Below are positions 1 through 64,000 of a stretch of DNA of 64,000 nt, piece after piece. The stretch comes from an uncultured Acholeplasmatales bacterium (GTDB taxonomy: Bacteria; Bacillota_I; Bacilli_A; Acholeplasmatales; Anaeroplasmataceae), in assembly GCA_944323055.1 (NCBI GenBank), contig CALUQZ010000007.1, forward strand, positions 1 through 64,000, in the 5' to 3' direction. The notes under the pieces were generated by a model, which saw only the letters and a program-made list of their open reading frames with translations, had not been told where the DNA came from and made no database searches. The translations under genes and the position numbers were made by a program. Every line of letters starts with the position of its first letter. Positions within the stretch are counted from its first letter, which is position 1.

Positions 1-12
1 TTGGAGGTCGCG

Positions 13-28
13 AATCCCTTAAGGGATT
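13..28. repeat. 16-bp perfect palindrome at window edge
   Basis: AATCCCTTAAGGGATT reads the same on both strands and is followed by a T-rich stretch on the plus strand. It could be the terminator of a gene lying before the window. No gene context is visible, so its role is open. Confidence 0.4.
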
Positions 29-64
29 GTTATTCTTTAATTATTTTATTTGTCTACTTTGGAG

Positions 65-106
65 ATATCATATCACTGTGTGATCCTAGGCTTTTTTATA
101 TGATAT
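65..106. repeat. Inverted repeat enclosing a hairpin and T-run
   Basis: ATATCATAT (65-73) and ATATGATAT (98-106) are perfect inverted arms. Between them lie a small TCAC-TGT-GTGA hairpin (73-83) and a run of six T. It resembles a terminator-like or protein-binding site for something left of the window; nothing visible identifies it. Confidence 0.35.
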
Positions 107-137
107 ATGGCAATATTTACACAAAGAAATATAGGCA

Positions 138-232
138 TTAACTCAGATTTAACTCAGGCATCTATTTAAAATATGGCTTATTTTTGAGTTAAAATATAAA
201 ACTTTCTAACAATTTTTATTACTCTGAGTTAA
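138..232. repeat. Cluster of TTAACTCAG repeats in both orientations
   Basis: TTAACTCAG occurs twice in direct orientation (138-146 and 149-157). It recurs inverted as TTGAGTTAA (184-192, one base different) and CTGAGTTAA (224-232). Four copies in 95 bases of AT-rich non-coding DNA suggest a repeated regulator-binding site or remnant of a structured element. No gene is predicted in 1-276. Confidence 0.35.
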
Positions 233-242
233 ATAAGAAAAT

Positions 243-264
243 AAAAAAAGCCTTTAATAAGGCT
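243..264 (-). terminator. Rho-independent terminator after tRNA-Ser
   Basis: On the minus strand AGCCTT-ATTA-AAGGCT forms a six-pair stem followed directly by seven T. It sits 12 bases past the CCA end of tRNA-Ser. Confidence 0.75.
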
Positions 265-276
265 ATAAGTTCAAAA

Positions 277-367
277 TGGCGGAGCAGGAGAGATTCGAAC
301 TCTCGCACCAGTTACCCGGTCTACTTCCTTAGCAGGGAAGCCTCTTTAGCCTCTTGAGTACTACTCC
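277..367 (-). tRNA. tRNA-Ser (anticodon GCU)
   Basis: The minus strand reads GGAGTAG at the 5' end and CTGCTCC-G-CCA at the 3' end, giving a seven-pair acceptor stem with one G-T pair. The anticodon loop CTGCTAA is closed by TTCC/GGAA, so the anticodon is GCT. A long variable arm and a GTTCGAATC T-loop complete a class II tRNA of 91 bases with the CCA encoded. It has its own promoter and terminator. Confidence 0.93.
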
Positions 368-386
368 ATACCTGTCAAGCCCTTAT

Positions 387-415
387 ATTATACAAGATGG
401 CTTGACAAATTGCAA
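387..415 (-). promoter_or_regulatory. Promoter of tRNA-Ser within a 9-bp inverted repeat
   Basis: Minus strand: -35 TTGCAA (410-415), 17-base spacer, -10 TATAAT (387-392). The -10 box lies in the 17-base loop between TGTCAAGCC (373-381) and GGCTTGACA (399-407), a perfect 9-bp inverted repeat. The repeat may terminate tex transcripts or bind a regulator; the promoter itself is near consensus. Confidence 0.65.
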
Positions 416-418
416 GTA

Positions 419-2584
419 TTAATTTAATAATTCTAATTGTAACTTATGATGATCATAATCAATATCTATAACTCTTACTTTAATTAAATCACCAACACTT
501 AAAAGTTCAGATGGATGTTTAATCTCTTTTTTATTCATTTTTGATATATGAAGTAAACCATCATACTTAACACCGCAGTCAACGAAACAGCCAAAATCAA
601 TAACGTTGCGAACTGTACCTTCTAACTCATCACCAACTTTAACATCTTCAAAGTGTAAAATATCACTTCTTAAAATTGGAGTAGGATATTCATCTCTTAT
701 ATCTCGTAAAGGTTGAACAAAAGCATCGCAAATATCATTTAAAGTATATTCGTCAATATCAATTTTATTTAATACTTTTTCTTTATCTAATTTACTAACT
801 GCTTCTTTAATCTCTGGCGTTCCAATAGCATTTTCATCTAAACCCATAAATTCTAATAAAGCTCTAGCTTTATCATAACTTTCCGGGTGAATTGATGTCA
901 TATCTAATTTTTCAATCGGTTCAGCTATTCGTAAAAAGCCTATAGCTTGTTCATATGTTTTAGGTCCAATTTTTTTGACACCTTTAATTTCTTCACGAGT
1001 AGTTATTTTACCATTAATATCACGATATTTAACTATCTCTTGTGCTGATGATTTTGATAAACCAGAAACGTATGTAAGTAAGCTTACAGAAGCTGTATTA
1101 ACATTAACACCTATATTATTAACAACATCAGTAACAACATTATCTAAAGCTTGTGATAACTCTTTTTGATTTACATCGTGTTGATATTGCCCAACCCCAA
1201 TGCTCTTAGGATCAATTTTAACTAATTCAGATAATGGATCTTGTATACGTCTAGCAATAGATACAGCACTTCTTTCTTGAACTTCAAAGGTAGGGAATTC
1301 CTCTTTAGCGATATCAGAAGCACTATATACAGAGGCTCCAGCTTCACTAACTATAATGTATTTAACATTTAAATTATTCTCTTTAATGACACTAGCAATA
1401 AAACTTTCTGTTTCTCTAGATGCAGTACCATTACCAATAGCCATAATTTCAACTTTGTATTTCTTACATAAATCAACAATAACTTTTTTAGATTTAGCTA
1501 AACTAGCTTCGTCTACTGTTTCGCCTTTTCTTCTTTCATTTGGGTAAATTACCCCTTTATCTAAAAACTTACCTGTAGCATCTACAACTGCTAACTTGCA
1601 ACCTGTTCTAAAAGCAGGATCAACCCCTAAAACTACCTTACCTTTAAGTGGTGGTTGTAACAATAAATTTTTAACGTTCATAGAGAAAACATCAATAGCT
1701 TTACTTTCTGCATCTTCTGTCAAAATGCTTCTTATTTCTCTTTCAATTGAAGGTGAAATAAGTCTTTTATAAGAATCAGCTATAGCTTCTTTTATTTCAT
1801 CAGCAAATAATAAATGTCTTTTATGAATTACTTGATACTCTAAATAGTTAACATCACGTTCAGGTTGTAATTCAACATTAACTGATAAAATATCTAAACT
1901 CTCTCCTCTATTCATAGCTAATATTTGATGAGGTTTAACATAACGAAGACCTTCCGTTTTGTCATAATACATTTTAAATTTAACATCTTCATCTACTGCA
2001 TTCTTTTTTAACTTAGATGAAATAAACCCGTAATTAAGAGCTTTTTCTCTTATATATTTACGATAATTTGCATTATCTGAAACCATTTCAGCAATAATGT
2101 ATTTAGCACCTTCAACAGCTTTTTCATATGTTAAACCATCTTTCAAGTAAGGATTTACAATATCTTCCTTTTGCTTTCCATAATTTGGTTCTAACATTTG
2201 TTTAGCTAATGGTTCTAAGCCTAATTTAATAGCCTCAGTTGCCTTAGTTTTCTTCTTTTCTTTAAATGGACGATATAAATCTTCAACTTCAATTAATTTA
2301 GTAGCTTTTAATATTTCAGCTTTTAGTTCATCTGTCAATAGTCCTTTTTCATCAATTAATCTAATGACATCTTCTTTTTTCTTCTCTAAATTAACAGCAT
2401 AGTTATATCTTTCAGATATTTCTCTAATTTCTACTTCATTTAATCCACCAGTAGCCTCTTTACGATATCTAGCTATAAAAGGCACTGTCATATCATCAGC
2501 TAATAAATTTAAAACAGCTTCAATTTGTTTTGGTTTAATATTCAATTCTAATGCTATTGGGTTAATTAATTCTTTGCTATCCAT
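419..2584 (-). CDS. tex: Tex family RNA-binding transcription accessory protein
   Basis: This 721-residue protein has the full Tex architecture. It begins with the Tex N-terminal helical domain containing VPFIARYRKEATGGL near residues 34-48. An RNase H-like (YqgF-type) domain follows from about 315 (VVLGVDPAFRTGCKLAVVD). Helix-hairpin-helix motifs lie near 490-560, and a C-terminal S1 domain contains GTVRNVIDFGCFVDCG. Tex is a cytoplasmic nucleic-acid-binding protein linked to transcription and, in some species, toxin expression; its exact role here is not shown. It is the last gene of the ligA-to-tex run. No Shine-Dalgarno lies next to the ATG; the nearest, AAGGA, is about 33 bases upstream on the far side of a hairpin. 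Confidence 0.96.
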   Translation of the reverse strand: MDSKELINPIALELNIKPKQIEAVLNLLADDMTVPFIARYRKEATGGLNEVEIREISERYNYAVNLEKKKEDVIRLIDEKGLLTDELKAEILKATKLIEVEDLYRPFKEKKKTKATEAIKLGLEPLAKQMLEPNYGKQKEDIVNPYLKDGLTYEKAVEGAKYIIAEMVSDNANYRKYIREKALNYGFISSKLKKNAVDEDVKFKMYYDKTEGLRYVKPHQILAMNRGESLDILSVNVELQPERDVNYLEYQVIHKRHLLFADEIKEAIADSYKRLISPSIEREIRSILTEDAESKAIDVFSMNVKNLLLQPPLKGKVVLGVDPAFRTGCKLAVVDATGKFLDKGVIYPNERRKGETVDEASLAKSKKVIVDLCKKYKVEIMAIGNGTASRETESFIASVIKENNLNVKYIIVSEAGASVYSASDIAKEEFPTFEVQERSAVSIARRIQDPLSELVKIDPKSIGVGQYQHDVNQKELSQALDNVVTDVVNNIGVNVNTASVSLLTYVSGLSKSSAQEIVKYRDINGKITTREEIKGVKKIGPKTYEQAIGFLRIAEPIEKLDMTSIHPESYDKARALLEFMGLDENAIGTPEIKEAVSKLDKEKVLNKIDIDEYTLNDICDAFVQPLRDIRDEYPTPILRSDILHFEDVKVGDELEGTVRNVIDFGCFVDCGVKYDGLLHISKMNKKEIKHPSELLSVGDLIKVRVIDIDYDHHKLQLELLN

Positions 2585-2593
2585 AATACAATA

Positions 2594-2614
2594 AAAACGC
2601 TATTGTAGCGTTTT
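2594..2614 (-). terminator. Hairpin just upstream of tex
   Basis: AAAACGCTA and TAGCGTTTT form a perfect nine-pair stem with a three-base loop, followed on the minus strand by TATT. It could be an intergenic terminator or attenuator. It also lies exactly between the only Shine-Dalgarno-like sequence (2617-2623) and the tex ATG, leaving about 11 unpaired bases if folded. Confidence 0.6.
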
Positions 2615-2623
2615 ATTCCTTTC

Positions 2624-3256
2624 TTACATATTTGAAACTAATAGATTAGCTTCATTTAAATTATTTATTAATCCTTCAACAGAAGAATTAGTAAATACAA
2701 TATCCTTATCTGATTCTTGTACTTGCGAATTTAGATTATCTTCAGCATCACAAGCATCTTGCATTGAAGCATAATAAGTACCATCATAAATATACATTAA
2801 TTGTGGCGTAAATGTAACATTACCATAATCTGCATTTTCTAAAATAGATGAATTAGAACTTACAGTTGTATCAATTAAATAAATACTAAAACGATTAGCT
2901 TCATCTTCTTCATTAGCTTGTTTTATAGTATTAATTAATCTTTCAATTCTTGTTTCAATACTATTTTTTTGAGAATCTGACAAACTAGCATAAGTATCAT
3001 TATCATAAACAAATAAAAATGTATTTTCATTCTCTGCTAATTCATTAGATAATTGCGAATAATTAATTTTATAAGTGTCATATTTAGTCAATTGTGTTTC
3101 TACATTATCATTATTAAATACACCAACACCCCATAAAATTAACACAATAACCGCCGCAATTACAACAACAGCTGATGGGATTAATATAGCTAATAGTCTT
3201 TTATGACTTTTCTTTTTTACTTCTGCTGTTTCTCTATAAACATTAGCACGTGCCAT
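2624..3256 (-). CDS. Membrane-anchored protein, possibly thioredoxin-fold
   Basis: This 210-residue protein has a basic cytoplasmic start, one strong membrane helix at about residues 22-45, and an acidic extracytoplasmic domain. The domain contains TFLFVYDND followed by helices and later TPQLMYIYDG. That order resembles a thioredoxin fold: a strand before the active site, then the cis-proline loop. There is no CXXC, so redox activity is not expected. A clear RBS (AGGAGGTAATAAGC) precedes the ATG. It sits between acpS and tex with gaps of 66 and 39 bases. The fold assignment is an inference; the family is not recognised. Confidence 0.75.
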   Translation of the reverse strand: MARANVYRETAEVKKKSHKRLLAILIPSAVVVIAAVIVLILWGVGVFNNDNVETQLTKYDTYKINYSQLSNELAENENTFLFVYDNDTYASLSDSQKNSIETRIERLINTIKQANEEDEANRFSIYLIDTTVSSNSSILENADYGNVTFTPQLMYIYDGTYYASMQDACDAEDNLNSQVQESDKDIVFTNSSVEGLINNLNEANLLVSNM

Positions 3257-3322
3257 GCTTATTACCTCCTATCTAATTAATCGAGTAAATTATAATAAAT
3301 TTTGCTTAAAATAGCAATCTCT

Positions 3323-3649
3323 TTAAACGATTAAAGCTATTGCAGTCGCATAATTATTAGTATGACTAATAGAAATTTCTATATTTATATCTATTTTTGT
3401 TTTAACATAAGGCTTACCATGTTCATCATTTAAAACAGAAAAATCCTTATAATTAAAAGCCTGTTTTAAATCAATAGCTTTAAAAATAGCTTCTTTAGCA
3501 GCAAAACGTCCACCAACATATTCTATTTTTCTTTTTAAAAGTGACATTTTTTGATATTCAACAAACTCGTCATCTGATAATATTTTATTAGCTAATCGTT
3601 CAAGATTTAATGCTATTCTACTTAATTCAACTAAATCAATACCTATCAT
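3323..3649 (-). CDS. acpS: Holo-[acyl-carrier-protein] synthase
   Basis: AcpS transfers 4'-phosphopantetheine from CoA to the serine of acyl carrier protein, activating it for fatty acid synthesis. The 108-residue length is slightly below the usual 115-125. Visible signatures are the N-terminal MIGIDLVELSRI, with the metal-binding Asp, and FAAKEAIFKAI, with the conserved Glu and Lys, plus ISISHT near the C-terminus. The start overlaps the end of whiA by 14 bases, so translation is probably coupled. Confidence 0.95.
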   Translation of the reverse strand: MIGIDLVELSRIALNLERLANKILSDDEFVEYQKMSLLKRKIEYVGGRFAAKEAIFKAIDLKQAFNYKDFSVLNDEHGKPYVKTKIDINIEISISHTNNYATAIALIV

Positions 3650-4601
3650 TTTTATTCCTTTTTTCTCGATATTCTAAAGCTATTTCTTTAATTTTTCTAA
3701 AGCGATGATTTAACCCAGATTTAGATATATTCTCATTATATTCATTTTTTAAAATATCACACAATTCGGTTAGTGAAGCCTCCATATTATTTTTTCTAAC
3801 TTCCATAACCATTACTAATTTAGGGTCTAATTTTTCTAATGGGTAATACTTTTCTAAATACTTTATATATTTAAATATATTTTTATTAGCCTCATTCGTT
3901 TTACTTTGATTTGCTATATCAAAATTAACTTTTCTTTTAGCATCAGCAATCACTTTACGTTTTATAATATCTTCTTCCATTTTAAAGACTTGCACATTTA
4001 CACCTATTATTCTTAAGATATCACATATACTATCTTTATCCTTTAAATAAATAACATATTTATCTTTTCTTTTAGAAATTCTAGCATTAAAACCAAATGA
4101 ATTAATCAAAGTTTGAATAAAAATGGCTTCTCTGTCAATAGATGTTTGAAATTCTAGATGATAATTGCTAGTTTTAGGATCATTTACAGAACCACCAACA
4201 ATAAAACATCCCCTTAAATAAGCCTTTTTTAATGTCTCATTATCAATTATTTCCCTTTTAATTTCCGTATCATCTTCTAATATTTTAAACTCTTTAATAA
4301 TCCGGTCTCCATCCTCAATAAAAATAGAAAACAATACTGGTTTATTAAAACGCATAACTTGTCTTTGATATAAATTATAATTGATATTAGGAAACACCTG
4401 TAACAATAGTTTAATTATAAAGCGAGTTATGGGATTACTAGGTGTTTCAAAATTTAATTTAAATGACATTTTACTAGATAAAGACAATGTAAAGCCATTG
4501 TGAATAATTGCATTTAAAAGGATTTTGCTTTCTTTTTCTGTTTCTATAACAACATGAGTTAATTCTTCTTTGCATTCTAAAGCATAACTCATTTTATTCA
4601 C
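3636..4601 (-). CDS. whiA: Sporulation/cell division regulator WhiA
   Basis: WhiA is a DNA-binding protein with a degenerate LAGLIDADG homing-endonuclease fold and a C-terminal helix-turn-helix; in Firmicutes it affects cell division and chromosome segregation. The 321-residue length is typical. The N-terminus shows MSYALECKEELTHV, and the middle contains AYLRGCFIVGGSVNDPK, the family's inactive LAGLIDADG motif. The C-terminus carries the DUF199-type helices (LTELCDILKNEYNENISKSG). It overlaps both the lgt fusion (8 bases) and acpS (14 bases). Confidence 0.94.
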   Translation of the reverse strand: MNKMSYALECKEELTHVVIETEKESKILLNAIIHNGFTLSLSSKMSFKLNFETPSNPITRFIIKLLLQVFPNINYNLYQRQVMRFNKPVLFSIFIEDGDRIIKEFKILEDDTEIKREIIDNETLKKAYLRGCFIVGGSVNDPKTSNYHLEFQTSIDREAIFIQTLINSFGFNARISKRKDKYVIYLKDKDSICDILRIIGVNVQVFKMEEDIIKRKVIADAKRKVNFDIANQSKTNEANKNIFKYIKYLEKYYPLEKLDPKLVMVMEVRKNNMEASLTELCDILKNEYNENISKSGLNHRFRKIKEIALEYREKRNKNDRY

Positions 4602-6297
4602 CTAAAACTTTAGTTAAACCATACATTGAATCAATAAAATAATCTGGATCAGCTGCTTGTAAAACAGGGGCTCTACCATTATCTTTTTTATAAGCAACCG
4701 CACATGTTTTAACTTTAGCATTTTTACCTGCTTCAATATCTGACACACTATCACCAACATATAAAGTTCTTGTAGTTTTTAATTTTTGACATGCCTTATA
4801 AATACCTTCTGGGTCTGGTTTAGGTTTAGATACTTCATCTTGTCCGATAACTACATCAAAATATTGAATGATATTAAAATGTTCTAATGCATGATTTACT
4901 AATTCAGTCTTTTTAGCTGAAACAACACCCAATTTATAATTATGTTTATGAAGAAATTTTAAGGTATCTTTTACACCCGGAAATAAACTAACTAATTCAT
5001 CATGTGCTTCAATATTATAAGAACGATAATATTCAATCATTTCATTTATCTTATTAGGATCATCTGTATATTTACCAAAACTACTAGCTAAAGGTGGGCC
5101 AAAGAAAGAGTCAAGTTCGGCATCAGTTAACTCATGATTTGGAAAATATTTTTCAAAAGTATGAACAAAAGAACGATAAATAAGTTCTTTTGAATCTAAA
5201 ATTGTTCCATCTAAATCAAATAAGATAGTATCAATTTTATTATTTTTAATATAATCAACTAGTTCTAGATAATTAGTTCGTGGGCCAAATTTGCGTTTTA
5301 ATATTAAGAATGCTATACCACAAATGATAAACACAACTGACACAACAATACTTACTCTAATATTGCCTACTAACAATACTTCTCCTTCAAATCTAAATGA
5401 TTCAGTTATTGTTCTTACTATACCATACCAAATTAAATATAGTCCTAACATATCACCAGATTCTAATTTCTTTGATTTTTTTCTAGCTATTAATAAAATA
5501 CAAAGACCTACTAAATTTAATAAACTTTCATATAAAAACATTGGTTGATAATAACCAGCAGATAAACCATTTAATAAATATGGCGACTCTATATACATAT
5601 TTTCACTGATAAATTTTGGTAAAAAGAATCTAAATAAAGCCTCATTTTCTACTAATGGCCCATATAATTCATGGTTACAAAAATTACCCCAGCGGCCAAA
5701 AATTTGACCTATTAAAAACCCAGGAGCTACTAAATCTAGCGCTTTATAAAGTGAAACTTTAGTCTTTTTACAATATAAAAAGACCACGATAATAGCCATA
5801 ATTACGCCACCTTGAATACCAAGACCGGCCCAACCATCACGTAAACCTATTACATCACCAAAAGTTTGAAATTCATCTAAATTAAATAAAACATACCAAA
5901 TTCTAGCTCCAATTATAGCTAAAGGCAATGTGATTAAAATACCTGTATATATAAAATCAGAATAAATACCTATTCTTTTTCCTTCTTTAACACCAAGAAT
6001 AACGGCCACTACAACCCCAAGTAAAATCCATAAGGCATACCATCTTACTTCAAGACCAAATATTTCAAAAGCTACTGGGTCAATAAATAAATCACTTAGG
6101 GTTAAATCTAAAATTAATAAAACAATTAAAGCTACAATAGTTAAAACAAGAGGAATAGATACTCTCAAAACATGATCTTTTTTTGTAATAATATTTTTTA
6201 CTTTAATTGTCTTATACTCACCATTAATTTTCAAATATGGATAATATAGACAAGCTATTATTATTAAAATTATAGAAATAAATAAAGCATAAATCAC
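4594..6297 (-). CDS. lgt: Lgt fused to a PpaX-like HAD phosphatase
   Basis: This 567-residue protein joins two enzymes. About residues 73-335 are prolipoprotein diacylglyceryl transferase, the membrane enzyme that lipidates the lipobox cysteine. It has the DPVAFEIFGLEVRWYALW start and the GRWGNFCNHELYGP signature at 201-214. About residues 355-567 are a HAD hydrolase with DLDGTILDS (catalytic Asp 361 and 363), VVSAKKTE, KPKPDPEG and VGDSVSDIEAG, closest in type to pyrophosphatase PpaX. A further 70 residues with two predicted membrane helices precede the Lgt domain. In Bacillus hprK, lgt and ppaX are neighbours, so a fusion of adjacent genes is likely. It overlaps hprK by four bases (ATGA) and supplies the enzyme needed by the lipoproteins at 24823-30378. 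Confidence 0.94.
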   Translation of the reverse strand: MIYALFISIILIIIACLYYPYLKINGEYKTIKVKNIITKKDHVLRVSIPLVLTIVALIVLLILDLTLSDLFIDPVAFEIFGLEVRWYALWILLGVVVAVILGVKEGKRIGIYSDFIYTGILITLPLAIIGARIWYVLFNLDEFQTFGDVIGLRDGWAGLGIQGGVIMAIIVVFLYCKKTKVSLYKALDLVAPGFLIGQIFGRWGNFCNHELYGPLVENEALFRFFLPKFISENMYIESPYLLNGLSAGYYQPMFLYESLLNLVGLCILLIARKKSKKLESGDMLGLYLIWYGIVRTITESFRFEGEVLLVGNIRVSIVVSVVFIICGIAFLILKRKFGPRTNYLELVDYIKNNKIDTILFDLDGTILDSKELIYRSFVHTFEKYFPNHELTDAELDSFFGPPLASSFGKYTDDPNKINEMIEYYRSYNIEAHDELVSLFPGVKDTLKFLHKHNYKLGVVSAKKTELVNHALEHFNIIQYFDVVIGQDEVSKPKPDPEGIYKACQKLKTTRTLYVGDSVSDIEAGKNAKVKTCAVAYKKDNGRAPVLQAADPDYFIDSMYGLTKVLGE

Positions 6298-7225
6298 TCA
6301 TCTTCACCTCGAGCTTTCTTATTGACAGAATCGACAAAAGCTTTAGCATCATTATAATCATTATATATTCTTAACTTTTCATTTAAAACGGCTGATTCAA
6401 CTAACAATGCTACATTTCTACCAGGTAAGACTGGTATAATTAATTTAGTAATTTCCGTATCGAAAAACTTAATTTTATCTTGTTTTAAACCTAAACGATC
6501 ATAATATTTGTCTTTGTCCCACATCTCTAATTCAATAACTAATTTAACATTTTTTTTAGGTCTATAGGCTCCGGCACCAAACATATGAACTACATCAACA
6601 ATACCTATACCTCTAATTTCCATATATCTTTTTAAAATATCTGGAGCAGTGCCAATTAAATTACCTGGTTCTTTCTCAAATATTTCTACTAAATCATCAG
6701 AAATTAATTGATGACCCCTTTTAATTAAATCAAGAGCAGTTTCAGACTTACCAATACCACTATGACCCATAATTAAAGTACCAAGACCATGGATATCTAA
6801 AAAGGTGGCATGAACACTTATTCTAGCTGCTAAAATCTCTTGTAAATAAGTATACAATTTAGATGATGTAGCAGTAGTAGGTAAATCACTTTTAACTAAA
6901 GCAATATTATAATTTTTAGCAAAATCTAAAAAATAGTCTGGTAATGTTACATTTTTAGAAAAAACAATTAGAGGGGGTTCTAAATTAAAAATATTACGTA
7001 CTCTTTCAATTTGAACTTCTTCTGGTAATGTTTTTAAAAAAGTAGCTTCTTTAGTTCCTATTAAAACGATTCTTTGCGGTTCATAAAAATCTAAATAACC
7101 ACAAAGCTCCATACCCGGCCGACAAATCATATCTTCAACAACATATCTATCTAAGCCAGAATCACCATAAAAGATAGTCAAATTATTATCTTCTATTATT
7201 TTTTTTACTAATACACCTTTTTTAC

Positions 7226-7229
<4 letters not shown>
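6294..7229 (-). CDS. hprK: HPr kinase/phosphorylase
   Basis: HprK phosphorylates and dephosphorylates Ser46 of HPr, linking sugar uptake to catabolite repression. At 311 residues it has the normal length. The C-terminal kinase domain shows the P-loop GHSGIGKS at 155-162, the catalytic ISDD at 176-179 and the family signature MEIRGIGI at 203-210. The N-terminal MurF-like domain is intact. ATGA overlaps join it to uvrA upstream and lgt downstream. HPr itself is not in the window. Confidence 0.97.
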
Positions 7230-12054
<4,825 letters not shown>

Positions 12055-12138
12055 TTATTATACTATTTTTTTAATTATTTATATAGTGTTAAATTAAATT
12101 AAATGTGTTAAAATGGTTTTATAAACTTCTAAGGAAGG

Positions 12139-12156
12139 ATGTCTGAATTTATATGA
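12139..12156 (+). other. Possible five-codon leader ORF
   Basis: ATG TCT GAA TTT ATA TGA starts immediately after AAGGAAGG, and its TGA overlaps the ATG of the ABC ATPase gene (ATGA). The strong Shine-Dalgarno is badly placed for the ATPase ATG (about 13 bases) but also unusually close to this ATG. It may be a coupling mini-ORF or chance. Confidence 0.25.
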
Positions 12157-13028
12157 AAAATTTGATTATTAATAATCTTTCTAAAATGTATAACGAACAA
12201 AAAGGAATAAAAGATATAAACATTACTTTAGAAGATAAAAGATGTATGGCCATTTTAGGTAAAAGTGGTAGTGGTAAATCTACTTTATTAAAATGTATAA
12301 TTAATGAATTAGCCGTTGATACTGGCAAAATAACAATTCTAAATGGCAATTTAAAAGATGACTACACTAATATCATGCGAGATATTGGCTATTTGCCAGA
12401 TTATCCTTATAATTTCCCTTCTATTAAAATAAAAGATTTCATCAAAACAATCAATAAATATTATAATTTAGATTATACTTTAAATATCACTAATTATCTA
12501 AACTCATTTAACCTTGATATAAACCAGAATATCTATGATTTATCAAGTGGAGAAAAACAAAAATTGTCTCTTATTTTAGCGTTTTTTCACAAGCCAAAAT
12601 TGCTATTATTAGACGAACCTACTAACTATTTAGATAACAATTCAATTCATACTTTAACAAATATTTTAAAACAATTAAAATATGAAGGAACTAGTATTAT
12701 TATAGTTAGCCATTCTCTCAATTTCACTATTGATTTAGCTGATGATATTTATTTATTAAATAACAATACTATTTTAGATATTAAAAATAAAATAATGAAA
12801 AAAGACTATAAAAAAGTAACAATTGCTTTAAAAGATATGATAACTTATAAAGACCTCAATTTAAAAGGCCTATCAAATATTAGTTTAAATAATGAGACAG
12901 CTAGTTTCATATACGCTGGTGAGATGACTTATTTATTAAAAAAATTAAGTAACTTTAATCTTTTAGATATAGAAATTGAAAGTCCTACTATAGAAGAGAT
13001 AATAGGAGGTCTTTTAAATGATTTATAA
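12153..13028 (+). CDS. ABC transporter ATP-binding protein
   Basis: This 291-residue ATPase has Walker A GKSGSGKSTLLK near residues 36-47, signature LSSGEKQKLSLILAFF, and Walker B LLLLDEPTNYLD. The last ~80 residues form a C-terminal extension like those of ABC-2 type exporters (YxlF/EcsA-like). It is followed by two overlapping integral membrane genes, so it probably powers an exporter for an unknown substrate. The preceding SD is about 13 bases from the ATG, but no better start exists because an in-frame TGA lies just upstream. Confidence 0.93.
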   Translation: MKNLIINNLSKMYNEQKGIKDINITLEDKRCMAILGKSGSGKSTLLKCIINELAVDTGKITILNGNLKDDYTNIMRDIGYLPDYPYNFPSIKIKDFIKTINKYYNLDYTLNITNYLNSFNLDINQNIYDLSSGEKQKLSLILAFFHKPKLLLLDEPTNYLDNNSIHTLTNILKQLKYEGTSIIIVSHSLNFTIDLADDIYLLNNNTILDIKNKIMKKDYKKVTIALKDMITYKDLNLKGLSNISLNNETASFIYAGEMTYLLKKLSNFNLLDIEIESPTIEEIIGGLLNDL

Positions 13029-13797
13029 AACGCACTTAAAAAGATATTTATTTTTATCTTTAATTTATCTACTCATAATAATATCAACTACTACTATTTT
13101 TTTAAGCTTATATAACAACTATTTATTAAATAAAGATAATTTGATATCTATTTACAATAATATATCACCTCTATCATTAAATATTTTAAAAATTAGTTAT
13201 TTAAGTTTTGATAATATATTATATTATTATGTAATATATTTAAATGTCGGTATATTCTTTTATTTACTTTTAGCTAGCCATCTAGCTATTAAAACTATTA
13301 ATGAAGATAATAAATATATTAATATTTTTATTACTAAACCTTTTTCTAAAGGTACATATTTAAAGAAAAAAATATCTTTAGCTATCTTTTCTTTATTTAT
13401 TGTAAATTTGATCATATATACTTATTTAATTATCTACTTTTCTTTTTATAATTTAAAGCAACTTTATTTGGTTTTATTTTTAATACAACTAGCTTTATTT
13501 TTAACTAGTATAACTACTTATTCTATCACTTTAGCAATTACCTCATTTATCAAAAATAAAAACTTTTCTATTTTATTGGCTTTAGGCCTATTAGCTTTAT
13601 TTTTAATAATCTCTATAATATATAAAATAACTAATTTTTCCCTTTTATCTTATATTTGTCCTTTATGTTATTTCGATTATATTAGTATTTTAGATAATAC
13701 TAATCTATCACTTAATTACTTAGCTAGTATTATTATATTTACGGTTTTTGGTCTAAATCTAGCTATTTGTGAATATGGAAGTGAAAAATATGTATAA
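13018..13797 (+). CDS. ABC-2 type transporter permease
   Basis: This 259-residue, strongly hydrophobic protein has about six predicted membrane helices and a short basic N-terminus. It overlaps the ATPase gene by 11 bases and has an excellent RBS (AGGAGGTCTTTTAAATG). The ITKPFSKGTYL segment between helices resembles the ABC-2 permease cytoplasmic loop. It is very AT-rich, like its partners. The substrate cannot be deduced. Confidence 0.85.
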   Translation: MIYKTHLKRYLFLSLIYLLIIISTTTIFLSLYNNYLLNKDNLISIYNNISPLSLNILKISYLSFDNILYYYVIYLNVGIFFYLLLASHLAIKTINEDNKYINIFITKPFSKGTYLKKKISLAIFSLFIVNLIIYTYLIIYFSFYNLKQLYLVLFLIQLALFLTSITTYSITLAITSFIKNKNFSILLALGLLALFLIISIIYKITNFSLLSYICPLCYFDYISILDNTNLSLNYLASIIIFTVFGLNLAICEYGSEKYV

Positions 13798-14488
13798 AAG
13801 ATTGTTTTTTAAAAATATAATACTAACCTCAATTTTATCTATAATATTAATCATATTTATAAGTTTAACTATCAGTTTAAACTACAATACGCAAGTAGAT
13901 GAAACTGCCTATACGCATTATCTAAATTTACCATTTTATTTTAAACTTATATTTATTACTTTTATTCCTATTTTTAGTGATTATAACTATTTATATCAAT
14001 TCATAATGTTATATTTTTTGTTAATTATAAGCATCTATACTATTTATTTAGCTAAAAGAAAAAAAGAAAGTAATATCTTACTTCCTATTAGTAAAGTAAA
14101 ACAAACTAGCTACTTATTTTTAGCTAATTATCTACCTTTATTAATTGTAATATTAATTAGTTTTCTAACTTTATTAATAACTAGTATTTGTTGTTATAAA
14201 CAATTTCATATTACAAATATCATTGGTTTAATTAATACTATATTATATAGCTTTATATTATTTATTAGCTTTTATCAAAATGATAAAGAATCTAAATTGT
14301 TTAAATGGTTTAAATTAATCATATTAATATATTCAATTATATTATTTATTTTAAATATCAATTTTAGTAATCTATATTATTTTTCACCTTTTAATATTTT
14401 AATTGAAGCTAATAATAGTTTTTTAGCTATTATATTATTTATAATATTAAGTATCTTATTTAGTATATTTAAAATATTAAAAATATAA
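13790..14488 (+). CDS. Second ABC-2 type permease-like membrane protein
   Basis: This 232-residue membrane protein has about six hydrophobic helices. The start chosen is ATG 13790, preceded by GGAAGTGAAAAAT and overlapping the previous stop by eight bases. A GTG at 13769 would add seven residues but has no RBS. LAKRKKESNILLPISKVKQ resembles the loop of ABC-2 permeases, suggesting a heteromeric exporter with the preceding gene. The operon ends at a long hairpin. Confidence 0.78.
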   Translation: MYKRLFFKNIILTSILSIILIIFISLTISLNYNTQVDETAYTHYLNLPFYFKLIFITFIPIFSDYNYLYQFIMLYFLLIISIYTIYLAKRKKESNILLPISKVKQTSYLFLANYLPLLIVILISFLTLLITSICCYKQFHITNIIGLINTILYSFILFISFYQNDKESKLFKWFKLIILIYSIILFILNINFSNLYYFSPFNILIEANNSFLAIILFIILSILFSIFKILKI

Positions 14489-14546
14489 AAAATGTCTTGT
14501 ATTAAAAGTCTATAAACTTAGGGGCTTTTTTCTACAAGACATTTTT
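14488..14546. terminator. Long bidirectional hairpin between convergent genes
   Basis: AAAAATGTCTTGTA (14488-14501) and TACAAGACATTTTT (14533-14546) pair perfectly over 14 bases. The 31-base loop can form an inner stem, AAAAGTC with GGCTTTT. T-runs follow on both strands, suiting termination of the plus-strand ABC operon and the minus-strand ECF gene. Confidence 0.75.
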
Positions 14547-14558
14547 CTGTTTTATCTT

Positions 14559-15089
14559 TTAATTTATAATATCTGATAATAAATATTTTTTAAATAGTAT
14601 ATATAGATTAGGGATTATAATTAATTGGATAATAATACCTGGAATAGCTGTTATAAAAGATAAAGTCACCCAAGTAGTTAAATTATAATTTCCAACTTGA
14701 AAAATAAAGGCATTTGTCAAGCCAGAAATAACACGACCAATAAACATCGTAATAATTAAAGATATGTAAATATTAATATATAGATATTTAGTTCTAATTA
14801 ATTTAAGCAAAATAGGACATATAGTTGCATAAGTAACTAGTTCTAAAGTCATACCTGGTAAAACAGTAATATTAGGCATATTAGTCCATAAAAACGATAA
14901 AATAGGCACACATAAAGCAATTGCTAAACCATAAATAGGACCTAAAGCTAAACCACCTAATATAATAGGTAAATGCATAGGTAAAAAGATATTTCCACCA
15001 CTAGGAATATTGTGAAAAATAAATGGCAATAAAAGACCTATAGCTATAAATAAAGCTGTTAATACAAGCTTTTTTATTTGTTTATTCAA
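14559..15089 (-). CDS. ECF transporter S component
   Basis: This 176-residue integral membrane protein has about six helices and an Arg/Lys-rich start. The segment LPMHLPIILGGLALGPIYG followed by PGMTLELVTYA is typical of the ECF_trnsprt (DUF3816) group of substrate-binding S components, which work with a shared EcfA-EcfA'-EcfT energy module. That module is not in the window. The vitamin or metabolite bound cannot be read from the sequence. It overlaps the end of nfo by eight bases. Confidence 0.85.
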   Translation of the reverse strand: MNKQIKKLVLTALFIAIGLLLPFIFHNIPSGGNIFLPMHLPIILGGLALGPIYGLAIALCVPILSFLWTNMPNITVLPGMTLELVTYATICPILLKLIRTKYLYINIYISLIITMFIGRVISGLTNAFIFQVGNYNLTTWVTLSFITAIPGIIIQLIIIPNLYILFKKYLLSDIIN

Positions 15090-15918
15090 GATAGTTTTCC
15101 TTTAGAAAAGCTATTTCTTCTTTATAACCTAAAAGAGTTTCATGAGGTGTTTCTAAATACATTGGTAATTTTTTTAAAGCTTTATGATTAATGATTTTAA
15201 TAAAAGTATCTAAACCTATATACCCTTGACCTAAAGGGGCATGCCTATCTTTAAATGATTTAAAAGGCATTTTTGAATCATTTAGATGTAAAGCTTTAAG
15301 TTTATCAAGTCCTATTATTTTGTCAAATTCTATTAAAACACCATCTAAATCATTAACTATATCATATCCAGCAGCAAATACATGACAAGTATCTAGGCAA
15401 ACACCAAATTTATCTTTTAAAATTAATTTATCTAATATAGCTCTAATTTCTTGAAAACTTCTGCCAATATCACTGCCTTTGCCAGCCATTAACTCTAATA
15501 GAATTAAGCCATTATAATCTGGTTTAACTACATCATTTAAGGTATTAGCTATTAATTCAATTCCTTCATCTACCCCTTGCCCGACATGGGCGCCAGGATG
15601 CATATTATACATAAAATATCCATAGCTTGACATTCTTTTTAAATCTGCCTCTAAAATCATTTTAGCTAATTCTCTAACTCTTTCGTCTTTACTACAACAG
15701 TTTAAAGTGTAAGGCGCATGACATAAAGGAGGAAATAAATTATTTTCTTGATTATATTTTAAAAATTCTTGATAATCTTTTTCATCAAATTCTTTTTGTT
15801 TAAATCCTTGAGGATTACGACTAAAGAATTGAAATGTATTACCATTAATACTTACTGTTTCTTTACTTGCATTTAATAAACCTTTACTAATTGATAAATG
15901 ACAACCTATTTTTAACAT
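15082..15918 (-). CDS. nfo: Deoxyribonuclease IV (AP endonuclease)
   Basis: Endonuclease IV cleaves at abasic sites in base excision repair with a three-metal zinc centre in a TIM barrel. The 278-residue length is typical. Visible motifs are GCHLSISKG at the start, HAPYTLN, LLELMAGKGSDIG, CLDTCHVFAAGYD, LHLNDSK and DRHAPLGQGYIG, which carry the His, Glu and Asp metal ligands. It sits in the abcF-pcrA-pncB operon, nine bases after the P-loop kinase gene. Confidence 0.96.
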   Translation of the reverse strand: MLKIGCHLSISKGLLNASKETVSINGNTFQFFSRNPQGFKQKEFDEKDYQEFLKYNQENNLFPPLCHAPYTLNCCSKDERVRELAKMILEADLKRMSSYGYFMYNMHPGAHVGQGVDEGIELIANTLNDVVKPDYNGLILLELMAGKGSDIGRSFQEIRAILDKLILKDKFGVCLDTCHVFAAGYDIVNDLDGVLIEFDKIIGLDKLKALHLNDSKMPFKSFKDRHAPLGQGYIGLDTFIKIINHKALKKLPMYLETPHETLLGYKEEIAFLKENYLE

Positions 15919-15926
15919 ATATACCC

Positions 15927-16481
15927 CTATTTATTTAAGAAATCTCTAATCTTTTGTTTCAAACTATTATCTTGTTGATATGTAAAATCTGATGCGTCTA
16001 TATTAATAACAGCAAAATCTTTAAAATCATTATTTCTATCTTCATTTACATACATAACAAACTTATTTAAATCTGTCAAATTAGCAGATTGATGAACTTT
16101 ATGACGACCTTCATTTTTGATCCTATTGACAAATCTATTATAAATGATCTCATCTTGAGCTCTTAAATTTAAAACTAAAACAGAAGCCTTATCTTTTATT
16201 ATATCATATAAAATATCTATGTTTTTTTGATGAAAATTAGCTTCTAAAATAATACTTTTATTAATATTTAACATTTGTTTTAAAACATAAAACATAATAG
16301 ATATACTAGCATCAGATAATTTTAAGTTAGTCATACGATCTGTAAAACCTATAGTATCTGCTAATATTTCTTTAATATTGTCTTTATTTAAAACTAAAAG
16401 GTTAAATTCAGAGGCTAATATTTGTGAGAAAGTTGATTTACCTGTAGCTAAATCACCTGTAATTAATATAATTTTAGTCAT
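15927..16481 (-). CDS. P-loop kinase-like protein
   Basis: This 184-residue protein opens with MTKIILITGDLATGKSTFSQ, a Walker A motif of the AAA_33/zeta-like kinase group. ILEANFHQ in the middle and NRIKNEGRHKVHQ later fit a nucleoside-kinase-like lid. Substrate is unknown. Its ATG overlaps the stop of pncB by one base (TAATG), so it is co-translated with NAD salvage, but no direct link is demonstrated. Confidence 0.8.
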   Translation of the reverse strand: MTKIILITGDLATGKSTFSQILASEFNLLVLNKDNIKEILADTIGFTDRMTNLKLSDASISIMFYVLKQMLNINKSIILEANFHQKNIDILYDIIKDKASVLVLNLRAQDEIIYNRFVNRIKNEGRHKVHQSANLTDLNKFVMYVNEDRNNDFKDFAVINIDASDFTYQQDNSLKQKIRDFLNK

Positions 16482-17926
16482 TATTCTTCAATTTCTTCTA
16501 ACATTTTATGCTTTAAATTTGATAATTTTTTAGTTAAGTCTACATAATAGGTTTGCGGATATTCAAAACGTTTAACTTCTTCCCAAATAGTCTTAAATTC
16601 TTCTACTGAATAAGCTCTTATTTCTTCTAAAGTCGGAAGTTGATAAACCAATTTACCTTTTTTAAAAATAGGTTCTAACAAAGGCTTTAGTGTATAAGTA
16701 CCGGCTTTAAATGTTTTATTTTTCCAAGTATTCATTTGATGATAAATTGTTAAATCTTCATCTTCTGATAATTTTTCTTTATGTAAGCTTATTACATCAG
16801 CTACAGCCATTTTTGTTTCTTTATCATAAATACGATATAAATCTTTATACCCAGGATTAGTTATTTTTTCAACATTTTCACTACGCTTAATTTTAGGAAT
16901 GGCTCTATTATTAACATAAATACTAGATAGTTTATAAACACCACCAAATACAGGTGTCGTTTTTGAACATATTAAGTTTTCACCAACACCCATAGAATCT
17001 ATTTTAGCACCCTGTTTTAATAAAGAAGCTATTAAATATTCATCTAAACTATTAGAAATGACAATAGTACAATCATGCATATTAGCATTATCTAATGCTT
17101 TTCTAATTTTTTTAGATAAATAGGCCATATCTCCTGAGTCTATTCTAACCCCTTTTAAGCGATATCCTTTAGGCTCTAATTCTTCTTTAGCAGCTTTAAT
17201 AGCGTTAGGTAAACCAGATTTTAATGTGTCATAAGTATCTAACAATAAAACAGCATTATTAGGATAAGTTCTACAATAAGCTTTAAATGCATCTAATTCA
17301 GTTTCAAAAGATTGGACAAAAGAATGGGCCATAGTACCTAAAGCTGGCATACCAAATTCTTTTCCTGCATATGTTGTAGCTGTACCTACTACTCCACCAA
17401 TATAAGCGGCACGAGCACCATAGATAGCAGCATCAAAATTATGAGATCTACGAGCCCCAAATTCCATGATAGCACGTCCCTCAGCAGCCTCAACAATGCG
17501 GTGAGCTTTAGTAGCTATCATAGTTTGGTGATTGATGCATAGTAATAAAGCTGTTTCTAATAATTGAGCTTCTATAATATTTCCTTTAACTCTAATAATT
17601 GGCTCATTAGGAAAAACAGGTGTTCCTTCTTTAATAGCATAAATATCACCTTTAAATTTAAAATTAGCTAAATAATTTAAAAAATCTTCACTAAACTGTT
17701 TAGTACTTCTTAAATATGAAATATCATCTTTATTAAATTTAAAACGTTTAACAAAATCAATAACTTGTTCAAGCCCGGCACAAATTGAGTAACCGGCGTT
17801 ATCTGGATTTTTACGATAAAACAAATCAAATGTAACAACTTCTTCTGTTTTACCCTCATTAAAATATACTTGTGACATAGTAAGTTCATAAAAATCCATT
17901 ACTAATGTCAAATCACGATTATCCAT
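16481..17926 (-). CDS. pncB: Nicotinate phosphoribosyltransferase
   Basis: PncB makes nicotinate mononucleotide from nicotinate and PRPP in NAD salvage. The 481-residue length matches the longer Firmicutes form. Motifs include MDFYELTMSQVYF at the N-terminus, the central MEFGARRSHNFDAA, and VRIDSGDMAYLSKKIRK around the phosphate-binding strand. The RBS AGAAAGAAGTTGAAAAA lies just before the ATG. It follows pcrA after 24 bases in the same operon. Confidence 0.95.
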   Translation of the reverse strand: MDNRDLTLVMDFYELTMSQVYFNEGKTEEVVTFDLFYRKNPDNAGYSICAGLEQVIDFVKRFKFNKDDISYLRSTKQFSEDFLNYLANFKFKGDIYAIKEGTPVFPNEPIIRVKGNIIEAQLLETALLLCINHQTMIATKAHRIVEAAEGRAIMEFGARRSHNFDAAIYGARAAYIGGVVGTATTYAGKEFGMPALGTMAHSFVQSFETELDAFKAYCRTYPNNAVLLLDTYDTLKSGLPNAIKAAKEELEPKGYRLKGVRIDSGDMAYLSKKIRKALDNANMHDCTIVISNSLDEYLIASLLKQGAKIDSMGVGENLICSKTTPVFGGVYKLSSIYVNNRAIPKIKRSENVEKITNPGYKDLYRIYDKETKMAVADVISLHKEKLSEDEDLTIYHQMNTWKNKTFKAGTYTLKPLLEPIFKKGKLVYQLPTLEEIRAYSVEEFKTIWEEVKRFEYPQTYYVDLTKKLSNLKHKMLEEIEE

Positions 17927-17950
17927 TTTTTCAACTTCTTTCTTTACTAT

Positions 17951-20050
17951 CTATAATTTTTTTATTGCTTTATGATTAGGATTTAACGTTTTAATACCAT
18001 AAGGAATCATAAAAGCTACTTTAATAATATCTTTATTAGCCTCTACAACTAATCCTTTACCAAAAACATCATGGCTAATTTCATCACCAACTTTAAATGG
18101 TAGTTCATCTTTTTTATCTTTAATATTTGCTTTATAAACTAATGTTTTATTTTGATTTGTATATCTAGGCTTTATTTTAGGCAATAACTCCATTTCTTTA
18201 ATAAAGCGACTAGGCATATGAAAATCATCTCTACCATACATGAATCTCTTTTTAGCAGCTGTTATATATAATCTTTCTCTAGCTCTAGTAATACCAACAT
18301 AACAAATACGTCTTTCTTCTTCTAAATCTTCATTAGAAAAGGCATTTACACTAGGGAAAATTCCTTCTTCCATAGCCACCATAAAAACAACTTTAAACTC
18401 TAAACCTTTAGCCTGATGAAAAGACATCAATTTAATTACTTCATCACTATCTTTTTTATTATCTGTATCAGTTCTTAAACTTAAATCTTGCAATAAACCA
18501 GCTAACACAGCCTCATTGTTACCTTTATAAGTATCTAAAGCCTCTTTTAAAACCGATCTAAACTCATTTATATTTTCAATTCTTTCTTCTTCATCATTAT
18601 CTTTTAAAGATTTAAGATAATTTGATTTATCTAAAACTAAATCATAAAAATCACCTAAAGGAACTTCATTAACTGATTTAGCTAAACTTAAAATCATATC
18701 TCTAAAACTATTTAAACTATTATTGTTAATATAATTTATAGCCTCAAATAAAGAAATTTTGTTTTGATTAGATATATAATCTAATTTCTCTAAAGTAGTA
18801 GAACCAATCTTTCTTTTAGGTTCATTAACTATTCTTAAAAAAGATATATTATCGTTTTGATTTAAAATAAGTCTTAAATAAGCAACTACATCTTTAACTT
18901 CTTTCCGACTAAAGAAAGAAAAACCACCATAAATAACATATGGAATTTTAGCTTTAATTAAAACATCTTCGAAATTTCTAGAGATGTAATTAGCTCTATA
19001 CATAATTGCAAAATCTTTATACTCATATCCTTTTTCTCTTAATTCTAAAATTTTATTTAAAACAAAATCAGCTTCTTCTTTATTATCATCAAACATCTGG
19101 TAATAAGGTCTAACACTATCTATTTGTTTAGTAAATAAAACTTTACCAATACGTGCATTATTATTTTTAATAACTTTGTTAGCTAAATCTAAAATAGCTT
19201 TAGTACTACGATAATTTTCTTCTAATAATACTAATTTAGTTAAAGGAAAAACATTTTTAAACTTAGCTATATTAGATACTAAAGCTCCCCTAAAGGAATA
19301 AATTGACTGATCTTCATCACCAACAACAAAAATATTTTGGTTGTTCATAGCTAGAAGATAAATTAAATCAAATTGTATTTTATTAGTATCTTGAAATTCA
19401 TCTACTAAAATATAATTAAATTTATCTTGATATTTATTTAAAATATCAGCATTATTTTTAAATAATTCAACTGTTTTAATTAGCAAGTCATCAAAATCAA
19501 AAGCATTATTTTCACATAAATACTTATCATACTCCGTTTTAACTTTATTAAATATTTTAAGCCTATAAGGATCTTCGATATTAAAATCAGCTAAATTCTT
19601 AGATTTAGATATATCTGTTCTAATTGTTTGTGGTTTAATATCATCACCTATATCTAATTTTTTAAAAATCTTCTTAACTATCTTTAATGAATCTTCATCA
19701 TCTAATATTTGAAAATTAGAGGTATAAGTAAGACCAAGATGAGCTGCTTCAGCACGTAATACCCTTGCACAAAAACTATGGAATGTAGAAACCCACATAA
19801 ACTTAGTATCTATACCTAACAAATTAGCTATTCTTTCTTTCATTTCTAAAGCCGCTTTATTAGTGAATGTAACAGCTAAAACGCTATAAGGACTTACTCC
19901 CATTTGTTCAATGATATAAGCTATCCTTCTTGTTAAAACGCGTGTTTTTCCTGAACCGGCCCCTGCCATAACCATAACCGGACCTTCCGTTTGCAACACA
20001 GCCTCTTTTTGAGCATCATTTAAATCTTTTAACAAATCCATTCTATTCAC
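17951..20050 (-). CDS. pcrA: ATP-dependent DNA helicase PcrA (UvrD family)
   Basis: PcrA is a superfamily 1 3'-5' helicase used in repair and rolling-circle replication. The 699-residue protein shows the Q motif and LNDAQKEAVLQTEGP start, Walker A AGAGSGKT near residue 30, motif II VDEFQDTN and motif III VGDEDQSIYSFRGA. Motif IV follows as EENYRSTKAIL and motif VI as VGITRARERLY. The C-terminal tail ends in the PcrA/UvrD interaction region (GDEISHDVFGKGLV). It overlaps abcF by eight bases. Confidence 0.97.
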   Translation of the reverse strand: MNRMDLLKDLNDAQKEAVLQTEGPVMVMAGAGSGKTRVLTRRIAYIIEQMGVSPYSVLAVTFTNKAALEMKERIANLLGIDTKFMWVSTFHSFCARVLRAEAAHLGLTYTSNFQILDDEDSLKIVKKIFKKLDIGDDIKPQTIRTDISKSKNLADFNIEDPYRLKIFNKVKTEYDKYLCENNAFDFDDLLIKTVELFKNNADILNKYQDKFNYILVDEFQDTNKIQFDLIYLLAMNNQNIFVVGDEDQSIYSFRGALVSNIAKFKNVFPLTKLVLLEENYRSTKAILDLANKVIKNNNARIGKVLFTKQIDSVRPYYQMFDDNKEEADFVLNKILELREKGYEYKDFAIMYRANYISRNFEDVLIKAKIPYVIYGGFSFFSRKEVKDVVAYLRLILNQNDNISFLRIVNEPKRKIGSTTLEKLDYISNQNKISLFEAINYINNNSLNSFRDMILSLAKSVNEVPLGDFYDLVLDKSNYLKSLKDNDEEERIENINEFRSVLKEALDTYKGNNEAVLAGLLQDLSLRTDTDNKKDSDEVIKLMSFHQAKGLEFKVVFMVAMEEGIFPSVNAFSNEDLEEERRICYVGITRARERLYITAAKKRFMYGRDDFHMPSRFIKEMELLPKIKPRYTNQNKTLVYKANIKDKKDELPFKVGDEISHDVFGKGLVVEANKDIIKVAFMIPYGIKTLNPNHKAIKKL

Positions 20051-21614
20051 CTATGAATTCTTCATATGTTTGATACTTATCGATGATAGTGCCATCTTTA
20101 GCAAAATAAATAATGCGATTAGCTACTGTTTCTAATAATTCAGCGTCATGACTTGAAAAAATTATATTACCTTTAAAAGCTGTTAAACCATTATTTAAGG
20201 CCGTAATTGATTCTAAATCTAAATGATTAGTTGGATCTTCTAACAACAATACATTAGGCCCTTCTAACATCATTTTAGCTAAATTACATCTAATCTTTTC
20301 CCCACCTGATAAAACATTAGCTTTCTTCAAACTTTCTTCTCCACTAAACAACATTCTACCAAGCCATGACCTAATAAAAGATTCAGCTTGTTCATCTTTT
20401 GAATATTGTCTTAACCAATCTACTAAATTTAAATCATTATCAAACAAATCTTTATTATCTTGTAATAAATAAGAAACTTCAGTTGTTATACCCCATTTAA
20501 AATTGCCTTCATAATTTAAATCTTTCCCTAATAATATTTTAAATAAAGCTTCAATAATTTGTGAATTTTCGGCTAATAAAGCTATTTTATCACCTTTATT
20601 AACTGAAAATGTTAGATTAGAAAATAAACCTGGCTTACTTAAATTATTAACAAACAATATATCATTACCAACTTCTCTGTTAGGTTTAAATCCAACATAA
20701 GGATAACGTCTACTAGATGGTTCAAGATTGTTTAATTCAATTTTATCTAATAACTTTTTCCGCGATGTAGCTTGTCGTGATTTAGATTTATTAGCACTAA
20801 AGCGTTCGATAAAAGCTTTAAGTTCTTTTATTTTTTGTTCAGCTTTCTTATTTTCATCCTTCATTTGAGCTAATAATAATTGACTTGATTCATACCAAAA
20901 CTCATAATTACCAACATATAATTTAATCTTACCATAGTCAACATCACAAATATGTGTACAAACATTATTTAAAAAATGGCGATCATGGGAAACTACTAAT
21001 ACTGTATTAGGAAAATTAAGTAAAAAAATTTCTAGCCATCTAACTGCTTTATAATCTAAATTGTTAGTAGGCTCATCTAAAAGTAAAACATCAGGATTGC
21101 CAAATAAAGCTTGAGCCAATAATACTTTTACTTTTATTTTAGCATCAATATTTTCCATTTTTTCATAAAATAAATTAGATTCTACCCCTAAACCAGCTAA
21201 TAATGTTTCAGCATCACTTTCGGCTTCCCAACCTCCTAATGCGGCAAACTCACCTTCTAATTCAGCTAAAATCATACCATCTTCATCAGTAAAATTTTCT
21301 TTTGTGTAATATTTTTCTTTTTCATTTTTAATACGCATCAATTCTTTATGCCCTAATAAAACAGTTTCTATTACATTATAATCATTATATTTATTTTGAT
21401 CTTGAGCTAAAATAGACATTCTCGCATTAGGAGCTAAATAAACTTCACCATTAGTTGGTTCAATTTCTTTAGCTAATAACTTTAAAAAAGTCGACTTACC
21501 AGCCCCATTAGCTCCAATAATTCCATAACAATTACCATTAGTAAAAGTTAAATTAACATCTTTAAATAAAGTTCTACTACCATATTGTAACCCTAAATTT
21601 ATAACCTGTAACAT
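20043..21614 (-). CDS. ABC-F family ATP-binding protein
   Basis: This 523-residue soluble protein has two ABC domains and no membrane segments. Walker A1 is GANGAGKSTFLKLL near residue 36. The linker contains the basic helix LKAFIERFSANKSKSRQATS. The second domain keeps LSGGEKIRCNLAKMM but has the weak P-loop LLAENSQIIEALFK, typical of the YkpA/YbiT branch. ABC-F proteins act on the ribosome E site; the exact role here is unknown. A promoter lies 30 bases upstream. Confidence 0.93.
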   Translation of the reverse strand: MLQVINLGLQYGSRTLFKDVNLTFTNGNCYGIIGANGAGKSTFLKLLAKEIEPTNGEVYLAPNARMSILAQDQNKYNDYNVIETVLLGHKELMRIKNEKEKYYTKENFTDEDGMILAELEGEFAALGGWEAESDAETLLAGLGVESNLFYEKMENIDAKIKVKVLLAQALFGNPDVLLLDEPTNNLDYKAVRWLEIFLLNFPNTVLVVSHDRHFLNNVCTHICDVDYGKIKLYVGNYEFWYESSQLLLAQMKDENKKAEQKIKELKAFIERFSANKSKSRQATSRKKLLDKIELNNLEPSSRRYPYVGFKPNREVGNDILFVNNLSKPGLFSNLTFSVNKGDKIALLAENSQIIEALFKILLGKDLNYEGNFKWGITTEVSYLLQDNKDLFDNDLNLVDWLRQYSKDEQAESFIRSWLGRMLFSGEESLKKANVLSGGEKIRCNLAKMMLEGPNVLLLEDPTNHLDLESITALNNGLTAFKGNIIFSSHDAELLETVANRIIYFAKDGTIIDKYQTYEEFIGE

Positions 21615-21643
21615 GTTATCATTCCTTTAAAAATAATCAATAA

Positions 21644-21672
21644 ATTATACCATACAATATATTCATAGTAAA
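21644..21672 (-). promoter_or_regulatory. Promoter of the abcF-pcrA-pncB operon
   Basis: -35 TTTACT (21667-21672), 17-base spacer, -10 TATAAT (21644-21649), about 30 bases upstream of the abcF ATG. It is divergent from the DUF2130 promoter. Confidence 0.65.
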
Positions 21673-21697
21673 ATAAAACTAACTTCTTTTTATTGCC

Positions 21698-21726
21698 TTT
21701 ACTCTTATTTAAATAAATGTTATAAT
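21698..21726 (+). promoter_or_regulatory. Promoter of the DUF2130-pcp pair
   Basis: -35 TTTACT (21698-21703), 17-base spacer, -10 TATAAT (21721-21726), followed by RBS GAGGT and the ATG at 21746. It has the same box pair and spacing as the divergent abcF promoter. Confidence 0.65.
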
Positions 21727-21745
21727 AACCAGTGAGGTTGATAAT

Positions 21746-23140
21746 ATGAAAGTAAAAGCACAAATTATTAATGAAACTACTTTAGAATTGCTAGAAGATG
21801 CTAAAAATGGTGATTATATTGATTTAAAAGATTTAGTTAAAGTTGATACCTCTTTTCTTAATAAAAAAATTGAGGAAGAAGCTACTGCTATCTATCAAAA
21901 AAATCTAAATGAAAAATATGAATTAGAAATTAAGGCATATAAACATACTCAAGAAACTAAAATAAATGAGTTAGAAGCTAAATATAAAGATAATATTAAT
22001 AATCTAACTAAAGAATTTGAATTAAAAATAAGAGACTTAAATAATGAATTAAATAATAAAAATACTATTCTTGAACACAAAGTTAAAGATAAAGAAAATG
22101 AATTAAAACTAAAATATACTGAACAAATTACTAAATTAGAGTTATCTAATCAAGCAAAAGATAATATATTAGAACAAAAAGTTAATGAATTAAATAGAGA
22201 ATATAGTTTTAAAATAAAAGAATTAAATGATAAAATTAAAAATCTAACTGAATCTAAAGATTTAGAACTTGAAAATCAAAAATTAATAATAGAACAAAAT
22301 TATAATAACAAAATTACTAATTTAAATAATGATATAACTAATCTAAAAAATGAACTTAATAATGCTAAATTAGCTAAATCTAGTTTAAATATCAAAAAAA
22401 TAGGTGAACAATTAGAAAACTGGTGTAATGAAGAATATTTAAATTATGCCGTAGTTGGTTTTAAAAACTGTACTTGGGAAAAAGATAATACAGCTATTAG
22501 AGAAGATGATGATAAAAAAGCGACTAAAGCTGATTATATTTTTAAAGTCTATTTAGATAATAAAAAAGAAACATTATTAACAAGTGTTTGTTGTGAGATG
22601 AAAAATGAAGATCCAATGAGTAAAAATAAAAAGAAAAACAGTGATCATTACAACAAATTAAATGTAGATAGAAACAAAAAAGGCTGTGAATATGCCCTTT
22701 TAATATCAGAACTAGAATGGGATAGCGATAACGATGCACCTATTAAAGTAGTTAACGAATATGAAAAAATGTATATGGTAAGGCCTCAATATTTTATTGC
22801 TTTTTTAGGTATTATTTATAGTTTAGCCGAAAAATATCGTGATATTTTACTTGCTAAAGAATCTGAAGAATTAGCTTTAAAAGACAAAAAGGAATTAGCT
22901 ACCGAATTTGATGAATTACTCAATACTTATATTAATAAACCAATTGAAGGACTTGAGAAAAAAGTTAATGAAATATTAAAACAAAGTCAAATTATTACTA
23001 CTGCTAATCAAAAAATTATTGATAGTTGTAATGAGATTATTAATAAGACTATTATTACTATTAAGGAAAAGATTAATACTTTAGATATTAAAAAAATGCC
23101 TAAATTCTATAAGAGCTTAGACAAAGTGAATAATATGTAG
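21746..23140 (+). CDS. DUF2130 coiled-coil/nuclease-like protein
   Basis: This 464-residue protein matches the DUF2130 (COG4487) family. Residues ~45-215 are a long charged coiled coil. A globular domain from ~220 contains GEQLENWCNEEYLN, KADYIFKVYLDN and SVCCEMKNEDP. The D-(x)n-ExK pattern suggests a PD-(D/E)XK nuclease-type fold similar in plan to RmuC. The final ~60 residues are again helical. Its biological role is unknown; a DNA-processing function is an inference. Confidence 0.85.
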   Translation: MKVKAQIINETTLELLEDAKNGDYIDLKDLVKVDTSFLNKKIEEEATAIYQKNLNEKYELEIKAYKHTQETKINELEAKYKDNINNLTKEFELKIRDLNNELNNKNTILEHKVKDKENELKLKYTEQITKLELSNQAKDNILEQKVNELNREYSFKIKELNDKIKNLTESKDLELENQKLIIEQNYNNKITNLNNDITNLKNELNNAKLAKSSLNIKKIGEQLENWCNEEYLNYAVVGFKNCTWEKDNTAIREDDDKKATKADYIFKVYLDNKKETLLTSVCCEMKNEDPMSKNKKKNSDHYNKLNVDRNKKGCEYALLISELEWDSDNDAPIKVVNEYEKMYMVRPQYFIAFLGIIYSLAEKYRDILLAKESEELALKDKKELATEFDELLNTYINKPIEGLEKKVNEILKQSQIITTANQKIIDSCNEIINKTIITIKEKINTLDIKKMPKFYKSLDKVNNM

Positions 23141-23147
23141 GTTAAAG

Positions 23148-23693
23148 ATGAAAATATTAATTACTGGTTTTGAACCTTTTTTAAATAATGATGTCAATCC
23201 TTCAATGTTAATAGTTAATATGCTAAAAGATAAATATGATACAATCATATTACCAGTTAGTTATAGTGAAGCTAAAAAGATATTAGAAAATAAAATTAAA
23301 GAAGTTAAACCTGATATTATTTTATCTTTAGGTTTAGCTAGTTCAAGAGATAAAATATCTTTAGAACTTATAGGTATTAATTATCAATATGCTTTAGTAC
23401 CAGATAATGATAATAAAATCATTAAAGGAACAAAAATTCAAGTAGATGGTTTAGATGGAATATTTACTAATTTAGATATATTAAATTATCTAGATTTATT
23501 AAAAGAAAATAATATACCTGGTGAATTATCACTATCAGCCGGAGCTTATATATGTAACTTAGTATATTATACAGCTTTAAATTATACTAAAAATAGTTTA
23601 TTTATTCATTTACCTAATTTAGATAAAATAAATTTAGAAACTAGCTATAAAGCTATAAATTTAATTATAGATAAGATAAAGGCTACAATTTAG
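23148..23693 (+). CDS. pcp: Pyrrolidone-carboxylate peptidase
   Basis: Pcp removes N-terminal pyroglutamate from peptides. The protein is 181 residues, slightly short for the ~200-215 residue family. The catalytic triad is visible as Glu73 (SLELIGINY), Cys136 (SAGAYICN) and His154 (FIHLPN). The start MKILITGFEPF is the family hallmark. It lies seven bases after the DUF2130 gene and overlaps the convergent ferredoxin gene by four bases. Confidence 0.92.
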   Translation: MKILITGFEPFLNNDVNPSMLIVNMLKDKYDTIILPVSYSEAKKILENKIKEVKPDIILSLGLASSRDKISLELIGINYQYALVPDNDNKIIKGTKIQVDGLDGIFTNLDILNYLDLLKENNIPGELSLSAGAYICNLVYYTALNYTKNSLFIHLPNLDKINLETSYKAINLIIDKIKATI

Positions 23694-23704
23694 TAGCCTT
23701 TATC
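23675..23704. terminator. Hairpin holding both stop codons of convergent genes
   Basis: GATAAAGGCTAC (23675-23686) and GTAGCCTTTATC (23693-23704) form a perfect 12-pair stem with a six-base loop. The stop TAG of pcp (23691-23693) and the stop TAA of the opposite ferredoxin gene (23690-23692) both fall in or at the loop. No strong T-run follows on either side, so it may protect 3' ends rather than terminate. Confidence 0.6.
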
Positions 23705-24196
23705 ATTATTTGGTAATATTTCTAATAATTCTTTAACTACCTCAAGAATATCTTTAGGTAGTTTTTTTGTTAATAGTAATTCTAATAATTCATGCGTTTT
23801 ATTACTTTGAGGTAGCATATAAGAACTTTCTCGCATTAAATCTTCATTTGTCAAACGTAATGACATGTTTAAAGCTTTAAAAAGTCTATATTCTTCATCT
23901 GTCTTCACATTTTTAATTTTAGTGTTAGTAATTGCTTCTTCTAAAGCTTTATTTTCACCTAACTTTAATTGCAAATTAACTAATTTATCTTCTTTTTTCT
24001 GTTGAGGTGGGTAATTAATAGGTACCATTGAGATGGCTTTACTAGGACAACTCATCGCACAAGCCCCACAACCTATACATTTACCTACATCAATAATACT
24101 ATCTTCTGTATCACTAGCTCCAGTCGGACAAACATATAAACATAAACAATCTTTTGTGCATAATGCTAGATTTCTAACTGCATATTTACTCTTCAT
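23690..24196 (-). CDS. 4Fe-4S ferredoxin-type protein
   Basis: This 168-residue protein has an N-terminal iron-sulfur part. Cys40, 43, 46 and 50 (CIGCGACAMSCP) form a normal 4Fe-4S motif. The first set, Cys13, 17, 19 and 23, is spaced CX3CXCX3CP instead of CX2CX2CX3CP. The rest (from ~55) is a helical tail without cofactor motifs. It starts two bases after the rubredoxin/rubrerythrin-like gene with an AGGTAATT RBS. The pair is probably an electron-transfer partnership, perhaps for oxidative stress, which is an inference. Confidence 0.85.
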   Translation of the reverse strand: MKSKYAVRNLALCTKDCLCLYVCPTGASDTEDSIIDVGKCIGCGACAMSCPSKAISMVPINYPPQQKKEDKLVNLQLKLGENKALEEAITNTKIKNVKTDEEYRLFKALNMSLRLTNEDLMRESSYMLPQSNKTHELLELLLTKKLPKDILEVVKELLEILPNNDKGY

Positions 24197-24198
24197 AA

Positions 24199-24813
24199 TT
24201 ACCTCCCATTTATTAAGACAAATTTATCATTAGGTACTTTACAAACAGGACAAATTTTAGGCAAAGTATCACCTATATAAACAAAGCCACAAATTGAACA
24301 AACATATATCTTATTATTTGTTAAAAAACTAGCTCCTTCTTTTTCATAACGAGTTAAAATGCTACTTACTATTTTTGTTACTTTTTCTCCCCAAACTAAA
24401 GCTCTTTTAGAACCTCTATCATTATATTTATCGGCTTCAGCAAAAAGGATTTTATAAAAGTCTAAATCTTCTTCTATTAAATCTTTTAAATTTCCTTCTT
24501 CATCTTTAGCTATTTTAGCAAAATAATTAGCTAATTCTTTAAATTTAATTTCTTCTTTAGCTTTATATTGTTTTAAAGAACCACGAGCTAAATTAGAAAA
24601 GATAGCGGAAAGTAATAATGGTGATAATTCTTTTAAATCTTCAACTTCTTCTACTTTATCGTTTATATTAGCTTCTTCTCTTATTTCAGCTTCAAACAAA
24701 TCTTTAGGAGCCCCACACATTGGACAAACCCAATCAGCTGGTAAATCTTTAAATAATACTCCTTCTTTTTCTTCATCATATACATAACTACATACTTGGC
24801 AAATATATTTCAT
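24199..24813 (-). CDS. Rubredoxin-ferritin-like-rubredoxin domain protein
   Basis: This 204-residue protein has two rubredoxin-type iron sites, CXXC pairs at 5/8 and 30/33 and again at 172/175 and 188/191. A ferritin-like helical region (about 60-165) lies between them. It looks like a rubrerythrin-type domain but seems to lack some diiron ligands: the expected ExxH appears as EEGN, and the first-helix Glu position is Asn in AIFSNLARG. Peroxide reduction at a diiron centre is therefore doubtful, and electron transfer is more likely. It follows the lipoprotein gene by nine bases with its own RBS (AGGAG). Confidence 0.87.
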
Positions 24814-24822
24814 AGTACACTC

Positions 24823-26964
24823 CTATTCTACAATTGTTATATCATAGTAAAACTGCGACAAATAATCAATATTATCAATTCTAAACTCTAAAAAAATGCT
24901 TAATTCAAAATTAGTAGGTACCACATTTTTAATTAAAAAATTTAAAGAATTACCAATTTGCTCAAATTCAATTTGTTCATTATTAATATATACATATTTA
25001 ATAGAAGCATTACTAGCTTCAGTATTAGTAAGACTTAAAAGGACTTTAAATCCCTCTTCTGTCATAAAATAAGTTATATCTGGGGCTTTAATTTCAGGAG
25101 CTGTTTTAAAAGAATTATTATAATTATATTCTTGATAACCTTGCCCATCATAATTATTATAAGAATAATTAATTACATAAAAATATTGGGTATTTGGAGT
25201 CAAATCTTCAAAATATAAAGTGTAATAATTATATTCAACACCTATTTCATCTGATTGATAAACTTTAATTAAAGTATCATTAGGACCATATAATTCGATA
25301 CTATTTATAATAGCAGAATTGTTACTTTGTTTAAAATAACACCTTAACCGACAACTAGTTGGAAAAATTTCATCAATATTAGATACAAGTTGGAAAGTAG
25401 CTGATATTGTATCTACTTCATATTTATAAACTTCTCTTGTAAGATCAGATGAGGAATTATCTTGATAATAAACTACATAAAATATATTATACGTTTTATT
25501 AGGTTCTAAGTTTTTAAAAGTAAAATCATCATCTTCTAAATAAGTTGCATAAGAGCCTGAATCTTCATAAAAAATATCAATTTCTAAAATGGTATTATCA
25601 GGATCATAAATGTCGTAATAACAATATATTTCATTACTACCAGTTCTAAATATTGGGCTTACAATAGGTTTAGTTTTAGCTAAAGTAGATACATATTTGT
25701 TTTCACTATAATTCTTTATTTCTGTCTCATCAAGCTTATAATCATAACTCAATCTTATTTCATATATAGTATCTGATAATAAACTATTAAATGTACCTTC
25801 AACATCTACTTTAGTTTCAATTAAAGTTCCTTTAGCATCATATAAACTAACATTAAAATTAGAAACAATACTATCAACATCTAATATATTTACTTGATAA
25901 CTAATACTTGTCTTATTAACATCAACATTAAAATATAATAAACTAGGTTCTTCATAACTAGGTGTTATAAGTACATATTTTATTTCAACTAATTCATTAG
26001 TACTAGAAGTCACATAACTTAAAATAAAAGTATATTCTGTATTAGGTACTAAATTAGAAACAACACTAGTGTTTGTAACATCTTGTCCATTACAACTTAC
26101 CATTAAATTAGTAACAACATTATCTTCTTTAATTTCATAAGTTATATAAGTAGGATATGTGACAAAGTTTACTAAACTAACTTCTGAATAAGCTCTAATT
26201 TCTTCTTCATACATCAAATAAGAACTTACACCATTGCCATCAAAGAAATCAGCATAACAAATGACAGCAAACTGATAAACTTTACCTACTTCTAACTCAT
26301 CAAAATAAATGGTTGACCTCAATTCATTAGTATCTAGATAATCTACTATTTCGCCATCTAGAAATAAAATAAAGCGGTAAGTAGCATTTAAATATAATTG
26401 GTCATCAATTAAATAATCAACTATTAAAATACCTGAATCTGTACTTAACTCTTTAAAGACAATTTGAGGTCTTGCAGTATCTGTAACACCTAACTTAATA
26501 ACAGGCGTAGTATTATCTAAATCAACATCTAAAATACTTGATTCATAAACATATTTAATCCCTGTTATTCTATAAGTATAAGGACCAGGCGTACTAGGTG
26601 CCTGCATCTTTATGATGATTTCTTCACTAGTTGAATTATCTTGGAATTGATAACTTTGATATTTTATATTATCAATACTAATTGACATTATTTCATAAGA
26701 TTCATCATTTTCTAATAAAACATGTAAATAAAATTCCTCATTAGGATTTGCATAATGGTCTACTTGTTCATCACTTACTTCAACATTGCTAGGTGGTTCT
26801 AAAGTTTGACTCATATTTTTAGCTATATCATCTTCACTGCTATCACTTAAATAAACATCTTTATAAGTAGGGGGATTAGAAACGTCTATTAAGTTATCAT
26901 TACTATTATCACTACAACTTACTAAGAGTAATATTAATCCTAATATAAAAACTAATTTTCTAAT
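24823..26964 (-). CDS. Large Fn3-like lipoprotein, apparent ATT start
   Basis: An ATG at 26814 gives 663 residues without a signal peptide. The same frame continues 50 codons upstream and encodes RKLVFILGLILLLVSC, a textbook lipoprotein signal with lipobox LVSC. An in-frame TGA blocks further extension, and there is no ATG, GTG or TTG. The only start candidate is ATT at 26964-26962, seven bases after GGAGG. With it the protein is 713 residues, lipidated at Cys17. The exported part repeats motifs such as NLVPNTEYTFILSYV, NLEPNKTYNIFYVVYY and DLTPNTQYFYVINYSY, like fibronectin type III strands. It overlaps the preceding gene by 13 bases. Function is unknown; the substrate or ligand may be outside the cell. 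Confidence 0.85.
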   Translation of the reverse strand: MRKLVFILGLILLLVSCSDNSNDNLIDVSNPPTYKDVYLSDSSEDDIAKNMSQTLEPPSNVEVSDEQVDHYANPNEEFYLHVLLENDESYEIMSISIDNIKYQSYQFQDNSTSEEIIIKMQAPSTPGPYTYRITGIKYVYESSILDVDLDNTTPVIKLGVTDTARPQIVFKELSTDSGILIVDYLIDDQLYLNATYRFILFLDGEIVDYLDTNELRSTIYFDELEVGKVYQFAVICYADFFDGNGVSSYLMYEEEIRAYSEVSLVNFVTYPTYITYEIKEDNVVTNLMVSCNGQDVTNTSVVSNLVPNTEYTFILSYVTSSTNELVEIKYVLITPSYEEPSLLYFNVDVNKTSISYQVNILDVDSIVSNFNVSLYDAKGTLIETKVDVEGTFNSLLSDTIYEIRLSYDYKLDETEIKNYSENKYVSTLAKTKPIVSPIFRTGSNEIYCYYDIYDPDNTILEIDIFYEDSGSYATYLEDDDFTFKNLEPNKTYNIFYVVYYQDNSSSDLTREVYKYEVDTISATFQLVSNIDEIFPTSCRLRCYFKQSNNSAIINSIELYGPNDTLIKVYQSDEIGVEYNYYTLYFEDLTPNTQYFYVINYSYNNYDGQGYQEYNYNNSFKTAPEIKAPDITYFMTEEGFKVLLSLTNTEASNASIKYVYINNEQIEFEQIGNSLNFLIKNVVPTNFELSIFLEFRIDNIDYLSQFYYDITIVE

Positions 26965-28208
26965 AGTAAAACCTCCTCATAATAATTATCTAATAATTGA
27001 TATCTAACTTTAATTTCTTCAATATTTTCGATATCTTTTAACATACAAACTACATCTAAACTATCATCATCGCTATAATTAAATACTTTGTCACTATTAA
27101 CTATAATTTCTGTAACTTTAACCTCTTCTGCTTTCTTAAAACTCAATACATAACCATTTGATAATTTTGTTAAATTACAATCATAAAATACCCTATTAAT
27201 TGTATTAGTAATTAAATTATATTGATATGTTTTACCATTATATTCATATTCAAAAATTAAATGATAGTTTGTATTAGGTGATAAATTAGTAATATGTTTA
27301 TCTACTATTTGACCATTTAAATAAACTACTATATCATAGTCAGTTATGATATCAATATAATCAATACCACTTATAATGCTATAGGTAAATGGTAAATCAG
27401 TTGTGATATCTTCTCTTAATAATTCTATTTTTCTTAAACCTAATCCATCTAATAAATCAAAATTAGTAGTGATAGCTAAAGTATAGGTAGTACCAGGTTC
27501 TAAATTAGCGATATTAATACTATTACTGCCTACTGTTTGATAGATAAGTGTATCACCATTATACAATTGAATCATAATATCTAAGGAACTATCATATGCT
27601 AAACTAAAACTAATTGTTGTTGTAGTTTTAACAATATTATAAATATCAATTTGCGGTATGTCATATTTTATAGCTATTTCTAATTCTCTATCACCTACAA
27701 ATTCCGATTCTTTAATATTAGTTCCATCAATATATTTAATACTATCTACATAAATAGAAGTTACCCCTCCCGTTTCTGGTAAGGTATATTTTAAATAAAT
27801 TGTATGATTATTAGAACCGTCTAAAAACTCATATGAATTATATTTATAATCATTAATAGTAACTGATAATATTTCAAATTGTTCCTGATTATCTAAATTA
27901 ATCGTTATAATAATGTTGTCATTTGCAGCAAAATAATAATCATAAGAGTAAGTAAAATCCACATTGCTTGTATTTATAGTCGTCTTTTCTTTACTTAAAC
28001 TCATGTTTAAGAAAGAAACTGTAGCTTTACTAATAAAAGTAATTGATACAACTATAATTAAAGCTATAAGAGAAAGTGCTGATATAACATAAGCAATAAT
28101 ATATGGTAAACGTCGATTTTTAAAAGATAAGTCTTTTTTGATGTTTTCTAGTTCTTCTTTGCTTGTTAAACTAAATTTTAAACTATTTTTTAAATCTTTA
28201 CGTTTCAC
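26952..28208 (-). CDS. Membrane-anchored Fn3-like protein, possible anti-sigma factor
   Basis: This 418-residue protein has a short charged cytoplasmic part (1-34), one membrane helix (about 35-60) and a long extracytoplasmic region. That region carries Fn3-like motifs such as NLEPGTTYTLAITT and NLSPNTNYHLIFEY. The start is GTG 28208, eight bases after a strong GGAGGGGG, only three bases past the sigma factor stop. A transmembrane protein encoded directly after an ECF sigma factor is commonly its anti-sigma factor, here with an external sensing domain in the manner of RsgI. It lacks the zinc anti-sigma HxxxCxxC motif, so the anti-sigma role is an inference from position and topology. Confidence 0.85.
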   Translation of the reverse strand: MKRKDLKNSLKFSLTSKEELENIKKDLSFKNRRLPYIIAYVISALSLIALIIVVSITFISKATVSFLNMSLSKEKTTINTSNVDFTYSYDYYFAANDNIIITINLDNQEQFEILSVTINDYKYNSYEFLDGSNNHTIYLKYTLPETGGVTSIYVDSIKYIDGTNIKESEFVGDRELEIAIKYDIPQIDIYNIVKTTTTISFSLAYDSSLDIMIQLYNGDTLIYQTVGSNSINIANLEPGTTYTLAITTNFDLLDGLGLRKIELLREDITTDLPFTYSIISGIDYIDIITDYDIVVYLNGQIVDKHITNLSPNTNYHLIFEYEYNGKTYQYNLITNTINRVFYDCNLTKLSNGYVLSFKKAEEVKVTEIIVNSDKVFNYSDDDSLDVVCMLKDIENIEEIKVRYQLLDNYYEEVLLLEN

Positions 28209-28211
28209 TTT

Positions 28212-28721
28212 TTATGCCCCCTCCCTCATGATTTTTTTAACTTTGTTTAAACCAATTTTATATATATCATGACAACGTGTTTTACTTTTGTTTAAAACTT
28301 TAGAGATTTCATTGAAATTAAATGAAAAAGCAAAATGTAAAATGAACACATCAAATTCTTCTTTAGTTAAAATTTTAGCTATATTAAGCCAAATATCATT
28401 GTTTAGTGTTTCGATAATTGAACTGTCTAAATACCCTTTTTCTGACAAATATTTAGTTTCATTATTTCTACTTCTAAGTAACATATAAGCTTCATTTTTA
28501 GCTATTTGAACTAAATAATATTTTAAACTACCACCTTTAAAATTATCAATATTTTGATAAAACTTAGTAAATGTAATTTGACAGATATCATTTACATCTT
28601 CTATATCATGTAAGATATCATAAGCTACATATTTTACTAATGCTGCATATTTATAATATATTTTATCAAAGGCCTTCTCGTCTTTTCGTTTGAGTCTTTC
28701 TATTAATATCTTATCTTCCAT
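28212..28721 (-). CDS. ECF-type RNA polymerase sigma factor
   Basis: The 169-residue protein has sigma region 2 (residues ~10-80: AFDKIYYKYAALVKYVAY, DICQITFTKFYQNIDNF) and region 4 (about 110-165: LTKEEFDVFILHFAFSFNF followed by the HTH FNEISKVLNKSKTRCHDIYK). No region 1.1 or 3 is present, as in ECF factors. Its AAGGAG RBS and ATG overlap the end of the upstream lipoprotein gene by 11 bases. It is placed among three genes for exported Fn3-like proteins, so it probably controls envelope genes, perhaps this operon itself. Confidence 0.92.
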   Translation of the reverse strand: MEDKILIERLKRKDEKAFDKIYYKYAALVKYVAYDILHDIEDVNDICQITFTKFYQNIDNFKGGSLKYYLVQIAKNEAYMLLRSRNNETKYLSEKGYLDSSIIETLNNDIWLNIAKILTKEEFDVFILHFAFSFNFNEISKVLNKSKTRCHDIYKIGLNKVKKIMREGA

Positions 28722-30378
28722 ATAGTGACTCCTTCGTATAAACTATTAGTGAATCTTGTAGTTCAGCAATATTATTATAAGCATAATATGTATATATAAT
28801 TCTAATTTCATATGCTGTATTAGGTTTTAAATTAGTAAAGGTATCATTAAAACTATTTGAAGTAGTTATTAATTCCCCTAAGGAGAATAAATATACATTA
28901 AAATCTACAATCTTTGAACAGTTTGATTGATCAATGATATCATAAGTAATAGAATCTTTAGTACTATTTGTAGATAAGATTAATTTAGGCTTTGTATAAG
29001 ATATATACATGTATTCGGTTTTAGTTTGTTGATATTTTTTACCATATTCATCAGTTTCATAAGTTATTTCTATTTTATAATTGCCTTCTCCACAAGTATT
29101 AATTACTAAATCTGTTCCCCTATATATTAAATTATCATCATAATATAGATTTATATTAGTTATAATAAAGGCATTATCAAGCCAACCAAAATATATTAAG
29201 CCCTTGTTTTGATCAAGTGTTAGATTATAAACCAAATAATTTTCATATCTATCGCCTGTTGTAAAAGTTAATTCTCTTGACATCTTCTTTTCGGTCATAG
29301 AAATAGTATCAAAATAAGTTAAATTTAATACTGCTTTATAGGTTGAATTAGAATTGTATTTACTAAATTCTAAAGAAGTGGTATCACTACTAGCAACTAA
29401 GATATCATTTTCATCATAAAGTAATATTTCATATTTTTGTCTATCATAGACATCTAGATTACTAAAACTAATATTATAAACATCAGTGACGCTATTAAAA
29501 TCACAGGCAACTTCATAATTTGGAACTTTAGTTTCTAAAAAATTCAAGCTAAATTCATGCGTAAATAATTTACCATTATAATAATATCTTAGAACTCCAG
29601 TATAATCTAAAGTTAAACCTACTGGTTTTTCTATTGTTAATTTATTATCAACAAGTTCATATGTTTTACCATCCATTATGAAACTATCTAATGTTACTCC
29701 ACTATTATAAGTAAAAGTTAAAATGTCATAACCAACTTCATAATTAACTAAAATATTAACTGGAGGATAAAAATATAAATCCTTTGTATACATTAAGTAT
29801 TGTTGATTTAAATCAGCATATATTTTTATATTAAAAAGGCCGCTTTGTATATTATCATAATAATAATTATAATCGGTTATATTGCCTTCAAATAAATAAT
29901 CATTATTATTTAAAATTGACATATAAATAGGAAAATCTAAGTCTTTATAACAATTTAGGTCTATATTTATACTATGAGCATCAGTTGTTAATAGCGGATT
30001 AATTGTTAAAATAGCAAATGGATCGATTACTTTGATAGTTTTATTAAAAGCTACATTGTAATAAATATCATTAATTATAATATTTGATATTGTCAAATTA
30101 TAAAAATCTTTTGTACGAACTAATAAACTAATTTGATTATTCATATTGTTATAATAATTATCATTAACTATTAAACCATCTATTTTATAGTTAGAATTAA
30201 CAGCTACGTTAATGCTGGTACCGGCTAAAATAACATTTGACTCTTCATTATAATAATCACCAGTTAAAACAAATTCGCAAGAAAAATCAGCAATTGGCTT
30301 ATTATATGCTATATCTGTGGTATCATTGCAACTAGTCAAAGTAAATAAAATAAAAAATAAAAGAATGATATACTTCAC
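28711..30378 (-). CDS. Fn3-like repeat lipoprotein
   Basis: The best start is GTG 30378, giving a 555-residue protein that begins KYIILLFFILFTLTSC, a lipoprotein signal with Cys17. A longer frame from ATG 30399 adds seven residues, has no RBS and spoils the signal. Exported domains contain repeated beta-strand patterns ending in motifs such as NLKPNTAYEIRIIYTYYAY, similar to the neighbouring proteins. It is the first gene of the four-gene envelope module, about 45 bases downstream of a candidate promoter. The ligand is unknown. Confidence 0.85.
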   Translation of the reverse strand: MKYIILLFFILFTLTSCNDTTDIAYNKPIADFSCEFVLTGDYYNEESNVILAGTSINVAVNSNYKIDGLIVNDNYYNNMNNQISLLVRTKDFYNLTISNIIINDIYYNVAFNKTIKVIDPFAILTINPLLTTDAHSINIDLNCYKDLDFPIYMSILNNNDYLFEGNITDYNYYYDNIQSGLFNIKIYADLNQQYLMYTKDLYFYPPVNILVNYEVGYDILTFTYNSGVTLDSFIMDGKTYELVDNKLTIEKPVGLTLDYTGVLRYYYNGKLFTHEFSLNFLETKVPNYEVACDFNSVTDVYNISFSNLDVYDRQKYEILLYDENDILVASSDTTSLEFSKYNSNSTYKAVLNLTYFDTISMTEKKMSRELTFTTGDRYENYLVYNLTLDQNKGLIYFGWLDNAFIITNINLYYDDNLIYRGTDLVINTCGEGNYKIEITYETDEYGKKYQQTKTEYMYISYTKPKLILSTNSTKDSITYDIIDQSNCSKIVDFNVYLFSLGELITTSNSFNDTFTNLKPNTAYEIRIIYTYYAYNNIAELQDSLIVYTKESLYGR

Positions 30379-30429
30379 AGTTAACACTTCCCCTCGCATA
30401 ATAATAAATCAATCATAAATGCTGTCTAT

Positions 30430-30458
30430 ATTATACAATAAAACTTCATTATAAGCAA
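30430..30458 (-). promoter_or_regulatory. Candidate promoter of the lipoprotein-sigma operon
   Basis: -35 TTGCTT (30453-30458), 17-base spacer, -10 TATAAT (30430-30435). The -35 box abuts the tail of the tuf terminator. No second, ECF-like promoter was recognised by eye. Confidence 0.55.
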
Positions 30459-30484
30459 AAAAAAGAAGGACTAAGCCTTCTTTA
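30457..30484 (-). terminator. Terminator of the str operon
   Basis: Minus strand AAAGAAGG-CTTAGT-CCTTCTTT forms an eight-pair stem followed by a long T-run, eight bases past the tuf stop. Confidence 0.85.
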
Positions 30485-30491
30485 ATAATTA

Positions 30492-31676
30492 TTATTCAAT
30501 AATGTCAGTAACTGAACCAGCACCAACAGTGTGTCCACCTTCACGAATTGAGAATTTAGTACCATTTTCAATAGCGATTGGGTGAATTAATTCAACTGTC
30601 ATAACTGTGTTATCACCAGGCATTACCATTTCTGTACCTGGTTCAAGAGTAATAATACCTGTAACATCAGTAGTACGGAAATAGAATTGAGGACGATAAC
30701 CTGAGAAGAATGCAGTGTGACGGCCACCTTCTTCTTTAGTTAATACGTAAACTTGAGCTTTGAATTTTTTGTGTGGGTGAACTGATTTTGGTTTAGCTAA
30801 AACTTGACCACGTTGAACTTGTTCACGAGCAATACCACGTAATAATACACCGATATTGTCACCAGCTTCTGCTTGGTCTAATAATTTACGGAACATTTCA
30901 ACACCAGTTACAACTGTAGATTGAGTATCATGAATACCAACGATTTCTACAGGGTCACCTAATTTAACAGTACCACGTTCAACACGTCCAGTAACAACTG
31001 TACCACGACCAGTGATTGTGAATACGTCTTCAATAGGCATTAAGAATGGTTTATCAGTTTCACGAACTGGAGTAGGGATATATTCATCTACGATTTGCAT
31101 TAATTCTTCAACTTTTGCAACCCATTTTGGATCACCGTTTAAAGCACCTAGAGCTGAACCACGAACGATTGGAGTGTCATCACCAGGGAAACCGTATTCA
31201 GATAATAATTCACGAGTATCCATTTCTACTAAGTCGATTAATTCTTCATCATCAACCATATCACATTTATTTAAGAATACAACGATTCTAGGTACACCAA
31301 CTTGACGAGCAAGTAAGATGTGTTCACGAGTTTGTGCCATAGGACCATCTGTAGCAGCGATAACTAAGATAGCACCATCCATTTGAGCAGCACCTGTAAT
31401 CATGTTTTTAACATAATCGGCATGTCCTGGGCAGTCTACGTGTGCATAGTGACGAGTTTCTGTTTCATACTCAACGTGAGCTGAGTTAATTGTAATACCA
31501 CGTTCTTTTTCTTCTGGTGCAGCATCGATAGCATCATAAGCTTTAGCTTGAGCTAAACCTTTTTTAGCTAATACGTTTGTAATAGCTGCAGTTAAAGTTG
31601 TTTTACCATGGTCAACGTGACCAATAGTACCTATGTTAACATGTGGTTTTGTACGTACAAATTTTTCCTTTGCCAT
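30492..31676 (-). CDS. tuf: Elongation factor Tu
   Basis: EF-Tu delivers aminoacyl-tRNA to the ribosome. All 394 residues match: P-loop [11 protein letters not shown] at 19-29, effector [29 protein letters not shown], and domains 2 and 3 ending in [13 protein letters not shown]. It is the last gene of rpsL-rpsG-fusA-tuf. RBS AAGGAG lies before the ATG, and a 94-base gap follows fusA. Confidence 0.99.
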
Positions 31677-31770
31677 AATTTTTCTCCTTAAATTATTTTG
31701 ATAATCTTTAATTTTTTACCATTATTAATTCTACAATAAATGGTAGGTAAAATCAAGTGAAACCCTAAAA

Positions 31771-33837
31771 TTATCCTCTAGCTTTAATAATTTCTTCTTG
31801 AATAGCTTTAGGACAAGCTTCATAATGGTGTGTTTGCATAGTAAAGTTACCACGTCCTTGTGAATTAGAACGTAAGCTTGTAGCATAACCAAACATTTCA
31901 GCTAATGGTACATATGCTCTAATTTTTACACCATTACCACGTTTTTCTTGAGAATCTAATCTACCACGACGGCTTGTTAAATCCCCAATAACGTTACCAA
32001 TATATTCTTCTGGTACAGTAACGTCTACTTCCATAATTGGCTCTAATAATACTGGTTTACATTTTTCTTTAGCAGCTTTAAGTGCTAGAGATGCAGCTAC
32101 TTTGAAAGCCATTTCTGATGAATCGACTTCATGGTAAGAACCATCAAATAATGTAGCTTTAATATCAATTAATGGATATCCAGCTAAGATACCATTTGGA
32201 AGAGCTTCTTGTAAACCTTTATCTACAACAGGAATGTATTCACGAGGAATAATACCACCAACGATATTATCAACGAATTCATAGCCTTTGTCATGGTTAG
32301 GTTCAAATTTAATCCAAACATGACCATATTGACCACGACCACCTGATTGACGGATAAATTTACCTTCACAATCACCTGCTTGAGTAATTGTTTCTCTATA
32401 AGATACTTGAGGAGCACCAACATTAGCAACAACATTAAATTCTCTCTTCATTCTATCAACGATGATATCTAAGTGTAATTCACCCATACCAGCGATAATA
32501 GTTTGTCCTGTTTCAGAATCTGTATAAGTTCTAAATGTCGGATCTTCTTCAGCTAATTTTAATAATGCAGCTGTCATTTTTTCTTGATCAGCTTTAGTTT
32601 TAGGTTCAACAGCAACACTAATAACTGGTTCAGGGAATACCATTTTTTCTAGAATGAAATCATCTTTTTCATCAGTTAAAGTATCACCTGTAGTTGTGTT
32701 TTTGAAACCAACTGCCGCAGCGATATCACCAGAATAAACTTCTTTAATTTCTTCACGGTGATTTGCATGCATTTGCATAATACGACCAAGTCTTTCTTTA
32801 ATATTCTTAGTAGTATTTTTTACATATGAACCTGATGTACATTTACCTGAATAAACTCTAAAATAAGTTAATTTACCAACAAATGGATCAGTTACAACTT
32901 TAAATGCTAAAGCTGCAAAACGACCATTATCATCAGCAGGTAATGTAAATGTAGAACCATCTTCATTATGAGCGATAACATCTTTAACGTCAAGTGGACT
33001 AGGTAAATAGTCGATTACGGCGTCTAAAACTTTCTTAACACCCATATTTTTGAAAGCTGAACCACAAAGTACAGGGAAGAATTCAACATTTAAAGTAGCT
33101 TTACGAATAACTTCTTTAATTTTTTCAACAGGAATATCTTCACCTTCAAGATACATCATAGCTAATTCATCATCAAATTGAGAAATAGTATCTAATAATA
33201 AATCTCTCTTTTCTTGACAAATATCTACAAGTTCAGCTGGGATTTCTACTTCTTTGTAATTTTCATGTTGTTCACCATCGTAGATATAGGCTTTCATAGT
33301 AATTAAATCTACTTGGCCTTTAAATTCATCCTCAGCGCCAATTGGCCATTGAATTGCAGCCGCTGTAGCACCTAAACGATCGTGAATTGTATTTACAGAA
33401 TATTCAAAGTCAGCCCCAATCTTATCCATTTTATTAACGAATACGATACGAGGAACATCATAATCTGTAGCTTGACGCCAAACTGTTTCTGTTTGTGGTT
33501 CAACACCTGCTTGACCATCTAGAACAGTTACAGCACCATCTAATACTCTTAATGAACGTTGAACTTCAACTGTAAAATCAACGTGTCCTGGAGTATCAAT
33601 AATATTTACACGGTAATCATGCCAAATAGCTGTAGTTGCTGCTGAAGTAATTGTAATACCACGTTCTTGTTCTTGTACCATCCAGTCCATTGTTGAAGCA
33701 CCATCATGTGTTTCACCAATCTTATGGATTTTATTAGTATGGAATAAGATACGTTCAGTAGTAGTTGTTTTACCAGCATCAATGTGAGCCATGATACCAA
33801 TGTTACGTGTCTTTTCTAATGAATATTGTCTAGGCAT
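31771..33837 (-). CDS. fusA: Elongation factor G
   Basis: EF-G catalyses translocation on the ribosome. The 688-residue protein has the GTPase motifs [34 protein letters not shown] and [10 protein letters not shown]. All five domains are present, through the C-terminal [18 protein letters not shown]. It follows rpsG by 26 bases with a normal RBS. Confidence 0.99.
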
Positions 33838-33863
33838 AGCTTAATCTCTCTTCCTATCAAATA

Positions 33864-34334
33864 TTACCAACGATAATGTGCGAAAGCTTTATTAGCTTCA
33901 GCCATTCTATGAGTATCTTCTTTCTTCTTGAAGGCTCCACCTGTACCGTTAGCTGCATCAATAATTTCTTTAGCTAATTTTTCTTCCATAGTTTTATCAT
34001 TTCTTAATCTAGCATAACGAACTAACCATCTTAATGCTAAAGTTTGTTTTCTTTCTGGACGAACTTCAATCGGTACTTGATAGTTTTGGCCACCAATACG
34101 ACGACTCTTAACTTCTAATACTGGACTTACATTTTCTAATGCTTTAGTAAATACTTCTAAGGCATCTTGACCAGTTTGATTTTTAACGCGTTCTAATGCG
34201 TTATAGAATATAGTTTGTGCAGTTCCTTTTTTACCTTCTAACATAATTGCGTTGATAGCTCTTGTAACAACTTTTGAATTATATATTGGATCAGGAAGCA
34301 CATCTCTTTTTGCGATATGACCCTTACGAGGCAT
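33864..34334 (-). CDS. rpsG: 30S ribosomal protein S7
   Basis: S7 nucleates assembly of the 30S head by binding 16S rRNA. The 156-residue length is standard. [39 protein letters not shown] and the [15 protein letters not shown] end are typical. It lies 36 bases after rpsL with RBS GGAGGAAAAGAAA. Confidence 0.99.
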
Positions 34335-34370
34335 TTTCTTTTCCTCCTTTTTTATTCTAATATATATTTA

Positions 34371-34787
34371 TTATTTTTGTTTTGGTCTCTTAGCACCATA
34401 TTTAGAACGGCCTTGCATACGGTTAGCAACACCTGTAGTATCTAAGGCACCACGAATTATATGATAACGTACACCTGGTAAATCCTTAACACGACCACCA
34501 CGAATTAATACAGTACTATGTTCTTGTAGACTGTGACCAATACCTGGAATATATGCAGTTACTTCAACGCCGTTAGTTAAACGAACACGGGCATATTTAC
34601 GTAATGCTGAGTTAGGTTTTTTAGGTGTCATAGTAGTAACACGAGTACAAACGCCACGTTTTTGTGGTGAAGGTAAATTTTTATATCTCTTTTCTAATGA
34701 GTTAAAACTAATCCCTAATGAAGGTGATTTAGATTTACTTACCTTATCTTTTCTTCCTTTACGTACTAATTGTTCAATAGTTGGCAT
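34371..34787 (-). CDS. rpsL: 30S ribosomal protein S12
   Basis: S12 lies at the decoding centre and affects accuracy. The chosen ATG at 34787 gives 138 residues starting [15 protein letters not shown], preceded by AAAGGAG. The open frame extends 59 codons upstream, but that part covers the promoter and is not coding. [20 protein letters not shown] and [17 protein letters not shown] are the universal motifs. It is the first gene of the str operon. Confidence 0.98.
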
Positions 34788-34802
34788 ATTTTTCTCCTTT
34801 CT

Positions 34803-34827
34803 AAAAGCGATAATTGCTATCACTTTT
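34803..34827 (-). promoter_or_regulatory. Hairpin touching the rpsL ribosome-binding site
   Basis: AAAAGTGATA and TATCGCTTTT pair over ten bases (one G-T) with a five-base loop. The stem ends two bases before the AAAGGAG of rpsL, within the short leader that follows the promoter. It may mark translational or autogenous control of the operon. Confidence 0.45.
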
Positions 34828-34842
34828 TTAACAGACAAGCGT

Positions 34843-34870
34843 ATTATACTATCAAAAATTAACATGTCAA
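34843..34870 (-). promoter_or_regulatory. Consensus promoter of the str operon
   Basis: Perfect -35 TTGACA (34865-34870) and -10 TATAAT (34843-34848) with a 16-base spacer, about 56 bases before the rpsL ATG. Confidence 0.9.
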
Positions 34871-35128
34871 CAAAAATAAAACAGGAAAAATCAAAAAAAT
34901 GCAAATATCTTTGAAACACCGCAAACGTGAACATAAAAAACATAAGTATTTCGTTGTTAATCAATAAATTGCTTTTTCTTTATTTTAACTATTATCTAAA
35001 TTATTAAACCCTATATATAATATTTTTTCATAACAAGTAATATAATCTTTTTAGTTTAGCAGCTTACAACTTTAATCAGCGGAATTTACTTTTACAATTA
35101 ACCATATAATCTTTTTAACCTAAGTTTA
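34871..35128. other. Intergenic region with a repeated 14-mer
   Basis: This AT-rich stretch between the str promoter and the AEC gene has no ORF I can support. ATATAATCTTTTTA occurs twice (about 35040-35053 and 35103-35116), 63 bases apart. The copies may be alternative promoter elements or chance in AT-rich DNA. Confidence 0.3.
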
Positions 35129-36094
35129 TTGTTTATCTTTATAGATAGTGTTACAATTATACGGGTGCTTATTATTGATTTATCTTTAATTGTTTTAACA
35201 CAATGTATAATCATGTTTATTTATATGATAATAGGCTATATTCTTTATAAAACTAAATTAATAACTGATGCTGGGTCTAAGACATTAGGCAATATTTTAG
35301 TTTATATTGTTATACCTATCGTTGTAGTAAAAGCTTTCTTAATAACAAGAACTGACGAAACAACTATTAATATGTTGTGGTCATTTGCATTAGGGGCATT
35401 ATCATTATTTATAGCTATTATAGTTGGCTTGGTTGTATATAAAACCAAAAATGGAGCTTTAAATTTTGCTGCCGCCTTTTCTAACTGCGGTTTTATGGGC
35501 ATACCACTAATATCAGCCGTCTTAGGTGATAATGCTGTTATCTACATAACTGGAATGAATGCTTTAATGGCTATACTACAATTCACTTACGGACAATATA
35601 TTTTAACAAAAGATAAATCTATTATTAATATTAAAAACATTATATTAAGTCCTGCTTTAATAGCCTTATTGCTAGGCATAATTCTATATTTTTGTAACCT
35701 TAATTTACCTGTCATTGTTGCAACCCCAATAAATGGCATACAAGCATTAAATACTCCTCTTGCTATGATCGTAATGGGTGTTTATTTAGCCAAAACACCA
35801 TTAAAAAATATTTTTATTAAGCCAAAAATTTATTTGTTTTCTATAATAAGATTATTTATAATTCCTTTTATTACTATAGTTATATTTATACTGTTCCCAG
35901 TTGATAATAAAGTCTTACTAACTATCATAATAGCATCAAGTGCTCCTGCCGGATGTAATGTCGTGATATTCTCACAAAAGAATGATTTAGATACTGAAGA
36001 CGGCATACTAGCCGTTTGTCAATCAACCCTATTCTCTATCATTTCCCTACCTTTAATAACTATGTTAGCAAATTTATTATTAGAACTAATTTAA
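35129..36094 (+). CDS. AEC family transporter (auxin efflux carrier-like)
   Basis: This 321-residue membrane protein has about ten hydrophobic helices and AEC family features: YMIIGYILYKTKLITDAG near the start, a central FAAAFSNCGFMGIPLISAV and the C-terminal PAGCNVVIFSQK. Bacterial members export organic acids such as malate or other small carboxylates; the substrate here is unknown. The start is uncertain. The TTG at 35129 is the longest option, GTG 35165 is also possible, and neither has a clear RBS. Confidence 0.9.
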   Translation: MFIFIDSVTIIRVLIIDLSLIVLTQCIIMFIYMIIGYILYKTKLITDAGSKTLGNILVYIVIPIVVVKAFLITRTDETTINMLWSFALGALSLFIAIIVGLVVYKTKNGALNFAAAFSNCGFMGIPLISAVLGDNAVIYITGMNALMAILQFTYGQYILTKDKSIINIKNIILSPALIALLLGIILYFCNLNLPVIVATPINGIQALNTPLAMIVMGVYLAKTPLKNIFIKPKIYLFSIIRLFIIPFITIVIFILFPVDNKVLLTIIIASSAPAGCNVVIFSQKNDLDTEDGILAVCQSTLFSIISLPLITMLANLLLELI

Positions 36095-36096
36095 AA

Positions 36097-36125
36097 TTGT
36101 TTTTTTTACTTTAATGTATTATAAT
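36097..36125 (+). promoter_or_regulatory. Promoter of tRNA-Arg
   Basis: -35 TTGTTT (36097-36102), 17-base spacer, -10 TATAAT (36120-36125), with the expected start about four bases before the tRNA. Confidence 0.6.
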
Positions 36126-36135
36126 TTATTTGCTC

Positions 36136-36210
36136 GTCCTCTTAGTTAAGTGGATATAACGAGACCCTCCTAAGGTCTAGTCGCTAGTTCGATTCTAGCA
36201 GGGGATGCCA
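36136..36210 (+). tRNA. tRNA-Arg (anticodon CCU)
   Basis: GTCCTCT at the 5' end pairs with AGGGGAT at the 3' end (first pair G-T), followed by G-CCA. The anticodon loop is CTCCTAA, giving CCT. D- and T-arms are normal (GTTCGATTC). The length is 75 bases with CCA encoded. It is the left border of an accessory island. Confidence 0.93.
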
Positions 36211-36229
36211 TTAAAGACACTAAAACCAG
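36209..36229. repeat. Left 21-bp direct repeat of the accessory island
   Basis: Begins CATTAAAGACACTAAAACCA, starting in the CCA end of tRNA-Arg and running into its terminator. An identical copy lies at 41716-41736, and similarity continues through the terminator (about 41 of 45 bases). This arrangement is that of attL/attR-like ends or of a duplicated terminator. Confidence 0.6.
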
Positions 36230-36255
36230 CCTTATTAAAAAGCTGGTTTTTCTTT
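36222..36255 (+). terminator. Terminator of tRNA-Arg
   Basis: AAAACCAGC (36222-36230) pairs with GCTGGTTTT (36242-36250), followed by TCTTT. Confidence 0.8.
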
Positions 36256-36264
36256 ATAACAGTA

Positions 36265-36654
36265 TTACAACGTAGTGTATACAACATTACTTATTATATT
36301 ATTCTTAAAGTCATCATAAGATATTTGGCTTACTGCTAAACTTAAAAATAAATTTATAATTGAATCATTATCTAAAGATAGTTTTAAATTTATTTGTCTC
36401 AAAAGATATACTAAAACAAAAAAACCAATTCTCTTATTGCCATCTATGAATGGATGATTCATTACTAACGAATAAGACATTCTAACTATTTTATCTAAGT
36501 CTGTAGGATATAACTCTTTGCCACCAAAAGTTGCAAAAGGAGTTTTAATTGCCGAATCTAATAATTTAACATCTCTCAAACCATGTTGACCACCAAATCT
36601 ATTGATTGATAATTTATGTAATTCTAATATTAAGTCCTTATTAATAAATATCAT
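36265..36654 (-). CDS. doc: Doc-type Fic toxin
   Basis: Doc toxins modify EF-Tu by phosphorylation and stop translation. The 129-residue protein has the death-on-curing fold with motif HPFIDGNKRIG at 67-77 (the Fic HxFx(D/A)GNKR). GGQHGLRDVKLLDSAIKTP at the N-terminus is typical of chromosomal Doc proteins. The preceding antitoxin overlaps by four bases. It is AT-rich like the host. tuf, the usual target, is in the same window. Confidence 0.9.
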   Translation of the reverse strand: MIFINKDLILELHKLSINRFGGQHGLRDVKLLDSAIKTPFATFGGKELYPTDLDKIVRMSYSLVMNHPFIDGNKRIGFFVLVYLLRQINLKLSLDNDSIINLFLSLAVSQISYDDFKNNIISNVVYTTL

Positions 36655-36899
36655 TTAGCTAGTTCCTTAAATACATCTACATACTCATCCATTATATCAT
36701 TAGCAGTTTTAATAGCATTTTCTTTATTATATAGGCTAACCATCTTTTTAAATAATTCATAATCGATTAAAACCATATCAGGTTTATTATTTTTCATGAT
36801 AATAATAGGCTCTTTAGATTCTTTAGTACTTTTAGCAATCTTAGAAAAATTACGATTAATTTCTGTGATAGATACTAATTTGTTATCACTTATTAACAT
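36651..36899 (-). CDS. Phd/YefM-type antitoxin
   Basis: This 82-residue protein starts MLISDNKLVSITEINRNFSK, the N-terminal DNA-binding region of the Phd/YefM fold. PIIIMKNNKPDMVLIDYELF follows, and an acidic C-terminal tail would contact the toxin. The ATG at 36899 is chosen because it starts the conserved domain and follows GAAAGG. The longer frame to 36953 adds 18 unrelated residues. Its stop overlaps the toxin start (ATGA). Confidence 0.87.
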   Translation of the reverse strand: MLISDNKLVSITEINRNFSKIAKSTKESKEPIIIMKNNKPDMVLIDYELFKKMVSLYNKENAIKTANDIMDEYVDVFKELAK

Positions 36900-37058
36900 A
36901 ATAATCACTACCTTTCTACCTACTATTATACATATTTCTTGATAACAAAGCAATTCATTTTGGTTGTTTTATAAAGAAACAAAATTTATTTTTATTCATA
37001 AATTTTAAATAGTTGTGTTTTATTTTATATATTTTCTTCTAGAGATTAAAGCATCAAA

Positions 37059-37083
37059 AAGCCTGGCGAAAAACACCAGGCTT
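37059..37083. terminator. Hairpin between the antitoxin and transposase remnant
   Basis: AAGCCTGG and CCAGGCTT pair with a nine-base loop; a run of five A precedes it, so it reads as a terminator on the minus strand. 36900-37140 otherwise holds no ORF. Confidence 0.5.
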
Positions 37084-37154
37084 ATTTATCTTGTTTTTTA
37101 TCACATTCACGGTAATTTTTATGCATAATTTCACTAGACTTAACTAATTTATAT

Positions 37155-38480
37155 TCCATTTAGTGGTAAAACGGTTGGCCATATCATAGATGGTGTTTAT
37201 GTTCCTAAAACTAAAAAGAGAATTAATACTCGTGATGTTTATTTGTTACGGTATGGTAATATTTGTTTGTTCGATAATGTTGGACATAGTTTATACCAAA
37301 CCTTGATTAAAGTTTATGATGCTAAAGAGGCTAAAAATATCTACACTGTAGCTTTACTAAGAACAGCTTTTCCAAACATCAAAGACTATCAAATAAAAGA
37401 CACGTATGAAAAATCTTAGGCAAGTATCTTATACCCTAATGCCGCTGTTAGTAAAAATTCTATTTCTTCTTTACTTATTAATTTAGGAAAGAATTATGAT
37501 TTAATACATAAATTTATTGAAGAAAGAATCAATGAAATGGTAATCGAATCAACTAAAATTTTAATTGATGGAATGTTAAAGAATGATAATTCAAAAATTG
37601 ATTCTTTTGCTGGTTTTTCCTATAAAGGTAGAATTAAAGGAACTAAAGATATATATATTATTTGCGCTTTAGATGTAGAAAAAAGAGAACCAATTTGTAT
37701 TAAGCTATTTAAAGGTAATTTACCTGATTTTAGTAATATTTATGAGTTTTTTGATGAATTCAAGTTACCAAATGGTCTAGCTATAGGCGATAAAGCTTTC
37801 CCTTTTGAAAAATTAAAGAATAAAGAATTTAAAGATAAAAAAATAAGCTTTATTCACCCGATTAAAAGATCAAGCAAAAAGCCTATTGAACTAAGCATGT
37901 ATGATAAAATGAGTGTAATAAAAACAGTAGATAAGAATCTTTTAGCTAGTAAAGATAGAGATGATGAAACTGGTTATTACTACTATTTATTTAAGGATTT
38001 AGATAAAGCAAGTTTAGAAGAAAAAGATTATCTTAAAAAGAAAGACTTTGACATTAAGAAATACAACAATCTTAAAGTTAAATTCGGAACCATTTGTTTT
38101 GTTTCTAATGCAGACTTAGATTTAATAGATGTTTTTAATTATTACAAATTAAGATGGGAAATAGAAATAGTCTTTTAAGATGGGAAATAGAAATAGTCTT
38201 TAAAATGTACAAAGACATTTTGTCCTTAAATACTACAAGGGAGAATGATAACTATAGCACAATAGGAAGTGAGTTTATTAACTTCTTATCAACAATAATG
38301 ACTTGTAGAGTAAAGAATAAAATAGAGAAAAAAGGGTTATTCAAAAAACATACGTACAATGACATTATAGATAGAATGACTGATATTATTAAATATACAA
38401 CAGATACTACTAAAGCTAATTAGAAGCTTTGCAATATATCTAAAGAAGACAGTGAATTAGCTATGGCTTTAGGTGTATAG
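37155..38480 (+). pseudogene. Broken DDE transposase (IS4/IS1634-like)
   Basis: Joined frames give a transposase-like protein: SGKTVGHIIDGVYVPKTKK, LLRYGNICLFDN, then ILIDGMLKNDNSKIDSFAGF, IICALDVEKREPICIKLFKGN, LAIGDKAFPFEK and the YKLRWEIEIVFK motif. These are the DDE-catalytic surroundings of IS4-type enzymes. The gene is dead in at least three ways: an in-frame TAG at 37417-37419, a 26-bp tandem duplication at 38149-38200 that shifts the frame, and a TAG at 38421-38423. The N-terminus is missing. No terminal inverted repeats were recognised. The exact IS family is uncertain. Confidence 0.8.
38149..38200 (+). repeat. 26-bp tandem duplication inside the transposase
   Basis: Two adjacent identical 26-base units (38149-38174 and 38175-38200), each beginning TTAAGATGGGAAATAGAAAT. 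26 is not a multiple of three, so the copy duplicates the LRWEIEIVF segment in another frame and cuts the protein. Confidence 0.9.
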
Positions 38481-38838
38481 TTATTTTTATTGGTAAACCT
38501 TTATTTAAATAATAACTGACTAAATAAAAAAATCTTTTAGAACAGTTTCACAAACAATAATATAGTCTACTAAACATTAATCATAACCATCAAAATAATT
38601 AAATTCAGAATTGTAAATATTAATTTTATTCTAGTTTTTATCTGGTTGTAGTCAAACATGACTATGATAAATTAAAGTATTTTTAAGCTTAAAAATAAAC
38701 CTAAATTTTCTAACTTTTAATCGGTATGCTTAACACACCATAAAAGACATCTTTAATTTCAAACAAATTACAATATATCTTTTACCTTTGTAATGAAAAT
38801 AATTGCCGTAAACGGCAAAAATATTCAGTGGGCTGACT
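38481..38838. other. Non-coding gap with a palindrome
   Basis: About 358 AT-rich bases without a supportable ORF. The only clear structure is TTGCCG-TAAA-CGGCAA (38803-38818), 20 bases before the truncated ATPase gene. It may be an operator or a hairpin in its leader. Confidence 0.45.
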
Positions 38839-39225
38839 ATGTTGAAAAGGATTATAAGGGATAATTATCTCAATAAAATAATTAGTAAAAAAGAAAACGG
38901 TCTAATTAAAATAATTACTGGAATACGTAGATGTGGCAAATCTTTCCTATTAGACCCAATTTATAAAGAATATTTATTAGGTCTTAGGATAAAAGAAAAT
39001 CATATTATAAAAATTGATTTAGATGAAAGAAAAAATAGAAAGCTTTTAAATCCAGATGTGTTAGACGAATGTGTTAGAAATTTAATTGTTGACAAAGATA
39101 TCTATTACTTATTATTAGATGAGGTACAAAAAGTTGAAGATTTTGAATCTGTATTAAATGGTTTTTTACATATTGATAATCTCGATATTTATGTTACTGG
39201 CAACAATTGTACATTTTTATATTGA
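38839..39225 (+). pseudogene. Truncated AAA (DUF4143-type) ATPase
   Basis: The 128 codons match the N-terminal third of AAA_14/DUF4143 ATPases: KIITGIRRCGKSFLLDPIY (Walker A), YYLLLDEVQKVEDFE (Walker B), and DIYVTG, the sensor 1 strand. In an intact relative (39366-40565) the last motif continues TGSNSKLLSG. Here it becomes TGNNCTFLY and stops, where the GC-richer block begins. The C-terminal nuclease-like domain is lost, so this is probably an insertion- or deletion-truncated gene. Confidence 0.8.
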
Positions 39226-39331
39226 TATTAACAGATAACATACAAGGAGGTTTTTCTAAATACGGCATATCTTTACCGCTTACGGATAGAAGCAGACGAT
39301 TATTATTTTCAATCGGCAAAAGCACGGATAG

Positions 39332-39359
39332 AAAAAGGCTACGGCGGGTAGCCGTAGCC
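39332..39359 (-). terminator. Terminator of the intact AAA/DUF4143 gene
   Basis: On the minus strand GGCTACGGC-TACCC-GCCGTAGCC forms a nine-pair GC-rich stem followed by TTTTTC. Confidence 0.85.
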
Positions 39360-39365
39360 GAGAGA

Positions 39366-40565
39366 TTATTCGTTAAGCAGAAATTTGACGATGTTGTAAT
39401 GCTTGATACCGTTACGCGAGAAGTCGGGGAGATCGCCTGAAATGACGTACTTCGGATAGTTGTCTTTGATTCTTTCGAGATTTCCGAATTCGCGTTCGAC
39501 TGTTTCGGGGGAAGCGAGGAGATAACATACCTGAACGTAAAGAATATCCGAACCCTTGTAAGCCACAAAGTCGATTTCGTAATCGTCGGTTTTACCGACT
39601 TTTACGTCATAACCGCGGCACAAGAGTTCAAGGTATACGATATTCTCATACAACTTATTATAGTCGATTTCTCCGCTCGCTTTCACGCAGTTTCTCAGTC
39701 CCAAATCTACGGTGTAATACTTCTCGTTCGTAGTAAGAAGTTTCTTGCCTTTAATGTCGTAACGCTGTGCGCTATACACGACCATCGCTTTTTTAATGTA
39801 GTCGATATAGGCGATTACCGTTTCTACCGTCGTGCTGATGCCTTCTTGCTTCAATGCGGCGACAATGGAACGGGCGGAAAACGGATTGGCGATATTATCC
39901 ATCAAAAAGGCGAGAATAATATTCAAAAGATTCGTGTCTTTAATGTTGTTTCTTTGGATAATATCTTTTACTACGATGGCGTCGTAAGTGTCCGAAAGAT
40001 ATGTTTCAAGCGATATTTCTTCAAGTGAGAAACGCATCGGCAAACCGCCGTATTTGAGATAGTTCTGAAACAACTCTTCGTCGGAGGTAAATTTTCCGGT
40101 TTGTATTAGCATCTGCTTGGCTTCGGAAAGAGTAAAGGGATAGACGTGGATCTGAATATAGCGCCCGGCAATCAGCGTTGCAAGCTCGCCCGAAAGGAGT
40201 TTTGAATTGGAACCGGTGAGATAGATGTCGCAATCAACATCAACGAGGAGGGAAGACACGACTTCTTCCCAGCCTGAAACGATCTGTATTTCATCAAGGA
40301 AAATGTACGCTTTTGCGTTCAACTTTTCACAAGCCGAAATCAGATACTCGTACAAGACGTCGCCGTCTTTGAAATTCTTGTTCTTTTTGGATTCAAGACT
40401 GATATTGATGATTTGCGACTTGGATCTTCCGTTTTTCAAAAGATAGTCTTGAATCTGCGAAAGCAGAACGGTTTTCCCGGAACGGCGAACGCCTGTCAAT
40501 ACCTTAATCAGGTTCTTATCTATCAGCGGAACGATTTGTCTAAGATATGCTTCTCGGATAATCAT
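39366..40565 (-). CDS. AAA ATPase with DUF4143 domain
   Basis: This intact 399-residue protein has Walker A LTGVRRSGKTVLLSQIQ near residue 25 and Walker B YIFLDEIQIVSGWEE near 92. Sensor 1 is DIYLTGSNSKLLSGELATL. The C-terminal DUF4143 part (about 200-370) carries DYEIDFVAYKGSDILYVQVCY, a PD-(D/E)XK-like pattern with Gln in place of Glu. Such proteins are common in gut bacteria and archaea and have no settled function. The gene is GC-richer than the host and has its own promoter, RBS (GAGGTG) and terminator, so recent acquisition is likely. It is a relative, not a copy, of the truncated gene at 38839. Confidence 0.9.
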   Translation of the reverse strand: MIIREAYLRQIVPLIDKNLIKVLTGVRRSGKTVLLSQIQDYLLKNGRSKSQIINISLESKKNKNFKDGDVLYEYLISACEKLNAKAYIFLDEIQIVSGWEEVVSSLLVDVDCDIYLTGSNSKLLSGELATLIAGRYIQIHVYPFTLSEAKQMLIQTGKFTSDEELFQNYLKYGGLPMRFSLEEISLETYLSDTYDAIVVKDIIQRNNIKDTNLLNIILAFLMDNIANPFSARSIVAALKQEGISTTVETVIAYIDYIKKAMVVYSAQRYDIKGKKLLTTNEKYYTVDLGLRNCVKASGEIDYNKLYENIVYLELLCRGYDVKVGKTDDYEIDFVAYKGSDILYVQVCYLLASPETVEREFGNLERIKDNYPKYVISGDLPDFSRNGIKHYNIVKFLLNE

Positions 40566-40594
40566 AAAATCACCTCTTTCATTATGATGATTTT

Positions 40595-40623
40595 ATTATA
40601 GCAGACAAAAACATAAAAGCCAA
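40595..40623 (-). promoter_or_regulatory. Promoter of the intact AAA/DUF4143 gene
   Basis: -35 TTGGCT (40618-40623), 17-base spacer, -10 TATAAT (40595-40600), about 30 bases upstream of the ATG. Confidence 0.65.
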
Positions 40624-40626
40624 TAC

Positions 40627-40652
40627 TTTTGTCGGTTTTAGAACTGACAAAA
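40627..40652. promoter_or_regulatory. Palindrome upstream of the AAA gene
   Basis: Arms TTTTGTCGGTT and AACTGACAAAA with a four-base centre match at 10 of 11 positions, just beyond the -35 box. It lies between divergent genes, so it may be an operator for one or both. Confidence 0.5.
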
Positions 40653-40692
40653 ATGTAAAAAAAATAAAATTTGTAAGGAGAAAACGCGAAAA

Positions 40693-40842
40693 ATGAAGAA
40701 AAAGAAAATACGGGATACCCCTGAAATCGTAATTCCGAAAGGATATGGGATAGACGACCTTTTGGACTTTGACGACGAGGAATACGAAAACGGCGAGCCT
40801 GTGCTCGTGGAGAAGGTGAAAGTGACTTTTGAGCGAGAATGA
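40693..40842 (+). CDS. Small acidic protein of a mobile element
   Basis: This 49-codon ORF has RBS AAGGAG and begins MKKKKIRDTPEIVIPKGYGI. It is acidic in the middle (DDLLDFDDEEYENGEP) and ends in EKVKVTFERE. It lies directly before an ArdC-like fragment and overlaps it by 14 bases, as small ORFs often do in conjugative elements. Function is unknown, and the real partner gene is broken. Confidence 0.55.
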   Translation: MKKKKIRDTPEIVIPKGYGIDDLLDFDDEEYENGEPVLVEKVKVTFERE

Positions 40843-40945
40843 AACGAAAAGCAGCGCTTATGAAAAATTAACGCCGCAGAGGAAACAGCTCGTCGATCAA
40901 GTTCTTGCAAACCTCGAATAAGGTAACCTATTCTGGACGCTAACT
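40829..40945 (+). pseudogene. N-terminal fragment of ArdC-like antirestriction protein
   Basis: From TTG 40829 the frame reads SENETKSSAYEKLTPQRK, then QLVDQVLANLE, an in-frame TAA at 40919-40921 and GNLFWT. LTPQRK and LANLEKGNLFW-type sequence resembles the ssDNA-binding start of ArdC (DUF1738) proteins, so the TAA probably replaces a Lys codon. After GNLFWT the similarity changes abruptly to a recombinase, marking a deletion or recombination joint. The family call rests on a short match. Confidence 0.5.
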
Positions 40946-41580
40946 GATTTGCTTGTGTGTGGAGAATGCGGGAGTTCTTATCGAAGAAAGACGTACAGTA
41001 GAAAAGGTGTGAATCAACGAGTTTGGCGTTGTTTAAGTCGATTGGAAAACGGTACCTCTTTTTGTGCATATTCCGTAACCGTTGACGATGAGAAGATAAA
41101 ACAAGCAGTAATGCGTGGAATAAGTTCTGACGTTAAGGATCGAAAAGATGTTTTAGATTTTATACTGTCGAATCTTGCCTATGCGGTTACGGGACAAGAT
41201 GGTGCGCTTGATGTTTATGCTCTTGAAAAACAGTTAAAAGCATTGAATGACATTATGGATGAAACAATGGAAATTGCGGCAAATTCTTCGGGCGATGGCA
41301 AACGCTTTCAACAAGAGATAAAAGCTTTAAGTGAACAGATGGTTGTTATAAGAGAACAAATTGAAATGGCAAAAGAAAAAATTCATCAAACGAAAAAATC
41401 AATTCGGAGATAGATAATATAAAAGAGTATTTATCTTCGAGCGATATTTGTTTTACGGAATATAGCGACGTGACAGTAAGAAGATTGGTTGAGTACATCA
41501 GGGTGATGAAAGACAACTCAATTATCATCGTGCTGAAAGGTGGAATTCAAATCCGTGAACCCATAGAAACAAACAATTAA
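40943..41580 (+). pseudogene. C-terminal remnant of a large serine recombinase
   Basis: LLVCGECGSSYRRKTYSRKG followed by RVWRCLSR and FCAYSVTVDDEKIKQAV is the zinc beta-ribbon of large serine recombinases. A coiled coil follows to about 41400. At the AAAAAA run near 41393 the frame shifts: the first frame ends at TAG 41413, and the other continues as NSEIDNIKEYLSSSDICF, then RRLVEYIRVMKD, to TAA 41580. The catalytic N-terminal domain is absent. It was probably the integrase or transposase of the element that brought the GC-richer block. Confidence 0.75.
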
Positions 41581-41601
41581 ATATATAGAAATGAAAAACA
41601 C

Positions 41602-41629
41602 AAGTCCGGCAGAGTTGTCGGACTTTTAT
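41602..41629 (+). terminator. Terminator after the recombinase remnant
   Basis: AAGTCCGGCA and TGTCGGACTT pair over ten bases (one G-T) with a four-base loop, followed by TTATC. Confidence 0.75.
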
Positions 41630-41715
41630 CATCTTTGATTGAAACACATCGTCTTTTGCTCACAAACCTACTGAAAAAAATAAAAATGCAGTGTAGCTAT
41701 TTCGTACAACAAAGA

Positions 41716-41756
41716 CATTAAAGACACTAAAACCAGACTTAAAAAAAGCTGGTTTT
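41716..41756. repeat. Right repeat and duplicated terminator
   Basis: 41716-41736 is identical to 36209-36229. The downstream AAAACCAG ... CTGGTTTT hairpin (41729-41756) is a near copy of the tRNA-Arg terminator. Read on the minus strand it may also terminate the gene ending at 41758. Confidence 0.65.
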
Positions 41757-41757
41757 A

Positions 41758-42711
41758 TTATTTAATATCTAAAGCTACTATTTTATTAGCAAAAAATAAT
41801 TTACCAAAAAAATATTTATTAGATGCTGATTCAAACAATGTAATAAACTTATCATCATTATAATCATAAGTTATACCTTCAGCCATAGCTGGGCCTTTTA
41901 TTGTCTTTGTTAAATATCTATCATCTAAATAATAAACATTTTCTTTATCAAAATCACTAGGAATATCATAAACATAAAAATATGAAGATGCTAAACCAAA
42001 AGAGGTTGATAAAACAATCTTATCATCACTAATCGCAAAACCTTGAACTTTATCTCTAATAGCATAAGTACATAATATATCTGAATCGTTACTAAAACTG
42101 TTTGCTTCATATACATCTACATAAGCATAATATGTATTTTTACCATCATTTACTTTTTCTTCATGATTAGTTTGATATTCTTTACCATTATTAAATTCAC
42201 CAACATACAACAAATTATGTTGTTGATTTATATACATAAAGGAAGCTGCTGTCCTTGTTTTAACGACATCTATAGCCTCAACTTGTTTATCTTCTTTGCT
42301 ACTTAAAATATCTAGAAAGCTTATTATATAAACTTCACTATCAGTTGAAATATATACCATCTCATTATAATAAGCTATTCCCCCAAAATGGGTATCACAT
42401 AAATTTCCTTCTAAATCAAAAATATTAACGTAATAGTAACCATCTTTATCTATCACATATATTCTACTAGCACTGCCATTAGACATATAGCCACTTGTTA
42501 AATAATAATCACTATTATCATAATTTACTTTAGTTATCCCTTGAGGAATATAACCAGAACCTAAACCTTCATTAATAGCTATATTTGTTCTTATAGAATA
42601 ATATTCATGATATATTGCATATTTAAATATATTTAAACCTAAAACAACAAGTAATAATAAGGCTATTATACTAATAAAAGTTATTAAAATTATCTTAATT
42701 GCTTTTTTCAT
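41758..42711 (-). CDS. Membrane-anchored protein, possibly beta-propeller
   Basis: This 317-residue protein has a basic N-terminus and one membrane helix (about 5-29). A long extracytoplasmic domain is rich in short strands: GSGYIPQGITKVNY, YYLTSGYMSNGSASRIYVID, FGGIAYYNEMVYISTDSEVYI, VQGFAISDDKIVLSTSFG and GPAMAEGITYDYNDDKFITLFES. The spacing suggests a beta-propeller with blade-like repeats. No catalytic motif was recognised. The ATG directly abuts the stop of a 26-codon ORF (TGA-ATG) in the same frame. Confidence 0.8.
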   Translation of the reverse strand: MKKAIKIILITFISIIALLLLVVLGLNIFKYAIYHEYYSIRTNIAINEGLGSGYIPQGITKVNYDNSDYYLTSGYMSNGSASRIYVIDKDGYYYVNIFDLEGNLCDTHFGGIAYYNEMVYISTDSEVYIISFLDILSSKEDKQVEAIDVVKTRTAASFMYINQQHNLLYVGEFNNGKEYQTNHEEKVNDGKNTYYAYVDVYEANSFSNDSDILCTYAIRDKVQGFAISDDKIVLSTSFGLASSYFYVYDIPSDFDKENVYYLDDRYLTKTIKGPAMAEGITYDYNDDKFITLFESASNKYFFGKLFFANKIVALDIK

Positions 42712-42792
42712 TCATTTCACCGCAGGCATTATATCATTTATATCATCTAAAAGTAAAGAAAACAAACGATTACCTCTTGTATCTTTTGACAT
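42712..42792 (-). CDS. 26-residue ORF abutting the membrane-anchored protein gene
   Basis: ATG 42792 follows AGGAAGGGATATAATGTT and encodes MSKDTRGNRLFSLLLDDIND plus IMPAVK. Its TGA is immediately followed by the ATG of the 317-residue protein in the same frame. It may be a leader peptide coupling translation, or the former N-terminus of one longer protein. Only RBS and position support it. Confidence 0.4.
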   Translation of the reverse strand: MSKDTRGNRLFSLLLDDINDIMPAVK

Positions 42793-42852
42793 AACATTAT
42801 ATCCCTTCCTCTACTTTTATTTTAATTTTATAATAAATTATCTAAATTCAAT

Positions 42853-42882
42853 AAAAAATGCTAAGAGTTTAAAACCTTAGCA
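42853..42882 (-). terminator. Terminator of mntP
   Basis: TGCTAAG and CTTAGCA pair on the minus strand, followed by TTTTTTATTG, six bases past the mntP stop. Confidence 0.8.
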
Positions 42883-42887
42883 ATCAA

Positions 42888-43457
42888 TTATAAGAAACTA
42901 GATATAAATATTTCTAAGCCAATAGCTATTAAAATAATTCCTCCGGCTATTACTGCCTTATTTTCAAATTTAGTTCCAAACTTTTTACCTATAATTATGC
43001 AAATAAAAGATAAAATAAAAGTGACTATAGCTATAATTACACAGCAAACAACAGCCTCTAAAACATCATAATCGGAAAAAGTTAAACCGACACTTAAGGC
43101 ATCTATTGAAGTAGCTATAGCTTGAATAAAAATAGTTTTAATAGTTAATTCTTTTATTTTATCACTATCTTCTTTTTTCTTAATACCATCAATAATCATT
43201 TTAATACCTAAAAAACCTAATAAAAATAAAGCTATCCATGGAATAAAAGCCTCAATGTAGCTAATAAAAGCATGTCCCACAAAATAACCTATAAGAGGCA
43301 TCCCAGCCTGAAAAAAGCCAAACATGAAAGCTATAAATACCATTTTCCCTACTTTCATTTTATTATCTTCTAAACCATTAGCCATCGATACAGCTGAAGC
43401 ATCAGCAGCTAAGCCACAACCAAATAATATGCTTTGTAAGAAGAATTCTAAATTCAT
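42888..43457 (-). CDS. mntP: Manganese efflux pump MntP
   Basis: MntP exports Mn2+. The chosen ATG at 43457, after AAAGGTGGTTTAT, gives 189 residues, the family's usual size. An open frame to 43553 would run through the leader terminator. Six helices are predicted. The two conserved Asp motifs are GCGLAADASAVSMANGL near the N-terminus and ATSIDALSVGL in the middle. The preceding leader has a terminator and a folded domain, which fits metal-controlled attenuation. Confidence 0.94.
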   Translation of the reverse strand: MNLEFFLQSILFGCGLAADASAVSMANGLEDNKMKVGKMVFIAFMFGFFQAGMPLIGYFVGHAFISYIEAFIPWIALFLLGFLGIKMIIDGIKKKEDSDKIKELTIKTIFIQAIATSIDALSVGLTFSDYDVLEAVVCCVIIAIVTFILSFICIIIGKKFGTKFENKAVIAGGIILIAIGLEIFISSFL

Positions 43458-43475
43458 ATAAACCACCTTTTGCTT

Positions 43476-43507
43476 GAAAAAAGACCTATGCAAAAAAGCA
43501 TAAGTCT
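43476..43507 (-). terminator. Leader terminator before mntP
   Basis: AGACTTATGC-TTTTTT-GCATAGGTCT has a ten-pair stem (one G-T) followed by six T, 19 bases before the mntP ATG. It lies between promoter and gene, so it must be read through for expression. Confidence 0.85.
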
Positions 43508-43521
43508 CGTTTTTTAAGATT

Positions 43522-43571
43522 GAGCCTAGTAAACCACTATGTAGACCAATCACCTATAAGGTAAACTACTC
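43522..43571 (-). promoter_or_regulatory. Structured mntP leader, candidate riboswitch
   Basis: On the minus strand GAG-TAGT-TT-ACC (43571-43560) pairs with GGT-TT-ACTA-GG-CTC (43535-43522), giving a stem with an internal loop and a two-base bulge around a 24-base centre. Position (promoter, folded domain, terminator, mntP) is that of a metal riboswitch. I could not find the GGGGAGUAG and GCAAGACC core expected for the yybP-ykoY Mn2+ riboswitch, so the class is open. Confidence 0.5.
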
Positions 43572-43591
43572 ACTTATATTTTATTAGGCAT

Positions 43592-43619
43592 ATTTTATCA
43601 TCTTTTTTATCATTTTCAA
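43592..43619 (-). promoter_or_regulatory. Promoter of the mntP leader
   Basis: -35 TTGAAA (43614-43619), 16-base spacer, -10 TAAAAT (43592-43597). This places the start about 130 bases upstream of mntP. Confidence 0.6.
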
Positions 43620-43638
43620 TAATATTTAATAGTTAGCC

Positions 43639-43667
43639 TTGTCTAATTTTTAGATATTATTTATAAT
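43639..43667 (+). promoter_or_regulatory. Promoter of the RlaP-type gene
   Basis: -35 TTGTCT (43639-43644), 17-base spacer, -10 TATAAT (43662-43667), divergent from the mntP promoter. Confidence 0.6.
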
Positions 43668-43694
43668 TTACCATTATACAAGGTGGTGTATTTT

Positions 43695-44714
43695 ATGCTT
43701 AATTTTAAAGAAATATTAAATAATAAAGAATATGATTTTTTAAAAACTAATCCTCATTTAGGTAAAAATATTATTTTGCTTGTAGTAAGTGGTTCATATG
43801 CATACGGAACCAATACTGAAACTTCTGATCTTGATATTAGAGGTGTAGCAATAGATACTTTTAGTGATTTAGTAGGTGTTACTAATTTTGAACAATATGA
43901 AGATAAAAATACTGATACTGTAATTTATAGTTTTAAAAAATTTATAAGACTTTTAGCTGATAATAATCCTAATATTTTAGAAATGTTATTTGTTAAAAAT
44001 GAACATATAATTTATGCTGATGAATTAGGAAAAAAATTAATTGATAATAGAGAAAAGTTTTTAAGTCAAAAAACTATGTATACTTTTAGTGGTTTTGCGA
44101 GAGCTCAATTAAATAGAATTGAAAATGCGCTTGCGAGAGATGAAATTGCTATTAGTGAAGAAAAAAGACAAGAACATATTAATCGTAGTGTTACTAATGC
44201 GATTAAAAATTTTGAAATTAGATATAATATGACAGAAAATGCTCTAAATACTTATGTTGATTTAGATAAAGATGAAAGGTATCGTATTTTTATTGATTTT
44301 AATTTAAAACATATAAAATTAAGCTCACTAATTGAAATTAATGAACAATTATCTAATATTTTAAGAGATTACAACAAAACTATAGGCGCAAAAAATAAAA
44401 GAAAAGATGATGCTCATTTAAATAAACATATGATGCATTTAGTTAGACTTTATTATATGGCTTGTGAAATATTAGAGGATGAAACCTTACATACTTATAG
44501 AGAAAAAGAACATGATTTATTGTTAGATATTAAAAATGGACTTTATAGGAATCCTAATGGTAGCTTAAAAGACGAATTTTCTATTTTATTAAATAAATTA
44601 GAAAATAGATTAAATGAAGCTAAAAATAAAACTAAACTACCTAAAATAGTAGATAAAGATATGATTAATGATTTTATGTTTGAGATATATAAAGAAGCAT
44701 CAATTATAAAATAA
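43695..44714 (+). CDS. RlaP/YcgL-type nucleotidyltransferase
   Basis: This 339-residue protein has an N-terminal DNA polymerase beta-like nucleotidyltransferase core: LVVSGSYAYGTNTETSDLDI, with the hG[GS] loop and DxD metal site, then GVTNFEQYEDKN and NNPNILEMLF. Family PF10127 (COG3541) is linked by context in other bacteria to RNA repair; the reaction is unproven. ATG 43695 is chosen because AAGGTGG lies eight bases upstream; the GTG at 43683 overlaps that RBS. It stands alone between mntP and the sugar operon. Confidence 0.87.
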   Translation: MLNFKEILNNKEYDFLKTNPHLGKNIILLVVSGSYAYGTNTETSDLDIRGVAIDTFSDLVGVTNFEQYEDKNTDTVIYSFKKFIRLLADNNPNILEMLFVKNEHIIYADELGKKLIDNREKFLSQKTMYTFSGFARAQLNRIENALARDEIAISEEKRQEHINRSVTNAIKNFEIRYNMTENALNTYVDLDKDERYRIFIDFNLKHIKLSSLIEINEQLSNILRDYNKTIGAKNKRKDDAHLNKHMMHLVRLYYMACEILEDETLHTYREKEHDLLLDIKNGLYRNPNGSLKDEFSILLNKLENRLNEAKNKTKLPKIVDKDMINDFMFEIYKEASIIK

Positions 44715-44720
44715 ATAATT

Positions 44721-44786
44721 TGGCTTAATAAAGCCATAAAATAAAAGGCTATTATATAACCAATTTAGGTTTTAATAGCCTTTATT
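44721..44786. terminator. Tandem hairpins between convergent genes
   Basis: TGGCTT-AATA-AAGCCA (44721-44736) is followed by AAAGGCTATTA ... TAATAGCCTTT (44744-44783), whose loop contains AACC-AATTTA-GGTT. They separate the plus-strand RlaP-type gene from xylB. 44787-44912 shows nothing else. Confidence 0.65.
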
Positions 44787-44912
44787 TATTAATAACATTC
44801 ATTTAATATATTTAATATACAATAGCTGTTAATCATAACATCTAAATATTGTCAATTTCTTCTTTTAATGAAGAGGTAATTATAAAAATATCTCAATACA
44901 AGCAGCTCTATA

Positions 44913-46361
44913 TTAATCTCTTTTCTTAAATACTTTTTTTAAAGCTGGGTAGAGTTTTTTAAAATACTTATATTTATCATCATAATAAGCTACATTATTA
45001 GGTAAATAAGTTTTATCATATTTAATAAATTTATTAATATCTTCAAATGCTAATACTTTATCACCTAACATAGCTAGCAATACTGCCCCATATGCTGGAC
45101 CTTGTTCATTAACTAATGTTTTAGCTTCTAAATTAAAGATATCTGCTATCATTTGACACCATACTTTAGATTTAGTTCCACCACCACATAAAGTTAAGCT
45201 ATTTATCTTAATACCTGCATCAATAGCTATATTATAAGAATCTTTAATGGCAAAACTAACTCCTTCTAAGATAGCTTTACTCATATTAGATCTACTAGTT
45301 TGACTAGTTAAGCCGATAAAGGCCCCTTTAGCTAAAGGATCATTATGAGGGCTTCTTTCACCTTGTAAATATGGTAAAAAATATAAATCTTTAGTATCTG
45401 CTTGTTGAATTAAATTTTCATCAGCATAATAATCATTAGTATTTAAAATATCTTCTAAAAACCACTTACGACAAGAAGCTGCACTTAAGATACAGCCCAT
45501 AACATAGCTTCCTTTTATATGGGAAAAAGTATGTAAAGCATAACTATTTAAATTAATAACTTCTTTTACTGGCATTAAAATAGTTCCACTCGTACCTAAA
45601 CTAATATTACATGTACCTGGTTCAATAGTATTAGTAGCTAGGGCAGCTAAAGCATTATCTGCCCCACCTAAAACAACTTTAGTATTAACAAAACCAAATT
45701 CTTTTTTTAAATTATCTTTAACTAACCCGGCTACTTCATAGCTTTCTTTTAAGGTTGGTAGTTGCTTAATATTAATATGAGCTAAATCTAACATCTTTTG
45801 ACTGTAAGTTCTGTCTTTTACATTCAACAATAAAGAGCCAGCCATATCCGTATAATCAGAGACAAAGATGCCAGTTAAATAATAAATTAAATAGTCTTTT
45901 GGTAACATAATTTTAGCTATTTTATTAAAATTAACTCTCTCATTATTATAAACCCATAATAATTTAGCTAAAGTAAAACCAGTATAACTGATATTATTAG
46001 TTTCTTGATAAATTAATTCTTTATCTTGATTTAATAAATTATTTTCTTTTACTGTTCTATTATCATTCCATAAGATACATGGTCTAATAACATTATCATA
46101 TTCATCTAAAATTACTAAACCATGCATTTGTCCGGAAATAGCTAAAGACTTAACTTGTGGTAAATAATCTTTTAGTTTTATAAGTATACTATTTAAAGCT
46201 TTAATCCAATCTAAAGGATATTGTTCAGTTCCATTGCCATTAACATAATGAATATCATAACTAGCACTTTCTTCTTTTATAATATTAGCTTTATCATCTG
46301 TTAATAGTGCCTTTAAAGCACTAGTTCCCAAATCTAATCCTAAATACATATTACCTGCCAA
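44913..46361 (-). CDS. xylB: Xylulokinase
   Basis: XylB phosphorylates D-xylulose for the pentose phosphate pathway. The 482-residue protein is a FGGY kinase: [17 protein letters not shown] at 6-22, [25 protein letters not shown], and the C-terminal [18 protein letters not shown]. It overlaps xylA by 11 bases and is the last gene of the four-gene sugar operon. Confidence 0.95.
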
Positions 46362-47664
46362 ATAATATTTGATTTACGATTGATTCTAAATGTTCTTGCT
46401 TACCTGATTGTGGCGTAGCTACAGTCTTTTTTGCACAAGCATAATCTGCTAAATCTTCTAGTGATACTTCATTATTTACAATCTTTTTACCAATGCCTTC
46501 ATTAAATGAACTATATTTATCTTTAATGAATTTTTCAAGTCTGCCATCTTCAATTATTTGACTAGCTTTAATTAAACCTAAAGCAAAAGTATCCATACCT
46601 AAAATATAAGCTTCTAACACATCTTCCCACGTATTAGAAGGACGACGACATTTAGCATCAAAATTAAACCCACCTGTTAATCCACCATTTTTTAAAACTT
46701 CTAACATGCAATAAGTTGCTTCATAAACATCAAATGGGAATTCATCAGTATCCCAACCTAATAAATAATCTCCTTGATTAGCATCAATAGAGCCTAACAT
46801 ATTGTTAATACTTGCAATACGTAAATCATGAGCAAATGTATGACCGGCTAATGTAGCATGATTTGCCTCAATGTTTAATTTAAAATCTTTTTCTAAATGA
46901 TGTTCTTTTAAAAAGCCAATAGCTGTAGCAGCATCAAAATCGTATTGATGTTTCATCGGTTCTTTCGGTTTTGGTTCAATATAAAAATCACCTTTAAACC
47001 CAATTTTACGACCGTAATCACGCGCTAAAGTTAATAGTCTAGCAATGTTTTCTAATTCAAATTTAACATCTGTATTTAACAATGTTTCATAGCCTTCACG
47101 ACCACCCCAAAATACAAAACCACGACCACCTAACTTAACAGTTATATCTAAGGCTTTTTTAACTTGAGCTGCCGCAAAACAATAAACATCGGCATCATTT
47201 GTTGAACCAGCCCCATTCATAAAACGAGGGTTAGAAAACATATTAGCTGTACCCCAAAGGCATTTGATATCTGTATTTGCCATTTTACTTAATATATAAT
47301 CAGATATTTCATCTAATCTTTGATTAGTAACATTAATATCATCAGCTTCAGGGACTAAATCAACATCATGAAAACAAAAATATTTAATACCTAATTTATT
47401 CATTATCTCAAAACCGGCATCGACCTTAGCTTTGGCTAAAGCCATTGAGTTTGCTTCTTCTCCTAAATTTTTATCAATAGTACCACGGCCAAACATATCT
47501 ACACCATTAGCTCCTAATGTATGCCACCAACTTAAAGCAAAAGGTAAATGTTCACTCATCTTTTTACCTAATATTACTCTATCAGCATCATAGAATTTAA
47601 ATGCTAAAGGATTTTTACTACTTGGTCCTTCATATTTAACTTTATCTAAATTCTTAAATATCAT
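46351..47664 (-). CDS. xylA: Xylose isomerase
   Basis: XylA converts D-xylose to D-xylulose. The 437-residue class II enzyme shows [12 protein letters not shown] with the catalytic His, [10 protein letters not shown], and [18 protein letters not shown] carrying metal ligands. [12 protein letters not shown] and GSIDANQGD follow. RBS AAGGAG precedes the ATG. Together with XylB it gives complete entry of xylose into central metabolism; no xylose transporter is seen in the window. Confidence 0.97.
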
Positions 47665-47674
47665 CTTTTACTCC

Positions 47675-48322
47675 TTAAAGTTTTGTTATATCTAACAAAC
47701 TATCTAATTTAATAACTTCTTTAGGAATAGAAAATTTAACCAAATCTGGTATCCAACCTATATGCATTTTAGCATTTAAAGCCGCTTCTACTCCTGATTT
47801 ACTATCTTCTAATACTAAGCATCTAGAAGGTAGTAAATTAAAATGTTGACTAACATTTAAAAATATTTCTGGGTTTGGTTTACTTTGCTTAAAATCTTCT
47901 CCACTAACTATATAGTCAAAACTATCTAATAAGTTTGTATCACTTAAATTAGCTATAATTAATTCCTTACTTGATGATGATGCTACAGCTAATAATTTGT
48001 TTAAAGATTTTAAATAACTGATACACTCTAATAAGCCTTTTTTTAAAGGAACTCCATTGGTTCTTAATTCTTTTTCTAAAGCTTTATTTCTTTTATCTTT
48101 TAATGTTAAAAAGCTAACATCCGTATCATAATAACTTTCAAATATTTTTTTAGAATCCGCTATGTTACGGCCTTTTATACTATCTAAAAACTCTTTGTTT
48201 GGCACTAAATTAACTTCTTTTAATATCTTAAACCAAATTTCTTCAGCCAATCTTTCAGTATCAAACATCAAGCCGTCCATATCAAAAATAACACAGTCTA
48301 TTTCTCTTAATAGACACATCAT
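47675..48322 (-). CDS. HAD superfamily phosphatase
   Basis: This 215-residue HAD hydrolase has CVIFDMDGLMFDTERLAEE (motif I), AVASSSSKELI (motif II), SKPNPEIFLNV (motif III) and LVLEDSKSGVEAAL (motif IV). It resembles beta-phosphoglucomutase or sugar-phosphate phosphatase enzymes. A second ATG one codon in is an equal start. It lies between the Ldh2-type dehydrogenase and xylA with ~10-base gaps, so a sugar-phosphate substrate is likely, though unproven. Confidence 0.88.
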   Translation of the reverse strand: MMCLLREIDCVIFDMDGLMFDTERLAEEIWFKILKEVNLVPNKEFLDSIKGRNIADSKKIFESYYDTDVSFLTLKDKRNKALEKELRTNGVPLKKGLLECISYLKSLNKLLAVASSSSKELIIANLSDTNLLDSFDYIVSGEDFKQSKPNPEIFLNVSQHFNLLPSRCLVLEDSKSGVEAALNAKMHIGWIPDLVKFSIPKEVIKLDSLLDITKL

Positions 48323-48332
48323 AATACTCCTA

Positions 48333-49337
48333 CTACAATAATTTTAATATTTGTTCCCAAACTTCATCAACAACTGGTACGCCATTAGTTAAATTATCTT
48401 CTCTAGTTTTAACTTCTCTTTCAGCTGGATAATAAATCTTAGTTCCTTCATTAGCTGGAATTGAGCTCTTAATATCATCAATAATACGAGAAACTCTAGC
48501 ATCAGTATCTTCTACACTACTACCTTTAGTAGGGTCAATAGCAATAAATACTTGTGATAAACCAATTTCTAAATCAAAATTAGAAATAGCTTGGACATCA
48601 TTTGCTGCTGTTAAAACAGTTGCCATCATATCTAAAACTAATGACAAACCTGAACCTTTCCAATAACCAATCGGTAAAGCTCTTTGTGATTTTTCAATTT
48701 CAACTGGGTCACAAGTTAAATTACCTTTAGTATCAAACCCACCAGGATAAGGTAATTGTTCACCTAATAATTTAGTTTGTTCAATTTTACCATATGAATA
48801 TTGACTAATAGCCATATCTAAAACAACATTTTTACCATTAGAACGTGGTATACCAACAATTAATGGATTATTACCGATTTTAGGATCTTTACCACCCCAA
48901 ACAGGCATATTTGCAGTCGTATTACTAAAGCAAATACCAATCATACCACGATTAGCAGCTTGCCAGCCATAGCTACCACCTCTTAACCAGTGATTAGTGT
49001 TACCTAAAGCTACTATACCAATACCATATTCTTTAGCTAAGTCACAAGCCTTATCCATAGCAACTTTCGCATTAGTAGGTCCAAAACCTCTATGACCATC
49101 CATTCTAACAAAAGCTCCAAAGCTTACTGTTTCTGTAGGTTCAGCTTTAGGATCTATCGTACCTTCATCCATATATTTAATCATACGGCAAAATCTATTA
49201 GCACCATGTGAATAAATACCATCTCTACTGTTATCAGCAAATACACTAGCTGCCTCAGTAGCTCTTTCTTCTGTAAAGCCACGTGTTTTAAGAATTTTTT
49301 TAAATGTTTCCTTTAGTTCATTATAATTAATTCTCAT
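48333..49337 (-). CDS. Ldh2-family (YiaK/DlgD-like) dehydrogenase
   Basis: This 334-residue NAD(P)-dependent oxidoreductase of the malate/L-sulfolactate/YiaK (Ldh_2) family matches in length. Signatures are SRDGIYSHGANRFCRM, GFGPTNAKVAMDKAC, GNTNHWLRGGSYGWQAA, DMAISQYSYGKIEQ and GYWKGSGLSLVLDMMA. YiaK reduces 2,3-diketo-L-gulonate; other members use malate or ureidoglycolate. ATG 49337 follows AAGGAGG; a frame five codons longer has no RBS. It opens the operon with HAD-xylA-xylB, suggesting use of an uncommon pentose-related sugar acid or ketose. Confidence 0.9.
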   Translation of the reverse strand: MRINYNELKETFKKILKTRGFTEERATEAASVFADNSRDGIYSHGANRFCRMIKYMDEGTIDPKAEPTETVSFGAFVRMDGHRGFGPTNAKVAMDKACDLAKEYGIGIVALGNTNHWLRGGSYGWQAANRGMIGICFSNTTANMPVWGGKDPKIGNNPLIVGIPRSNGKNVVLDMAISQYSYGKIEQTKLLGEQLPYPGGFDTKGNLTCDPVEIEKSQRALPIGYWKGSGLSLVLDMMATVLTAANDVQAISNFDLEIGLSQVFIAIDPTKGSSVEDTDARVSRIIDDIKSSIPANEGTKIYYPAEREVKTREDNLTNGVPVVDEVWEQILKLL

Positions 49338-49465
49338 ATGTCCTCCTTGCAAATCCCTAAAGTAATATTTTAATTATTATGAAATAAACTAAAATATCAT
49401 TTCAACAAAATTATAAAATTAAAGATTAAATTAGTCAAGAAAAACCGCTTTTAGTATAAATAAAA

Positions 49466-49525
49466 GGAGAATCTAAAACTCTCCCATTTTAAAATAAATG
49501 GTGAAAGCTTAGACTTTCACCATTT
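49466..49525 (-). terminator. Tandem terminators after PFOR
   Basis: AAATGGTGAAAG and CTTTCACCATTT (49496-49525) form a 12-pair stem. A second hairpin, GGAGA with TCTCC (49466-49484), follows on the minus strand with TTTTATTT. They separate PFOR from the sugar operon. Confidence 0.8.
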
Positions 49526-49540
49526 AAATTAATTTATGTA

Positions 49541-52500
49541 TTAACCTTCATAATGAGCGTCTTCTGCCATCTTTTTGTATCTTGCATAACGACGTTGTGC
49601 ATCAGATTTATTTAATTCTAATAATTCTTTTGCATGATCAGGATTAATCTTAGTTAATTGAGCATAACGACCTTCATTTAATAAGAATGCTTCATATTTA
49701 TCCCAATCTGGTTCTTTACAATCAAGAGTGAATGGATTCTTGCCTTCTTTTACTAGATCTGGGTTAAATCTAAATGTTGGCCAATAACCACATTCTGTAG
49801 CAAGTTTTGCTTCATTTTGACTCATGAATAAACCTTTTTTGATATTATGAGCAATACATGGTGCATAAGCAATAACAATTGATGGACCATGATAAGCTTC
49901 AGCTTCTTGTAAAGCTTTAATTACTTGATTTTGATTATAACCATGACAGATTTGAGCAACATAAACATGACCATAGCTCATTGCAATAGAAGCTAAATCT
50001 TTCTTCTTTGTAGGTTTACCTGCAGCAGCGAATTTAGCAATTGCACCTAAACGGCTTGATTTAGAAGCTTGACCACCGGTATTTGAATATACTTCAGTAT
50101 CAAGAACTAAAATATTAACATCTTGGTTATTAGCAATTACATGATCTAAACCACCATAACCGATATCGTAAGCCCAACCATCACCACCGATAATCCATTG
50201 AGATGATTTAACAAAATATTGTTTTAATTCTAAAATTTCTTTAGCATAAGGAGCATCAACATTAGCTAAAGCAGCTTCTAATTTAGGAGCTAAAGCTAAA
50301 GTATAAGTTCCTTCTTCTCTATGAGCAACCCAGTCTTCACATAGAGCTTTTACATCAGCTGGCATATCAGCATAATGATTAACCATAACTGTTTGAAGAC
50401 GATCACGCATAGTAGTATAAGCTACTTCCATACCAAAGCCAAATTCAGCATTGTCTTCGAATAAAGAGTTAGCCCATGCAGGTCCACGACCATTAGCATC
50501 TGTTGTATAAGGACTTGATGGATAAGAACCACTATAAATTGATGAACAACCTGTAGCGTTAGCTACCATCATTCTATTACCAAATAATTGTGATACAGCT
50601 TTTACATATGGAGTTTCACCACAACCACCACAAGCACCACTAAATTCAAATAATGGTTTAGCAAATTGAACGTTCTTAGCATTCTTATTACCAGCAACTT
50701 CACTCTTATAAGTAACATGATTGTAATAATAATCAGCTAATTCAACTTCACCATTTGCACGAGCTTGAGCAATTGGATGGCTAGTTAAAGCTTTAACTTT
50801 AGTTACTGTACCATCAGCAGCTTTTTGAGGTTTACCAGGACATACTGTTAAACATACACCACAACCTGTACAATCAAGAACTGATACAGAGATTGCATAT
50901 TTATAACCTTTGAAGCCTGTTGCATCTAATAACTCAGCATTTTGAGGTGCCGCAGCAACTTCTTTTTCATCTAATAAGAATGGACGGATACATGCATGTG
51001 GACAAGCAAATGCACATTGATTACATTGGATACATGCAGCAGGATTCCAAGCAGGAACATCTGTAGCTACACCACGTTTTTCATAGGCAGCTGTGCCTTG
51101 AGGCATATGACCATCTAAATAATCTTTAAATACAGAAACTGGTAGAGTATCACCTTTAATAGAATCGATAACTTCTGCAATTTCTCTTACAAATTTAGGT
51201 TTAGAACTTTCTTCTTTTACAGCTGCTGTTGCATCTAATTTAGCCCATTCAGGTTTAACTTCTACTTCTACTAAACGAGAACCACCTAAATCAATAGCTA
51301 AATGATTTTGTTTAACAACATCTTCACCTTTCTTCATATATGTCTTTGTTGCGAATTCTTTCATATGAACGCATGCATCATCATAAGGCATAACATTTTG
51401 ATTTAACTTGAAGAAAGCAGATTGCATTACTGTATTAACACCTAAGCCAGGACGGAAACCGCATTCTTTAGCAGCTTGATAAGCGTTAATAATATAGAAT
51501 TTAGCATGTCTTTCAGCTAAAATCTTTTTATATGAATTTGGTAATAATTCTTCAATTTGATCAGGAGTAGCAACTGTATTTAATAAGAAAGTACCACCTT
51601 CACGTAAACCAGCAATCATATCAAATTTCTTTAAATATGCATCTAATGAGCATGATACAAAGTGAGGGTTATTTACTAAATAAGTTGATCTAATTGGATT
51701 CTTACCAAATCTTAAATGTAGACGTGTTGAACCGCCTGATTTCTTACTATCATACGCTGCATATGATTGAGCATATAAATCAGTATAATCACCAACAATC
51801 TTAGAAATATTCTTACATGCACCTACAGTACCATCTGAACCTAAACCAAAGAATAATAATTCAGTAGTATCTTTATCAGCAGTATCAATATGTTCAGAAT
51901 AATCTAATGAAGTATGACCTAAATCATCATTAATACCTAAAGTAAATTGATTCTTAGGTTCTTTACTAGCTAAATTCTTATATACAGCATAAACCATATC
52001 AGGTGTTGTATCTTTACTTGATAGACCATAAACACCACCAACAATTAATGGTTGAGTCTTACTATCATAGTATACAGAACGTACATCTAAATATAGTGGT
52101 TCACCAACTGAACCTTGTTCAATTGTTCTATCTAATACAGCAATTCTCTTAACAGTCTTAGGCATAGCTTCTAAGAAATATTCTTTAGCAAATGGACGGT
52201 ATAAATGTACAATCATTAAACCAACTTTTTCACCTTTAGCTGTTAAATAATCAACTACTTCTTGAGCTGTTTGAGTAACAGAACCCATAGCAACAATAAC
52301 ATCTGTTGCATCTTTAGCACCATAATATACATATGGAGCATAATGACGACCTGTTGCTTTAGATATTTTTTCCATATAATCTTCAACAATAGCAGGTACT
52401 TTAGCATATTGTAAAGCTTGTAATTGTCTAGTTTGGAAATAAACATCATCATTTTGTGCTGTACCACGAGTTTTAGGGAAACTTGGGTTTAAAGCATTAG

Positions 52501-53119
52501 CTCTAAATTTAGCTACAGCTTCTTTATCTAATAATTTGTCAAATACTTCATAATCAATAGCTTCAATTGTATTAACTTCATGAGAAGTTCTAAAACCATC
52601 AAAGAAATGTAAGAATGGAATACTTGCTTTAATTGCAGATAAATGAGCAACACCAGCTAAATCCATTACTTCTTGAACAGAAGATGAGCATAACATAGCA
52701 AAACCAGTTTGACGGCATGCCATAACATCTTGATGATCACCAAAAATAGATAATGATTGTGCAGCTAAAGCACGTGCAGATACATGAATTACACCAGGTA
52801 AACATTCACCAGCAATCTTATACATATTAGGTATTTTTAATAATAAACCTTGAGATGCTGTATATGTAGTTGTTAAAGCACCGGCTTGTAATGAACCGTG
52901 AACTGTACCAGCAGCTCCACCTTCAGATTGCATTTCCACGATTTTTACAGGCATGCCAAACAAGTTTTTCTTTCCTTGTGCAGCCCATTCATCAGTATAC
53001 TCTGCCATAGGTGATGACGGAGTAATAGGGTAGATACCAGCTACCTCTGTAAAAGCATAGGCAGCATAAGCAGCAGCATAGTTACCATCAACTGCCATTC
53101 TTTTTTTATCTTGACTCAT
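49541..53119 (-). CDS. nifJ: Pyruvate:ferredoxin (flavodoxin) oxidoreductase
   Basis: PFOR oxidises pyruvate to acetyl-CoA and CO2 while reducing ferredoxin, a hallmark of anaerobic metabolism. The single-chain protein has 1192 residues. Domain I starts AAYAAYAFTEVAGIYPITPSSP. Two 4Fe-4S motifs appear as CIQCNQCAFACPHAC and CTGCGVCLTVCPGKP (about 680-760). FSGACGGCGETPYVK gives the third cluster region. TPP and magnesium binding is seen in IGGDGWAYDIGYGG and NTGGQASKSS. It has its own promoter and RBS (AAGGAGG). Confidence 0.98.
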   Translation of the reverse strand: MSQDKKRMAVDGNYAAAYAAYAFTEVAGIYPITPSSPMAEYTDEWAAQGKKNLFGMPVKIVEMQSEGGAAGTVHGSLQAGALTTTYTASQGLLLKIPNMYKIAGECLPGVIHVSARALAAQSLSIFGDHQDVMACRQTGFAMLCSSSVQEVMDLAGVAHLSAIKASIPFLHFFDGFRTSHEVNTIEAIDYEVFDKLLDKEAVAKFRANALNPSFPKTRGTAQNDDVYFQTRQLQALQYAKVPAIVEDYMEKISKATGRHYAPYVYYGAKDATDVIVAMGSVTQTAQEVVDYLTAKGEKVGLMIVHLYRPFAKEYFLEAMPKTVKRIAVLDRTIEQGSVGEPLYLDVRSVYYDSKTQPLIVGGVYGLSSKDTTPDMVYAVYKNLASKEPKNQFTLGINDDLGHTSLDYSEHIDTADKDTTELLFFGLGSDGTVGACKNISKIVGDYTDLYAQSYAAYDSKKSGGSTRLHLRFGKNPIRSTYLVNNPHFVSCSLDAYLKKFDMIAGLREGGTFLLNTVATPDQIEELLPNSYKKILAERHAKFYIINAYQAAKECGFRPGLGVNTVMQSAFFKLNQNVMPYDDACVHMKEFATKTYMKKGEDVVKQNHLAIDLGGSRLVEVEVKPEWAKLDATAAVKEESSKPKFVREIAEVIDSIKGDTLPVSVFKDYLDGHMPQGTAAYEKRGVATDVPAWNPAACIQCNQCAFACPHACIRPFLLDEKEVAAAPQNAELLDATGFKGYKYAISVSVLDCTGCGVCLTVCPGKPQKAADGTVTKVKALTSHPIAQARANGEVELADYYYNHVTYKSEVAGNKNAKNVQFAKPLFEFSGACGGCGETPYVKAVSQLFGNRMMVANATGCSSIYSGSYPSSPYTTDANGRGPAWANSLFEDNAEFGFGMEVAYTTMRDRLQTVMVNHYADMPADVKALCEDWVAHREEGTYTLALAPKLEAALANVDAPYAKEILELKQYFVKSSQWIIGGDGWAYDIGYGGLDHVIANNQDVNILVLDTEVYSNTGGQASKSSRLGAIAKFAAAGKPTKKKDLASIAMSYGHVYVAQICHGYNQNQVIKALQEAEAYHGPSIVIAYAPCIAHNIKKGLFMSQNEAKLATECGYWPTFRFNPDLVKEGKNPFTLDCKEPDWDKYEAFLLNEGRYAQLTKINPDHAKELLELNKSDAQRRYARYKKMAEDAHYEG

Positions 53120-53152
53120 AATATCCTCCTTAAGATATGAGATTTCGCTAAT

Positions 53153-53181
53153 ATTATAAAACTATTAACTCTTATTTTCAA
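53153..53181 (-). promoter_or_regulatory. Promoter of PFOR
   Basis: -35 TTGAAA (53176-53181), 17-base spacer, -10 TATAAT (53153-53158), 34 bases before the ATG. Confidence 0.7.
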
Positions 53182-53293
53182 CAAGCTTTAGGCTAAAAAT
53201 AAGATTTTATTTAGAAAATTAAGGGCTATTAATCTAATAAATTTGTAAAATAAAAAGACATAATAGAATAAATCTAAAATGTCTAAATCCCTA

Positions 53294-53707
53294 TTATTTA
53301 TTTTTTTTAACTAAGGCTGAGATAAAAACTAAAACATCAATAACTAGTATAAAAGCTAAACCAACCAAATAAAAGAAATAGCCAGCATATAAAGAATATA
53401 TATCTTTACTACTAAATAATTTAGCTTTATCTATCAATTCAATAACTATAAAAATTAATACGACTAAACTTAAACTTGCAAAAGTAATTTTAGCTGCCTT
53501 ATTATTTAAGAAAATCCCTAATAAAGGAGCCCCAAATAATAAAAATATTAAAGCTAACATAATTGAAGATGTGTTACAAAATGTATCAAATAAATATACA
53601 TCTGTTACATTTTCAGCAAAATCTAAAACTCCGTAAGTCGGATAAATTATAGCTAAAAATAAAATAATAAGTGCAATAAAATATAAAATACTATTTACTA
53701 TTTTCAT
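53294..53707 (-). CDS. Small four-helix membrane protein
   Basis: This 137-residue protein has four hydrophobic segments (about 8-26, 48-66, 72-90, 108-133) and short charged loops, ending KKNK. The family is not recognised. It overlaps the end of the SHOCT-containing membrane gene by 17 bases, so the two probably act together. Confidence 0.7.
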   Translation of the reverse strand: MKIVNSILYFIALIILFLAIIYPTYGVLDFAENVTDVYLFDTFCNTSSIMLALIFLLFGAPLLGIFLNNKAAKITFASLSLVVLIFIVIELIDKAKLFSSKDIYSLYAGYFFYLVGLAFILVIDVLVFISALVKKNK

Positions 53708-54290
53708 TTATAATGTCGCTCCGCATCTTATCATATTCATCAACTGAAATTAACCCTTTTTCTTTTAATAAATTAATTTCTTGTAACTTATCTTCTAATG
53801 ATTTAGTCTCTTTTTTGGCAACTTTTTGAATTAAAGCAAATAACATATCATAACTATTATAAGCAAGATAACCAATAATATCTAACACTAAAATGACAAT
53901 AGAAAATACTATCCCGGCAGTTGAAATATCAAGAGTTGAACTAGCATCTTCTAAAGATTTGTTAAGTCTATTTAAAACTATCATAAAGAATATTGCTAAT
54001 ACTGCTGCTAGAGATAAAAAAACTGTTCTTAAAGTCTTACTTTTAGCAGATAAGAAAACAGGTATTAAAACTATTAATGTAGGTAAAGCAAAAGTAATTA
54101 ATGAATAACTTGCTGATATCCCGCTTGAATTAATACTATAGCCAGAAAAGAAGGTGAAAATATCAACTGAAATATCTGAACTGACAAAACCACTTGAATC
54201 TGCTTTATAATTTAAAAAAGGAATAAACAGTAACACAACTGATAACAATGTTAATAGTATTGATACTATCTTAAATATTAAATTTTTCAT
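53691..54290 (-). CDS. Membrane protein with C-terminal SHOCT-like domain
   Basis: This 199-residue protein has four hydrophobic segments in the first ~155 residues. A soluble tail reads DKLQEINLLKEKGLISVDEY followed by DKMRSDI, the SHOCT motif (short oligomerisation domain, L-L-x-x-G-x-I-T/S-x-E-E/D-F/Y). Function is unknown. A stop overlap with the following small membrane gene indicates coupled expression. Confidence 0.78.
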   Translation of the reverse strand: MKNLIFKIVSILLTLLSVVLLFIPFLNYKADSSGFVSSDISVDIFTFFSGYSINSSGISASYSLITFALPTLIVLIPVFLSAKSKTLRTVFLSLAAVLAIFFMIVLNRLNKSLEDASSTLDISTAGIVFSIVILVLDIIGYLAYNSYDMLFALIQKVAKKETKSLEDKLQEINLLKEKGLISVDEYDKMRSDIINENSK

Positions 54291-54432
54291 AAAATAAACC
54301 CCCTATGGCAAAATTTTAAACCTTTTAGATTTAAAAGTAAATAATAAAATAAATGTAGGTCTATTTTTAGCTCTAAATTTTTACACATTATTTTAAAAAT
54401 AAAAAGCCCTAAGAGCTAAATACCCTTAAAGC

Positions 54433-54948
54433 TTAAACTACAATTAAATAACCGAATATAGCAAATAAAACACCAACTATTATACCACCTACTACTTCAA
54501 CTGGTTTATGGCCTAATAGTTCTTTTAAAACACCTTTTTTACCAAAGCCTTGTTCTACTCTTTTTTGTGGATCTTCATTTTTAAGTAAATTATTTAATAT
54601 CTTAGCATGTCTAGATGCTTCTAGCCTAACACCCATAGCATCATGAATTACAATACAAGCAAATACTAATGCGACCGCGAAACTATAATCTAAAGTACCA
54701 GTATCTGCATATTGAAATAAACCTAATAAAACAGTTAAACTAATTACTGTAGCAGTATGACTTGAAGGCATTCCACCAGTAGTAAATAAAGCCTTAACAT
54801 AAAGTTTTTTCTCTTTAATTGAAAAAGTAATTAACTTTATCAATTGACAAAATATCATAGCACATAAAGATATAATTATCGTTTGAACAGTCCTAGTTCC
54901 TATTAAATTCCTAATATCATCATACCAAGGAGCATTTTCTAAAAACAT
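54433..54948 (-). CDS. DUF212 (divergent PAP2) membrane protein
   Basis: This 171-residue membrane protein of the YuiD/DUF212 family shows TGGMPSSHTATVISLTVLLG, ACIVIHDAMGVRLEASRHA and GHKPVEVVGGIIVGVLFAI. The SH and IHD motifs correspond to the PAP2/acid phosphatase signature, so a phosphatase acting on a lipid phosphate is plausible but unproven. It starts one base after the NifU-like stop. Confidence 0.9.
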   Translation of the reverse strand: MFLENAPWYDDIRNLIGTRTVQTIIISLCAMIFCQLIKLITFSIKEKKLYVKALFTTGGMPSSHTATVISLTVLLGLFQYADTGTLDYSFAVALVFACIVIHDAMGVRLEASRHAKILNNLLKNEDPQKRVEQGFGKKGVLKELLGHKPVEVVGGIIVGVLFAIFGYLIVV

Positions 54949-54949
54949 C

Positions 54950-55210
54950 CTATTCCTCCATATCTAACATTTCACTATCATTAACAACTTCAATAACTTC
55001 CGGAACTACTTCAACTAATAAAGCCTCTACCCCATCTTTTAATGTGTAATCTAGTGCTTGACATCCCATACAAGCTCCAAGCATTTTGACATGAACGACT
55101 CCATTAATGAAGCTGACAAACTCAATGTCTCCACCTTCAGCATTTAAATAAGGTCTAATTCTATTTAGTTCCTTTTTTATTTGATTTTCAATATCAGCTA
55201 ATGTTCGCAT
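54950..55210 (-). CDS. NifU C-terminal domain protein
   Basis: This 86-residue stand-alone Nfu domain acts as an iron-sulfur scaffold or carrier. It shows IRPYLNAEGGDIEFVSFING and the cluster-binding GACMGCQALDYTLKDGVE with CXXC. Its ATG shares one base region with the YutD-like stop (TAATG), so translation is coupled. It may serve the many Fe-S proteins here, such as PFOR and ferredoxin. Confidence 0.94.
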   Translation of the reverse strand: MRTLADIENQIKKELNRIRPYLNAEGGDIEFVSFINGVVHVKMLGACMGCQALDYTLKDGVEALLVEVVPEVIEVVNDSEMLDMEE

Positions 55211-55779
55211 TACCTTCTATCTCTCTTTCTATTTCTACTATTAAAATCCCGTTTTACCGGAACAAATCCATCACTAGCTACTACAGATGTCGTATTATCT
55301 TCTTTTTCTTCTTCTGTTTTTAAATCTTGTGGCAATTTACCAATAGGTACATTATTAATGCGATTTAAATCTAAAACAATATTTGGGCGATTCTTTTTAG
55401 ATGTTTCTAAAACTAAAGTTTCTTTATCAAAGTTTTCTTTTTCTATTGTTAAATGACTAGGTGTAGAAACTACATTAGGTTTAGTTTCTTTTAAGCTTGC
55501 TATTTCATTTTTATCTTTAATCCTTCTTAAAATATAATAAGGACATTCAAAAGCACAACTTTTCTCGATATATAATTTAATATTTTTAAAATAATTAGGT
55601 TTCTTAGGATCTAAACTAAAGCCCTTTAACCGTAATAATCCATCTGATAAATCACCAACTATATACGGATATTTATCAAATAACTCTTCTATATAAGCTT
55701 CTTCAAATAATTCTTGATTAAAGGCATCTTTAAAGACAGCCATTAATTCATAATTACCTTTTTTACTTATTACTACCAT
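55210..55779 (-). CDS. YutD-like protein with charged tail
   Basis: The first ~95 residues match the YutD (DUF1027) family: AFNQELFEEAYIEELFDKYP, YIVGDLSDGLLRLKGFS and CPYYILRR. A 90-residue charged, low-complexity tail follows, ending NSRNRKRDRR, and may bind nucleic acid. YutD function is unknown. In Bacilli yutD is often near Nfu genes, matching this layout. Confidence 0.82.
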   Translation of the reverse strand: MVVISKKGNYELMAVFKDAFNQELFEEAYIEELFDKYPYIVGDLSDGLLRLKGFSLDPKKPNYFKNIKLYIEKSCAFECPYYILRRIKDKNEIASLKETKPNVVSTPSHLTIEKENFDKETLVLETSKKNRPNIVLDLNRINNVPIGKLPQDLKTEEEKEDNTTSVVASDGFVPVKRDFNSRNRKRDRR

Positions 55780-55783
55780 TTTA

Positions 55784-57139
55784 TCACATTCCTATTTGCA
55801 AATTTAATTCGCTCTTACGCTTATTATTATATATTAAGTAAAAAGATATGACAAGAAATATTGCCGCAAAAAGCCAAGCTAAAACCTCAGAATAATAAAT
55901 ACCATCACTACCTAAAGCTAAAGGTAAAGTAAAGGCACAAGTTACTCTCACTATTAATTCTAATATGCCTGATGACATTGGTATTATTGTATTTGATAGT
56001 CCTTGTATAGCACTTCTATAATTATATAAAAGATATAATGAAAATAAAAAATAACTCATTATATTTAAATATTTTAACCCAGATTCAAGAACATAATCAT
56101 AATTAAGTGTATTTTTATCAATAAATAAAGAAACAATACTTCTACCAAACATTAACATAATCCCCATAATAACAAGACTAGTAATTACTGATAACAAAGC
56201 ACCTTGATTAGTTCCTTTAATAATTCTATCATACAACTTAGCCCCATAATTTTGACTGACAAATGTTGTAACAGCTAAACCATATGAAGTTGCACAAACT
56301 TCTAAAAGACCATAAACTTTATTACCTGCTGTAAAACCAGCGACAAATTCATAACCATATTTATTGACTTGTGATTGCAATACTAACCCACCTACTGAAA
56401 TAATTATTCCTTGAAGTCCAACCGGTAAAGCTAATAACATCAATTCTTTAGCTATCTCTTTATCAAAACTCAATCCTTTTAAAGAAACCAATTTATGTTT
56501 TATAACAAAAAAAGTTGTAATTAAAGCACTTAATAGTTGCGCAATTACAGTTGCAATAGCCGCCCCTGCTATTCCCCATTTAAAAGTAATAATAAATAAT
56601 AAATCTAACCCAACATTAGTTAAAGCTGCCACAACCATAGCTATTAAAGGTGATTTTGAATCGCCATAAGAACGTAAAATACTACTAGTTAAATGATAAC
56701 ACATATTAATAGGGATTCCAATAAAAATAATTCTAATGTAGATAATAGCTAAATCAATTGTTTCTGTAGGTGTCTTTAAAAGTAATAAAAAAGGTGATAC
56801 TAAACTTTCACTTAAAATTAAAACTAAAACACCAATAACCACAGCCAAAATAATACTATTTTGAATTACTTTATTTAATCTATTCAAATCTTTTTTGCCA
56901 TATTCTTTAGCTATTAAAATACCAAAACCTTGAGGAAATAACATAATAATAGACATAAATAAATAATTCAACCAATCTGTTCCACCAACAGCAGATAAAG
57001 CTTTAGTCCCAACGAATTGACCTACTATTATACTATCAACTGTGTAATAAAGTTGATTAAATAAATTACCAAACATTAAAGGTAGGGCAAATAACATAAT
57101 TATTTTGTATGGTTTACCACTTGTCATTTGTTTATGCAT
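55784..57139 (-). CDS. MATE family efflux transporter
   Basis: This 451-residue, twelve-helix protein of the MATE family couples export of drugs or metabolites to a sodium or proton gradient. Signatures are MLFALPLMFGNLFNQLYYTV, VDSIIVGQFVGTKALSAVGG and ALPVGLQGIIISVGGLVLQS. RBS AAAGGTGATAAT lies before the ATG. The gene stop is five bases upstream of the YutD-like gene. The substrate is unknown. Confidence 0.93.
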   Translation of the reverse strand: MHKQMTSGKPYKIIMLFALPLMFGNLFNQLYYTVDSIIVGQFVGTKALSAVGGTDWLNYLFMSIIMLFPQGFGILIAKEYGKKDLNRLNKVIQNSIILAVVIGVLVLILSESLVSPFLLLLKTPTETIDLAIIYIRIIFIGIPINMCYHLTSSILRSYGDSKSPLIAMVVAALTNVGLDLLFIITFKWGIAGAAIATVIAQLLSALITTFFVIKHKLVSLKGLSFDKEIAKELMLLALPVGLQGIIISVGGLVLQSQVNKYGYEFVAGFTAGNKVYGLLEVCATSYGLAVTTFVSQNYGAKLYDRIIKGTNQGALLSVITSLVIMGIMLMFGRSIVSLFIDKNTLNYDYVLESGLKYLNIMSYFLFSLYLLYNYRSAIQGLSNTIIPMSSGILELIVRVTCAFTLPLALGSDGIYYSEVLAWLFAAIFLVISFYLIYNNKRKSELNLQIGM

Positions 57140-57166
57140 ATTATCACCTTTCTCTAAACTTTGTTA

Positions 57167-57195
57167 ATTATAACTCATTTAGAGTTTTAAAGCAA
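57167..57195 (-). promoter_or_regulatory. Promoter of the MATE gene
   Basis: -35 TTGCTT (57190-57195), 17-base spacer, -10 TATAAT (57167-57172). CTCTAAA and TTTAGAG flank the -10 box as inverted arms and may bind a regulator. Confidence 0.55.
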
Positions 57196-57223
57196 AACAT
57201 AAGTGTTATCTTAAAATATTAAT

Positions 57224-57243
57224 GGCACGATTATAATCGTGCC
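57224..57243. terminator. 20-bp perfect palindrome after the small membrane peptide
   Basis: GGCACGATTATAATCGTGCC is self-complementary, 18 bases past the stop of the 34-residue peptide gene. The following minus-strand bases are T-rich but broken, so it is a weak terminator or end-protecting hairpin. Confidence 0.65.
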
Positions 57244-57260
57244 TACTTATTAAATATTAG

Positions 57261-57365
57261 TTATTTCTTATTTTTATGATACTTAATTACAATTAGTATT
57301 ATAGCTATTATAATAATAACAGCTGAAACTATTAAGCCAATAATTCTATGGTCTATACTAAGCAT
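57261..57365 (-). CDS. 34-residue single-pass membrane peptide
   Basis: ATG 57365 follows a strong AAGGAAGG (six bases away) and encodes MLSIDHRIIGLIVSAVIIII, continuing AIILIVIKYHKNKK. It has a short polar start, one membrane helix (about 8-27) and a basic cytoplasmic end. It overlaps the end of the CydC-like gene by 13 bases, the same coupling as elsewhere in this operon. Small membrane peptides at the end of cyd operons (CydX, CydS) stabilise partner complexes, so a similar accessory role is an inference. Confidence 0.7.
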   Translation of the reverse strand: MLSIDHRIIGLIVSAVIIIIAIILIVIKYHKNKK

Positions 57366-59014
57366 AAATTACCTTCCTTAAATTCATATATCTTATTACA
57401 AATACTAAGAGTAGATTTTCTATGACTTATTATAATAATACTCATATCTTTGCTATATTGTTTTAAAGCATTTAAAATAATACCCTCATTTATCGCGTCA
57501 ATATTAGCTGTAGCTTCATCTAAAAGTAATAATTTAGGCTTTCTTAAAAAAACTCTAGCTAATCCTAATCTTTGTTTTTCTCCTTCAGAGATATTATCTT
57601 TTAAATCGCTTATTTTTGTATTAAATCCTTCTTTTTGAGCTAAAATATAATCATAAATACCGGCATTCTGACAAGCTGCAATAACTTCTTCTTTTGACGC
57701 ATCACTCTTAGCTATTAATAAATTGTTCAAAATGGTATCATGAAATAAATAAGTTGATTGACTAAATAAATTAATATTATCATATAAAGACTTATAAGAT
57801 ATATTTTTAATATTCATGTCATTTATTAAAACTTCACCACTAGAAACATCATAAAACCGCATAATTAATTTTAAAATAGTAGATTTCCCAACACCTGAAG
57901 GACCTAAAATACCAACAATTTCATTTTTATTAATAGTTAAATTAACATTATTTAGAATGTATTTAGTATCATATTTAAATGAAACTTTGTTAAATGTTAT
58001 AGGTAAAACATTAGATATATTAGTATTACCATCTACAATACTAGACTTTAATTCTAAAATATCTAAAACTCTATTTCCAGAAGCAAATGTTTGAACTAAG
58101 TTACTTGGCAAATTAGCTAATGCTAAAACAGGTCCTAATGATGATGTCAATACAACATATGCTAAGATTATTTCATAATTAAGAATCATATTATTCTTAT
58201 ATAGTAAATAACCTATTACAATAATCAAAATATTTAATATAACTATAACACTATTAGTTATATTCATAAAAGTGTTATTTTTCATTTCGCTCTTTTTAGT
58301 AACATCTATTAAATCTTTGCTTCTTTTAGTTACTTCTTTTTTATACATTTCCTGTTTATTATTAGCTATTATTTCATATCCACCATAAATAGAATCTAAA
58401 TAAAAATCTTCAAACTGAGCCATTTTTAATCTATATTTTCTACCAAATTTACTATTAACTTTATAAAAAATAACAGGTATTATAACTCCTATAATAAGAT
58501 ATGCTAATATTAAATATAAACCTAAATAAATACTAGTTGTTAAACATATAAATATAACCATAACTACACTAGTTAATAAAGCTATTAGAACAGGAGTTAT
58601 TGTATGAGCATAAAAGACTTCTAATGTTTCAATATCACCTTGTAGTAAAGACACTAAATCCCCTTTACTTTTATCTTCTAATTTATCAAGAGATAGATGC
58701 CTTAGAGCTCTAAATATTTTTATTCTTAAAATAGCTAATATTTTAAAAGCTATATAATGATTGCTGTATTGTTCAAAATATCTAACAATACCTCTTAAAA
58801 TACCACTTAAAATAATTATAGTAAATATTAAAGGATAAGATAATGAAATAGCTATACCTAAAAATTTTAATATTGCTATTCCGGCAAACAATGTGATATT
58901 TATAGCTAATAAATATCCAATTACCCCATTAACAACAGCTAATAAAATAACACTAATAAAAGGACCGATCAAAGTTATTAATTTACTAATTAACTTAATT
59001 ACCCCTCTTTTCAT
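57353..59014 (-). CDS. CydC-like ABC exporter subunit
   Basis: This 553-residue half-transporter has a six-helix membrane domain (to ~320) and an ATPase domain with GILGPSGVGKSTILKLIMRF, LFSQSTYLFHDTILNN, DNISEGEKQRLGLARVFLRK and LLLLDEATANID. It pairs with the next upstream half-transporter (overlap ATGA). The layout is like CydDC of E. coli, which exports thiols and binds haem, but heterodimeric drug or lipid exporters look similar. The signature has ISEGEKQ instead of LSGGQ, so this half may hold the variant site. Confidence 0.87.
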   Translation of the reverse strand: MKRGVIKLISKLITLIGPFISVILLAVVNGVIGYLLAINITLFAGIAILKFLGIAISLSYPLIFTIIILSGILRGIVRYFEQYSNHYIAFKILAILRIKIFRALRHLSLDKLEDKSKGDLVSLLQGDIETLEVFYAHTITPVLIALLTSVVMVIFICLTTSIYLGLYLILAYLIIGVIIPVIFYKVNSKFGRKYRLKMAQFEDFYLDSIYGGYEIIANNKQEMYKKEVTKRSKDLIDVTKKSEMKNNTFMNITNSVIVILNILIIVIGYLLYKNNMILNYEIILAYVVLTSSLGPVLALANLPSNLVQTFASGNRVLDILELKSSIVDGNTNISNVLPITFNKVSFKYDTKYILNNVNLTINKNEIVGILGPSGVGKSTILKLIMRFYDVSSGEVLINDMNIKNISYKSLYDNINLFSQSTYLFHDTILNNLLIAKSDASKEEVIAACQNAGIYDYILAQKEGFNTKISDLKDNISEGEKQRLGLARVFLRKPKLLLLDEATANIDAINEGIILNALKQYSKDMSIIIISHRKSTLSICNKIYEFKEGNLCLV

Positions 59015-60714
59015 TTTATTACCTCCAACTGTTGTTGCATATCATATAATTCCTTAAATTTAGAATTAGTCTTTAATAAATCATTAGGATTACCTTCTTC
59101 CTTTATTTTATTATCAGCAATAAAATAAATATAATTACTAGCTAAAACATTCTTTAACCGATGTGTAATATTTAAAACAATCTTATCTTTAGCTAATTTC
59201 TTAATAATATCTACAATAATTAATTCACTTTCGCTATCAATATTAGATGTAGCTTCATCAAAAATATAAAAATCATAATCTTTAGCCAAATAATAAGCAA
59301 TAATTAATCTTTGTTTTTCCCCTCCAGAAATATTACTAGCACTATCTTTAATTACAAAATCAAGACCACCACTTCGTTTAATTACATCACTCATTTTAAC
59401 TAAATCTAGTAATTTCCACATTTCCCTTTCATTTAGATTTTCATTATAAAATAAGAATTCTTCTTTAATACTTTTATTCATCATATACGTATTATTAGCT
59501 ATATAAGCTACTTTTTTATAATAATCTTTTAATAATATATCCTTTATCTCTAAATCATTGTTAATTTTAATATTACCACTATAATCAGTTAATACATTAG
59601 CTAAAATTTTAGCCATCGTTGATTTACCTGAACCACTAACTCCTACTATACTATATAATCCTATATTAAAATCAATATTTATATTATTTAAAATATTACT
59701 CTTATTTAAATAATTATATGATACATTATTTAAGCTAACATTAACTATTTTATCTTCTAAACTAACTGTTCTTTTTTGTTCCTCTTGTTTTAATAACTTA
59801 ATAACTTTTTTACCAGCAGTAGCCCCATTCATAGCTACATGAAAAGCACTACCTAAACGTCTTAATGGTAAAAAGAATTCTGCACCTACTAAAATGATAA
59901 ATAAAGCATAGTACCAAGACATTCCATTTTCTAAGGCAATTAAAGAAAATACAATACCAATAGCGGCCCCACCATATGCAACTAAGTCCATAATAGAAAC
60001 TGAATATAGTTGCATAACTAAAACCTTCATTGTTATTTTTCTAAACTCTTCTGATTTTTCTTTCATCTCTGCTTCTCTTTTTTTGTCATATAGAAATATT
60101 TTTAATTCTTTCATGCCTTTAACATTGTCTAAAAAAGAATCGCCTAAACCTAAATAAATATTCCAATATTTATTAAAAATTTTTTTAGCCCATTTAGAAA
60201 CTAAAATTATTGATAATGGAATAAGTGGAATACAAAGCAGATAAATTAAAGCAACCACAAAATCAAAGAAAACAAAAATTACAAATAATATTAAAGGTGC
60301 AATCATAGCATAAAAGAAAGAAGGCAAATAATTTGAATAATATAATCTTAATTGTTCTATACCTTCTGTTGATAATTGAGCTATTTCACTAACACTAAAT
60401 GGCATATTAGTATTTAAAGCTAAAAACTTATTATAGGTGTCATTTCTAAGTTTATAAACTACATAATTAGCTAATTTATTAGTATAATTATTCGTTAAAG
60501 TAGTTAACACAACTTTAAGAACAATAAATAATAAACTAAATAAAATACAATAAATAGCATTATCTATTTTGTTATTAATAAATGAAAATATCATATAAAT
60601 TAAACTAGCTGTTATAAACAAGCTTACAAATAATCCTAAAATATTAAAAATAACGGTTAAATATAAATAATACTTTTTATCTTTAATATAAGCTAACAAT
60701 TCTTTATCAAGCAT
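59011..60714 (-). CDS. CydD-like ABC exporter subunit
   Basis: This 567-residue half-transporter has a six-helix domain resembling CydD (LANYVVYKLRNDTYNKFLAL, MKELKIFLYDKKREAEMKEK). The ATPase has Walker A GVSGSGKSTMAKILANVL, signature NISGGEKQRLIIAYYL and Walker B YDFYIFDEATSNIDSES. No cydAB oxidase is in the window. Its start overlaps ybaN by eight bases. Export of a reductant or peptide is likely but unproven. Confidence 0.87.
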   Translation of the reverse strand: MLDKELLAYIKDKKYYLYLTVIFNILGLFVSLFITASLIYMIFSFINNKIDNAIYCILFSLLFIVLKVVLTTLTNNYTNKLANYVVYKLRNDTYNKFLALNTNMPFSVSEIAQLSTEGIEQLRLYYSNYLPSFFYAMIAPLILFVIFVFFDFVVALIYLLCIPLIPLSIILVSKWAKKIFNKYWNIYLGLGDSFLDNVKGMKELKIFLYDKKREAEMKEKSEEFRKITMKVLVMQLYSVSIMDLVAYGGAAIGIVFSLIALENGMSWYYALFIILVGAEFFLPLRRLGSAFHVAMNGATAGKKVIKLLKQEEQKRTVSLEDKIVNVSLNNVSYNYLNKSNILNNINIDFNIGLYSIVGVSGSGKSTMAKILANVLTDYSGNIKINNDLEIKDILLKDYYKKVAYIANNTYMMNKSIKEEFLFYNENLNEREMWKLLDLVKMSDVIKRSGGLDFVIKDSASNISGGEKQRLIIAYYLAKDYDFYIFDEATSNIDSESELIIVDIIKKLAKDKIVLNITHRLKNVLASNYIYFIADNKIKEEGNPNDLLKTNSKFKELYDMQQQLEVIK

Positions 60715-61126
60715 TGACTAATCTTCCTCTTAACTCTTCATATTCCTCTTTAGTAACCGGTCTTACAAAAAGTACAAAGTACGTGTATTTACAAAATATT
60801 AAAGTAGTTAAAATAATAGTTACTACATAATTATTTACTAATATAATAGTCGTAAGTAGCATCAATGAAACTAAAATTAATAATATTAATTCACCTTTTA
60901 GGGTCATAACTTTATTTTTAGCAAAATTTTCTAAATACTTTTTATAAATTTTTGAATTTAAAAACCAATTATGAAATCTTTTTGATGATTTAACAAAACA
61001 AAAACTAGTTAATAATAAGAACGGAGCTGTAGGTAAAATTGGTAAAACTATTCCTACTACACCTAATCCTAATGAAATAAAACCAATAATTATCAATATA
61101 AATCTTAATATTTTACTTTTTACCAT
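60707..61126 (-). CDS. YbaN-like (DUF454) membrane protein
   Basis: This 139-residue protein has the DUF454 pattern: FISLGLGVVGIVLPILPTAP, FLLLTSFCFVKSSKRFHNWF, then VKSKILRF-type start and two further helices (ILVSLMLLTTIILV). DUF454 genes often neighbour redox and haem genes. ATG 61126 is preceded by AAAAGGAGAAGAAA. A TTG start at 61153 would add nine basic residues and overlap the RBS. It overlaps the previous gene by 14 bases. Confidence 0.87.
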   Translation of the reverse strand: MVKSKILRFILIIIGFISLGLGVVGIVLPILPTAPFLLLTSFCFVKSSKRFHNWFLNSKIYKKYLENFAKNKVMTLKGELILLILVSLMLLTTIILVNNYVVTIILTTLIFCKYTYFVLFVRPVTKEEYEELRGRLVNA

Positions 61127-61421
61127 ACTTTTTCTTCTCCTTTTTACTTTCAATTAAATGACTAATAGCTATAATAGGATGATAAAACAACATCCTAGGT
61201 CCTGCATACCGCATAACTTGCTTAATTCGTTCTTGCATTAACGGATTATAACAATGAATTTTACAATTAGAACAGAATGTTTTATTATCACTAAAAGGAC
61301 ATTTAGTTAACCTTAAATTAACATAATCTAATAATTCTATTTTTTCTTTTAAGGTAGAGTGTTTTTTATAATATATATCAATCATTAAAGACACTACTTT
61401 TCTTTCTTTTTCAATTTTCAT
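61113..61421 (-). CDS. YgbA-like (nitrous oxide-stimulated promoter family) protein
   Basis: This 102-residue protein matches the YgbA_NO family: CPFSDNKTFCSNCKIHCY with four conserved cysteines (CX8CX2CX4C) and MRYAGPRMLFYHPIIAISHL. Members are induced by nitric oxide in enterobacteria, and the cysteines may hold a metal or cluster. It leads the operon with a strong GGAGG RBS. With the CydDC-like exporter this suggests nitrosative or redox stress defence, which is an inference. Confidence 0.9.
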   Translation of the reverse strand: MKIEKERKVVSLMIDIYYKKHSTLKEKIELLDYVNLRLTKCPFSDNKTFCSNCKIHCYNPLMQERIKQVMRYAGPRMLFYHPIIAISHLIESKKEKKKYGKK

Positions 61422-61430
61422 ATTTCCTCC

Positions 61431-61448
61431 AGTTAGAATAAGCTAACT
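61431..61448 (-). promoter_or_regulatory. Second palindrome beside the RBS
   Basis: AGTTAG-AATAAG-CTAACT lies in the leader, immediately upstream of the YgbA-like RBS. It shares the GTTAG unit of the main palindrome and could act as operator or as an RNA hairpin. Confidence 0.55.
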
Positions 61449-61465
61449 TATAAATAAAAAATATA

Positions 61466-61481
61466 GTTAGTTATAACTAAC
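61466..61481 (-). promoter_or_regulatory. 16-bp perfect palindromic operator
   Basis: GTTAGTTATAACTAAC is self-complementary and covers the expected transcription start of the YgbA-like operon. A further GTTAG half-site (TATAGTTAGC) abuts the -35 box. This is the usual arrangement for repression by a dimeric regulator, whose gene is not visible. Confidence 0.75.
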
Positions 61482-61488
61482 CTCGATA

Positions 61489-61517
61489 ATTATAAAAGAA
61501 AATTCTAGTTGTGTCAA
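61489..61517 (-). promoter_or_regulatory. Perfect consensus promoter of the YgbA-YbaN-CydDC operon
   Basis: -35 TTGACA (61512-61517), 17-base spacer, -10 TATAAT (61489-61494). Perfect boxes and spacing imply strong transcription that must be held down by a repressor at the palindromes. Confidence 0.9.
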
Positions 61518-61547
61518 GCTAACTATATAACAATTTTTAGATTTAAT

Positions 61548-61593
61548 AAAAAGCTTAAATTCTTTATTTAGTAATTTAAAATTTAAGCTTTTT
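61548..61593. terminator. Bidirectional terminator-like hairpin
   Basis: AAAAAGCTTAAATT and AATTTAAGCTTTTT pair perfectly over 14 bases with an 18-base loop, beginning eight bases past the stop of the DUF2357 gene. T-runs occur on both strands. Confidence 0.75.
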
Positions 61594-61601
61594 ATTTATA
61601 A

Positions 61602-63185
61602 CTATTTTGTTTTCAATATATCATTAAACGTACTTTTTAAAAATTTAAAGCATTTACTGTCTTTAAAATCTATTTCTAAATTATAACCTAAATAAGTTGT
61701 AGCTACGCCTTTATTTAATACTGTTTCATTAATATCTGGATTAATTAAATATACTCTTTCAACGGCATTTCTTATAATATTATTATTTTTATCTTTATAA
61801 ACTAAAATAGCATAATTATCCGTATTCTCAACTGTTTGGTCATATTTATCATTGAATAGATAATGTGAATTACGATATTTAATTTCAATAATAATTGAAC
61901 TAATAAAAATATCATTTTTATAAAACAAAACTACATAATCTGGTTTATTATGTCTTGTCGCTACACAAGACAAATTATCAGCTTCAGCATCTATATAGTG
62001 TTTTAAACTAGCTTCATAAATAACTTTTATTTTATATTCATTACGAGTAAATAATAATGTTGTTCCACCATTAATTATTTGAGTGTTTTTAAATTCATTT
62101 AAATTAGTACCTACAAAACCTAGACTTTCAATAACTTTTTTTAATATGATAAAGCCATATAACTCAAACAATTTAGATGAACTTTTACTAGACAATTTAA
62201 TACTACTTTTATTAGAAATCAAATGATAAATAGATGCTAATTCAACATCATCTATTCTTAAATTATTAATAAAAAAGTTTTTAATTAACCTTGTTTTATT
62301 TAACCTTTCTTGAATTAATTTTATTTCTTTTTCATAATCTAAAGCTTCTTTTTTCTTACTTTTTTGTTCATTGATATGAGCTACATACATATCATGAGTT
62401 GCACTATCTTCTATTTCTAAATCTATCGATTTTAAATATTCATTTACTATATTTAGTCTTTTTACTAATTTATCTTCATATTTAGTAAGTTCATCTATTA
62501 TTTTATCTACATATATAGATCTATTAGAATTAATAGAAGTTGTCTTTTTAACATTTAAATTTTTAAATGTAGGCTTAATTAATTCTTTAACTATACTTTT
62601 ATAATTAGATTTACTAGCTCTATATTCATAAACATAAGTTGTCTTAATATCTTCTACTTTTTGCGTTAAAAGTGGAGTTCTTATCTTATACCAATTATCA
62701 ATTAAAGAACTAATAGCTTTATCATCCGTAAAATATACTTCTTTTTTACCTTGCCTAAAATGATCATATATAATACCTGGTTTTAATTCTTCTAATTCTT
62801 CTTTAATTTTATTTAAACTAAACTGTGAAACATTTTTATTAGTACTTACTATAAAATATGAATTGATTGTTTGATTTTGTTTAATAAAAGATATTTGATA
62901 AATATCTGGATTATAACCTAATTCTTTAATATCAGAATCGGCAATAATATATTCTGTTTTATTACCAATAAGTAAAGTGCCATTAGTTTCTTTAACTTCA
63001 CCATTAACACAATAACTATAACATTCAATTCTAATTTGATAATTATTACCAATATGCTTTAAAGTTATTTTTTCATGTTCATTGAAATTAAAAATAACTT
63101 GCATATTTAAATCTGAGTTAATAGTAATAGTTTGTTCTTTACTAGCTTTAAGATAAGAAACAATCAACTTATCTGATATATCCAT
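61602..63185 (-). CDS. DUF2357/McrC-like nuclease partner of an McrB-type system
   Basis: This 527-residue protein has an N-terminal strand-rich domain, helices with a coiled coil (about 240-300), and a C-terminal PD-(D/E)XK nuclease pattern: KPDYVVLFYKN then IIIEIKYRNSHY. The design matches DUF2357-type McrC partners of McrB ATPases, which form modification-dependent restriction systems. It overlaps the McrB-like gene by 17 bases. No methyltransferase is visible, which suits a type IV-like system. Target modification is unknown. Confidence 0.75.
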   Translation of the reverse strand: MDISDKLIVSYLKASKEQTITINSDLNMQVIFNFNEHEKITLKHIGNNYQIRIECYSYCVNGEVKETNGTLLIGNKTEYIIADSDIKELGYNPDIYQISFIKQNQTINSYFIVSTNKNVSQFSLNKIKEELEELKPGIIYDHFRQGKKEVYFTDDKAISSLIDNWYKIRTPLLTQKVEDIKTTYVYEYRASKSNYKSIVKELIKPTFKNLNVKKTTSINSNRSIYVDKIIDELTKYEDKLVKRLNIVNEYLKSIDLEIEDSATHDMYVAHINEQKSKKKEALDYEKEIKLIQERLNKTRLIKNFFINNLRIDDVELASIYHLISNKSSIKLSSKSSSKLFELYGFIILKKVIESLGFVGTNLNEFKNTQIINGGTTLLFTRNEYKIKVIYEASLKHYIDAEADNLSCVATRHNKPDYVVLFYKNDIFISSIIIEIKYRNSHYLFNDKYDQTVENTDNYAILVYKDKNNNIIRNAVERVYLINPDINETVLNKGVATTYLGYNLEIDFKDSKCFKFLKSTFNDILKTK

Positions 63186-64000
63186 ATTTATCTAATTCCT
63201 TTTGTTTAAAATTTAAATAGGAAGAAGAATAAGTAAAAGTTGAAACATCTTTATATTTATTAAATATATTGATTATTTTGCTTATAATATCAGTTAAAAC
63301 TAAACTTGAACCAGAAACCTTAGTTAAGATTGTTTCTTTAATTGCTTTATCAAAGGCTACATCTTGACTAAGACTATTTTTCATAAAGTAAACTAGTAAT
63401 GAAATGTTATAAACATTACGATAAGAAACACTAAAATTCATTAAATTATCTTTAAATATTTGATTTAATTCATCTAATAGATTTGTTTCACGATTAGATA
63501 ATATATCATTAATGCTTAAAGGTAAAGGTATAATAAATTCATTAATATCATAATTAAAATGATTTTTGATTCCTTTATAAATTAATTGATTATTACGATG
63601 AACTGAGAAGTCTGTTTTATTTAAATCTATATAATAGATCCTATCTAATAAACGTTCAGATAAAACTCTCGTTGTTTCATCTTTATTAATAGTCCCAACA
63701 ATTAAAAGATTATCTGTCAAAATAACTTGATTAGGATAAGTTTTAGAATTAAGACACTCTACTCCTTTAGGATAAAGCGTTATATAACTATTTTTTCTTT
63801 CTAAAGCAGAAATAAATGGGGCAAAATAATATTCAATTTGTGCTAAATTCATCTCATCAAAAATAAGTAAATGAACTTGTTCTTTATTATTAGATGCATG
63901 TATTAAAAAGTCTACTAAATTTGTATCACTAGGTACATATTTATTATTTCTAGGATTATAAAAACCTAAAATATCACCCGGTTCTGTATATGATGGTGAT
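63169..64000 (-). CDS. McrB-like AAA+ GTPase/ATPase, C-terminal part
   Basis: The frame is open to the right edge, so the gene is cut by the window and the ATG at 63852 is internal. Reading from the edge gives SPSYTEPGDILGFYNPRNNK, then VHLLIFDEMNLAQIEYYF (Walker B with DEMNLA), and LIVGTINKDETTRVLSERLL followed by DRIYYID (sensor 1 and arginine-finger region). DEMNLA and GTxNxDxT are characteristic of McrB-type MoxR-clade AAA+ proteins. About 277 residues are visible; Walker A and any DNA-binding domain lie beyond the edge. Confidence 0.88.
   Translation of the reverse strand, partial: SPSYTEPGDILGFYNPRNNKYVPSDTNLVDFLIHASNNKEQVHLLIFDEMNLAQIEYYFAPFISALERKNSYITLYPKGVECLNSKTYPNQVILTDNLLIVGTINKDETTRVLSERLLDRIYYIDLNKTDFSVHRNNQLIYKGIKNHFNYDINEFIIPLPLSINDILSNRETNLLDELNQIFKDNLMNFSVSYRNVYNISLLVYFMKNSLSQDVAFDKAIKETILTKVSGSSLVLTDIISKIINIFNKYKDVSTFTYSSSYLNFKQKELDKYGYIR

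Follow-up and report, generated by a model that had tools for sequence, protein, structure and literature searches.

The 64,000-nucleotide stretch of DNA analysed here (the window) carries a minus-strand operon in which the gene for an ECF sigma factor is followed by one for a single-pass membrane protein (ANTI) that, from its sequence, looks like the anti-sigma factor of this adjacent sigma factor, and then by one for a lipoprotein (LPB) that, by sequence homology, repeats the outer domains of the sensor on a lipid anchor, with a signal peptide replacing the cytoplasmic tail. The distinctive points are this twinning of sensor and lipoprotein and its recurrence with unrelated domains; a precedent exists in LbpA of C. 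difficile.

Organisation and expression of the operon

The four genes occupy positions 30378 to 24823 in the order LPA, ECF sigma factor, ANTI and LPB (Table 1). Their products had been described in an earlier reading of the letters alone (the sequence-only reading) as a lipoprotein, an ECF sigma factor, a single-pass membrane protein and a second lipoprotein, and these assignments were borne out by the matches to TIGR02937 and Sigma70_r2, by the lipoprotein signals and by topology. The same reading had all four genes overlapping; LPA overlaps the sigma factor gene by 11 nt and ANTI overlaps LPB by 13 nt, but the sigma factor gene and ANTI are 3 nt apart. LPA encodes 555 aa when read from the GTG at 30378 and 562 aa from an in-frame ATG at 30399.

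The sigma factor matches TIGR02937 over residues 17-164 (61.9 bits against a cut-off of 42.9) and Pfam Sigma70_r2 (48.1 against 24), with region 4 recognised at a sub-threshold level only. At 169 residues the protein lies within the length range of the ECF class (about 160-200 aa), which is defined by sigma2 and sigma4 in the absence of sigma3, and these matches place it in that class.

The start of LPB deserves comment, since the ORF caller places it at an ATG (26814) within the protein, where the signal peptide would be lost. Read from a rare ATT at 26964, LPB begins with a lipoprotein signal (IRKLVFILGLILLLVSC); the ribosome site GAGGAGG precedes this codon, its GGAGG lying 7 nt upstream of the start, and a TGA is found five codons upstream. 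The orthologue in a second genome of the genus (G002) has a TTG start at the same spacing.

Between the hairpin that separates the operon from tuf (30483-30462) and the next terminator-like site (23704-23675), the terminator scan predicted no minus-strand terminator, so that in this genome (G000) the operon probably shares its transcript with the two redox genes that follow LPB; in G001, G004 and G007 these genes are no neighbours of the operon. The promoter candidate before LPA is absent from the promoter scan list because of its weak -35 element, and inspection by eye of the regions upstream of five operons gave no convincing ECF promoter consensus. The proposal of a surface-sensing sigma circuit is probably correct, but the accompanying idea that it is self-contained, in the sense of autoregulation, is not supported: the search for an ECF promoter was negative, and the -10 element before LPA is of the sigma-A type.

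Table 1. Features of the operon and its flanks, in window coordinates
Feature	Position	Strand	Basis
LPA, lipoprotein with tandem Fn3-like domains	28711..30378	-	lipobox LTSC, AlphaFold model, orthologues
ECF sigma factor, 169 aa	28212..28721	-	TIGR02937 and Sigma70_r2 above cut-off; its relatives in the PDB belong to the ECF class
ANTI, 418 aa, GTG start, anti-sigma candidate with a single membrane pass	26952..28208	-	single TM helix, oriented N-in by its positive residues; post-sigma position in 5/5 operons; tail motif
ANTI cytoplasmic tail, residues 1-34	28107..28208	-	two predicted short helices and motif L..IK..L.F
D1 domain of ANTI, ~95 aa, juxtamembrane	27663..27947	-	profile A5
LPB, 'mirror' lipoprotein of 713 aa read from ATT, D1 and Fn3 repeats	24823..26964	-	homology to ANTI ectodomain
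D1 domain of LPB	26485..26769	-	profile search, E 4.4e-36
Terminator-like hairpin after EF-Tu, divides operon from tuf	30462..30483	-	terminator scan
Sigma-A-like promoter candidate before LPA, weak -35 TTGCTT, 17 nt, -10 TATAAT	30430..30458	-	read from sequence
Rubredoxin/rubrerythrin-like and ferredoxin genes, 9 nt after LPB	23690..24813	-	gene calls
Terminator-like site, next after redox genes	23675..23704	-	terminator scan

ANTI resembles a membrane anti-sigma factor

In five genomes ANTI has the topology and position of a membrane anti-sigma factor, with a single membrane pass, a cytoplasmic N-terminal tail and a gene that adjoins that of the sigma factor. Its predicted structure (pLDDT 82.9, from six sequences) consists of two short helices (residues 3-11 and 17-26), a TM helix (34-59) and an all-beta remainder; the tail is modelled at low confidence (pLDDT 47-58).

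Of 22 membrane proteins whose genes come straight after a sigma gene, 13 carry the motif L..IK..L.F ahead of the TM helix, as against none of the 32 other membrane proteins in those loci, the motif having been picked after inspection of some of these tails. Its carriers include proteins of 119-253 aa with very different ectodomains, encoded beside related sigma factors. This comparison agrees with the anti-sigma position that the sequence-only reading had assigned to the membrane protein, and the predicted tail is likely to be the sigma-binding part of ANTI. The class II anti-sigma factor CnrY of the CnrY/CnrH pair, whose helix 1 binds sigma4 and whose helix 2 binds sigma2 (PMC7406223), has a short two-helix cytoplasmic tail before one TM helix, which the tail predicted for ANTI may resemble, a likeness that depends on the low-confidence part of the ANTI model; the ectodomains of the two proteins are unrelated.

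Fn3-type domains and the juxtamembrane domain D1

All three exported proteins match Pfam fn3 below threshold (ANTI, E 0.0025; LPB, E 0.00074; LPA, E 0.068). When models were used for fold searches, ANTI matched fibronectin Fn7B89 (E 1.3e-8, prob 1.00) and LPA, from an AlphaFold model with pLDDT 80.4, matched gp130-type Fn3 arrays (E 1.2e-12, prob 1.00); the low TM-scores come from the comparison of entire multi-domain chains, and the matches speak to fold class, not function. On these models ANTI and LPA would both be tandem beta-sandwiches of the fibronectin type III kind. The assignment for LPB comes from its homology to ANTI and from sub-threshold Pfam matches in three of five orthologues. 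The Fn3-like strands noted earlier in the three exported proteins find their counterpart in predicted structures, the check that had been suggested, for ANTI and LPA, and in homology for LPB. A direct comparison of LPA with ANTI revealed no detectable homology (E about 1).

ANTI and LPB, together with their counterparts in a second operon (ANTI2 and LPB2), share a domain next to the membrane, D1 (about 95 aa), for which there is no family in Pfam or NCBIfam and no sequence match in the PDB. Autocleavage at an Asn-Pro bond, as in RsgI, was considered for D1 and rejected, as D1 retains the Asn and not the Pro.

LPB mirrors the ectodomain of ANTI

The ectodomain of ANTI is homologous to LPB (phmmer, E 9.6e-13, 34.1 bits, against a maximum of -0.2 bits in 300 shuffles), and the same relationship between the anti-sigma candidate and the following lipoprotein holds across both operon types, at every one of the eight intact D1 loci, with E values from 2e-11 to 5e-65. 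These eight pairs score 29.8 to 206 bits, compared with no more than 7.5 bits for 300 shuffles per lipoprotein, and shuffled and reversed sequences rule out Fn3 composition bias as the source of the homology. Recent duplication within operon 1 as the origin of ANTI and LPB is weakly disfavoured (AU p 0.048). The sequence-only reading had missed the extramembrane homology of ANTI and LPB, along with the ATT start of LPB, the second related operon in G000 and the widespread occurrence of the layout with other ectodomains.

The layout recurs with unrelated ectodomains

A homologous exported neighbour was found at 18 of the 61 sigma loci that have a sigma-adjacent membrane protein, so the mirror is not universal. 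By ectodomain, the 18 loci belong to three unrelated types, D1/Fn3 (eight), an acidic 'YYN' type (five) and RsgI_M (five), which fall in separate parts of the sigma tree; G000 has three mirror loci (contigs 4, 7 and 16). The weakest pair (L181) scores 19.2 bits, with Pfam RsgI_M matched in both proteins, and one YYN pair (L059) scores 38.6 bits against a shuffle maximum of 17.5 bits. A control with exported neighbour pairs away from sigma genes produced one pair, too few to inform.

RsgI_M defines a known anti-sigma family, and a class-wide search returned many tandem matches in many Bacilli families (L226-L241 were inspected). All 16 further pairs inspected (within about 3 kb) comprise an ECF-type sigma factor, a TM anti-sigma factor and a lipoprotein or exported protein, with the lipoprotein encoded before the sigma factor in ten and after the anti-sigma factor in six; chosen for having two RsgI_M matches, they illustrate the nature of tandem pairs rather than their frequency. 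In the open-access literature we found no report of D1, nor any of RsgI_M mirror lipoproteins.

These loci raise the possibility, which we put forward tentatively and somewhat short of an even chance, that sensor-twin modules form a general, undescribed class of bacterial regulatory unit, in which an alternative sigma factor and its membrane anti-sigma factor stay together with a lipid-anchored version of the sensor domain; the ectodomain itself would vary (D1/Fn3, YYN, RsgI_M, RsiV) and the lipoprotein would reveal the sensor's ligand. Pairing a sensor with its lookalike may be a widespread means of linking perception of the outside to display of a binding protein. To our knowledge most anti-sigma ectodomains have no known ligand, and if the adjacent lipoprotein has the binding domains of the sensor, a soluble twin could be purified to fish for that ligand, which would make many orphan sigma circuits testable.

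Conservation within the genus

The gene-neighbourhood search suggested by the sequence-only reading recovered the four-gene order in five of the eight genomes of the genus (G000, G001, G002, G004 and G007), at sigma factor identities as low as 47% and with LPA orthologues upstream of the sigma gene in the four genomes other than G000; G005 is the one genome in which the sigma factor occurs without the membrane protein. Of the two results that the sequence-only reading had named as refuting it, neither tells plainly against it, since Fn3-like domains do appear in the predicted structures and the lone sigma factor is confined to this one genome. The operon lies beside EF-Tu in G000 and G002 and at other places in G001, G004 and G007. 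A second operon type, sigma-ANTI2-LPB2 (LPB2 of 1429-1481 aa), is present in G000, G001 and G004, and has decayed in G003, where a stop falls just ahead of the anti-sigma TM helix (L050 9438-10172). G005, the smallest genome of the genus, retains an intact orphan sigma factor (L048 8609-9103) with no ANTI found in the genome, and G006 has neither. In G004 a solo LPB-like lipoprotein gene (L130 7262-8275) occupies the site at which G007 has all four genes, a sign that the operon may have moved or been lost. Alignment of ANTI to named records gave eight loci, the closest from uncultured Acholeplasmatales MAGs, and one search of the sigma factor sequence against named close-relative genomes gave no match.

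The distribution of D1 bears on whether the exported proteins might be ordinary tandem-duplicated adhesins that lie near a sigma factor by chance, the membrane protein not being its inhibitor. D1 occurs in 42 of 395 genomes of the class, in 20 genera, nearly always on solitary lipoproteins with no sigma neighbour, and sigma-less D1/Fn3 lipoproteins are thus common; the solitary sigma factor of G005 points the same way. We nevertheless regard this account as improbable, since the gene order is conserved in five genomes at different sites and there is a second operon besides, all four D1 copies detected in G000 fall within its two sigma operons, the tail motif is conserved beside sigma factors of other families with unrelated ectodomains, and the identical layout is seen with RsgI_M proteins.

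Two further features of these loci were noted in passing. In G003 an unrelated reading frame has become joined to the D1 remnant, with an ATPase-like gene downstream, and in G001 a degenerate second ECF-like reading frame (L049 8169-8618) lies directly upstream of the operon 2 sigma gene.

Relationship to known systems and a proposed mechanism

The sole functional precedent that we found for the mirror layout is LbpA beside RsiV. Encoded in the csfV operon of C. difficile (sigmaV, RsiV, LbpA, PdaV), LbpA is orthologous to RsiV but lacks the sigma-binding domain; it binds lysozyme and confers low-level resistance, with no role in sigma regulation (PMC9044953). That operon and the present one each have an ECF sigma factor, a membrane anti-sigma factor or candidate, and a membrane-bound relative of its ectodomain that lacks the sigma-binding part, and LPB stands to ANTI as such an operonic, anchored copy without the tail. 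However, the domain is of the RsiV/lysozyme kind there and D1/Fn3 here, and an extra Fn3 lipoprotein, LPA, is encoded upstream here; neither ANTI nor LPB has an RsiV-type match in Pfam or NCBIfam, and membership of the RsiV/LbpA family was rejected. SigI/RsgI of C. thermocellum and B. subtilis likewise combines a sigma factor with a single-pass anti-sigma factor, a juxtamembrane domain and a variable extracellular sensor, and its RsgI_M-bearing relatives also have mirror lipoproteins, whereas here D1 takes the place of the periplasmic RsgI domain and the sigma factor is of the ECF type. ANTI has no RsgI family match in Pfam or NCBIfam, which excludes it from that family, and RsgI_M (PF23750) has no match in the whole of G000.

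The mechanism that we favour, with moderate confidence, is a module of sigma factor, membrane anti-sigma factor and mirror lipoprotein. The short two-helix tail of ANTI would hold the ECF sigma factor while its D1 and Fn3 domains sense an extracellular ligand or surface; upon ligand binding ANTI would be destroyed, most likely through regulated intramembrane proteolysis by a site-2 protease of the RseP/RasP type, and the sigma factor freed. Such a protease was found in every genome searched, G000 included, and release in the RsiV and RsgI systems proceeds by intramembrane proteolysis (PMC9044953, PMC12203970). LPB, with LPA, would constitute an output or buffering arm, presumably under control of the sigma factor, that binds the same ligand in adhesion, capture or neutralisation, and LPB may also damp the signal by competing with ANTI; the role of LPB as effector or sink for the ligand of ANTI is proposed by analogy with LbpA. 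Speaking against the module are the lack of detectable homology between LPA and ANTI, the sigma factor of G005 without ANTI, the mirror's presence at only 18 of 61 loci, and the sigma-A-like -10 element in a region that yielded no ECF promoter; the shared domains could also have arisen when a sticky surface domain was simply duplicated in tandem.

LPB might instead act as a co-receptor or inhibitor of ANTI, in the style of RseB on RseA, with D1/Fn3 pairing shielding ANTI from cleavage until ligand or neighbouring cells titrate LPB away. Beta-sandwich domains held in common frequently self-associate, LPB is encoded directly after ANTI in an overlapping frame, and in the tree the D1 domains of the two proteins form separate lineages that arose before the two operons diverged (six of eight ANTI copies, support 96/94), as expected of partners kept together. 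The tree would look no different for two independent binders of one ligand, however, and the one twin that has been studied, LbpA, plays no part in sigma regulation, so that we consider a co-receptor role unlikely, if less so than chance adhesins.

FtsW/RodA and the PBP transpeptidase domain are absent from all eight genomes of the genus and present in other family members, and the genus is therefore probably wall-less; wall-less cells rely on membrane lipoproteins. This dependence would fit a heat, envelope or proteotoxic stress circuit in which ANTI monitors lipoprotein folding or the state of the membrane and the shared domains report misfolded surface proteins, and the SigI/RsgI family has also been described in heat-stress responses (PMC12203970). 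Three different ectodomains, each with a lipoprotein counterpart of its own kind, are better explained by ligand specificity, and we give a stress circuit little credence. Under the favoured module of sensor and mirror lipoprotein, these apparently wall-less, genome-reduced relatives of the mollicutes would possess elaborate surface sensing.

D1 outside the genus

The solitary D1 proteins include Fn3 and BspA-type LRR surface lipoproteins that resemble LPB in having a lipid anchor, D1 near the N terminus and repeats thereafter, and differ from it in that nearly all stand alone, with no sigma factor. At two Oscillospiraceae loci a D1 membrane protein is paired with an ECF sigma factor, and carries LRR_5 repeats in one case (L066) and a peptidase M23 domain in the other (L067). 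A single origin of the D1 anti-sigma candidates of this genus and of the Oscillospiraceae is disfavoured (AU p 0.022), and D1 has therefore probably been recruited more than once. The second Oscillospiraceae protein (L067 7581-8954), which ends in the M23 domain, may be an anti-sigma factor that carries a wall hydrolase on its outer side. In one family of class Bacilli (f16; L152-L159 and L161), almost every member has its D1 lipoprotein gene next to a dinB-like gene (DNA polymerase IV), and an ispH/lytB-like gene frequently lies on the other flank.

Follow-up and report, generated by a model that had tools for sequence, protein, structure and literature searches.

Translation initiation at AUU or AUA in genes other than infC has been described in Staphylococcus aureus, in which cvfC1 (AUU), ccpN and citZ (both AUA) start behind strong Shine-Dalgarno (SD) sequences. 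According to excerpts of that report, these AUU and AUA starts gave approximately 10% of the expression obtained with AUG in poor medium, and the AUA of citZ was confined to one S. aureus strain lineage (PMC13009471). In Streptomyces, the GTC start of sigR is repressed by IF3, and replacement of this codon with canonical ones upsets the system (excerpts of PMC5472188). An AUU start is also present in E. coli pcnB (cited in PMC13009471 and PMC9410913), and infC of B. subtilis starts at ATT (excerpt of PMC6097659). A preliminary description of the locus considered here had named infC and pcnB as the main genes known to have ATT starts, a view that is somewhat outdated now that cvfC1, ccpN, citZ and the GTC-started sigR have been documented, as far as excerpts of these reports indicate (PMC13009471, PMC5472188). 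Our literature search found nothing joining a noncanonical start codon with Acholeplasma. The class of phenomenon is already known, and the gene described below would add one member to it. This gene lies in a stretch of 64,000 nucleotides of DNA from an uncultured Acholeplasmatales bacterium (the window), and the ATT at positions 26964-26962, which stands at the head of its reading frame, is probably a real base that serves as the weak translation start of a large lipoprotein.

The start site and its homologs

The features of the start site, in coordinates of the window, were the following.

24823..26964, minus strand: lipoprotein frame of 713 codons, with a signal helix and lipobox Cys17 followed by successive Fn3/Ig-like beta domains
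26812..26814, minus strand: codon 51 of the frame and its first canonical ATG, which homologs do not conserve
26914..26964, minus strand: lipoprotein signal peptide to the lipobox cysteine (codon 17), with Cys17 invariant in six aligned proteins
26962..26964, minus strand: ATT at which the lipoprotein gene apparently starts, the homologous codon being ATG, TTG or GTG in eight homologous loci
26972..26976, minus strand: GGAGG Shine-Dalgarno sequence, 7 nt ahead of ATT, with motif and spacing shared by the closest relative (L002)
26977..26979, minus strand: in-frame TGA stop upstream of ATT, TGA being a stop in this genome

The minus strand read across the start is TGA-GGA-GGT-TTT-ACT-ATT(26964-26962)-AGA-AAA-TTA-GTT-TTT-ATA-TTA-GGA, and the frame led by ATT begins RKLVFILGLILLLVSC in translation and stays open for 713 codons until it reaches TAG at 24823. 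The preliminary description had placed ATT seven bases after GGAGG and had reported no ATG, GTG or TTG in the lipoprotein frame between the TGA at 26979-26977 and the ATG at 26814, and both statements were confirmed. The TGA that it had located "right before" the start was indeed in frame, with the adjacency being loose, as 12 nt lie between TGA and ATT. Its claim that the frame ahead of ATG 26814 encodes a lipoprotein signal was also borne out, since the charged n-region, hydrophobic stretch and lipobox cysteine expected of a bacterial lipoprotein were all found in RKLVFILGLILLLVSC. The gap of 7 nt between GGAGG and ATT was the commonest spacing among the GGAGG-led genes of the genome (41 of 180). 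The mRNA around ATT was less structured than its shuffled counterparts, 199 of 200 shuffles folding at least as stably, and an unstructured start region of this kind was absent in the two homologs that were folded (z of +0.62 and -2.50).

Matches to the lipoprotein, with identities spanning 30-52%, occurred in four of the seven other genomes of the genus, and three of the genus's eight genomes were without any match. The start site was read in eight homologous loci (L002, L003, L004, L005, L008, L009, L010 and L013), among which L010 is a paralog within the same genome. All eight begin at the position homologous to ATT, with a charged and hydrophobic signal followed by a lipobox cysteine, and the codon at this position was ATG in six loci, TTG in one, GTG in one and ATT in none. 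The closest relative (L002, 52% identity) has TTG placed 7 nt after GGAGG. An alignment of the lipoprotein with five homologs revealed an invariant lipobox cysteine, with no conservation of the methionine encoded by ATG 26814. Alignment of homologous loci at this codon had been named in the preliminary description as a way to check its reading, and in the eight loci the homologs all carried the signal and none began at the downstream ATG. Because all homologs start at the homologous codon with a signal peptide, the lipoprotein would start at ATT or hardly at all, and these alignments give good support to a beginning at or very near ATT instead of at ATG 26814. The canonical codons found at this site in the homologs mark ATT as a lineage-specific change and not as a conserved control signal. 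A conserved, infC-like AUU regulation under IF3 control was also considered, and it was rejected on the same ortholog codon counts.

A second assembly of the species was sought and was absent from the genus set of eight genomes, which holds one genome per species. The search of genome contigs by protein returned nothing, that by alignment returned six loci, all from other species, and a pattern scan of viral contigs for the locus gave 0 matches.

Operon context and the lipoprotein product

Three genes stand ahead of the lipoprotein gene, which closes a cluster of four running in the order lipoprotein, ECF sigma factor, one-TM protein and lipoprotein. The other members were as follows.

26952..28208, minus strand: single-TM protein whose ectodomain is Fn3-like, its position making it a candidate anti-sigma factor, the 3' end of its gene overlapping the lipoprotein frame by 13 nt
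28212..28721, minus strand: ECF-type sigma factor gene (Pfam Sigma70_r2, 1e-12; NCBIfam sigma70-ECF, 5.3e-17)
28711..30399, minus strand: first lipoprotein gene of the four-gene cluster

The four-gene order, as judged from sequence and gene order, was repeated in four other species of the genus (L128, L129, L130 and L131), in which the last two genes overlap by 4, 26, 26 and 29 nt, respectively, when the read starts of the homologs are used. The placement of an ECF sigma gene beside a single-TM protein gene was conserved across species. No Pfam or NCBIfam hit to an anti-sigma domain was obtained for the single-TM protein, which is a candidate anti-sigma factor by virtue of its position and gene order. 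The ectodomain of this protein is similar to a portion of the lipoprotein (28% over residues 54-336).

The predicted structure of the lipoprotein comprises an N-terminal helix followed by all-beta domains (mean pLDDT, 77.7; pTM, 0.36). Compared with the PDB, the model resembles strings of Fn3 and Ig domains, with the whole-model matches all at a query TM of ≤0.20 among the 50 matches listed. Within codons 1-50 and also beyond them, codon position 3 differed most often from the closest relative and position 2 least often, a profile such as would be expected under purifying selection. Codons 1-20 were poorly conserved in the same comparison (5 of 20 identical), as is usual for signal peptides.

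Related modules were observed elsewhere. A shortened lipoprotein copy of 337 codons with a GTG start (L132, 4001-5014) lies beside the remnants of a decayed upstream gene (L132/L009), which suggests that the operon decays in some lineages. The genome under study carries a paralogous module at C4:7085-13416 (L010, L015), in which the terminal part of a sigma-like gene is accompanied by a single-TM protein and by a lipoprotein that is longer, with an open frame of 1,465 codons and an ATG start. Among the relatives with a complete operon, one of four has a non-ATG start compared with 54 of 840 genes genome-wide, numbers too few to claim selection for weak starts in this family.

Noncanonical starts in the genome and the order

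Our survey of start codons covered 1,144,278 of the 1,621,716 bases (71%) of the genome, which is a draft assembly of 48 contigs, and included 846 coding-like ORFs. The starts inferred genome-wide were ATG (786), TTG (28) and GTG (26; n = 840). Within the surveyed 71%, an SD-placed ATT, ATA, ATC or CTG without an earlier canonical start was found in 10 ORFs, two of which combined a coding-like lead with a credible protein, namely the lipoprotein gene (ATT) and a HAD phosphatase gene (ATA). In 11 of the 846 coding-like ORFs, including a transposase remnant at 37420, a long lead of coding-like sequence preceded the first canonical start, and the lipoprotein and HAD phosphatase genes were the only two of these 11 with an SD-placed codon of this type. 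Of 46 lipobox-like ORFs, two were without a canonical start: the lipoprotein gene and one apparent false positive, whose sequence looks like a dinucleotide-binding GxGxxG motif. The ATT start signal at the lipoprotein gene exceeds chance. An alternative genetic code, in which TGA would specify tryptophan, was ruled out by the termination of 58 of 483 long ORFs at TGA, and TGG is used throughout. Even with TGA read as tryptophan, no ATG, GTG or TTG appears upstream as far as the next TAA. An exact match to the 3' end of 16S rRNA, sought for the anti-SD sequence, was absent from the assembly.

The HAD phosphatase gene merits separate description. It is present in this genome (C15:612-1304, minus strand) and in four other species (L086-L090), with an ATA start in five of five copies, and the block around it, up to 3.7 kb long, shares approximately 98-99% DNA identity across the five species, compared with 30-52% for the lipoprotein homologs. 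The G-run forming its SD differs among the copies (GGGGGAGG, GGGGGGGG, GGGGGGGGG and GGGGAGGG). These observations could reflect a recent transfer, contamination shared by the assemblies, or a G tract whose varying length tunes expression. Positions 37144-38423 of the window (plus strand) hold what looks like a decayed insertion element, a transposase-like frame that is interrupted by an in-frame TAG and has a partly duplicated end behind it.

The infC gene of this genome (G000:C17) has ATT placed 8 nt after GGAGG. A match to infC was found in 36 other genomes, and a total of 31 infC loci were read, this one and those of 30 of these genomes, of which one locus was cut by a contig end; all 30 readable loci have ATT (23), ATA (5) or ATC (2) at the SD-placed start, and L115 and L125 also yielded an extra candidate codon. 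The infC start codon, with a strong SD ahead of it, differs between ATT, ATA and ATC within one order (loci L098-L127). On the assumption that these infC starts function as in B. subtilis, the loci indicate that AUU, AUA and AUC starts are in use in the order, and infC lends support to the view that an AUU start can function in this lineage.

A probable weak AUU start, its rivals and its relatives

If ATT serves as the start, the strong SD (GGAGG, 7 nt), the open mRNA and the ribosomes ending translation of the overlapping upstream gene would bring initiator tRNA to AUU, resulting in low but non-zero synthesis, perhaps with an efficiency of approximately 10% of AUG, of a product that keeps an intact signal peptide. 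In this lineage, ATT would have taken over from a canonical ATG or TTG. The intact frame, the well-placed SD and the apparently unstructured initiation region favour continued translation. IF3 discriminates against AUU, and the lipoprotein gene should therefore be IF3-sensitive, like infC. The likely effect would be synthesis of the lipoprotein at a low level compared with that of the upstream membrane protein, ATT possibly acting as a weak natural start that holds the lipoprotein scarce, and the weak start could equally be drift. A more ambitious proposal, in which a lineage-specific change from a canonical start to AUU serves as a gain control in an ECF sigma operon, rendering the last gene scarce and IF3-sensitive, shifting the ratio of the lipoprotein to the putative sigma-holding membrane protein and linking envelope signalling to the status of IF3 or the ribosome, strikes us as distinctly improbable. 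Since the relatives keep canonical starts, any such start-codon control would be new to this lineage.

ATT differs from ATG by a single base, so that one base change, whether it arose in the cell or during assembly, accounts for the whole anomaly. A wrong base, arising from consensus error or strain mixture in the metagenome assembly and concealing a canonical codon, is an unlikely explanation that nonetheless carries appreciable weight: the draft genome is divided into 48 contigs, one base explains the absence of a start as well as the extended end of the gene upstream, and all eight homologous loci have canonical starts. With ATG in place of ATT, the gene would have a canonical start together with an ATGA overlap of 4 nt, comparable to the TTGA overlap in the closest relative, which is the pattern expected of a one-base miscall or a recent mutation. 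However, SD-led start losses were rare in the assembly (two in 71% of the genome), the other case (ATA in the HAD phosphatase gene) recurs in the assemblies of five species, and fewer than 0.1 errors would be expected in approximately 4,500 start-codon bases under an assumed rate near 1e-5 per base, whereas three non-infC AUU/AUA starts have been reported in S. aureus (excerpts of PMC13009471). The scarcity of other start losses in the assembly and the S. aureus precedent lead us to prefer a real base. A real ATT might still be a start-loss mutation leaving the lipoprotein negligible or absent, the first step toward a pseudogene. This fits the lineage specificity of ATT, the degenerate copy in a related species (L132/L009; truncated, GTG-started and next to a decayed upstream gene) and the three of eight genus genomes without a match, but it is improbable given a frame otherwise intact over 713 codons, a good SD and spacing, a complete operon and the finding that AUU behind a strong SD still gives some expression in the bacteria in which this has been measured (excerpts of PMC13009471).

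The remaining readings place initiation elsewhere. ATG 26814, as the first canonical start, would be the choice of an automatic gene caller and would produce a protein devoid of a signal peptide, yet a signal peptide and lipobox cysteine are found in every aligned homolog, the methionine is not conserved, and no SD-like motif was seen by eye just ahead of this codon, which makes such a start very hard to believe. Ribosomal frameshifting from the upstream gene, for which the overlap of the two frames by 13 nt might offer an opportunity, would yield a fusion protein in which the signal peptide is buried; the homologs have their own canonical starts (overlaps of 4, 26, 26 and 29 nt), so that a fusion is not needed there, and we regard this outcome as extremely unlikely.

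The start codons that gene callers commonly allow are limited to ATG, GTG and TTG, and genes such as this one would consequently lose their signal peptides in annotation and be mis-sorted as cytoplasmic. The weak AUU start, if real, would be another non-infC AUU start, located within a sigma-factor operon, and would present an orthologous start codon seen differing between species (ATG, TTG and ATT), which would be useful for the question of selection versus drift on weak starts.

Collectively, the lipoprotein gene shares features with several known systems. Its ATT resembles the GGAGG-led ATT of infC in the same genome, with a spacing of 7 nt compared with 8 nt in infC. The AUU, AUA or AUC start of infC is conserved across the order, in contrast to the canonical starts of the lipoprotein homologs, and infC is self-regulated in E. 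coli, whereas no feedback loop is evident for the lipoprotein gene. In E. coli pcnB, AUU also limits the translation of a gene other than infC, according to the reports citing it; this is a different gene in a different phylum and was experimentally shown. The S. aureus genes cvfC1, citZ and ccpN, as described in excerpts, are closer in that they belong to a low-GC Gram-positive relative, have AUU or AUA after a strong SD and are not infC, and the citZ start is specific to a strain lineage, as the lipoprotein ATT is to its own lineage. They differ in that their starts were demonstrated by ribosome profiling and reporters, in that the starts of cvfC1 and ccpN are conserved across species, unlike the ATT, and in that none of the three is a lipoprotein gene. 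Streptomyces sigR, in the excerpted account, likewise has a noncanonical start within a sigma/anti-sigma operon, where it sets protein ratios (PMC5472188); the weak codon of sigR is on the sigma factor itself, whereas here it would be on a downstream lipoprotein with a putative role in sigma control.
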